Below are positions 1 through 34,256 of a DNA stretch of 34,256 bases, in pieces. Origin of the DNA: Deltaproteobacteria bacterium (GTDB taxonomy: Bacteria; Desulfobacterota; GWC2-55-46; UBA9637); the NCBI GenBank assembly GCA_030690165.1, contig JAUYHF010000014.1, positions 1-34,256 on the forward strand, in the 5' to 3' direction. The position numbers and the translations under genes are program-made. The stretch's first letter is position 1; each line of letters starts with the position of its first letter. The notes below the pieces were generated by a model. It was given only the letters and a program-made list of their open reading frames with translations, did no database searches and had not been told where the DNA came from.

Positions 1-132
1 AGGAGAAGGACAAGACCTATGGGTGTGTTCAGCGACAGAACGAGTATGGAAAGAATACTGTATGCTGTATTTACCTATGAAAACAAAAAGGAGGGAACTA
101 ATACCCCTTTCTTACTGACACATAATAATTGA
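1..132 (+). CDS. IS256-family (mutator) transposase, C-terminal end only
   Basis: The open frame enters from the left edge and ends at TGA 130-132. The visible 43 residues begin RRRTRPMGVFSDRTSMERIL and end in a hydrophilic tail. The RRRTRxMGVF block followed by a short 'S-MERILYAVF' segment resembles the extreme C-terminus of mutator-type (IS256) transposases, so this is probably the 3' end of an insertion-sequence transposase that cuts and pastes its element. The catalytic DDE residues lie outside the window. No terminal inverted repeat could be identified between the stop and the convergent antitoxin gene, whose stop lies only 2 nt away. It sits inside the region I infer to be an integrated element (see the tRNA-Ser fragment at 1073-1130). 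Confidence 0.6.
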   Translation, partial: RRRTRPMGVFSDRTSMERILYAVFTYENKKEGTNTPFLLTHNN

Positions 133-134
133 CA

Positions 135-479
135 TTACCCTGCTTTGGCCTTCCCCCGATTACTACCTTCGGGGACAGGTTTAGGCTCAAGTTTTACAAT
201 AAGCCTTGCATTAAGCGCATCTGCAATCTTCTTTAGGGTCTCTACGCTTGCCTTGCCAATTCCGCCTCTTTCAAGCCTTGATAATGCAGGCTGTTTAACC
301 CCCATCCTTTTGGCAAGCTCTGTTTGTGAAATGCCTGCTTTTCCTCTTATCTTTAACATGCTCTCCAAGAGTTCAAATTCAGGGTCAAGGTCATGCCATG
401 CCTTTTTAAATGCAGGGGCTTTCATCTGCTCCTTTATATGTTCCTCTAATGTTCTACCTCTTACATAAGTGCCTTTCAT
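135..479 (-). CDS. XRE-family antitoxin, HigA-like
   Basis: A 114-aa protein with a central Cro/C1-type helix-turn-helix: ISQTELAKRMGVKQPALSRL forms the two helices, followed by the usual 'GKASVETLKKIADALNARL' tail segment. I chose ATG 479 because a clear AAGGAGGG Shine-Dalgarno lies 8 nt upstream and the resulting start MKGTYVRGRT fits the family; an upstream in-frame start would overlap the toxin stop. It follows the toxin gene by 4 nt, the toxin-first order typical of HigBA systems. By family it should bind and neutralise the toxin and repress their shared promoter. The N-terminal 'GRTLEEHIKEQMKAPAFKKAW' portion is likely the toxin-binding arm (inference). Confidence 0.85.
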   Translation of the reverse strand: MKGTYVRGRTLEEHIKEQMKAPAFKKAWHDLDPEFELLESMLKIRGKAGISQTELAKRMGVKQPALSRLERGGIGKASVETLKKIADALNARLIVKLEPKPVPEGSNRGKAKAG

Positions 480-483
480 GTGA

Positions 484-834
484 TTACCCTCCTTGTCTCT
501 GTATAAAATCATTTAACCTTTTCTCTGCAACCTCCACCTCTCTTACAGGTGTCTTATCTGTTTTCTTTACAAAGCCATGCAAAAGAATAAACCGCTTGCC
601 TGTATAGGTAAAATATAAAATCCTTATAGCCCCTTGATTATCCTTAATCCGTAGTTCTCTAATCTTGCCCTTTACCTGCCTTGTGTAAGGCTCTTTGAGT
701 AATACTCCATAATCCTTTAAGAGTTTAATAATCCTGAAAACTTTAACCTTTGCTTCATTTGATAATGCCTCAATAAATTCTGCTGTCGGCTCTTTACCTT
801 CTCTGTCCTTGTAATATTCAACTGTCCAATCCAT
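484..834 (-). CDS. RelE/HigB-like toxin (phage Gp49-like family)
   Basis: A 116-aa basic protein starting MDWTVEYYKDREGKEPTAEF. The pattern 'EFIEAL...K..RII.LL...G', then 'KGKIRELRIKDNQGAIRILY' and 'FILLHGFVKKTDKTPVREVE', is that of the Gp49-like/HigB branch of the RelE superfamily, ribosome-dependent or free mRNA interferases. It is the first gene of a two-gene unit with the XRE antitoxin 4 nt downstream. Lys/Arg-rich segments near the C-terminus (VKKTDKTP) match the usual active-site surface. The gene starts with ATG 834 and a leftward terminator lies just upstream (877-912), insulating it from whatever was transcribed from the right. It belongs to the inferred mobile segment. Confidence 0.85.
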   Translation of the reverse strand: MDWTVEYYKDREGKEPTAEFIEALSNEAKVKVFRIIKLLKDYGVLLKEPYTRQVKGKIRELRIKDNQGAIRILYFTYTGKRFILLHGFVKKTDKTPVREVEVAEKRLNDFIQRQGG

Positions 835-876
835 TGGGTTTGTTTATAACATATAGATTATAGTATTGCAAGGAAA

Positions 877-912
877 TAAAAAAGCCTCAAGGCCAGTTAA
901 GACCTTGAGGCT
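877..912 (-). terminator. Rho-independent terminator, leftward
   Basis: A perfect 10-bp inverted repeat, AGCCTCAAGG (883-892) and CCTTGAGGCT (903-912), encloses a 10-nt loop. Read on the minus strand the stem is followed directly by TTTTTTATTT, a classical terminator. It would stop transcription coming from the right, yet no intact minus-strand gene lies between here and the att-like tRNA fragment, so it may be left over from a lost gene such as an integrase (inference). Confidence 0.75.
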
Positions 913-924
913 GTCTGGTTTTAC

Positions 925-1045
925 TGTGCCTAAATTGTGCCTAAGAGCATCTTTTCTATGCTGATTTTACCTGACTCCACCTGACTTGTTTTATTGCCTG
1001 CAAAGCAATGACTGGCAAGGGTTTGTAAGGATTTACAAGGGTTTG
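925..1045. repeat. Helically phased short direct repeats beside the att-like site
   Basis: Three pairs of short direct repeats lie in 120 bp: TGTGCCTAA at 925-933 and 936-944 (period 11), ACCTGACT at 969-976 and 979-986 (period 10), and CAAGGGTTTG at 1016-1025 and 1036-1045 (period 20, with an imperfect copy between them). Repeats spaced by about one or two helical turns next to a tRNA 3' fragment look like arm-type binding sites for a tyrosine integrase or its directionality factor. The rest of 835-1070 shows no convincing gene. Confidence 0.4.
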
Positions 1046-1072
1046 AAGGAATGTTTAAAAATATGCTTGAAA

Positions 1073-1130
1073 GGTCTTGAAAACCAGCGGGCTAACGCCC
1101 TTGGGGGTTCGAGTCCCTCACCCTCCGCCA
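1073..1130 (+). other. tRNA-Ser(UGA) 3' fragment, probable element attachment site
   Basis: The sequence contains an anticodon arm GGT-CTTGAAA-ACC with anticodon TGA at 1078-1080, a class II variable arm CGGGC-taac-GCCC, a T arm with the GTTCGAGTC core, a 3' acceptor strand ACCCTCCG and encoded CCA (1128-1130). The expected 5' acceptor strand and D arm are absent upstream. A 3' tRNA fragment of this kind is the usual scar at the distal end of an element integrated into a tRNA gene by a tyrosine integrase. Its orientation predicts an element extending to the left, with the intact tRNA-Ser at the far end outside the window. Confidence 0.75.
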
Positions 1131-1149
1131 ATATTCTCAATGGGTTTAA

Positions 1150-1340
1150 GACCCTCATATCTTTTAAAGTAGTTTTGTTAGGAATCCGGACATCAAAGGG
1201 CAAGCCCTTCTATAGTCTTACCTGTGAGAGAAAGAGATTAACAGCCTCTGTTATGGACATGCCTATCTCTTTAATACCTTCTCTAAATCCTTCTTGAGTT
1301 CAGGCTCTACCCTTGCTATGACCATTGCTATCTTTGCCAT
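1150..1340 (-). pseudogene. Decayed RelB/DinJ-family antitoxin
   Basis: From ATG 1340, preceded by a good GGAGGTG ribosome site, the frame reads MAKIAMVIARVEPELKKDLE and KVLKR, then hits TAG. Shifting frame at that point gives GMSITEAVNLFLSQVRL, then another in-frame stop, then KGLPFDVRIPNKTTL. Together these are the ribbon-helix-helix N-terminus and the typical 'LGLS-EA-NLFL-Q--L-KGLPF-V-IPN' body of RelB/DinJ antitoxins. One frameshift and one nonsense codon have broken it, and no partner toxin (RelE/YafQ) is left beside it. It lies on the chromosomal side of the att-like fragment. The left limit is approximate. Confidence 0.7.
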
Positions 1341-1383
1341 AAAAACACCTCCAAATAATACATTACCTTTGCTTTTTTTATAC

Positions 1384-1412
1384 TTGACTTGCGGTTTTAA
1401 AAGGTTTATTAT
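1384..1412 (+). promoter_or_regulatory. Sigma-70-type promoter of zapB-zapA
   Basis: TTGACT (1384-1389) and TATTAT (1407-1412) are separated by exactly 17 nt. Transcription would start near 1419, leaving a short leader with the GGAGGA ribosome site at 1425-1430 and ATG at 1438. It fits the start of the zapB-like/zapA unit and may also feed the 6S RNA. Confidence 0.6.
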
Positions 1413-1437
1413 GATTTCACTATTGGAGGATTTTTTC

Positions 1438-1668
1438 ATGGAACTGGCGGTGTTTGAACAGTTGGAGAAAAAGGTTGAAAAACTTATAGAGCAACATGCG
1501 GAGTTGAAGGAAGAAAACAAAAGATTAACAGAGACGTTAAATTTAAAGGATAGAGAGATAGAAGGTCTGCATTTGAAACTTGAGAAATTCAGCAAAGAAA
1601 AGGGCTTGATAAGGGGGAAGGTAGAAACCCTTCTGGAAAGGGTGGAGGGGTTGATTCAAACCGCATAA
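1438..1668 (+). CDS. zapB: ZapB-like coiled-coil cell division protein
   Basis: A 76-aa, almost fully helical protein: MELAVFEQLEKKVEKLIEQH followed by heptads (LKEENKRL, LNLKDREIEGLHLKLEKF) and a C-terminal 'VETLLERVEGL'. Length, acidic-basic coiled coil and the position directly before zapA match ZapB-like proteins, which assemble at the Z ring through ZapA. I chose ATG 1438 because GGAGGA sits 7 nt upstream; an in-frame ATG at 1411 would overlap the -10 box. The gap to zapA is under 10 nt, so the two are surely cotranscribed. Coiled coils give weak homology, so the name rests on context. Confidence 0.75.
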   Translation: MELAVFEQLEKKVEKLIEQHAELKEENKRLTETLNLKDREIEGLHLKLEKFSKEKGLIRGKVETLLERVEGLIQTA

Positions 1669-1677
1669 GGGGTGATA

Positions 1678-1944
1678 TTGCCAGTAGTAGAGGTAAATAT
1701 TCTGGAGCAGAAGCTTCTTGTGAAGAGTGAAGATGGCGAGGAGCATGTTAAAATGGTAGTGGATTATTTAAACAGCAAAATAGAGGAGGTTAAAAAAAAC
1801 TCAAAGGCTGTTTCAACGCTTAATGTGGCATTACTTGCAGCAATGAATATTACAGATGATTATTTTGAAGCAAAGGAGAGAGTGGTAAAACTGGAAGGCA
1901 GGGCAAGGGAACTTTCAAAGCTTATAGACAAACGGACAGATTAG
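1678..1944 (+). CDS. zapA: Cell division protein ZapA
   Basis: About 88 aa, with the ZapA pattern: beta-hairpin 'VEVNILEQKLLVKSEDGEEH' then 'VKMVVDYLNSKIEEVKK', 'VSTLNVALLAAMNITDDYFE' and a C-terminal coiled coil 'KERVVKLEGRARELSKLID'. ZapA binds and bundles FtsZ filaments at mid-cell. The start is uncertain: a GTG at 1672 is in frame, but AAGGGGTGAT spans 1667-1676 and acts as a near-perfect Shine-Dalgarno, which favours TTG 1678 five bases after the G run. The gene is followed immediately by 6S RNA, the zapA-ssrS-fcl order seen in many proteobacteria and relatives. Confidence 0.9.
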   Translation: MPVVEVNILEQKLLVKSEDGEEHVKMVVDYLNSKIEEVKKNSKAVSTLNVALLAAMNITDDYFEAKERVVKLEGRARELSKLIDKRTD

Positions 1945-1946
1945 AT

Positions 1947-2148
1947 TTCTCCCCTGCTATGTTCGTGATTATGGGTATATTTAGAACCAACACTATTAAA
2001 TAAGGGAACCTTCCCTGACTGTCAGCCGACGGATTCCCGCCCATTTATTGGGATGGATTGGAAGGGTCGAAAGCAGTTATTTTAAAGGTACCCACCTATT
2101 TATATAGGTTCAAATAACCCATCAACACGGCATTAAAGCGGGGGAGAA
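1947..2148 (+). ncRNA. ssrS: 6S RNA (SsrS)
   Basis: The segment between zapA and the 5-FCL gene has complementary ends: TTCTCCCCTGCT (1947-1958) pairs with AGCGGGGGAGAA (2137-2148) with one mismatch, forming the closing stem. Inside are further pairable blocks and a purine-rich central stretch. 6S RNA mimics an open promoter and binds sigma-70 RNA polymerase in stationary phase, and its locus is conserved between zapA and ygfA/fau. About 200 nt is a typical length. Ends are set by the stem, so true processed ends may differ by a few bases. Confidence 0.85.
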
Positions 2149-2152
2149 AAAA

Positions 2153-2357
2153 GATTAGGAAGGTTTTTTTGGATCAAGGGGAATGGGGTATGCTAATAAA
2201 GACTGTTACTTTTATCAAAAAAATAAATTTTTTGTTCGTAAAAGAAAGAGAAAAGTTTTTAATGTCCCTAAATCCGGAGACGGGTGTTGTGTAAGGTTTC
2301 CGTTTCCATTATAGTCAACCCTATAGCCGCATCCCCTGTTCAAATACCTTCCTAATC
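2153..2357. repeat. Intergenic stretch bounded by a 12-bp inverted repeat
   Basis: GATTAGGAAGGT at 2153-2164 recurs as its exact reverse complement ACCTTCCTAATC at 2346-2357. The 180 bp between holds A/T-rich sequence and no gene I can support; a 64-codon minus-strand frame crossing it lacks a ribosome site and any family resemblance. It could be a very small non-autonomous element or chance. The left arm begins only a few bases after 6S RNA, so it may also help end that transcript (TTTTTT follows at 2164-2170). Confidence 0.35.
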
Positions 2358-2415
2358 CGCCGCATTGTTTATGCGCAATACAAGCCCAGAAACTTCCAGG
2401 GTATATCAAGAATAA

Positions 2416-3009
2416 GTGTTATCAATTGCTGAGAAAAAAGATTCCTTGAGAAGGGATGTCCTTCAAAGACGGTTAAGATTGCCATTTGAGGAAGTTTTCA
2501 AATTAAGCTCACTAATCCAGGAAAGATTTTTGGAAATAAGGGAATTGCAATATGCAAAACGGCTGGCTCTGTATGCGAGTTTTAAAAATGAGGTTCTTAC
2601 TGACGCTATCTTTGGGTATGCCCTTGCTCATGGAAAGGAAGTCTTTTTCCCGCGAATTGTCCGGGGGAAAAAAGGACTGGTGTTTTTGAGAGTGCATGGA
2701 AAGAAAGATTTTAGTCAGGGTTCATATAAAATACACGAACCCGCGCATGACCGTGAATTGGATATAAGAGCGCCATCATCATTTGATATCATGATTGTGC
2801 CGGGTCTTGCATTTGATGCAGCCGGCAACAGGCTTGGATATGGGAAGGGTTATTACGACAGGGCGCTTGGCAGCGTAAAACAGGGCTGTCTTGTTGCGGC
2901 CCTTGCATTTGATTTTCAAATATTGGACATGGTCCCTGCAGAGGCCCATGATATAAAGATTGGCAGGATAATCACAGAAAGCAGGGTAATAAATCCGGCT
3001 CAAGGCTAA
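2416..3009 (+). CDS. 5-formyltetrahydrofolate cyclo-ligase
   Basis: A 197-aa cytosolic enzyme that uses ATP to convert 5-formyl-THF to 5,10-methenyl-THF, rescuing folate trapped in the 5-formyl form. Diagnostic features are the N-terminal 'KKDSLRRDVLQRRLRL' helix, 'LALYASFKNEVLTDAI', 'IMIVPGLAFDAAGNRLGYGK' and the signature GYGKGYYDRAL that binds ATP phosphates. The length is normal. The start is taken as GTG 2416; no strong ribosome site is visible, and TTG codons slightly downstream are possible. Its place after 6S RNA matches ygfA/fau of E. coli, where the two are linked. Confidence 0.93.
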   Translation: MLSIAEKKDSLRRDVLQRRLRLPFEEVFKLSSLIQERFLEIRELQYAKRLALYASFKNEVLTDAIFGYALAHGKEVFFPRIVRGKKGLVFLRVHGKKDFSQGSYKIHEPAHDRELDIRAPSSFDIMIVPGLAFDAAGNRLGYGKGYYDRALGSVKQGCLVAALAFDFQILDMVPAEAHDIKIGRIITESRVINPAQG

Positions 3010-3052
3010 CATAGGTTTTAAAAATTTTACATAGAACAAATTTAATTTTATC

Positions 3053-3081
3053 CCGTTACAAGCCATAAGGCCGTCTAACGG
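3053..3081 (+). promoter_or_regulatory. Hairpin in the leader of rny
   Basis: CCGTTA (3053-3058) pairs with TAACGG (3076-3081), and GCC (3062-3064) with GGC (3069-3071) inside it. No T run follows, so it is not an intrinsic terminator; it is more likely a stabilising or regulatory leader structure about 15-25 nt before the rny ribosome site. No function is shown. Confidence 0.3.
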
Positions 3082-3107
3082 AATAAATATAGAAAGGGGT
3101 GATTAAT

Positions 3108-4670
3108 TTGGATATCAACTTGTTAATAGCGCTGATTGCGATTGCCGGAATTTTGATAGGGTTGGCAGCAGGTTATCTTATTAGAAAAAAAACTACGGTG
3201 GTGAATATAGAAGCTGCAAAGAACCTTGCTGAGTCTATCGTTGTGGAGGCCCAAAAAGAGGCTGGGACCATAAAAAAGGAGGCCAGCCTACAGGCAAAGG
3301 ACAAACTGTATCAAAGCAAGATTGAGCTTGATAAGGAGACGAGAGAACGAAGACAGGAACTACAGAATCTGGAAAAAAGACTTGTTGCCAAAGAGGAGAA
3401 CCTTGATAAAAAGATTGAGACGCTAGATAGAAGGGACAGCGAGATTACTAAAAGGGATAGAAATTCAGACCAGCAAGAAAAGAAGATTCAGGAGATGGAA
3501 AAGGAATGTGCCGCCCTTTTGGACAGACAAAGGCTTAAACTGGAACAGATAGCAGGCATGTCTGCGGATGAGGCTAAAAAGGGTCTTGTGGAGATTATGG
3601 AAAATGAGGCAAAGACCGATGCTGCCAAGGCTATAAAAAGGATTGAGGATGAAACCAGGGAAATGGCTGCCAATAAGGCCAGAGAGATTATGGCACTTGC
3701 CATTCAAAGATATGCAGGCGAATATGTTGCGGAGAGAACTGTGTCTGTTGTGAATCTTCCAAATGACGAGATGAAAGGAAGAATTATCGGCAGAGAGGGC
3801 CGTAATATAAGGGCAATAGAAGCCGCTACGGGCATTGATATTATTATAGACGATACGCCTGAGGCTGTGATACTCTCCGGCCACAACCCGGTAAGGAGAG
3901 AGGTGGCAAAGGTAACACTGGAGAGGCTTGTGGCTGACGGAAGGATACATCCCGCAAGGATTGAGGAGATTGTAAGCAAGGTTGAGCAGGAGATTGAACA
4001 GACGATTAAAGAGGCTGGCGAGCAGGCTGTCTTTGATGTCGGGATTCATGGTCTTCATCCCGAACTGATAAAGCTTGTAGGCCGGCTTAAATTCAGAACA
4101 AGCTATGCGCAAAATGTCTATGTCCATTCGATTGAGGTTGCGTTCATCTGCGGGATTATGGCGGCTGAATTGGGGCTTCCTGAAAAGCAGGCAAAAAGGG
4201 CAGGCCTTCTTCACGATATAGGAAAGGCGGTCGATCACGAGATCGAAGGTTCCCATGCAGTTATAGGCGGCGATCTGGCAAAGAAATACGGCGAAAACTC
4301 AAAGATAGTTGCAGCCATTGCCACCCATCATGATGACCATCCTGAGAATATTTTCGGCATATTGGTTCAGGCAGCCGATGCCCTTTCTGCTGCAAGACCA
4401 GGCGCTAGAAAAGAGATGATGGAGACTTATGTAAAAAGGCTTGAAGACCTTGAGAAGATAGCAACATCATTTTCCGGCGTTGAAAAATCTTATGCAATTC
4501 AGGCGGGAAGAGAGATAAGGGTTATTGTAAGCAACCAGTCTATATCGGATGAGGCTGCTGTTATGCTTTCTAATGATATAGCAAGAAAGATAGAAAAGGA
4601 GTTGAATTATCCCGGGCAGATAAAGGTTACGGTCATACGGGAAACCCGCGCCGTTGATTATGCAAAATAA
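3108..4670 (+). CDS. rny: Ribonuclease Y
   Basis: Membrane-anchored endoribonuclease that starts mRNA decay. The order is: N-terminal transmembrane helix ([20 protein letters not shown]), a long charged coiled coil to about residue 210, a KH RNA-binding domain with [20 protein letters not shown], and an HD phosphohydrolase domain with [20 protein letters not shown] and '[10 protein letters not shown]' carrying the metal-binding His-Asp pairs. About 520 aa is the usual length. AAAGGGGTGAT at 3094-3104 is a strong Shine-Dalgarno, placing the start at TTG 3108; an in-frame GTG at 3099 lies inside it. The stop overlaps the ymdB start, so the two are translationally coupled, as in many bacteria. 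Confidence 0.96.
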
Positions 4671-5466
4671 CAATACGGCCGAGACAGTCAAGGTTTTCTT
4701 TATTGGAGATATCATCGGAAGACCGGGCAGGAATGCGGTTAAGGGGCTTCTGCCGGATATAATAGAAAAATACGCAATAGATTTTATCATAGCAAACGGC
4801 GAAAATGCTGCCGGCGGGTTTGGGATTACGCCGAATATAGCAGAAGAGCTTATTGGTCTTAATATTGATGTGATAACATCAGGCAATCACATCTGGGATA
4901 AAAAGGAGATTATAGGTTATATCAGGGATAAAAAATGGCTCTTGAGGCCTGCCAACTATCCTGAAGGAGTTCCAGGTTCCGGTTGGGCAGTAATGAAAAC
5001 AAGGTCGGATATAAAGATAGGCATTTTCAACCTTTGCGGAAGGGTCTTTATGGACAATCTTGATTGCCCGTTCAGGGTTGGCAGTGAAATACTGAAACAG
5101 ATAACGCATGAAACACCCATAATTATTCTTGATATGCACGCTGAAACAACCTCTGAAAAGGCTGCGATGGCCTGGTTTCTTGACGGCAAGGTAAGCGCTG
5201 TGATAGGCACACACACCCATGTTCAGACCGCCGATGAAAGGATATTCCCTCAAGGAACAGCATTCATAACTGATGCAGGTATGACTGGTTCTTTAAATTC
5301 AGTGATTGGAATGCAAAAGGAGCCGGTTCTTGAAAGATTTCTTACGCAGATGCCGCAAAAGTTCGAGGTGGCTGCAAATGATGTTATAATGCAGGGTGTT
5401 GTAGTGTCTATAGATGTAGTAAGCGGCAAGGCAATGGCTATTGAAAGAATAAATATACCATTATAG
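4660..5466 (+). CDS. ymdB: YmdB-family metallophosphoesterase (2',3'-cyclic phosphodiesterase)
   Basis: About 268 aa with the complete YmdB pattern: [20 protein letters not shown] at the N-terminus, '[14 protein letters not shown]', '[13 protein letters not shown]', '[20 protein letters not shown]', '[15 protein letters not shown]' and 'ITDAGMTG'. Asp, Glu, Asn and His residues in these blocks form the dinuclear metal site. Known members hydrolyse 2',3'-cyclic nucleotides and affect RNase Y-linked RNA turnover in Bacillus. ATG 4660 overlaps the end of rny by 11 nt and is preferred to the upstream TTG 4654. Coupling with rny supports a shared role in RNA metabolism. Confidence 0.93.
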
Positions 5467-5502
5467 AAGAGGTTGTAGACGTTAGGAAAAAATTAGAGAC
5501 CG

Positions 5503-6732
5503 ATGCAAACCATGATAGATATTACGACACAACTTTCTATTATAAAAAGAGGGATTGTTGATCTTATATCAGAAGAAGAACTGAAAGAAAAATTGCAAAA
5601 TGCCGCAAAAGACGGCAAACCTCTCCGCATCAAGGCAGGCTTTGACCCTACAGCCCCTGACCTCCATCTTGGTCATACTGTTCTTATTCAAAAATTGAAA
5701 CAATTTCAAGAATTAGGACATCATGTGATATTCCTCATCGGCGATTTTACCGGCATGATTGGCGACCCAACAGGCAAGTCCGAGACCAGAAAACCCTTAA
5801 CAAAAGACGATGTGGCTAAAAACGCAGAGACATACAAGGCCCAGATATTTAAAATTCTGGATGAGGAAAAAACCGAAATAGCATTCAACAGCCGCTGGAT
5901 GAATAATCTCCCTGTAGCAGACTTTATACTCCTTGCCTCCAAACATACCGTTGCCAGAATGCTTGAACGTGATGACTTTAAAAAACGCTATACGGGCAAC
6001 AGGCCGATTGCAATCCATGAATTTTTGTATCCGCTCATTCAGGGTTATGACTCTGTAGTATTGAAGGCTGATGTGGAAATCGGCGGAACAGACCAGAAAT
6101 TCAATCTTTTGGTAGGCAGGGAACTCCAGAGAGAATTTGGCCAGACGCCTCAGGTTGTCATCACCATGCCGCTTCTCGAAGGGACTGACGGCGTGCAGAA
6201 GATGAGCAAATCCCTTGGGAATTATATAGGGATTACCGAACCTCCCGGAGAAATATTTGGAAAGATAATGTCTGTGTCAGACGAACTGATGCTAAGATAT
6301 TATGAACTTTTAAGCTCTCTCTCCAACACAGAACTTGAAGAATTAAAACAAGGTTTAAAAAATGGCGCGGTTCATCCAAAGGATGCCAAGGTCAGACTTG
6401 CAAAAGAGATGACAACAAGATTTTATGGAAGCGACTCTGCAATTAAGGCAGCCTCTGAATTTGATAAGGTATTCAAGGCCAAAGATATCCCGGAGGATAT
6501 AGAAGAAAAGGTTATTGCCATTCAGACCGACTATGCAGGGGTTGTTGATATTTTAAAAACAATTGGTTTGGTTCCTTCAAGCTCAGAGGCAAGAAGACTT
6601 ATCCAGCAGGGGGGAGTTAGTATTGACGGAATGAGAGTATCTGATATAAACTTAAGGCTGCCTGCCAATAAAAATTATTTGCTGCAGGTGGGTAAAAGAA
6701 GATTTGCAAGGGTCATCATCAAAAAGCAATAG
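5503..6732 (+). CDS. tyrS: Tyrosyl-tRNA synthetase
   Basis: A 409-aa class I synthetase that charges tRNA-Tyr. The Rossmann core shows the HIGH-type motif in '[20 protein letters not shown]', the tyrosine pocket segments '[20 protein letters not shown]' and '[20 protein letters not shown]', and the class signature '[10 protein letters not shown]'. A C-terminal S4 domain follows ([20 protein letters not shown]). It belongs to the shorter TyrRS group common in deep-branching bacteria. ATG 5503 has only a weak purine-rich site; ATG 5512 is an alternative. It lies 36 nt after ymdB and 36 nt before hemA, probably in one long transcript. Confidence 0.96.
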
Positions 6733-6768
6733 AAAATTCTTTGTCGGTGAGCTTTTCAGAGGTTTCAA

Positions 6769-8070
6769 ATGAATCTAATCGTAGTCGGTCTCAGTCATAA
6801 AACAGCGCCTGTTGAGATAAGGGAGAGGCTTTCATTTCCTGCCCAAACAATAGGCGAGCCGTTAAACAGGCTATGCACAGCCTATGAAATAAACGAAGGG
6901 GTTATTATATCCACATGCAACAGGGTTGAGGTATTTGCTGTTACGAGGGACATTGAAAAGGGGCTGTGGCAGGTAAAGAAGTTCTTATCAGAATATCACA
7001 ACATACCTCTGGAAGGATTAGATAAGCATCTTTATGCCTATACATCAGAAGATGCGGTAAGGCATATCTTCCGGGTTTCTTCAGGCATTGATTCAATGAT
7101 CATAGGAGAGCCGCAGATACTGGGTCAGGTAAAGGATGCCTATGGTTACGCCCTCCAGCACAAAACCGCCGGCGTTATAATGAATAAGCTTTTTCACAAG
7201 GCATTCTCGGTTGCAAAGAGGATCCGCACAGAGACAAAGATAGGCTCCAGCGCAGTCTCCGTAAGCTACGCAGCAGTGGAGCTGGCAAAAAAAATCTTTG
7301 GAACGCTTGAGGGCAAGATAGCTATGCTTATAGGCGCCGGAGAGATGGCTGAACTTGCAGCCAGGCATCTCCTTTCAAGCGGAGTGCAGGAGATAATCGT
7401 GGCAAACAGAACCTACGAAAAGGCTATAGAGATGGCCAAGGGCTTCAATGGCACGCCTATCATGTTCAGAGAGTTTACCCATTATCTTAAAAAGGTGGAT
7501 ATTGTCATTGCTTCAACTGCCGCGCCTAAATTCATAATACATCCTGAGCAGATAGAGGAGGTAATAAAGGAGCGAAAGAACCGGTCAATGTTTTTTATTG
7601 ACATCTCTGTTCCCCGGAATATAGACCCGCTTATAAACAATATAGATAACATCTACCTTTATAATGTTGACGACCTTCAGGGCGTTGTTGAGGCAAATTT
7701 AAAAGAAAGGGCAAAAGAGGCGAAAGAGGCTGAGGCAATTATCAATGAGGAATTGGGCAATTTCCATAGATGGGTCAAGTCCCTTGATGTGGTGCCGACC
7801 ATTGTGGCATTAAAGAAAAAATTTGAAGAGATAAGAAAGGGCGAGATGGAAAAGGCATTGTCAGGGATGAATAACCTGCAGGAAAAGGATAAAGAGACAA
7901 TAGACGCCATGACAAAGGCAATAATCAATAAGGTAGTTCACGACCCTGTAACCCATCTTAAAAAAGAGGCAAACAAGGTGGAGGGGGATTTTTATATAGA
8001 GGCGGCAAGAAAACTGTTTGATCTAGACGCAGAGGCAGATAAAGAGGCAAAAAAGGCTGAAGAAGGATAG
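6769..8070 (+). CDS. hemA: Glutamyl-tRNA reductase
   Basis: First committed enzyme of the C5 tetrapyrrole pathway: it reduces glutamyl-tRNA(Glu) to glutamate-1-semialdehyde using NADPH. The N-terminus GLSHKTAPVEIRERLSF is diagnostic, the catalytic cysteine is Cys50 in STCNRVEVFAV, the catalytic domain continues with 'SSGIDSMIIGEPQILGQVKD', the NADPH site is 'AMLIGAGEMAELAARHLL', and a helical dimerisation domain closes the 433-aa protein. ATG 6769 follows CAGAGG by about 8 nt. It starts the haem block, with hemC 21 nt downstream. The HemL aminomutase, needed next, is not in the window. Confidence 0.97.
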   Translation: MNLIVVGLSHKTAPVEIRERLSFPAQTIGEPLNRLCTAYEINEGVIISTCNRVEVFAVTRDIEKGLWQVKKFLSEYHNIPLEGLDKHLYAYTSEDAVRHIFRVSSGIDSMIIGEPQILGQVKDAYGYALQHKTAGVIMNKLFHKAFSVAKRIRTETKIGSSAVSVSYAAVELAKKIFGTLEGKIAMLIGAGEMAELAARHLLSSGVQEIIVANRTYEKAIEMAKGFNGTPIMFREFTHYLKKVDIVIASTAAPKFIIHPEQIEEVIKERKNRSMFFIDISVPRNIDPLINNIDNIYLYNVDDLQGVVEANLKERAKEAKEAEAIINEELGNFHRWVKSLDVVPTIVALKKKFEEIRKGEMEKALSGMNNLQEKDKETIDAMTKAIINKVVHDPVTHLKKEANKVEGDFYIEAARKLFDLDAEADKEAKKAEEG

Positions 8071-8091
8071 TTCCAAGAAGGAGAGTATAAA

Positions 8092-9060
8092 TTGAAAAGA
8101 AAGATTAAACTCGGCTCACGCGGTAGCCAGCTTGCATTGTGGCAGGCAAACTGGGTAAAGTCAGAGCTGGGAAAAAGATATAAGAACCTTGAAGTAGAGA
8201 TAATAAAGATCAAAACAACAGGAGATAAAATCCTTGATGTGCCTCTTGCAAAGGTCGGCGGCAAAGGGCTTTTTGTAAAAGAGATTGAAGAAGCTCTGCT
8301 GGGAAAAAGGATTGATCTGGCTGTGCATTCCATGAAGGATGTGCCGACTGATTTTCCCAACGGATTGCACCTTGCTGCAATTACAGAGAGGGAAGACCCA
8401 AGGGATGCGTTTATAATAAGTCAAAAGTTAAAAGTCAAAAGTCAAAAGTTTAAAGACCTGGCTTACGGCGCAAGTATCGGCACAAGCAGCCTTAGACGTT
8501 CATCTCAATTGCTTAATGTAAGACCTGATTTAAAGATTGAGCAGTTAAGAGGAAACCTTAACACACGTTTAAGAAAACTTAATGAAGGACACTTTGATGC
8601 AATCATCCTCGCAGCAGCGGGACTTAAAAGGCTCGGATGGTCTGAAAGGATTACCGAATACCTTTCACCCGAAATTAGCCTTCCTGCCATAGGTCAGGGC
8701 GCGCTTGGCATAGAGACAAGGATAGATGATAAAGAGATAAATGAACTGACGGCCTTTTTTGACCACCCGGCTACTTCTATTTCAGTAAGGGCAGAACGGG
8801 CGCTTTTAAAGAAACTCGAAGGCGGATGTCAGGTGCCAATCGCCGCATACGGAGAAGTTAAAAACAATCAGCTAAAACTCATTGGTCTGGTCGCGTCTAT
8901 AGATGGAAAAAGGATTATTAAAGATTCTATTACAGGCCAAATTGACAGGGCAGAGGCTATCGGCATAGAACTGGCGGAAAGACTTCTCAGTATGGGCGCA
9001 TGGGATATATTGAAAGAGGTTTATGAAACTGCGCCGCCCATGCAGGGCGGGGCGGGTTAA
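8092..9060 (+). CDS. hemC: Hydroxymethylbilane synthase (porphobilinogen deaminase)
   Basis: Polymerises four porphobilinogens into hydroxymethylbilane in the cytosol. Seen: GSRGSQLALWQANWVKSEL at the start, 'KGLFVKEIEEALL', 'DLAVHSMKDVPTDFPNGL', the arginine-rich substrate site 'GTSSLRRSSQLL' and 'QLRGNLNTRLRKL', and the dipyrromethane-cofactor cysteine Cys246 in GGCQVPIAAYG. The start is TTG 8092 with AAGAAGGAGAG upstream. Length is normal at 322 aa except for a lysine-rich insertion at residues 110-121, encoded by a heptanucleotide array (separate entry), between 'EDPRDAF' and the substrate loop. HemD is not next; the cellulose operon intervenes. Confidence 0.96.
   Translation: MKRKIKLGSRGSQLALWQANWVKSELGKRYKNLEVEIIKIKTTGDKILDVPLAKVGGKGLFVKEIEEALLGKRIDLAVHSMKDVPTDFPNGLHLAAITEREDPRDAFIISQKLKVKSQKFKDLAYGASIGTSSLRRSSQLLNVRPDLKIEQLRGNLNTRLRKLNEGHFDAIILAAAGLKRLGWSERITEYLSPEISLPAIGQGALGIETRIDDKEINELTAFFDHPATSISVRAERALLKKLEGGCQVPIAAYGEVKNNQLKLIGLVASIDGKRIIKDSITGQIDRAEAIGIELAERLLSMGAWDILKEVYETAPPMQGGAG
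8419..8453 (+). repeat. Heptanucleotide tandem array inside hemC
   Basis: Five consecutive 7-mers, AGTCAAA, AGTTAAA, AGTCAAA, AGTCAAA and AGTTTAA, fill 8419-8453 and encode SQKLKVKSQKFK within HemC. The unit is not a multiple of three, so gain or loss of one copy would shift the frame. The encoded segment falls in a surface loop by comparison with known HemC sequences (inference). Confidence 0.85.
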
Positions 9061-9099
9061 GATTTACAATTATATCTTAAAGGTGCGGGTTTACAAATA

Positions 9100-11397
9100 T
9101 TGCGAATCAAAAGAGATAAGTCAACCATCCCACAGGTGTTGCATTTGAACAAAGAAACCCTATTTCATATCGCGATATATCTCGCTGCATCCGCTTTAGT
9201 CTTTGCCATAATCTATTTTACGGATGCCTATCTGAATATTTCCCATGAGGCATCTATTAGTTGGGGGCTTCTGGCCATGGCCATCATTTTGAACAGGGTG
9301 GAGTCATTCAAGCATGTCCCCGGCAGGGTTATCTTCATATTTATAGCAGGGCTTATTACCTTAAGATATTTTATATGGAGGACATTTGATACCTTGATAT
9401 ATGTAGGTCCTCTGGATATGGTCGGCATGGCGCTTATCTATGCGGCTGAAGTGTATGCTGTAGCCATCCATTTTCTCGGCATGTTTGTCAGTCTATGGCC
9501 TCTGGAGCGGAGTCCCATGCCGCTTCCTGATGATCCATCTATACTTCCCACAGTTGACATCCTTATACCTACTTACAATGAATCTGAAGAGATTGTAAAA
9601 CTCACTGCAGTGGCTGCCACACAGATAGATTATCCCAAAGAAAAGCTGAATATATACATACTGGATGACGGCGCCACAACTGCCAGAAGAAATAATAAAG
9701 AGACATCTCAATCTGCATGGGAGAGATATCATCGCTTCAGCGGTATGGCGCAGGATTTAGACGTCCACTATATTGCAAGAGAAGAGAACATTCACGCCAA
9801 GGCAGGCAACTTAAATCATGCGCTGAAAAAGACCGGCGGAGACCTTGTCCTTATCCTTGACTGCGACCATGTCCCGACAAGGGATATTCTCAAGAATACG
9901 GTGGGCTATTTTTTAAAAGATAAGAAGCTCTTCCTCGCTCAGACACCACATTTCTTTATAAATCCGACAACCGTTGAGAAGAATATCGGTTCATTCTCAA
10001 ACGCCCCAGGTGAAAATGATATGTTCTATCACAGCGTGCATCTCGGCCTGGATTTCTGGAACGCCAGTTATTTCTGCGGCTCTGCAGCCCTTTTAAGAAG
10101 GAAATATTTAATGGAGATTGGAGGTATATCTGGACATACTATTACAGAAGATGCCGAGACATCACTGCATCTGCACAATAGAGGATATAATAGTGTGTTT
10201 ATCAAAAGGCCGATGATATGCGGCCTCTCTCCTGAGACATTTGACGATTATATCCAGCAGAGAAGCCGTTGGGCCCAGGGTATGACGCAGATATTAATCT
10301 TGGCAAATCCATTGCTGGCAAATAACCTTACAATACCACAAAAGCTCTGTTATTTTAATAGCAGCTTTTTCTGGCTTTTTAGCATCGCAAGGCTCATATT
10401 TTATTTAGGTCCTGCCCTATTTCTTATACTTGGGCTCAAGGTCTATCACGCATCTGTTGGTCAGATGCTTATCTATGCCCTCCCACATGTCATAAGCACC
10501 TTTGTGGTAATGGGCTTTTTCTACGGCAAGGTAAGGAGGCCATTCTTTTCAGAAATTTATGAGAGTGTGCAGTCAATATATCTCCTGCCTGCTGTTTTAT
10601 CTGTGATATTAAATCCGAGAAGGCCGACATTCAAGATTACGCCAAAGGGTAAAACGATAGAAAGCGAATTTACAAATCCAATGGCATCCGCCTTTTTGTT
10701 GGTTAGCCTAATAAATATTGTCGCTATTTTTTGGGCTGTATCTAAATGGGTAAATTATCCAATATACAGGGATGTTATATTTGTCACATTCTCCTGGTGT
10801 GTTTATAATACGTTACTGTCTCTGGCTACACTTGGCGCATTTCTTGAAAGAAGGCAGATGCGCAGCAATCATAGGGCAAAGGCTGCAGGAGAGGTAAGCA
10901 TATTGGAGCCAGACTCAAGAAAGTATATCAATGGACAGATCAGAGACCTTTCTATGACAGGCATTGGAATTGAGGTGAATGTACCGTTTTCTAATCCAGA
11001 GCCAGATAGGGATATTATGATAGCAGGGCATGATAGTTACGGCGAGAGGTATGAGTTTAAGGCAAAGGTCAGGGCAAATATAAAAAGGGGCAATAAGACT
11101 ATCTTGGGGCTTGAATTTATCGCTGACGATAAGGATACATTCGCAAAGGTAGTGAGATTTGTTTACGGCGACAGTCAAAGGTGGGTGGATATATTGGATT
11201 CCAGAACAGTATCCGCAAGTTCAACTGGCGACATGTATTATTTTGCCCAGAGAGGCGTTAAGGGGGCTGCAGCAAGTTTTATTTATCTCAATAATATGAT
11301 ATATGTTTTGCTGAAAAGATATTTGCAATCCCTGCGGATATGGATTAGATCATCCCATCCATGGATTAAGAAGGAGACAATTTATGAAGGTGAATAA
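9100..11397 (+). CDS. bcsA: Cellulose synthase catalytic subunit BcsA (GT2 + PilZ)
   Basis: Inner-membrane processive glycosyltransferase that polymerises UDP-glucose into beta-1,4-glucan and threads it through its own channel. Seen in order: N-terminal membrane helices; GT2 domain with ILIPTYNESEEI, ILDDGA (189-190), DCD at 254-256, TED at 349-351 and the Q(Q/R)xRW motif QQRSRW at 386-391; further helices; the gating-loop motif FKITPKGK (511-518); and a C-terminal PilZ domain with RSNHR (588-592) and DLSMTG (616-621), the c-di-GMP-binding RxxxR and DxSxxG pair. It should therefore be activated by c-di-GMP. The start is uncertain: TTG 9100 lacks a good ribosome site and downstream GTG/TTG codons exist. 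It overlaps bcsB by 14 nt. Confidence 0.95.
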   Translation: MRIKRDKSTIPQVLHLNKETLFHIAIYLAASALVFAIIYFTDAYLNISHEASISWGLLAMAIILNRVESFKHVPGRVIFIFIAGLITLRYFIWRTFDTLIYVGPLDMVGMALIYAAEVYAVAIHFLGMFVSLWPLERSPMPLPDDPSILPTVDILIPTYNESEEIVKLTAVAATQIDYPKEKLNIYILDDGATTARRNNKETSQSAWERYHRFSGMAQDLDVHYIAREENIHAKAGNLNHALKKTGGDLVLILDCDHVPTRDILKNTVGYFLKDKKLFLAQTPHFFINPTTVEKNIGSFSNAPGENDMFYHSVHLGLDFWNASYFCGSAALLRRKYLMEIGGISGHTITEDAETSLHLHNRGYNSVFIKRPMICGLSPETFDDYIQQRSRWAQGMTQILILANPLLANNLTIPQKLCYFNSSFFWLFSIARLIFYLGPALFLILGLKVYHASVGQMLIYALPHVISTFVVMGFFYGKVRRPFFSEIYESVQSIYLLPAVLSVILNPRRPTFKITPKGKTIESEFTNPMASAFLLVSLINIVAIFWAVSKWVNYPIYRDVIFVTFSWCVYNTLLSLATLGAFLERRQMRSNHRAKAAGEVSILEPDSRKYINGQIRDLSMTGIGIEVNVPFSNPEPDRDIMIAGHDSYGERYEFKAKVRANIKRGNKTILGLEFIADDKDTFAKVVRFVYGDSQRWVDILDSRTVSASSTGDMYYFAQRGVKGAAASFIYLNNMIYVLLKRYLQSLRIWIRSSHPWIKKETIYEGE

Positions 11398-13852
11398 GGT
11401 ATTTTTTTTCGTAAGTCTATTTTGCATGGCCGCTCCTGTTTTTGCCGCCGAAGAGGCCGCAGCCCCAGTTTCAGGCGCAGTTGCCGCCGTGGTAAAGACA
11501 GGCTCGCTGAGTGTCCGTGATAATCCTTCCTTAGACGGACATATCATCGGAAAGTTAAAAAATGGCGATATTGTTCAGGTCGTTGCGCACACGGCAGACA
11601 GGCAGTGGTATAAAATCATCTTCAAGGCCGCGGCAGGCGCATGGGTGTCAGCGAGGTTTGCGGCGCTGTCAGGCTCCGTTGATGCCCTGCCTGTTGCAGG
11701 GGGATCGGTGTCTGTCCCTGCCTCATTGTCCGGCGCCGGTGGAAAAACAGAAACCATGAAGATTTCCCTTGATAAACTTGCGCCATTCAAATCTGTGGAT
11801 CTAAGGTGCATAAATGGGGGATACACTGTATCGGTTCCAGTTCCGGAGAGATGGAAGGTTAAAAGAGTTGTTTTAAATATATCCTATGTAAACTCCTCAA
11901 ACCTTATAGCTGACAACTCACAGTTGATTGTCAGGTTTGATAATTCCATCCTCGGTCAGACTAAACTCTTTCCCCTTGCCCCTGAGGGAAAGATGAATCT
12001 GTCCATACCGGCCTCGCTTATGGACGCAGGCTACCATGACTTGGGCCTTCAGGCTGTTCAGCATTATACGCATAACTGCGAGCAGTTCTGCGCCCCTGAT
12101 TTGTGGACAACCGTCAATCTTGAAAAATCATTTCTGGAGATTGAATATATTCTTAAACCCATCCCATTAAAGTTATCCGAAATATCTAATTTTTTGTTTG
12201 ACCATAAGATACTTCCCGCCGGCAATGTAAACATAGTAATAGAAAATCTCTCATCGGAGAAGGCCACTCTGGCAGGCATTGCCGCATCAGGGATTGCCAG
12301 AAGATTTGATTACAGAAAGGTGTATTTTAATATATCAACGGATATCAAGGCAGGTTATGACAATGTAATTGTAGGGGATAAAAAATTTGTTCAAGCCCTT
12401 TTAAAAAAGAATAGTATAGGGCCTCTCATGATAGAAGGTCCGTTTTTAAAGATAATGCCTCTGCCTGCAGCAAACAGCCAGACTGGAACAGTTCAGATAG
12501 ACCCATTGCACGGCCTGCTCGTTGTTTCAGGAAGCAATGTAGAGGAGATAAAGGTTGCAGCGGCAACCTTTGCCAATATCACTATCCCATATCCTGGCAC
12601 AGACGAGATGACAGCGAAACAGTTCAATATGCCTGATATATCCCTTTACAGCGGCAAAAGGGTTTTGAGCTCTGATAAAACATATACCTTTAAAAAATTA
12701 GACTTCACCACCCATACATTTGAGGGCTTCAGCCCCGCGCCAATGGATATAAGATTCCGCCTCCCTGCTGACTTTCTCATAAAGCCGAATCAATATGCAA
12801 AGATAGTCCTTAACTTTACCTACGGCGCCGGGATGCGAAGCGATTCTGTTTTGAATATTATGCTTAATGGTAATATCATAAGGGTTATCCCTTTAAATAA
12901 TCCCGCCGGGGATTACATAGAGGGATACAGGGTGGAGCTCCCCACCTATCTGTTTAAGACAGGCTCAAATACTATAAAATTTATACCTATCTTGAACCCT
13001 GTGGCTAAAGAGTGCGACATTATCAGGGATGAGGGTTTTTTCCTGACAATCTTTGATAATTCCACCCTCCATTTTCCATCCATGCCGCATCTTATTGAGA
13101 TGCCGAAGATAGAGCTGTTCATGCTGGACGGCTTTCCCTTTACCCGCTGGCCTGACGGCCTTGAGTCAATAATCTATATAACCTCTAAAGACCTCTTTAT
13201 AGCGGAGGCCGCGCTGAATATTATCGGCATTATCACCCAGAAAAGCGGCTTTCCTTTATCCGGGCTCAAGGTCAGTTTTGAAAGGCCTAACTGGGATGGA
13301 GAGATTATCGTCATAGGCGATAGCGGGACCATCCCGGAAGACTTTTTAAAAGGGGCGCCGTTAAGGCTTGCAAAGGAGTCCACCGTTCCATATCCTGTGG
13401 CAAGGGGGTGGAAGGCTGAATCATCCCTTGCATCCAGCAGACAGATAAGCGGTCTCGGGCCAAATACCGGCGCTGTTATGGAATTTCAATCGCCATATAA
13501 AAAAGGGCGCACTGCGCTTTTATTTACAGGCGCATCTAAAAAGGAATTATTGTCATTAAGCCATGCCCTGATGGAGCCTGGCGTGGGGTCGCAGATGAAA
13601 GGGGACCTCAATCTCATTGACCTTAATGACCCGCCAAATTATAAAGTGAATGCAATAAGCGCAGGGGAAAGATATTTTACAGGCAAGGCAGGCAGGATTT
13701 CTAAAATAGACTACTACCTTTACACATACCCTTATCTCGCCTATCTCGCCGTGGCTCTCTTAGTCCTGATTTTGAGCCTGGCATTGTTTTTAATCTTGAA
13801 AAGATACAGGGCAAAGAGGATATTCAATGAAGATGCGGATAAAACTGATTAG
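11384..13852 (+). CDS. bcsB: Cellulose synthase subunit BcsB with an N-terminal SH3-like domain
   Basis: An 822-aa periplasmic subunit anchored by one C-terminal helix (about 785-805, YLAVALLVLILSLALFLILK) that partners BcsA and guides the glucan. It starts with a signal peptide (VFFFVSLFCMAAPVFA). Residues about 33-95 form a bacterial SH3-type domain (GSLSVRDNPSLDGHIIGKLK, then 'GDIVQVV', 'QWYKIIF', 'GAWVSARF'), which ordinary BcsB proteins lack. The BcsB body follows, with carbohydrate-binding-like jelly rolls and linkers: 'VNISYVNSSNL'-type strands, 'LDFTTHTFEGFSPAPMDIRF', 'LNFTYGAGMRSDSVLNIMLN' and 'NTIKFIPILNPVAKECD'. ATG 11384 has AAGGAGAC 7 nt upstream. It overlaps bcsA by 14 nt and bcsZ by 26 nt, so translation is coupled. 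Confidence 0.93.
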   Translation: MKVNKVFFFVSLFCMAAPVFAAEEAAAPVSGAVAAVVKTGSLSVRDNPSLDGHIIGKLKNGDIVQVVAHTADRQWYKIIFKAAAGAWVSARFAALSGSVDALPVAGGSVSVPASLSGAGGKTETMKISLDKLAPFKSVDLRCINGGYTVSVPVPERWKVKRVVLNISYVNSSNLIADNSQLIVRFDNSILGQTKLFPLAPEGKMNLSIPASLMDAGYHDLGLQAVQHYTHNCEQFCAPDLWTTVNLEKSFLEIEYILKPIPLKLSEISNFLFDHKILPAGNVNIVIENLSSEKATLAGIAASGIARRFDYRKVYFNISTDIKAGYDNVIVGDKKFVQALLKKNSIGPLMIEGPFLKIMPLPAANSQTGTVQIDPLHGLLVVSGSNVEEIKVAAATFANITIPYPGTDEMTAKQFNMPDISLYSGKRVLSSDKTYTFKKLDFTTHTFEGFSPAPMDIRFRLPADFLIKPNQYAKIVLNFTYGAGMRSDSVLNIMLNGNIIRVIPLNNPAGDYIEGYRVELPTYLFKTGSNTIKFIPILNPVAKECDIIRDEGFFLTIFDNSTLHFPSMPHLIEMPKIELFMLDGFPFTRWPDGLESIIYITSKDLFIAEAALNIIGIITQKSGFPLSGLKVSFERPNWDGEIIVIGDSGTIPEDFLKGAPLRLAKESTVPYPVARGWKAESSLASSRQISGLGPNTGAVMEFQSPYKKGRTALLFTGASKKELLSLSHALMEPGVGSQMKGDLNLIDLNDPPNYKVNAISAGERYFTGKAGRISKIDYYLYTYPYLAYLAVALLVLILSLALFLILKRYRAKRIFNEDADKTD

Positions 13853-14867
13853 CCTTGTTATAGCGCTGTCTGTCTGCAATACTGCTTATGGAGGAGAGGA
13901 TGCGGCGTTATGGGAGCGGTATAAGACAGATTTTATAAGCGAGGACGGAAGGGTGATAGATTATCATCAAAATCAGATAAGTCATTCCGAGGGGCAGGGT
14001 TATGGCATGATGCTGGCTGTTATTCATAATGACAGGGCTGTATTTGACAGCCTCTGGCTGTGGACAAAAAATAATATCAAGGTAAGGACAGATAATCTCT
14101 TTACCTGGAGTTGGGGCAAGAGATATGACGGACAATGGAGTGTAATTGATTACAATAATGCAACAGACGGCGATATCCTGATAGCCTACTCGCTTCTAAA
14201 GGCTTATGAAAAATGGAATGACAAAGGTTATAAAAACGAGACAGTAAAGATAATAGAAGATATAAGGAAAAAACTTGCCATAACATGGCAGGGGCATACA
14301 TTTTTACTGCCCAGCTATTATGGCTTTGTTAAGGAGAATGGTTTTGTATTAAATCCCTCTTATTTTATCTTTCCCGCCTTCCGCTACTTTGCTGAGGTAG
14401 ATGACAGGCTTTTCTGGGAAAAGGTTTATAAAGATAGTTTGTTCCTTATTACCCAATCCTGTTTTGGCAAACTGTGCCTTCCAGCGGACTGGGTAATCTT
14501 AAAAGATGAAAAGGTTTCAGTATATGAAAATAGTTCCTCTTACTTTGGCGCTGAGGCTATAAGGGTTTTGCTTTATATGTCATCGGAAAAGAAAGCGCAA
14601 TTTCCAAAAGGCGTTGATAAGATATTAGAGATGTATAAACAGATAGGCTACCTTCCATCACGGATAGATCTGGAAAAAGACAGCTTTTCATTAAAACCTG
14701 CCCCGGCAGGTTATTATGCCGTATATGCCCTGGCGGCAAAAAACATGGGCGATGATGTCTTAAGCAAAAGGCTCTTCAAAGAGGCAAGGGAGAGGTTAGA
14801 CGCTGAAGAAAAGAGCTATTATTCATTTAACCTGTATCTATTGGCAGTCAACGGATATCTGTTTTAG
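13827..14867 (+). CDS. bcsZ: Endo-beta-1,4-glucanase BcsZ (GH8)
   Basis: A 346-aa secreted glycoside hydrolase family 8 enzyme that cuts cellulose chains in the periplasm during export. A signal peptide (IKLISLVIALSVCNTAYG) precedes the mature start 'GEDAALWERYKTDFISEDGR'. The catalytic acid is Glu55 in ISHSEGQGYGMMLA, the family's strongest motif; 'FTWSWGKRYDGQWSVIDYNN' and 'ATDGDILIAYSLLKAYEKW' form the substrate cleft and contain the other conserved acidic residues. The C-terminus 'LKPAPAGYYAVYALAAKNMG' completes the alpha/alpha barrel. It begins inside the end of bcsB (26-nt overlap) and is followed 14 nt later by bcsG. Confidence 0.93.
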   Translation: MKMRIKLISLVIALSVCNTAYGGEDAALWERYKTDFISEDGRVIDYHQNQISHSEGQGYGMMLAVIHNDRAVFDSLWLWTKNNIKVRTDNLFTWSWGKRYDGQWSVIDYNNATDGDILIAYSLLKAYEKWNDKGYKNETVKIIEDIRKKLAITWQGHTFLLPSYYGFVKENGFVLNPSYFIFPAFRYFAEVDDRLFWEKVYKDSLFLITQSCFGKLCLPADWVILKDEKVSVYENSSSYFGAEAIRVLLYMSSEKKAQFPKGVDKILEMYKQIGYLPSRIDLEKDSFSLKPAPAGYYAVYALAAKNMGDDVLSKRLFKEARERLDAEEKSYYSFNLYLLAVNGYLF

Positions 14868-14881
14868 AGGCGACTTTCCAT

Positions 14882-16417
14882 ATGGGCGTGTGGATATTTT
14901 ATTTTTTAGCAAAGACCTATCTGTTTTATAAGGGATATATCCGATTGGATGTCCTCTGGAATCTCATCTTTATGGGGTTGCTTATCATCCCTCTCCCTAA
15001 AGGATTAAAGCCGTCAAGATTGGCTGCGGCTGCCAAGGCTATAGTGGCCGTGATATTAGGCTCACTTCTCCTCTGGCATGATTCGTGGCTTCCGTCTCCT
15101 CTGGAGTCAGCGAATCTCCTTCAGCAACAGGGAATACCGACCAAAGAATATATATTCAATTTCCTTTTAAGATATTACAACCCCGTAGAGATGGCTATCC
15201 TCTCTGCAATCCTCGCATTCTGCATAATAATTAGAAATTACAGAAGACTTAATCTGACTGGGACTGTGATTTTAATTGTTGCTGCGCCATTTCTTATCTC
15301 TTCAGACTGGCATGGAAACACAAGCAAGGAATTGGACAAATTTTTAGAGGCCTTTTATGAACACGAATCATCCAAGTTTATCTATTTAAAGAAACCAAAG
15401 ACAGCGAGGCCTGATTTTGATATTGTGATACTTAATATCTGCTCCCTTGCATGGGATGACCTGGAGGCATTAAATCTTAAAGGGCATCCCTTGTTTAAAG
15501 AGTTTGATTACCTGTTTACAAATTTCAATTCAGTGTCGGCATACAGCAATCCGTCCGCGATAAGGCTTTTGAGGTCAAACTGCGGACAGACAAGGCACGG
15601 AGACCTATATAATAACGTCCCGGCAAACTGCTCTATTATGGAAAGTCTCCGCGTCATGGGTTATGAAACATATTTCTTATTAAATCATAACGGCCAATAC
15701 GGCAATTTTACAGAAGAGGTTAAAAGGCTGGGCAATCTCAATAATGTAAAGGAGGCGGATATTCCCAACCTTCCTACCCAGTTGAGCATGTTTGATGATT
15801 CCCCTGTTTATAACGACTATTCGGCGCTTGAGAGATGGTGGTCTGTAAGAGAGAAGTCAAAGTCAGACACAGCAGCGCTCTATTATAACAGTGTAACCTT
15901 GCACGACGGTGTGCACAATGCAGGAGAAAAAGACTGGTGGAAAATGGACCAGGAAGAGCAGTATAAAAAACTCCTTCCTGTTCTTCTGGATGATATGGCA
16001 AGATTTTTGAATCTCCTTGAATCTTCCGGAAGGAATATTGTGGTTATATTCATCCCTGAGCACGGGAGGGCGGTGCATGGCAGCGCGATGCAAAAACCTG
16101 GGTTTCGGGATATACCGCTCCCTGATATAACAAATATACCTGTGGGGGTCAAGCTTATTGGAAAATTCCAATATGACAGGAAAAAGAGGCAGCAGGTCAT
16201 CATCCATGAGTCCGCAAGCTATTTTGCCGCCGCATACATGCTGGCATCCTTTATTGAAAAAAACCCTTTTAAATATGAGGGATTCTTTTCCAGAAGGTTT
16301 ATAAATGCCATACCGCGGACAGATTTTGTGGCGGAAAATGAGGTCAATATAGTAATCAGGAGAGAGAAAAACTACTTTTTATACGGAAAGGATAAAAAGT
16401 GGCTGCCCCTTCACTGA
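14882..16417 (+). CDS. bcsG: BcsG-like cellulose phosphoethanolamine transferase
   Basis: A 511-aa inner-membrane protein. About four to five N-terminal membrane helices (residues 1-140, including 'LLIIPLPKGLKPSR' and 'LLLWHDSWLPSP') are followed by a periplasmic alkaline-phosphatase-like domain. The E. coli BcsG zinc/catalytic set is conserved: Cys187 in LNICSLAWDD, Ser222 in SAYSNPSAIRLLRSNCGQ (the nucleophile that carries phosphoethanolamine) and Glu393-His394 in IPEHGRA. 'LLNHNGQYGNF', 'DDSPVYNDYSALERW' and 'IPVGVKLIGK' also match closely. It should transfer phosphoethanolamine from phosphatidylethanolamine to glucose units of cellulose. The small partner BcsF and the BcsE regulator are not present here. 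It fits the operon position after bcsZ. Confidence 0.92.
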   Translation: MGVWIFYFLAKTYLFYKGYIRLDVLWNLIFMGLLIIPLPKGLKPSRLAAAAKAIVAVILGSLLLWHDSWLPSPLESANLLQQQGIPTKEYIFNFLLRYYNPVEMAILSAILAFCIIIRNYRRLNLTGTVILIVAAPFLISSDWHGNTSKELDKFLEAFYEHESSKFIYLKKPKTARPDFDIVILNICSLAWDDLEALNLKGHPLFKEFDYLFTNFNSVSAYSNPSAIRLLRSNCGQTRHGDLYNNVPANCSIMESLRVMGYETYFLLNHNGQYGNFTEEVKRLGNLNNVKEADIPNLPTQLSMFDDSPVYNDYSALERWWSVREKSKSDTAALYYNSVTLHDGVHNAGEKDWWKMDQEEQYKKLLPVLLDDMARFLNLLESSGRNIVVIFIPEHGRAVHGSAMQKPGFRDIPLPDITNIPVGVKLIGKFQYDRKKRQQVIIHESASYFAAAYMLASFIEKNPFKYEGFFSRRFINAIPRTDFVAENEVNIVIRREKNYFLYGKDKKWLPLH

Positions 16418-16443
16418 GGCCATTGCCAAATTTGGGATTTTAT

Positions 16444-17226
16444 ATGCCTGTGCGCAAAATCGCATATCTCTGTGGGATATTATTCTGTGTTTTTATATTC
16501 ATGCCTTCATCTCAGGCAATGGGGATTGAGGGTTTTCCAGGCTCCACATGGGGGATACTGACTCATGATACCGGGGGTCTGACAGGCTCAGGCGCCATGG
16601 GCTGGGTCAGGCAGGGGATTGACTGGGCTGTCCTGCCGGGAGACATAACCGTAGATACCTATGTCGAGTACCGCTACAGGTCCAGGACAAAACAGAATGA
16701 ATTTTATGACGCAGAAGGGCCAGCGATGGGCATTGAGCTCAAAAAATCCATATTTGCATTAGGCGCGGATTATTACTGGGAGAGGTTTCCAAAGATAGAT
16801 AAAAGCTCGGAGAACCGCGAATTATATCTGACCTATTATTATGGATGGGATTTAAAAAAATTGACAGGGGCAGATCTGCCTGTGATTGAAGGGCTTTCAG
16901 GCTCAATATGGGGAAGACTGAATTACGATGCCGCCGGGCTCACAGGCTCAGGCACCATGGGCTGGATCAATCAGGGGATTGACTGGGTTACGTTCCCCGG
17001 AAGTATAACACTTAATACCTACGCAGAGTACCGCTATAGACTCAGGACGAAGGAAAAAAACTATTACAATGCAGAAGGGCCTGCATTGGGTATTGAATTT
17101 AGAAAATCGGTCTTCAGATTAGGCATGGATTATTACTGGCAGAGATTCCCCGAGATAAAAAATGAATCAAAAAGTCTTGAGATATATCTGTCATGGTATT
17201 ATTCATGGGACCTGAAAGGGAAATAG
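16444..17226 (+). CDS. Secreted protein of two beta-rich repeats, unknown function
   Basis: I do not recognise this family. From ATG 16444 it is 260 aa with a signal peptide (IAYLCGILFCVFIFMPSSQA, cleavage after SQA). A GTG at 16399 with GGAAAGGA upstream, overlapping bcsG, would add 15 residues. The mature part is two copies of a roughly 110-residue unit, each starting 'EGxxGSxWGxL' and ending 'SWDLK' or 'GWDLK', with alternating aromatic strands such as 'DTYVEYRYRSRT' and 'GADYYWERFP'. No helices or enzyme motifs are visible. Short amphipathic, Tyr/Trp-rich strands suggest a beta-barrel or beta-sandwich at the outer membrane or in the periplasm (inference). It is the last gene of the bcs operon, and no bcsC is present, so a role in glucan export or surface attachment is possible. 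Confidence 0.85.
   Translation: MPVRKIAYLCGILFCVFIFMPSSQAMGIEGFPGSTWGILTHDTGGLTGSGAMGWVRQGIDWAVLPGDITVDTYVEYRYRSRTKQNEFYDAEGPAMGIELKKSIFALGADYYWERFPKIDKSSENRELYLTYYYGWDLKKLTGADLPVIEGLSGSIWGRLNYDAAGLTGSGTMGWINQGIDWVTFPGSITLNTYAEYRYRLRTKEKNYYNAEGPALGIEFRKSVFRLGMDYYWQRFPEIKNESKSLEIYLSWYYSWDLKGK
16528..17226 (+). repeat. Internal gene duplication: two ~110-codon units
   Basis: Unit 1 spans about 16528-16860 and unit 2 about 16888-17226, joined by a short linker encoding LTGADLPVI. At DNA level they still share blocks such as the GGGCTGG/GGGATTGACTGGG stretches near 16600 and 16960. At protein level about half the residues are identical, including GLTGSG-MGW--QGIDW and Y-AEGPA-GIE--KS. The duplication is therefore fairly recent or strongly constrained. 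Confidence 0.9.
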
Positions 17227-17368
17227 AATGCAGATACCTATGGATAATACTATCCATCTATGTTAAAAAAATAGCTTAAAGAATGGGTTGTAAATCAAGG
17301 TGGAAGTTTAAAAACATTTAACATCATATCAACAATATTTTAATCCTTGAGGAGATATAATAATTTAT

Positions 17369-18946
17369 ATGAGTAGAGGCAAGGTCTATCTAATCGGCGC
17401 AGGCCCTGGGGACCCAGGGCTTATCACGGTTAAGGCCGTAGAGTGTATTAAAGAGGCAGACGTTGTTGTCTATGACTATCTGGCAAATAAGAAGTTTCTG
17501 GAGTATGCCGGAAAGGGCGCAGAGATTATCTATGTCGGCAAGATAGGCGGCGCGCATACATTGCCGCAGGAAGATATAAATAAACTCATTATTGAAAAAG
17601 CAAAAAAGGGAAAGGTTATTGCAAGGCTTAAGGGCGGCGACCCTTTTATCTTTGGAAGGGGCGGCGAAGAGGCTGAGGAGCTTGTAGGGGCAGGTATTGC
17701 TTATGAAGTTGTGCCTGGTGTTACAGCAGGGGTAGCTGCTGCTGCGTATGCAGGCATACCTCTGACGCACAGGGATTTCACAACAACTGTGGCATTTATT
17801 ACAGGCCATGAAGACCCGACAAAGGATGAATCAAATATATACTGGGACAAGATTTCAACAGGTATCGGCACACTGGTTTTTTATATGGGCATTGGAAACC
17901 TTGGGCCGAATATGAAGAAACTTATTGAAAATGGGAGAAGCCCAGATACCCCTGCTGCTTTAATACGTTGGGGGACAACACCGGATCAGGAGACGCTTGT
18001 TGGAACCATCGGCGATATTGCAGAAAAGGCAAAGGCAATAAATTTCAAGGCGCCTGCAATAACTGTTGTGGGCGGGGTCGTTTCGTTAAGGGATAAATTA
18101 AGGTGGTTTGATAAAAGGCCGCTTTTTGGCAAGAGGGTTGTTATTACAAGGGCAAGGGAGCAGGCTTCTGATTTTGCAGATTTGTTAAAAGAGAATGGCG
18201 CTGATGTAATTGAGTTCCCAACAATAGAGATAGTCCCTCCTAAAAAATGGGATGATGTTGATAAGGCAATTAAAAGGCTTTCATCCCCTCACCCTACCCT
18301 CTCCCGCAAGGGGAGAGGGAATTATTATGATTGGGCTATCTTTACCAGCGTAAATGGTGTAAAATATTTTGTAGAACGACTGAAAAAACAGGGTAAGGAT
18401 ATAAGGGAGCTAAAGGGCATTAAGATATGCGCCATCGGCCCTGCAACAGCCAAAGCAATAGAGGATTTAGGCATAAAGGTTGACTTTCTGCCAAAAGAAT
18501 ATCGCGCAGAGGCGATAATAGAAGGTCTTGGTAAAAACAGGATAAAAGGCAGGAGATTTTTACTCCCCAGGGCATTAAAGGCAAGAGAGATACTCCCTGA
18601 GGAGATAAAGAGGCTCGGCGGCAAAGTTGATGTTGTGCCTACCTACAGGACAATAAAGCCAAAGGAAAAGACTGATGAAATTAGAAAAATGTTTGAGGAA
18701 AAAAAGATTGACGTAGTAACATTCACATCTTCTTCAACAGTGGAGAATTTTGTGGGTATGTTTAAAAAGGGAGAGGCGCCGGGTCTTTTAAACGGCGCAG
18801 TAGTCGCCTCCATAGGGCCGATAACAAAGGATACGGCAACCAAATTGGGCATAAAGACAGATATAATGCCTGAAAAATACACAATACCGGCATTGACAGA
18901 GGAGATAGTAGAGTATTTTAAGAAACAGGAGGGGAAATCATTATGA
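17369..18946 (+). CDS. Fused uroporphyrinogen-III C-methyltransferase / uroporphyrinogen-III synthase (CobA-HemD)
   Basis: A 525-aa two-domain enzyme. Residues about 1-240 are the SAM-dependent methyltransferase (start VYLIGAGPGDPGLITVKAVE, 'RLKGGDPFIFGRGGEEAEEL', 'YEVVPGVTAGVAAAAYAGIP', 'LVFYMGIGNL') making precorrin-2 from uroporphyrinogen III. The remainder is HemD (KRVVITRAREQASDFADLL, 'GADVIEFPTIEIVPP', 'DWAIFTSVNGVKYFVERL', 'IGPATAKAIEDLGIKVDFLP'), which cyclises hydroxymethylbilane. The HemD domain carries an in-frame palindromic repeat (18285-18321). The 142-nt gap upstream holds a small ATGGATA/TATCCAT hairpin (17240-17257) and a GAGGAGAT site 12 nt before ATG 17369, a long spacing. 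The stop overlaps ahbC (ATGA). Such fusions are common in anaerobes using siroheme-dependent haem synthesis. Confidence 0.94.
   Translation: MSRGKVYLIGAGPGDPGLITVKAVECIKEADVVVYDYLANKKFLEYAGKGAEIIYVGKIGGAHTLPQEDINKLIIEKAKKGKVIARLKGGDPFIFGRGGEEAEELVGAGIAYEVVPGVTAGVAAAAYAGIPLTHRDFTTTVAFITGHEDPTKDESNIYWDKISTGIGTLVFYMGIGNLGPNMKKLIENGRSPDTPAALIRWGTTPDQETLVGTIGDIAEKAKAINFKAPAITVVGGVVSLRDKLRWFDKRPLFGKRVVITRAREQASDFADLLKENGADVIEFPTIEIVPPKKWDDVDKAIKRLSSPHPTLSRKGRGNYYDWAIFTSVNGVKYFVERLKKQGKDIRELKGIKICAIGPATAKAIEDLGIKVDFLPKEYRAEAIIEGLGKNRIKGRRFLLPRALKAREILPEEIKRLGGKVDVVPTYRTIKPKEKTDEIRKMFEEKKIDVVTFTSSSTVENFVGMFKKGEAPGLLNGAVVASIGPITKDTATKLGIKTDIMPEKYTIPALTEEIVEYFKKQEGKSL
18285..18321. repeat. Palindromic repeat inserted in the hemD domain
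   Basis: CCCTCTCCC (18297-18305) and GGGAGAGGG (18311-18319) form a perfect 9-bp stem with a 5-nt loop, preceded by CCCCTCACCCTA. This composition is typical of dispersed intergenic palindromes, but here it is read in frame as SPHPTLSRKGRGN, about residues 306-318 of CobA-HemD, between the 'KAIKRL' helix and 'YDWAIFTS'. Confidence 0.8.
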
Positions 18947-20196
18947 TAGACATAACAAAACTTTTTTGCGGAGCTGATACAACAGGAGACCCGTTAAGAT
19001 ACGGACATAAAACAGGACATGGACACGGCACACCTCATGCAACAGAAAAACTGGAGCATGAGGTTCCAAAATCTGCCAGTGAAAGAAGGCCGGTTGTGGT
19101 ATGGAGCGTGTCAAGGAGATGCAATTTAAACTGTGTACACTGTTATACGGATTCTCACAATGAGGACTATCCAGGCGAGTTGACTCACGGTGAAGCAAAG
19201 ACTATGATTAAAGATCTGGCGGATTTTAAGATACCGGCGCTCCTTTTATCCGGCGGCGAGCCGCTCATGAGAAAGGATTTATTTGAGCTTGCGGATTATG
19301 CCAGAGGTCTGAATATGCGGCTTACGCTTTCAACCAACGGTACCTTGATAGACCAGAAGATGGCAAAGAGGATAAAGGAAACAGGTTTTAGTTATGTGGG
19401 TATATCCTTTGATGGCATCGGCGAGGTAAATGATAAATTCAGAGGTATGGAAGGGGCATTTGACCTTGCGTTGCGCGGTGTCAGAAACTGTATGGAGGTT
19501 GAACAGAAGGTTGGGTTGCGGCTTACGCTTACCAAAAGAAACTACGAAGACCTGAACAATATCTTTGACTTTGTTGAAAAAGAAGGCATCCAGAGGGTCT
19601 GCTTCTATCACCTTGTTTACGCAGGGCGAGGCAGTGAAATCATGAAAGATGACCTCTCCCACGAAGAGAGCAGACGCGCATTGGATATAATCCTTGAAAG
19701 GACAATGGACTTTTATAAAAGAGGTCTGAAGAAAGACATTCTTACTGTTGATAATCATGTTGACGGGCCTTATCTTTATATGAAGCTGAAAGAGACTGAT
19801 CCTAAAAGGGCGGAAGAGATTTATAAGCTTATGGAGTGGAACGGCGGCGGCGCGAATTCCTCTGGCGTGGGCATCGGCAATATTGATTTTTTCGGCAATG
19901 TCCATGCAGACCAGTTTTGGCAGGACTATTCATTTGGCAATGTAAAGAAGAGGCCATTCAGCGAAATCTGGATGGATACAAAAGACCCGATTATGAAGGG
20001 GCTTAAAAACAGGCTGCCGCTTTTGAAGGGGCGATGCAACCAGCATGTATGTAAGTGGGTAAAACTCTGCGGCGGAAGTTTCAGGGTCAGGGCATTAAGG
20101 GTTTACAATGACCCATGGATGGAGGATCCTGCATGTTATCTGACAGATGAGGAGATTGGGATTGTTAGTAAAAAAATAGCAGTGGGAGAAAGGTAA
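18943..20196 (+). CDS. ahbC: AhbC-type radical SAM protein (12,18-didecarboxysiroheme deacetylase)
   Basis: A 417-aa radical SAM enzyme of the AhbC/NirJ1 group, which removes two acetate side chains from didecarboxysiroheme to give Fe-coproporphyrin III. It begins '[20 protein letters not shown]', the family start, then has a His/Gly-rich patch ([12 protein letters not shown]). The [4Fe-4S]-SAM motif is Cys60-x3-Cys64-x2-Cys67 in [14 protein letters not shown]; '[20 protein letters not shown]' is the SAM-binding GGEP region. A C-terminal cysteine cluster ([18 protein letters not shown], then DPACYL) should hold an auxiliary Fe-S cluster. Its ATG overlaps the cobA-hemD stop (ATGA), and hemB begins 4 nt after its end. 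NirJ of haem d1 synthesis is the alternative, but no other nir genes are present. Confidence 0.88.
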
Positions 20197-20200
20197 GTTT

Positions 20201-21175
20201 ATGTCCTTCCCCAAATATCGTCCAAGACGATTAAGAAAAAACGAAATGATCAGAAGAATGGTCAGGGAGACAACCCTCTCAATAGACGATCTGATATTGC
20301 CGCTCTTTGTAACATTCGGCAGGAATGTAAAAAAGCCGATAAGCTCTATGCCCGGCCATTATCAGATGTCGGTGGACAACCTCGCAAAAGAGGCGAAAGA
20401 GATAAAAAGCCTCGGCATTCCTGCCGTGATTCTGTTCGGCATCCCTGAGCATAAAGACGAGATTGGCAGCGAGGCATATAACCCAAAAGGTATAATTCAG
20501 CAGGCTATAAAAACGATTAAGAATAAGTCGCCTGAACTGGTTGTCATCACAGATGTATGTATGTGCGAATATACATCACACGGGCACTGCGGGATAATAA
20601 AGAATAACGATGTGGATAACGATGCAACGCTTGAACTTCTCGCAAAGGAGGCGCTGTCTCACGCAAAGGCAGGCGCTGATATGGTGGCGCCGTCAGATAT
20701 GATGGACGGAAGGGTGGGAGCTATCAGAAAGGCTTTAGATGAAAACGGTTTCCAAAATATGCCGATTATGAGCTATGCCGTAAAATACGCCAGCGCATTT
20801 TACGGGCCGTTCAGAGAGGCAGCGGAATCAACACCTGAATTCGGAGACAGACGAAGTTATCAGATGGATCCGGCAAACAGCGATGAGGCGATAAGAGAGG
20901 TGAGGCTTGATATTGAAGAGGGCGCGGATATTATGATGGTCAAGCCTGCGCTGCCATATCTTGACATAATCAGGAGGATACGGGAAGAATTTGACTATCC
21001 TGTTGCCGCATATAATGTAAGCGGCGAATTTGCAATGATAAAGGCAGCGGCAGAGCTCGGATGGATGGATGCCGAAAAGGCAATGATGGAAAGCCTTATT
21101 TCTATAAAGAGGGCAGGCGCTGATTTAATACTCACATATTTTGCGAAAGAAGCGGCAAAGATATTAGGAAGGTAG
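20201..21175 (+). CDS. hemB: Delta-aminolevulinic acid dehydratase (porphobilinogen synthase)
   Basis: A 324-aa cytosolic enzyme joining two 5-aminolevulinates into porphobilinogen. It shows '[20 protein letters not shown]' at the N-terminus, the zinc-site cysteines in [14 protein letters not shown], and the two Schiff-base lysines in '[17 protein letters not shown]' and '[16 protein letters not shown]'. The active-site lid '[19 protein letters not shown]' is intact. The C-x-C-x7-C arrangement marks the zinc-dependent type rather than the magnesium type. ATG 20201 follows an AGGTAAG site. It sits between the two radical SAM haem genes, so the block is clearly one pathway operon. Confidence 0.97.
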
Positions 21176-21181
21176 ATAGTT

Positions 21182-22342
21182 ATGAACACAATGCTAAAAG
21201 GTCATCCCCACGAAGTTGCTGGGATGGAAACAAAACATGGAGCAGAAAAAAAGTGGCTTCCCAAACTGATTGCGTGGGAGGTAACGAGGTCATGCAATCT
21301 GAACTGCATACACTGCAGGGCAGCGGCAAGGTTTGGCCCATATCCCAATGAACTCAAAACAGAAGAGTGTCTTGCGTTCCTTGATGATGTGGCAAAGGCA
21401 TTTCCTTCGTGTATCATCATCCTTACAGGCGGCGAGCCAATGTTGAGGGAAGATATATGGGAGATTGCGGCGCACGGCCACAAGCTTGGCCTGCGGATGG
21501 TTATGGCCCCATGCGGCGTTCTTGTTACAGAGGAGACAGCCAAAAAGATGATAGAGTCCGGCATACAGAGGGTCAGCTTTTCCATAGACGGCGCAACTGC
21601 TGAAAGCCATGATAATTTCAGGAGGGTAAAGGGCGCATTTGACAGTGTAATGAAGGCAATTGAAAATGTAAAAAAGGTTGGTCTTGAGTTTCAGGTAAAT
21701 ACAACAATTACAAAACACAATCTCAAGGAACTGCCGCTTATTCTGGATTTGGTTATTAAACTCGGCGCCAAGGCTCACCATCCGTTTTTGCTGGTTCCCA
21801 CAGGAAGGGGCGCTGAATTAAAGCACATGGAGATAGCTCCTGAGGACTATGAAAAAACCCTAACCTGGTTTTATAACATGAGGGACAAGGTGCCGATCCA
21901 GTTCAAGCCTACATGCGCGCCGCATTATTACAGGATATTCAGGCAGCATGAAAAAGAAAAGGGAATAACCGTAAAGCCGGAAACCCACGGCCTTGACGCC
22001 ATGACCAAGGGGTGCATGGGGGGCCAGTCATTCGCATTTGTGTCTCATACCGGAAAGGTGCAGATATGCGGTTTCCTGGATGTTGAATGCGGGGATATAA
22101 GAAAAGAGCCGTTCAGCAAAATCTGGGAGACATCAAAGGTCTTCAAAGAGATGCGGGCGTGGGATGATTATCTCGGAAAATGCGGATACTGTGAATTCAG
22201 AAAGGTATGCGGCGGCTGCAGGGCAAGGGCTCATGCCTTTACCGGAAACTATATGGAAGAAGAGCCGTTTTGCACATACGAACCCAGTGAAGAGGCGAAA
22301 ATTGCGCATGTTAGACGAAAGGAGGCAGTAGGCGAAAAGTAA
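21182..22342 (+). CDS. ahbD: AhbD-type radical SAM haem synthase (Fe-coproporphyrin III decarboxylase)
   Basis: A 386-aa radical SAM enzyme that oxidatively decarboxylates two propionates of Fe-coproporphyrin III to the vinyl groups of haem b without oxygen. Family features are 'LPKLIAWEVTRSCNLNCIHC' with the SAM cluster Cys38-x3-Cys42-x2-Cys45, 'IIILTGGEPMLREDIWEIA', 'RVSFSIDGATAESHDNFRRV', and a C-terminal SPASM-like cluster (CGYCEFRKVCGGCRARAHAF, then PFCTYEP) for auxiliary Fe-S binding. The stop TAA shares its last base with the ATG of the next gene. Related peptide-modifying radical SAM proteins look similar, but the haem-gene context makes AhbD the best call. Confidence 0.9.
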   Translation: MNTMLKGHPHEVAGMETKHGAEKKWLPKLIAWEVTRSCNLNCIHCRAAARFGPYPNELKTEECLAFLDDVAKAFPSCIIILTGGEPMLREDIWEIAAHGHKLGLRMVMAPCGVLVTEETAKKMIESGIQRVSFSIDGATAESHDNFRRVKGAFDSVMKAIENVKKVGLEFQVNTTITKHNLKELPLILDLVIKLGAKAHHPFLLVPTGRGAELKHMEIAPEDYEKTLTWFYNMRDKVPIQFKPTCAPHYYRIFRQHEKEKGITVKPETHGLDAMTKGCMGGQSFAFVSHTGKVQICGFLDVECGDIRKEPFSKIWETSKVFKEMRAWDDYLGKCGYCEFRKVCGGCRARAHAFTGNYMEEEPFCTYEPSEEAKIAHVRRKEAVGEK

Positions 22343-22794
22343 TGGATGCTGTAGATAAAAAGATGTTAAATATAATACAGACCAAATTTCCCATTGTCCA
22401 AAGGCCGTATGAGGCAATTGGCAAAGAAGTTGGCGCTTCCGAAACAGATGTAATTTTGCGCATTGGCAATCTGAAGAAAGAAGGAATTATCAGAAGGATA
22501 GGCGCGACATTTGACCCTCGTAAACTCGGTTTTGTAAGCTCACTTTGTGCTGCTAAAGTTCCATCCGATAAGATTAAGAAATTTGTAGAGGTTGTTAATT
22601 CCTACTCCGGCGTAACCCACAACTATGAAAGGGATAATGAATACAATATCTGGTTTACTTTCATAGATGAGTCAATGGAAGAGATTGAAAATAAACTAAA
22701 AGAGATCTCAAAAAAGACAGGGATAAAGGATGTAAGAAATCTTCCTACAGTTAGATTTTTCAAGATTAGAGTTGATTTTGATATGGAGAAGTAA
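22342..22794 (+). CDS. AhbA/AhbB-type siroheme decarboxylase subunit (Lrp-like fold)
   Basis: A 150-aa protein with an Lrp/AsnC-like winged helix (MDAVDKKMLNIIQTKFPIVQ, 'PYEAIGKEVGASETDVILRI', 'EGIIRRIGATFDPRKLGFVS') and a C-terminal RAM-like half with 'SGVTHNYERDNEYNIWFTFI'. These are the features of AhbA/AhbB, which together decarboxylate siroheme to 12,18-didecarboxysiroheme rather than act as regulators. The motif mix does not let me decide between A and B. Only one subunit gene lies here, whereas characterised enzymes are AhbA-AhbB heterodimers; the partner is elsewhere or this one acts alone. It is the last gene of the haem operon, overlapping ahbD by 1 nt. Confidence 0.88.
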   Translation: MDAVDKKMLNIIQTKFPIVQRPYEAIGKEVGASETDVILRIGNLKKEGIIRRIGATFDPRKLGFVSSLCAAKVPSDKIKKFVEVVNSYSGVTHNYERDNEYNIWFTFIDESMEEIENKLKEISKKTGIKDVRNLPTVRFFKIRVDFDMEK

Positions 22795-22884
22795 AGACGC
22801 GGCGTAATGCGTCCTTGATTTTCAATCAACAAAGACTTTCTCGCTCCATCATTAACCTCCAAATCTATATGCTGATATAATATA

Positions 22885-22912
22885 TTGACAAATATCAATT
22901 TTATTGTAAAAT
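22885..22912 (+). promoter_or_regulatory. Sigma-70-type promoter before the accessory region
   Basis: TTGACA (22885-22890) and TAAAAT (22907-22912) are 16 nt apart. It lies 63 nt before the ATG of the 58-aa gene and marks a new transcription unit after the haem operon. The stretch 22795-22884 holds a small GACGC/GCGTC hairpin (22796-22813) without a strong T tract, possibly a weak end of the haem transcript. Confidence 0.5.
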
Positions 22913-22974
22913 GAACGACATTAGAGGGGTACGTTTTAATTACACAGTAAATCATTAGGCTATCGGGGGAGGCT

Positions 22975-23151
22975 ATGTCAATAAAAAAAGAACGAGTATA
23001 TATTGAAAGCGATCTTGAAAAACAATATAAAAAGTATTTTACGTTTCGGGAAAAAGAAGCCATAGAGGAAAAAGAATCGCTTGAGCAACCGTCAGCCTAC
23101 AAAATCATTCAGAGTGTGACAACATACGGGGCATACGATAAACCTTTGTAG
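22975..23151 (+). CDS. Small 58-aa protein, unknown
   Basis: Starts at ATG 22975 behind a very strong GGGGGAGG site and ends TAG 23149-23151. The product (MSIKKERVYIESDLEKQYKK ... YGAYDKPL) is charged, helical in its first two thirds, with a K/E-rich 'FTFREKEAIEEKESLEQ' segment and no membrane helix. I do not recognise a family. It lies 16 nt before the broken protease gene and behind a plausible promoter, so both may form one accessory unit. Ribosome site, promoter and spacing support a real gene. Confidence 0.5.
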   Translation: MSIKKERVYIESDLEKQYKKYFTFREKEAIEEKESLEQPSAYKIIQSVTTYGAYDKPL

Positions 23152-23167
23152 TATTTCGTAGTATCTC

Positions 23168-24088
23168 ATGGCAAACTGGAAAGACGTATTAGAGCAAATC
23201 CAAACCCTCAAGGCTAAACACACCAGCCTTGCCCAGCAATCTGTTGATTTGGTCCGCAGAGATTATTTGAAAAAACTAGCCGACCATACAAGCCGCAATG
23301 TTATTGCCTATTATTCCGGTTTCCTTTCTAAGCCAGAGATTCCTTCAGATATAATAGATGAAGATAAAAATGGTTTTCTGATGGCTGTGCATCGACTGGA
23401 TAGAAAAAAAGGCCTTGACCTTATATTACATACTCCAGGTGGCAGTATTTCTACAACACAATCTATTGTCAATTATCTTCACAAAATGTTTGGTTCCGAC
23501 ATTAGGGCTATTGTTCCTCAAATTGCTATGTCTGCTGGAACAATGATAGCTTGTTCTTGTAAAAGTATTTTAATGACAAGTCATTCAAACCTAGGGCCAA
23601 TTGATCCCCATTTAAGAGGAATTCCCGCCTATGGTGTAATTCAAGAATTTTAGAGAGCTTGTAAAGAAATTAAAAAGGATCCATTTAAAACCCCGGTGTG
23701 GACGACAATAATTGGACAGTATAGACCGACTTTCTTAAGTCAATGTGAAAATGCAATAAAAAGATCAAATAGTTTTGTCGAAGAACAGTTAAAACAAATT
23801 ATGTTTGCTAACGATCCAAAAGCTAAAGAAAAAGCTAAAAAGGTTGTAAAGCGATTAGCAGATTATAAAGGCAATAAAGGCCATGATAGGCATATACATG
23901 CTGAAGAATGTAAGTCTATAGGTTTGAATATTGAAATGGTAGAAAATGATCAAAAATTGCAGGATTTATTATTGCCAGTTCATCACTGTTATATGCACAG
24001 TCTAATGAATACCCTTTCATATAAAATAATTGAAAATCATCTTGGAGCTGCTTTTGTAAAACAACAGGCTATTATTATGAATCAATAA
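23168..24088 (+). pseudogene. SDH_sah-family (ClpP-fold) serine protease gene with an in-frame amber codon
   Basis: A single reading frame encodes about 306 aa but is cut by TAG at 23651-23653 (codon 162). The first part shows the crotonase/ClpP-like core: 'LDLILHTPGGSISTTQSIVN', 'IRAIVPQIAMSAGTMIACSC' with putative nucleophile Ser122, and 'SHSNLGPIDPHLRGIPAYGV'. After the stop the same frame continues at once with 'RACKEIKKDPFKTPVW' and the helical C-terminal half, so only one substitution separates it from an intact gene. This matches serine dehydrogenase proteinase (SDH_sah) proteins, thought to be membrane-associated or defence-associated proteases. There is no strong ribosome site at ATG 23168. 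Base composition is more AT-rich than the haem genes, suggesting acquisition. Confidence 0.75.
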
Positions 24089-24224
24089 TATGGGACAGTT
24101 GCCCCTTTACTGGCTTTTTAAGAAGCTCTAAAAAACTGTGACTGTTTTTTATTAAGAGGCTTACCCCAAGATAGATAAACAACACCACAAAAAATCCGAT
24201 AATCGTTGCGATTGCCCAGCCCCT
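24075..24224 (-). pseudogene. Possible remnant of a small membrane protein
   Basis: On the minus strand a 49-codon frame without a start codon reads 'GWAIATIIGFFVVLFIYLGV', then SLLIKNSHSFLELLKKPVKG and QLSHIIDS before TAA. One clear membrane helix followed by a basic tail looks protein-like, and the frame is closed upstream by TGA at 24225-24227, as if the 5' end had been lost. It overlaps the tail of the protease pseudogene by 14 nt. I cannot name it and it may be chance. The rest of 24225-24310 shows nothing I can support. Confidence 0.3.
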
Positions 24225-24315
24225 TCACGCCATTCTTTCACATAAATATGTAGAAAAAGGTGTAGAAAAGGGGAGATGTTTTGTTTGTTTTTCTTTGTTG
24301 CTATTTTAACACCCC

Positions 24316-24381
24316 ATGCTCCGTTTTGTCATACACAAACATAAAGCAACGCATCTGCATTTTGATTTCCGTCTGAAGTGA
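24316..24381 (+). pseudogene. Truncated copy of the 5' end of the downstream 3'-phosphoesterase gene
   Basis: ATG 24316 begins MLRFVIHKHKATHLHFDFRL-K followed by TGA. The first 60 nt match 25337-25396, the start of the intact gene, at 56 of 60 positions, and the pyrimidine-rich leader upstream (TTTGTTTTTCTTT) is also shared. This is a partial duplication in direct orientation about 1 kb from its source. From 24382 to 24487 there is only AT-rich sequence without a gene. Confidence 0.85.
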
Positions 24382-24487
24382 AAGTAGTGTCAGATCTTGA
24401 ATTATAGCTTTTTTATTGGAAGAATTGTTCATCCTTGAGTAAGGAAACATAAAGGGATAGCGTCTCCATTTTTTAAAGCAAGGTGCA

Positions 24488-24748
24488 ATGAGTGATAGCG
24501 CCTATTTTAGGATAGAGACAATGAAAAACGACTATCGCGAACGTTCACTAAAAATCCACGGACTCATATGCGCCAAATGCGCCCGGGAGTTCACCTACAA
24601 AAATCAGCGCTTGCTGACAGTGCACCATAAAGACGGCAACCACCTTAATAATCCCCCTGACGGCTCTAACTGGGAAAACCTGTGCGTATATTGCCATGAG
24701 GATGAGCACAGCCGCGGGCTCCTTGCTGACTATTTGAGTGGAAAATAA
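24488..24748 (+). CDS. YajD-like HNH nuclease family protein
   Basis: An 86-aa protein with a compact HNH/beta-beta-alpha-metal domain: the zinc knuckle 'CAKCAREFTYKNQRLLTVHH' supplies two cysteines and the first His pair, 'KDGNHLNNPPDGSNWENL' the Asn, and 'CVYCHEDEHS' the second Cys pair with metal-binding His. This matches E. coli YajD closely over its core but lacks YajD's C-terminal tail. DNA cleavage is possible by fold but unproven for the family. ATG 24488 is used; ATG 24521 (MKNDYRERSLK) is a reasonable alternative. A thioesterase gene starts 19 nt downstream. Confidence 0.85.
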   Translation: MSDSAYFRIETMKNDYRERSLKIHGLICAKCAREFTYKNQRLLTVHHKDGNHLNNPPDGSNWENLCVYCHEDEHSRGLLADYLSGK

Positions 24749-24767
24749 TGATAGTAGGAAGGTCATC

Positions 24768-25130
24768 ATGCGAAACCATAAGCTTGTGTTGCCGGAGCAT
24801 CTGAATCATTACGGATATCTCTTTGGCGGTTATCTCCTTCATTGGGTGGATGAATACGGCTATATTGCTGCGAACCTGGATTTCCCGGGGCATCGCTTTG
24901 TAACCATTGCGCTTGATAATGTTGCTTTCAAGAAGAGTATCCGCCTCGGTTCTGTCCTCAAGTTTGATATGGAGCTGACACGGCTGGGGAATACCTCGGT
25001 CAGTTATAATATAAAGGTTTACAGCGACTCCATAGAGACGGGGGAGGAGGAACTGGTCTTTGAGACCAACATCACCTTTGTAAACGTTGACGAGGATGGC
25101 CGGAAGCAGGCTATTCGGCGGTCATCGTAA
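24768..25130 (+). CDS. Acyl-CoA thioesterase, hotdog fold (YciA/BACH type)
   Basis: About 120 aa, one hotdog domain: 'NHYGYLFGGYLLHWVDEYGY' holds the N-x-x-G-xx-FGG and catalytic Asp motif of acyl-CoA thioesterases, followed by 'VTIALDNVAFKKSIRLGSVL', 'VSYNIKVYSDSIETGEEELV' and 'ETNITFVNVDEDGRKQAI'. It should hydrolyse acyl-CoA thioesters in the cytosol; substrate range cannot be told. ATG 24768 is chosen over an upstream GTG because AGGAAGG precedes it by 6 nt. It is 19 nt after the HNH gene, probably cotranscribed with it. Confidence 0.87.
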   Translation: MRNHKLVLPEHLNHYGYLFGGYLLHWVDEYGYIAANLDFPGHRFVTIALDNVAFKKSIRLGSVLKFDMELTRLGNTSVSYNIKVYSDSIETGEEELVFETNITFVNVDEDGRKQAIRRSS

Positions 25131-25190
25131 ACAAGAAGAAACTCTGGATATTTCTTATTTTCTTTCAAGATTTTATTAAAGAGTAAAGAG

Positions 25191-25283
25191 CTACACAAAC
25201 TCAAGGTGCAGATGTCTTCCAAAAATCTTTGCAACCTTTTCAAGGGTTTTTATGGTTGGATTGCACTTGTTGGGATAGGAAAA
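25191..25283 (-). pseudogene. C-terminal fragment of an XRE-family antitoxin
   Basis: The minus-strand frame ending TAG at 25191 reads SYPNKCNPTIKTLEKVAKIF-GRHLHLEFV. 'NPTIKTLEKVAKIFG' is the last helix of a Cro/C1-type domain and the tail is typical of HigA-like antitoxins. The helix-turn-helix itself is missing: the similarity stops where the leader sequence of the phosphoesterase gene begins (about 25284). No start codon or toxin partner remains. The 60 bp to its left (25131-25190) show nothing else. Confidence 0.6.
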
Positions 25284-25336
25284 GGGGACTGATTTATTTG
25301 TTTTTCTTTATCTCTTAGCTATACTATCTAACCACC

Positions 25337-25702
25337 ATGCCCCGTTTCGTCATACACAAGCATAAAGCAACCCATCTGCATTTTGATTTCCGTCTGGAAA
25401 TGGAAGGCATCCTGAAAAGCTGGGCTGTTCCCAAGGGCGTGCCTGAGGATGCCGGAATAAAAAGACTTGCGGTGGCTGTGGAGGATCATCCGCTTGATTA
25501 TATTTATTTTGAGGGGATTATACCTGAAGGGCAATATGGCGCTGGAACTGTTGAGATATGGGATGACGGAAATTACGAGCTTGAGTCAATGGAAAAAGGG
25601 AAGATGGTTTTTAACCTCAAGGGCAGAAAACTGAAAGGCCGGTATGCAATGATTCATACAAACGGAAAGAATTGGCTTGTCTTTAAACTCAAAGACGCTT
25701 GA
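25337..25702 (+). CDS. Stand-alone DNA ligase D-type 3'-phosphoesterase
   Basis: A 121-aa protein equal to the PE domain of LigD: 'MPRFVIHKHKATHLHFDFRL' contains the metal-binding His and Asp residues, 'ILKSWAVPKGVP' follows, then 'AVAVEDHPLDYIYFEG', 'IPEGQYGAGTVEIWDDG' and 'LKGRYAMIHTNGKNWLVFKL'. LigD-PE trims 3'-phosphates and ribonucleotides from DNA ends in repair. Here it is encoded alone, without ligase or polymerase domains and without ku nearby, as in many bacteria and archaea. ATG 25337 lacks a good ribosome site. A truncated copy of its 5' end lies at 24316. Confidence 0.92.
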   Translation: MPRFVIHKHKATHLHFDFRLEMEGILKSWAVPKGVPEDAGIKRLAVAVEDHPLDYIYFEGIIPEGQYGAGTVEIWDDGNYELESMEKGKMVFNLKGRKLKGRYAMIHTNGKNWLVFKLKDA

Positions 25703-25719
25703 AATAACTTTAACCCGCC

Positions 25720-25746
25720 TTGATTTCATTGGCAGTTTTATATAAT
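25720..25746 (+). promoter_or_regulatory. Candidate promoter for the DUF4177-hydrogenase protease pair
   Basis: TTGATT (25720-25725) and a perfect TATAAT (25741-25746) are 15 nt apart, a short spacer, 17 nt before ATG 25763. The -10 box is convincing and the -35 box less so. Confidence 0.4.
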
Positions 25747-25762
25747 ATAGAGGCCAATAGAA

Positions 25763-25939
25763 ATGCTAAACTACAAAGTAGTTGAAATAAACACAGTTAC
25801 TGACGAAGAATTGGAATCTGCAATAAACAAGTGGATAAAGGAAGGCTGGGCGCTTGACGGCATACACTTTGTTATGCGCGAGGCATCCAAAAGGCCTGCC
25901 ATGGCATTTATACTTTTTACAAAAGAGGATAAGGGTTAG
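25763..25939 (+). CDS. DUF4177-like small protein
   Basis: A 58-aa protein, MLNYKVVEINTVTDEELESA ... GWALDGIHFVMREASKRPAM, ending KEDKG. The N-terminal 'YKVVEI', central 'INKWIKEGWALDGIHF' and C-terminal 'AFILFTK' strand follow the beta-alpha-beta pattern of DUF4177 proteins, whose function is unknown. Its TAG is followed with no gap by the GTG of the hydrogenase maturation protease, so the two are cotranscribed and coupled. That linkage hints at a hydrogenase-related role, but this is inference only. Confidence 0.75.
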   Translation: MLNYKVVEINTVTDEELESAINKWIKEGWALDGIHFVMREASKRPAMAFILFTKEDKG

Positions 25940-26455
25940 GTGCGGGTCATCGGTGTGGGAAATATTTTGTTAAAGGATGAAGGTATAGGTGTCCGAGTAG
26001 CAGAATATATAAAAGAAAAAAGTCTCCTTCCCCCCGAAATAGATGTTGTGGATGGGGGAACCGGTGGCATACAGCTTATCTCTATTATCAAAGATGCAGA
26101 TTGCCTCATTATAATAGACGCTGTTAAGGGCGGCGGAAGACCTGGCAATATCTACAGATTTACAATTGACGACATCCCTGTCAATATAGCGCAAAAGACA
26201 TCCCTTCACGAGCTCGGACTTCAGGAGGTATTTGCCTTATTGGATTTATCAGAAGGGAAAAGGCCTGAAACAGTCATTATAATCGGGATTGAGCCGGGAG
26301 AGGTTGCGTATGGTATGGACTTAAGCCCTAAACTTAAAGCAGTTGTGCCAAAGGCGGCCGGAGTGGTTGTGGATGAGGTAGAAAAAATATTTAAAATTAA
26401 GAAAGGCCGTATCTCTCCAGCCTTATATTTCCATCTTCATAAACGAGATAACTAA
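25940..26455 (+). CDS. Hydrogenase maturation protease (HyaD/HybD/HycI family)
   Basis: A 171-aa endopeptidase that removes the C-terminal peptide of a [NiFe]-hydrogenase large subunit after nickel insertion. It shows the N-terminal 'VIGVGNILLKDEGIGVRVAE' (with the metal-binding acidic residue), 'DCLIIIDAVKGGGRPG' (second Asp) and 'TSLHELGLQEVF' (His ligand), the complete nickel-sensing triad. GTG 25940 directly follows the DUF4177 stop. The last 59 nt overlap the convergent lpxH gene. No hydrogenase structural genes are present, so the substrate is encoded elsewhere and the exact subtype is open. Confidence 0.92.
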   Translation: MRVIGVGNILLKDEGIGVRVAEYIKEKSLLPPEIDVVDGGTGGIQLISIIKDADCLIIIDAVKGGGRPGNIYRFTIDDIPVNIAQKTSLHELGLQEVFALLDLSEGKRPETVIIIGIEPGEVAYGMDLSPKLKAVVPKAAGVVVDEVEKIFKIKKGRISPALYFHLHKRDN

Positions 26456-27113
26456 ATTCCTTTATCCAGTCCCCTGGGTTGGCATAAATCCCCCTTTTGC
26501 CATTTACAGCTATTTCTGAGATTTCCGGAACATGGGAATGGGCAAAAATGACAACATCAAATCCTTGTTTGATTTTCTCCTTTGCGAATTCCCTCTGGAG
26601 ATTATCCAGAACGTCACCCCTTTTATGATTTCCGCGGCTTTTTTTTGACAATACCATTGCAGCCTTCCAGACAAGAAAAGGCGGTACAATTTTGACAATT
26701 ATACTGACAACCGGACTTCTTAAAAACCTCCGCCAGATTTTATAACTTATACTATGCTCTGCAATATCACCGTGGGCAAGAAAGAACCTTTTCCCATCCA
26801 AGGTTATGTCCGCTGAATCAGGATAAACCGCGCCGTCTAATATGTCTTTAAAAAACGGCGCTACAGAAAAATCATGATTGCCTTCAACATATATTATATT
26901 TGTACCTGACTCCTTAAGCCTTTTAAACTGAGCTAAGACAGGGGAATAATTATACTCCAGTGTTTTATTATAGCCTGTCCAGAATTCAAAAAGGTCGCCC
27001 AGTACGAAGAGTATGTCAACATCCTTTAGTGTTTTAAGAAAAAAGCAGAGGTGTTTTTGATTTGGGTCATTAAGGCCTTTCAGATGCGCGTCTGCAATAA
27101 ATATGGCTCTCAT
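26397..27113 (-). CDS. lpxH: UDP-2,3-diacylglucosamine diphosphatase LpxH
   Basis: A 238-aa calcineurin-like phosphoesterase that cleaves UDP-2,3-diacylglucosamine to lipid X in lipid A synthesis, at the inner face of the membrane. The dinuclear metal ligands are visible: Asp8 and His10 in IADAHL, Asp40 in VLGDLFEFW, Asn79-His80 in VEGNHDF, His114 in FLAHGD, and the C-terminal 'FAHSHVPEI' pair. It implies an outer membrane with lipopolysaccharide. The start overlaps the aroE stop by 4 nt (ATGA), and the 3' end overlaps the convergent hydrogenase protease gene. Other phosphoesterases share the fold, but length and motif spacing fit LpxH. Confidence 0.9.
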   Translation of the reverse strand: MRAIFIADAHLKGLNDPNQKHLCFFLKTLKDVDILFVLGDLFEFWTGYNKTLEYNYSPVLAQFKRLKESGTNIIYVEGNHDFSVAPFFKDILDGAVYPDSADITLDGKRFFLAHGDIAEHSISYKIWRRFLRSPVVSIIVKIVPPFLVWKAAMVLSKKSRGNHKRGDVLDNLQREFAKEKIKQGFDVVIFAHSHVPEISEIAVNGKRGIYANPGDWIKEFSYLVYEDGNIRLERYGLS

Positions 27114-27973
27114 ATTGTCTTTAATGCCTTCAAAGCAGCCTTTCTCATAACATTTACCGGCGCATCAATCCCTGTCCAGAGTTTAAAACTTTTTGCGCCC
27201 TGGTGAATCAGCATGCTTAGACCGCCATAAGCAGTCAATCCGAGTTTATCCGCCTTTTTAAGCAAAAGGGTTTGTAAAGGGTTATACACAATATCCGATA
27301 CTATTGCTGTTTTTGGCAAGGCCTCCAACGGGATTTCTAAAATTTCGTTTTTCTCCATACCAACAGATGTTGTATTTACAAGCAGATTGATATCCTGAAA
27401 ATATGTCCTTAGTATATCCTCCTCAAGCCCAATAGCCTCAAATTTTGTATCCGGAAATTTTCTTTTAAATGTTTTTATAAGATTGTCGGCCCTTGACAAT
27501 GTCCTGTTTGCAATAATGATTTTTTTTGTCCCGCTTTTGGCAAGGGCTGCCAATACTGCCCTTGCAGCCCCGCCTGCGCCAAGGATTATAATTATCTTAT
27601 CTTTAGGATTAAATTTGCAATCCTCTTTTATTGACGCAACATAGCCATAACCGTCAGTATTGTAGCCTATGAGTCGCCCGTCTTTATTGACTATTGTATT
27701 CACTGCACCTATAAGCCTTGCCTCCTCTGAAATATCATCAAGTAATTTCATTACAGCTTCTTTGTGTGGTATGGTGATATTTACGCCCAACATACCGAAT
27801 CCCTTTATTCCATTAACCGCATCTCTCAAATTTGAAGGCTTTATTTCAAATGGCATATAAATCATATCAAGCCCAAGCGCCTTGATAACGGCATTATGCA
27901 TGGCCGGGGATATGGTATGTCTTATAGGATATCCAAATATGCCTAATATTTTTGCTTTGGCAGTGATATTCAC
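27110..27973 (-). CDS. aroE: Shikimate dehydrogenase
   Basis: NADPH-dependent reduction of 3-dehydroshikimate to shikimate in aromatic amino acid synthesis. The N-terminal substrate domain shows 'ILGIFGYPIRHTISPAMHNA', 'GVNITIPHKEAVMKLLDDIS' with the catalytic Lys, and 'IGAVNTIVNKDGRLIGYNTD'. The NADP site is 'IIILGAGGAARAVLAAL' with 'IANRTLSRADNL'. 'YGGLSMLIHQGAKSFKLWTG' closes the fold. I take GTG 27973 as start: product MNITAKAKILGIFG, with GGGAGG 10 nt upstream. The open frame could reach 27997 (TTG), but those codons lie in the inverted-repeat element at 27973-28050, which thus supplies the ribosome site. Confidence 0.93.
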   Translation of the reverse strand: MNITAKAKILGIFGYPIRHTISPAMHNAVIKALGLDMIYMPFEIKPSNLRDAVNGIKGFGMLGVNITIPHKEAVMKLLDDISEEARLIGAVNTIVNKDGRLIGYNTDGYGYVASIKEDCKFNPKDKIIIILGAGGAARAVLAALAKSGTKKIIIANRTLSRADNLIKTFKRKFPDTKFEAIGLEEDILRTYFQDINLLVNTTSVGMEKNEILEIPLEALPKTAIVSDIVYNPLQTLLLKKADKLGLTAYGGLSMLIHQGAKSFKLWTGIDAPVNVMRKAALKALKTI

Positions 27974-28050
27974 CCCGTTAGAAGCCTCCCTTCTCAAAGA
28001 TAATCCCCACCAGAAGCAAACTGTTCATTAACAACGAACTTCTAACGGGG
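27973..28050. repeat. 78-bp inverted-repeat element between ribF and aroE
   Basis: CCCCGTTAGAAG (27973-27984) and its exact complement CTTCTAACGGGG (28039-28050) bound a 54-bp core. The element begins one base after the ribF stop and ends at the probable aroE start codon, filling the intergenic gap completely. On the minus-strand transcript it would fold into a stem with the aroE Shine-Dalgarno (GGGAGG) beside its 3' arm. It resembles a small palindromic or MITE-like element. Confidence 0.85.
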
Positions 28051-28051
28051 T

Positions 28052-28969
28052 TCATTTCAGTATTTTCTTTACCTTTTCAACATCTCTTTTTATCTGGTTC
28101 GCCAACCCCTTTGCACTTTTGAAGGTCTTTTCACCACGGAGCCTTTGAATAAATTCAATTTTTAGTTTTTTACCATAAATATTTTGCTTGAAATTTATTA
28201 TATGCGCCTCAACAGCGCGTTTATTTGTATGGAAAGTGGGGGCAATCCCTATATTGACAGCCCCTTTATATATCTTATTACCCAACAGCGCCAGGACTGC
28301 GTATATCCCGTCCTTTGGTATGAGTTCGTTATGAATCTCAATGTTTGCCGTTGGGAAGCCGAGGTGTCTTCCGATATTTCTTCCTTTGACCACCTTTCCT
28401 GACACAGCATACGGCCTTCCCAGAAAACCCGCAGCCTCTCTGACCTTGCCGTACCTGATATATTCCCGTATCTTTGAGCTGCTTATAATTATCCCTCTTT
28501 TTTTGCAGGCAGGGATTACAGACACCTTAAAACCAAACTTTTTCCCAAGCTCCTTCAAATATTCTATAGTGCCTGTTCTACCTTTTCCAAATGCGTAATC
28601 ATGGCCTACCCAGACCTCTTTTGCCTTCAATTGTTTTACCAGCACATCTTCTGCAAACTCCCCTGGATGCTGAGAGGCAAATTCTTTTGTAAATCTGGCA
28701 AGGATTAGATAATCTATGCCCGATGCCTTTATCAATTCTATCTTTTCTTTCAATGTTGTAAGCAGCAGCGGGCTCTTATGCGGCGCAACTATCTTTAATG
28801 GATGGGGTTCAAATGTATAAACAACAGATGGAAACTTTAATTTTGCAGCCCTGTCCTTTACTGCCCTTAAAACCTTTTGATGCCCCTTATGAACACCGTC
28901 AAATTTACCGAGGGTAACGATGGGCGGTTTTATGTTTTTAAATTTTCTAATGTCCGTGATGATTTGCAT
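28052..28969 (-). CDS. ribF: Bifunctional riboflavin kinase / FAD synthetase
   Basis: A 305-aa enzyme that phosphorylates riboflavin to FMN and adenylates it to FAD. The N-terminal nucleotidyltransferase half has 'VTLGKFDGVHKGHQKVL', 'VVYTFEPHPLKI' and 'VGHDYAFGKGRTGTIEYLKE', and 'SSSKIREYIRYGKVREAAGF'. The C-terminal flavokinase half has 'GRNIGRHLGFPTANIE', 'IPKDGIYAVLALL' and 'NIGIAPTF'. It is expressed in the aspC-ribF-aroE-lpxH direction, 32 nt after aspC. Length and motif order are standard. Confidence 0.95.
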   Translation of the reverse strand: MQIITDIRKFKNIKPPIVTLGKFDGVHKGHQKVLRAVKDRAAKLKFPSVVYTFEPHPLKIVAPHKSPLLLTTLKEKIELIKASGIDYLILARFTKEFASQHPGEFAEDVLVKQLKAKEVWVGHDYAFGKGRTGTIEYLKELGKKFGFKVSVIPACKKRGIIISSSKIREYIRYGKVREAAGFLGRPYAVSGKVVKGRNIGRHLGFPTANIEIHNELIPKDGIYAVLALLGNKIYKGAVNIGIAPTFHTNKRAVEAHIINFKQNIYGKKLKIEFIQRLRGEKTFKSAKGLANQIKRDVEKVKKILK

Positions 28970-29001
28970 AAATAGCGGATAGCGTATAGGAGAAGCGGAT
29001 A

Positions 29002-30210
29002 TTATTCTAATTTCTTCACAGTCTCTTCTATCCGCTTCAGTCCTTCCTTTATATTTTCCATTGATGTGGCATAGGATAAACGGATATGGCCGTCGCAGCC
29101 GAATGCCTCGCCCGGAACAACCGCAACCTCTGCCTCCTCGAGAAGAAATTCCGCAAGGTCTCCTGAAGAATTTATCGCCTTTCCGTTGAACCTTTTTTTC
29201 AGAAGTTTTGAAATGTTTGGAAATACATAAAACGACCCGGGAGGAAGCATACAGCGGATGCCTTTTATTGCGTTAAGGCCATTTACAATAATCTTCCGCC
29301 TTTTATCAAATTCCGTCCTCATCTCCTCTACTTTTTCCTGCGGCCCATTTAAAGCCTCCACCGCTGCCTTCTGGCTGATGGATGTCGGGTTTGATGTGGA
29401 CTGGCTCTGGATATTTGTCATTGCCTTTATAAGTTCCTTTGGACCTGCTGCATAGCCTATTCTCCAGCCTGTCATGGAATATGTCTTTGATACGCCGTTT
29501 AAGACAATGGTCTGCCTTTTTATCTCTTCTGAAAATGAGGCCACTGAAATAAACGGGTGATTGTCGTAACAGAGTTTTTCATATATCTCATCTGATATTA
29601 TGAACACGCCCTTTTTTACTGCTATGTCCGCTATAGCCTTTAATTCTTCAGGCATATATGCCACGCCTGTCGGATTTGACGGGCTGTTTATTACAATTGC
29701 CTTTGTTGAAGGGGTTATCGCATCTTCAAGTTCATCCGGTGTTATCTTGAAACCGTTCTCCTCGCGCGCGGGCAATATGACAGGAGTTGCGCCGCTTATC
29801 GCAACCATCACAGGATATGATACCCAGTACGGCGCCGGGATAAGCACCTCGTCCCCTTTTTCAAAAAATGCCAGCGACAGATTAAAGAATGATTGTTTGC
29901 CGCCGCAGGATACAAGGATTTCATCCCTTGTGTAATCAAGGCCATTGTCCCTTTTAAATTTATTTATTACCGCGTCCTTGAGCTCATCTGTTCCACCCAC
30001 AGCGGTATATTTGGTAAAACCGGACTTAATTGCCTTTATGGCAGCCTCTTTTATATTAAGAGCCGTGTCAAAATCAGGCTCGCCTGCGCCAAAATCTATA
30101 ACATCCCACCCCTTGGCCTTCATGGCCTTTGCCTTTGCAGTAATGGCAAGGGTCGGCGATTCCTTTACATCCTGCATCCGCTTTGCAAGTTTTAAAACAT
30201 ATCCGCTCAT
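29002..30210 (-). CDS. aspC: Class I aminotransferase (aspartate/prephenate type)
   Basis: A 402-aa PLP enzyme of fold type I, subgroup I-gamma/beta common in thermophilic and anaerobic bacteria. Seen: 'VIDFGAGEPDFDT', 'YTAVGGTDELKDAVINKFKR', 'APYWVSYPVMVAI', 'VINSPSNPTGVAY' with the Asn that holds PLP, 'FIISDEIYEKLCYD' with the Asp-x-x-Tyr pair, the PLP lysine in 'LNGVSKTYSMTGWRIGYAAG', and the carboxylate-binding Arg in 'HIRLSYATSMENI'. It should convert aspartate and 2-oxoglutarate to oxaloacetate and glutamate, possibly also prephenate or aromatic substrates. The start ATG overlaps the coaD stop by 4 nt. Confidence 0.92.
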   Translation of the reverse strand: MSGYVLKLAKRMQDVKESPTLAITAKAKAMKAKGWDVIDFGAGEPDFDTALNIKEAAIKAIKSGFTKYTAVGGTDELKDAVINKFKRDNGLDYTRDEILVSCGGKQSFFNLSLAFFEKGDEVLIPAPYWVSYPVMVAISGATPVILPAREENGFKITPDELEDAITPSTKAIVINSPSNPTGVAYMPEELKAIADIAVKKGVFIISDEIYEKLCYDNHPFISVASFSEEIKRQTIVLNGVSKTYSMTGWRIGYAAGPKELIKAMTNIQSQSTSNPTSISQKAAVEALNGPQEKVEEMRTEFDKRRKIIVNGLNAIKGIRCMLPPGSFYVFPNISKLLKKRFNGKAINSSGDLAEFLLEEAEVAVVPGEAFGCDGHIRLSYATSMENIKEGLKRIEETVKKLE

Positions 30211-30692
30211 CTGATATTCCTCTCCTTCAGCATCTTTGCCACATTCGGCGGGACAAAGCAGTCAAACCTGCCGCCGAGCCGCGCTATCTCCTTTATGAAT
30301 CGCGAGCTTAAATATGAATAATCTTCAGCGGTCATCATAAATACGGTTTCAATGTCCGGGGCAAGTTTTCTGTTGGTAAGCGCCATCTGGAATTCATATT
30401 CAAAATCGGATATGACCCGCAAACCCCTTACAATAATATGGGCCTTTTTCTTATGCAGATAATCTATCAACAGGCAGTCGAAACTTTCAACATTCACTTT
30501 TTTATATTTCTTAACTGACTCCTTTACCATCCTTATCCTTTCATCCACAGTAAACAGAGGCTCCTTTGTCTGACTTTCTGCAATTGCTACTATAAGCCCG
30601 TCAAAGAGTTTCAATCCCCTCTCTATAACATCAAGGTGGCCATTTGTTATAGGGTCAAATGTTCCCGGATAAACTGCTGTACGTTTTTTCAT
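30207..30692 (-). CDS. coaD: Phosphopantetheine adenylyltransferase
   Basis: A 161-aa cytosolic enzyme, the penultimate step of coenzyme A synthesis: it transfers AMP from ATP to 4'-phosphopantetheine. The N-terminus 'AVYPGTFDPITNGHLDVIER' contains the T/HxGH-type nucleotidyltransferase motif (here TNGH), 'IVRGLRVISDFEYEFQMAL' and 'NRKLAPDIETVFMM' line the pantetheine site, and 'YSYLSSRFIKEIARLGG' is the second ATP motif. It is linked by ATGA overlaps to rsmD upstream and aspC downstream, the common rsmD-coaD pair of bacteria. Confidence 0.96.
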   Translation of the reverse strand: MKKRTAVYPGTFDPITNGHLDVIERGLKLFDGLIVAIAESQTKEPLFTVDERIRMVKESVKKYKKVNVESFDCLLIDYLHKKKAHIIVRGLRVISDFEYEFQMALTNRKLAPDIETVFMMTAEDYSYLSSRFIKEIARLGGRFDCFVPPNVAKMLKERNIR

Positions 30693-31264
30693 GTGATTGT
30701 TCCCTGTGCTGTATGTTTTGATTTGTAAAACGACACTACCGTATCCCCGTATCGCCGTCTGTCAAAAAGTTCAATGCCTTTTACCTCTCCATCCCATATC
30801 ATTCGTTTGGAGGATTCTGCAACTATTAGACCGTCTGCACTAAGAAGTCTTTTATCTGCGATATAATTCAATACAACGGCTGTAAGCGACTTAAGGTAAG
30901 GGGGATCTATAAATATAAGGTCAAAACTTTCTCTCTTTTTATTTGCAAAAGCCAGTGCGGACTGCACATCCATATTGATAATTTTAGCCCTGCCGGTAAA
31001 TCTGCATAATTCAAGATTTTTTTTAATAATCTTAACAGCCTTTGGGTCGTTATCCACAAATGTCGCTGTCTCCGCCCCTCTGCTTAGCGCCTCTATACCC
31101 ATAGCCCCTGTCCCTGAAAAGAGGTCTAATACTGTTTTGAACGAAAATGGCTGCGATAGAATATTAAATATTGCCTCCCTTACCTTATCTGTTGTAGGTC
31201 TTATAGACATGCCTCTAAAAGAAGCGAGCCTTTTCCCTCTTGCTGTTCCTCCTATTATACGCAT
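30689..31264 (-). CDS. rsmD: 16S rRNA (guanine966-N2)-methyltransferase
   Basis: A 191-aa SAM-dependent methyltransferase. 'MRIIGGTARGKRL' and 'IRPTTDKVREAIFNIL' are the RsmD-specific N-terminus, 'TVLDLFSGTGAMGIEALSRG' the SAM-binding motif I, 'FVDNDPKAVKIIKKNLELC' motif II, and 'FDLIFIDPPYLKS' the catalytic [DN]PPY-type motif. It methylates G966 of 16S rRNA in the 30S subunit. The stop overlaps the coaD start. The 35-nt gap to yjbQ holds a small AAGGC/GCCTT hairpin without a T run. Confidence 0.95.
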   Translation of the reverse strand: MRIIGGTARGKRLASFRGMSIRPTTDKVREAIFNILSQPFSFKTVLDLFSGTGAMGIEALSRGAETATFVDNDPKAVKIIKKNLELCRFTGRAKIINMDVQSALAFANKKRESFDLIFIDPPYLKSLTAVVLNYIADKRLLSADGLIVAESSKRMIWDGEVKGIELFDRRRYGDTVVSFYKSKHTAQGTIT

Positions 31265-31299
31265 CTGTTAATTCAGGTTAAGGCCGGGAGCCTTATTAT

Positions 31300-31731
31300 T
31301 TAACTGTGCCTTGCAGGTATGCCCATAATCTTTACAGAGATGAGGCGGTTGCGGGGGCCGTCAAATTCTGAAAAATAAATCGCCTGCCACTGACCAAGGG
31401 CAATCCTTCCCCTATTTATCGGGATTGTCACGCTGTTGCCAACAAGAAGGGATTTAAAGTGCGCATCCGCGTTTCTGCCATAGTCTCCTTTATTATGGCG
31501 GTAAGTTGGCTTGTCGGGGACAGTCTCACTTAAAAAGTCATGAAGGTCTTTTGCTAGCTCAGGATCTGCATTGTTTAGATGGATACTTGCTGTTGTATGG
31601 CCTGTGAATACTGTGGCCGTGCCCTCATATATGCCGCTTTCCTGAACAATAGCCTCCACCATGCCGGTAATGTTTATATCCTCACTCTTCAGTGTGGTCT
31701 GCAGCCTGATTGTGTCATTAAAGACTTTCAT
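31300..31731 (-). CDS. yjbQ: YjbQ family protein (UPF0047)
   Basis: A 143-aa protein of the YjbQ/UPF0047 fold: 'TATVFTGHTTASIHLNNADP' with conserved His and Asp, 'TYRHNKGDYGRNADAHFKSL' with further His and Asp that bind metal, 'SVTIPINRGRIALGQWQAIY' and 'FDGPRNRLISVKIMG'. The family has weak thiamine-phosphate synthase activity but its real role is unclear. ATG 31731 has an ideal AAGGAGGA 5 nt upstream. It lies between the sirtuin and rsmD genes and is separated from the former by a hairpin. Confidence 0.92.
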   Translation of the reverse strand: MKVFNDTIRLQTTLKSEDINITGMVEAIVQESGIYEGTATVFTGHTTASIHLNNADPELAKDLHDFLSETVPDKPTYRHNKGDYGRNADAHFKSLLVGNSVTIPINRGRIALGQWQAIYFSEFDGPRNRLISVKIMGIPARHS

Positions 31732-31758
31732 TTGTCCTCCTTGTTTAAATACAGGTTA

Positions 31759-31813
31759 AGGTTAAGGTTGAGGTTAAGAAAAACTTTGCCTTCCTCAGCC
31801 TCAACCTTAACCT
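31759..31813. repeat. 15-bp inverted repeat between cobB and yjbQ
   Basis: AGGTTAAGGTTGAGG (31759-31773) pairs perfectly with CCTCAACCTTAACCT (31799-31813) around a 25-nt loop. The left arm is part of a GGTTAA-like hexamer run (31754-31777). It starts 3 nt after the cobB stop on the transcribed strand and could act as a processing or attenuation hairpin; there is no clear T tract. Confidence 0.8.
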
Positions 31814-31816
31814 GCT

Positions 31817-32569
31817 TTATAATAGCTGCGGCAATATATCGCCTGACTTGCCAAAAAGGGTAGCATCCGCACTTGCTGAAAGCGGAGTGCTTTCTATATT
31901 TATCTCCACAATAAATGCGCCTTCATCCTTTGCCCTTAATGCCAGCGATGCAGTGGGATGCACAGCGCCCGATGTGCCTATTACAAACATAATGCCGCAA
32001 TTGTCAGATGCAACAAATGCCTTTGTCATGGTGTTGTCAGACAACATCTCTCCAAACCAGACCACGTCCGGCCTTAAAAGCCCCCCGCATTCGCAAAAAG
32101 GCAATATCTTGATGGGTACATCCCTGTTTTCAGTAACCTTGCAGCATTTAAGGCACCTTACACGCCATATATTGCCGTGAAGCTCTATAATATTTTTGCT
32201 TCCGGCAAGCTGATGGAGGCCATCCACATTCTGTGTAATAAGCGTAAATTCCTTAGCCCTTTTTTCTATCTCTGCAATGGTAAAATGGCCTGGATTTGGT
32301 TTTAACCGGGATAGAACCTGCCTCCTTGAGTCATACCACTCCCAGACAAGGCATGGGTCTTTTTTAAATGCCTCGGGGGTTGCAAGTTCATCCGGCCTGA
32401 AGTTTTTCCAAAGTCCATTCTTTCCTCTAAAGGTTGGAACGCCGCTCTCTGCCGAGATACCTGCGCCTGTTAATATTGTAACAGCATTAGATTTATGCAG
32501 CCGCTCCTTTATATCCTGAATACTGTATTTTATGTTCTGCATCTGATATTGTTCAGCAAAACCATTCAT
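31817..32569 (-). CDS. cobB: NAD-dependent protein deacylase (sirtuin, CobB type)
   Basis: A 250-aa sirtuin that removes acyl groups from lysines using NAD. Seen: 'AVTILTGAGISAESGVPTFR' (NAD site), 'TLITQNVDGLHQLAGSKNII', the catalytic His in 'ELHGNIWRVRC', a zinc site from CLKC and CEC cysteines, and 'MFVIGTSGAVHPTASLALRA'. The segment WEWYDSRRQVL carries the Tyr-x-x-Arg pair that in class III sirtuins favours succinyl or malonyl lysine. ATG 32569 is used; an internal ATG at 32545 (MQNIKYSIQD) is also possible, as neither has a clear ribosome site. A consensus promoter lies 60 nt upstream. Confidence 0.93.
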   Translation of the reverse strand: MNGFAEQYQMQNIKYSIQDIKERLHKSNAVTILTGAGISAESGVPTFRGKNGLWKNFRPDELATPEAFKKDPCLVWEWYDSRRQVLSRLKPNPGHFTIAEIEKRAKEFTLITQNVDGLHQLAGSKNIIELHGNIWRVRCLKCCKVTENRDVPIKILPFCECGGLLRPDVVWFGEMLSDNTMTKAFVASDNCGIMFVIGTSGAVHPTASLALRAKDEGAFIVEINIESTPLSASADATLFGKSGDILPQLL

Positions 32570-32630
32570 ATGTGGCGCTTTGCAATTAAGGCGATGCTTA
32601 CAAGATTAGGGGGGTGCAAAGGGTTTAATG

Positions 32631-32659
32631 AGTATATTGAAAAGTTGGTGTTTTGTCAA
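32631..32659 (-). promoter_or_regulatory. Consensus sigma-70-type promoter of cobB
   Basis: On the minus strand TTGACA (32659-32654) and TATACT (32636-32631) are 17 nt apart, close to the ideal. Transcription would start near 32624, 55 nt before ATG 32569, and could run through yjbQ to lpxH. The rest of the 188-nt gap to phoH shows only weak hairpins after the phoH stop (GGCGAAGC and a partly complementary GCTTC...TCGCC). Confidence 0.65.
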
Positions 32660-32757
32660 TAACTCCTACGGGCTGTGGCGAGGTGAAGCAAAAATAATAT
32701 CAAAGCCTTGAGCAATAATCCAAGACCTTCGGGATGGAAGAAGGGACGCTTCGCCGG

Positions 32758-34071
32758 TCAAAGCAGATTTGCCGCAGTCTCTGCCAACTCCGAACGTTCG
32801 CCCTTAGAAAGGGTTATATGACCCACAATTGTTTCATTCTTGAGCCGCTCTGCCACATAGGATAAACCGTTGCTGGATGAGTCTATGTAGGGATTGTCAA
32901 TCTGATAAGGGTCTCCGGTTAGGACAATCTTGGTATTATCCCCTGCCCTGGTGATGATTGTCTTTATTTCATGCGGCGTAAGGTTCTGCGCCTCATCAAC
33001 AATCATATACTGATTTGGAATGCTCCTGCCTCTGATATAAGTCAACGGCTCGATTTGTAAAATTCCTTGAGTCATAAGCTCTCTGTAACCGTGTTGCTTT
33101 CCCTTATGCTTTCTTTCAACGCCAAAAATCAGCTCCAGATTATCAAAAATCGGCTGCATCCATGGTGTAAGTTTTTCCTCTATTTCTCCGGGTAAATATC
33201 CTATATCTTTCCCCAACGGAAATATTGGACGTGAAACGAGCAGCCTTATAAAAACCTCTTCATCAGCAGTCTTTTTTAAACCGGCGGCAATGGCAAGCAG
33301 GGTTTTACCGGTGCCTGCCTTGCCGGCCAAAGAAACAAGCTTTACAGAATCATCAAGAAGAAGGCTCATGGCAAATCTCTGCTCTACATTTTTAGGATAA
33401 ATTCCCCACACCCCATCCTTTGGAATATTCAATGGCACAAGGTTTCCCTTCTCTTTATCAAACCTGGCCAATGCAGTATGTTTTGGATTCCCCTCTTCAA
33501 CGAGGATGACCCCTTCATGCGGATATAAATCATTTACAGGCGGTTTCAAACTTGCTTCGGCATAATAACTTTCTATAATATCCTTTGAAACAGGGAATGT
33601 TCTGAAACCTTGGTATAATTCACTTATCTCCACAGTATTTGATTCATAATCTTCTGCAGTGAGCCCAAGGGCGTCGGCCTTGATTCTAAGGTTAGTATCT
33701 TTGGTTATAAGGCAGACGGGCCTGCCTGCTTTTTCTTTGAGTTCCATTGCAACGGACAGAATTTGATTGTCTGCCTTATTGAATATAAGCTCGGCCGGCA
33801 GGTTATTGGTTGTTTGCGAGGGTATAAAAACCTTTAAAGTCCCTCCGTTATCGAGGTTAATTCCTTTATAGAGCGGCCCTTGAGACCTCAGCTTGTCCAG
33901 CAGCCTGGAAACTTGTCTCGCATTCCGGCCTATCTCGTTTAAGTCTTTTTTAAACCTGTCAAGTTCCTCAATGGCAACCATAGGAATTACAATGTCATTA
34001 TCCCCGAAGGCAAAAAGAGAATTGACATCGTGGAGCAGGACATTGGTATCTAATACAAAGTATTTTTTCAT
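32758..34071 (-). CDS. PhoH-family ATPase with N-terminal PIN domain
   Basis: A 437-aa PIN-PhoH fusion (YlaK/PhoH2 type). Residues about 1-140 are a PIN nuclease domain (YFVLDTNVLLHDVNSLFAFG, 'IPMVAIEELDRFKKDLNEIG', 'VCLITKDTNLRIKADALGL') with the acidic metal-binding residues. The C-terminal PhoH helicase-like ATPase has Walker A 'LAGKAGTGKTLLAIAAGL', 'RPIFPLGKDIGYLPG', Walker B 'YMIVDEAQNLTPHEIKTIIT' and 'KIVLTGDPYQIDNPYI'. Related PhoH2 proteins unwind and cut RNA. ATG 34071 is 4 nt after the purH stop, so it is cotranscribed with purH. Confidence 0.93.
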   Translation of the reverse strand: MKKYFVLDTNVLLHDVNSLFAFGDNDIVIPMVAIEELDRFKKDLNEIGRNARQVSRLLDKLRSQGPLYKGINLDNGGTLKVFIPSQTTNNLPAELIFNKADNQILSVAMELKEKAGRPVCLITKDTNLRIKADALGLTAEDYESNTVEISELYQGFRTFPVSKDIIESYYAEASLKPPVNDLYPHEGVILVEEGNPKHTALARFDKEKGNLVPLNIPKDGVWGIYPKNVEQRFAMSLLLDDSVKLVSLAGKAGTGKTLLAIAAGLKKTADEEVFIRLLVSRPIFPLGKDIGYLPGEIEEKLTPWMQPIFDNLELIFGVERKHKGKQHGYRELMTQGILQIEPLTYIRGRSIPNQYMIVDEAQNLTPHEIKTIITRAGDNTKIVLTGDPYQIDNPYIDSSSNGLSYVAERLKNETIVGHITLSKGERSELAETAANLL

Positions 34072-34075
34072 AATT

Positions 34076-34256
34076 TTAGTGCCTGAAATGCCTTATCCCT
34101 GTAAACACCATTGCAATATTATGCTCGTCAGCCGCCTTTATGACCTCCGCGTCTCTCACTGAACCGCCGGGCTGGATTATTGCTGTAATGCCAGCTTCTG
34201 CTGCCTTGTCAACATTATCCCTGAAAGGGAAGAACGCATCAGATGCCATGACGCTT
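34076..34256 (-). CDS. purH: Bifunctional AICAR transformylase / IMP cyclohydrolase, C-terminal end
   Basis: Only the last 60 codons lie in the window; the gene runs in from the right edge and ends TAA 34078-34076. '[20 protein letters not shown]', '[20 protein letters not shown]' and '[14 protein letters not shown]' are the conserved C-terminus of the PurH transformylase domain, which formylates AICAR in the last steps of purine synthesis. 'SDAFFPF' and 'QPGGS' line the substrate site. The sequence is intact as far as seen. Confidence 0.96.

Follow-up and report, generated by a model that had tools for sequence, protein, structure and literature searches.

A duplicated beta-rich secreted protein as putative outer-membrane component of a phosphoethanolamine cellulose operon without BcsC

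How does phosphoethanolamine (pEtN) cellulose leave a cell whose cellulose operon encodes no BcsC? The question is raised by a 34,256-nucleotide stretch of a contig of a Deltaproteobacteria bacterium (the window, by which we mean the whole stretch of DNA analysed), where a bcsA-bcsB-bcsZ-bcsG operon ends in a gene for a secreted protein, here called X (Table 1). Operons for cellulose that lack BcsC have precedents, and in α-proteobacteria they have been interpreted as pointing to a novel mechanism of export (PMC7112194). A preliminary description of the window, made from its letters alone, read the operon as one for the synthesis, hydrolysis and pEtN modification of cellulose with its exporter absent, and both parts of this reading stand. 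Pfam and NCBIfam confirm bcsA, bcsB, bcsZ and bcsG; bcsC was not found within the window, and the profile of the BcsC barrel (PF05420, BCSC_C) has no match in the window's genome (G000; 2.2 Mb in 70 contigs, estimated to be 100% complete) at E-values up to 10, in a search for which E. coli served as the positive control and matched. X thus lies in a bcs operon without another BcsC. Nor did the analysis turn up the combination that the preliminary description had named as speaking against its proposal, a soluble non-barrel fold together with a bcsC gene elsewhere; the genome search for bcsC was empty.

Table 1. The cellulose operon of the window and the parts of X
Feature	Position	Strand	Evidence or remarks
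bcsA, cellulose synthase with PilZ domain	9100..11397	+	TIGR03030, 813.9 bits (cut-off 699.1); PilZ
bcsB with additional N-terminal SH3_3 domain	11384..13852	+	PF03170, E 8.6e-100; PF08239, E 6e-9
bcsZ, family 8 endoglucanase	13827..14867	+	PF01270, E 1.5e-62
bcsG, phosphoethanolamine transferase, always adjacent to X	14882..16417	+	PF11658, E 3.5e-132; TIGR03368
X, putative outer-membrane exit barrel; secreted beta protein of two units	16444..17226	+	260 aa; no Pfam, NCBIfam or PDB relative
X signal peptide (MPVRKIAYLCGILFCVFIFMPSSQA)	16444..16518	+	Read by eye; similar leaders in relatives P0002, P0003 and P0008
X unit 1, about six strands	16525..16860	+	Internal repeat alignment and AlphaFold model
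X unit 2, about six strands	16885..17217	+	Internal repeat alignment and AlphaFold model

X starts 26 bases after the end of bcsG and is the last gene of the operon; its reading frame is open upstream to a GTG at 16399, overlapping the end of bcsG. A Sec signal peptide, read by eye in X and its relatives and in X most likely cleaved after SSQA (residue 25), precedes two units of ~112 amino acids that are 62% identical to each other. Local alignment of one half with the other scores 419, whereas 200 shuffles reach at most 57; chance does not account for the repeat. The signal peptide and the two units of ~110 residues noticed beforehand are real features of the 260-residue product, and the protein is as unrecognised as had been supposed: profile searches gave no family match in Pfam or NCBIfam, one-unit and two-unit profiles had no credible match among PDB sequences, and no relatives were found in the plasmids and viral contigs searched. 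A tree of the units was mostly without resolution, and is compatible with one ancient duplication as well as with repeated or concerted duplication.

The surroundings of X have features of their own. The bcs cassette (9100-17226) sits within a heme operon (6769-22342, assigned from sequence), between hemA and hemC on one side and the cobA/hemD gene, a radical SAM gene, hemB and a second radical SAM gene on the other. AT skew is near 0 within the cassette and mostly +0.1 to +0.2 outside it, as if the cassette had been inserted. Farther along, two adjoining ORFs (23168-23653 and 23696-24088) presumably represent one broken Clp/SppA-like (SDH_sah type) protease gene. The SH3_3 domain of the window's BcsB occupies residues 41-92 and might contact peptidoglycan; the BcsB of L002, a relative's locus, reads as having no N-terminal extension, so the feature is not general, and Pfam finds no SH3_3 domain in the BcsB of genome G098 either. 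E. coli BcsA has N- and C-terminal domains through which it recruits BcsG (PMC11379886). The alignment of the window's BcsA to the family core begins at residue 22, and it therefore has no extension as long as that of E. coli.

Relatives of X come in three arrangements. Stand-alone pairs of units are encoded in the window, in L002 (behind bcsA-B-Z-G) and in G588, where bcsG and X lie on the opposite strand to bcsABZ. In G588 two overlapping ORFs (L023, 4468-5412 and 5409-6722) make up bcsB, which a frameshift or an assembly error has divided. A single unit of 146 amino acids with its own leader and stop follows bcsA-bcsG in L003 (whole operon 5771-10396); the bcsA there has two PilZ domains, and bcsB and bcsZ do not adjoin. 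In the third arrangement the X pair forms the C-terminal part of a longer protein with tetratricopeptide repeats (TPR-X-X), of 952 amino acids in G098, 833 in G559 and at least 450 in G555, where it lies near a contig end. The gene for this protein directly precedes bcsG in all three, and in G098 and G559 it stands between bcsZ and bcsG, the slot of BcsC. Ahead of the G098 bcs operon lies a gene for a large repeat-rich surface protein with DUF5649, Glug, MBG and YDG domains (L008, 141-3404). Finally, G516 carries a distant single unit (L020, 6103-6549) beside a GH18-polysaccharide deacetylase-GT2 fusion (6565-9897). Its locus resembles the pga-like operons with glycosyltransferase fusions that have been reported to have no detectable pgaA pore (PMC7112194), and suggests that the X module also serves another synthase-dependent polysaccharide. 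Of the single-unit homologues, that of L003 neighbours bcs genes; the unit of G516 accompanies a different synthase.

The TPR-X-X proteins provide the strongest evidence that X replaces the BcsC barrel. The alignment of X with the C-terminal 234 amino acids of TPR-X-X runs from end to end (41% identity, E 1e-57). The remaining TPR half matches the TPR halves of five BcsC proteins of the same phylum at E-values of 6e-13 to 2e-42: those of L050 (2e-39 and 2e-42), L053 (4e-35 and 6e-30), and L046, L048 and L049 (6e-13 to 2e-20), where L049 is taken as PF05420-bearing by its likeness to L048 and was not itself run through Pfam. Alignments are also obtained with a 152-residue stretch that has little TPR character (E 2e-15 for L050, 3e-14 for L053). 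Neither NfrA nor E. coli BcsC matches, and nor does an unrelated TPR protein from the G559 locus; the likeness is thus not generic TPR similarity, and it follows from this homology that TPR-X-X is a BcsC with its PF05420 barrel swapped for an X pair, unless the swap went the opposite way. The chain has no space for a second barrel, as the TPRs of the G559 protein extend to about residue 577 and X begins at 597; the PF05420 profile has no match in X itself or in the TPR-X-X proteins. Since the same domain in relatives occupies the place of the known pore on the BcsC scaffold, X is probably the replacement pore. In L048 a small TPR protein (9161-9805) that is similar to the beginning of the TPR-X-X scaffold, and perhaps a split-off piece of it, stands ahead of the PF05420-type BcsC.

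The distribution of X follows that of bcsG, in counts taken over related genomes that do not represent independent events. Of 63 genomes in the window's class, two (G000 and G588) have X, and the same two have bcsG. In the class of G098, bcsG is present in 3/195 genomes (G098, G555 and G559), which are also the three with strong matches to X, the distant unit of G516 coming in addition; a draw of 395 genomes from the phylum has X and bcsG each in the same two, and bcsB in twelve. PF05420 is absent from all six of the tested genomes that carry bcsG and X, namely G000, G098 (a single contig), G555, G559 and those of L002 and L003, and from all 195 genomes of the G098 class at E-values up to 1e-5. 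Bcs operons of the phylum without bcsG are the reverse: eight such loci were fetched, and each of the six tested for PF05420 encodes a TPR protein with this barrel in the operon. X operons and PF05420 operons are mutually exclusive in this sample, and the two operon types therefore would use different barrels. The linkage to bcsG could mean that the role of X is specific to pEtN cellulose, and not to export in general.

What fold X adopts is suggested by pattern and context, as confidence in the AlphaFold models is low, only three loci being usable. The two-unit model (pLDDT 43, pTM 0.34) has 11 strands in regular hairpins and the single-unit model (pLDDT 50) has six, so that the six strands per unit of the preliminary description reappear, at low confidence, in the single unit. 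Over 13 units, aromatic and aliphatic residues gather on one face of the predicted strands and charged residues on the other (8% charged on one face, 33% on the other), and the hydrophobic contrast of the strands was matched in 27 of 5,000 column shuffles. Foldseek searches with the low-confidence two-unit model returned almost only outer-membrane barrels, with no E-value below 0.006; the best were the beta-domains of invasin and intimin (probabilities 0.99 and 0.98, E 0.006-0.008), which we take to be 12-stranded, and Wzi was among the top matches. This favours an outer-membrane barrel without establishing it. The same search with the one-unit model returned nothing meaningful. Profiles of the E. 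coli NfrA and BcsC barrels, built from single-sequence templates, found nothing in X (hhalign probability under 1% for NfrA). The length of X allows no more than about 12 strands (11 in the low-confidence model) against the 16 of the BcsC barrel; an outer-membrane barrel of 12 strands would agree with the predicted number of strands and with the polarity of their faces.

Taken together, the genome comparisons make it probable that X is a stand-alone outer-membrane exit pore for pEtN cellulose that replaces the BcsC barrel. BcsA would polymerise the glucan and BcsB would take up the chain in the periplasm, BcsG would add phosphoethanolamine and BcsZ would trim; the chain would then exit via a pore of two six-strand X units, about 12 strands in all, with polar and charged residues facing inward. 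In some relatives the X pair is fused behind a BcsC TPR scaffold, and here and in L002 and G588 it stands alone. A single six-strand unit such as that of L003 cannot close a barrel by itself, which counts against this reading, and such a unit would have to assemble with other copies. Another point against it is that the stand-alone X is without a TPR scaffold partner: X carries no BcsC-type TPR scaffold on its own chain, as its G098 and G559 relatives do, and searches for relatives of the BcsC TPRs in the genomes of G000, G588, L002 and L003 were negative at E-values up to 0.001.

Three other readings have to be weighed. The preliminary description had offered two candidates for the place of BcsC, a barrel of 12 strands and a glucan-binding module at the surface; the comparative evidence favours the barrel, and surface binding survives as a rival, in which X would be a Wzi-like outer-membrane barrel that binds and anchors pEtN cellulose at the surface and the chain would exit by another pore. 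The appearance of Wzi among the top matches of a weak model speaks for it, as does the position of X, which follows bcsG and not the synthase alone and is confined in the phylum to bcsG-bearing operons. However, TPR-X-X leaves no other barrel on the BcsC scaffold, so that the X pair sits where the pore belongs, and PF05420 is absent from the TPR-X-X genomes; we consider anchoring unlikely. Quite unlikely, in our view, is a soluble, non-membrane periplasmic beta protein that aids BcsG or guides the modified cellulose. X does always adjoin bcsG, even with bcsABZ in the opposite orientation (G588) or without bcsB and bcsZ alongside (L003), and no barrel model is confident; but a soluble helper would not be expected to take the place of the BcsC barrel domain, nor to separate charged residues from aromatic and aliphatic ones on opposite strand faces. 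E. coli, which has a PF05420-type BcsC, offers a further argument against it, as its BcsG is not known to need an X-like partner. That X is an accessory secreted protein of no export role, placed in the operon incidentally, has nothing in its favour beyond the lack of a recognised family and is made very improbable by the exact co-occurrence with bcsG across two classes and by the fusion to the BcsC scaffold.

If X is an exit pore, its history might be broader than that of the bcs operons. We tentatively propose, as a possible but rather doubtful extension, that X represents a kind of polysaccharide export pore built from six-strand units and working without a TPR scaffold, in which single units oligomerise and the two-unit X is a fused form. 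Its entry into Bcs systems, through replacement of the BcsC barrel, would have coincided with the pEtN modification of the polymer, with the distant relative in L020 serving a PNAG-like synthase without PgaA. The data support describing the window's Bcs export system as one with a hitherto unrecognised component of the outer membrane that does not belong to PF05420 and whose fold and export function are putative. X is thus a concrete candidate exporter for a BcsC-less operon in another lineage than the α-proteobacteria, found via replacement on the BcsC scaffold. Should it prove to be the pore, the exit pore of cellulose systems would be an exchangeable module, a pore of ~12 strands could pass pEtN cellulose, the TPR scaffold would be dispensable, and an orphan family that accompanies bcsG throughout the two classes searched would gain a name.

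Known systems offer several parallels. In alginate export the scaffold AlgK and the barrel AlgE are separate proteins, a division that the window's X may share; AlgE is larger, an 18-strand barrel, and no scaffold partner for X was found. Trimeric and monomeric autotransporters build a 12-strand barrel from several short chains or from one, an analogy in chain number for the single-unit and two-unit forms of X, although function and sequence are unrelated. Wzi would share with X the barrel class and the sugar context and appears in the weak fold search, but it is much longer (441 amino acids), attaches capsule and has no sequence relation to X that we could find. NfrA, of the NfrBA exopolysaccharide system, combines a signal peptide, TPRs and a C-terminal pore region in one protein (PMC8669469), a layout like that of TPR-X-X, but without profile-level similarity to X. 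BcsC itself differs from X in its barrel, which spans 336 positions and 16 strands (PMC11379886) against two six-strand repeats in about 235 amino acids and has no detectable similarity to them, and the window's X is without the TPR domain. Yet BcsC proteins of the same phylum have a TPR half homologous to that of TPR-X-X, and BcsC holds the same operon slot as the TPR-fused relatives of X, where the expected job is that of the cellulose exit pore.
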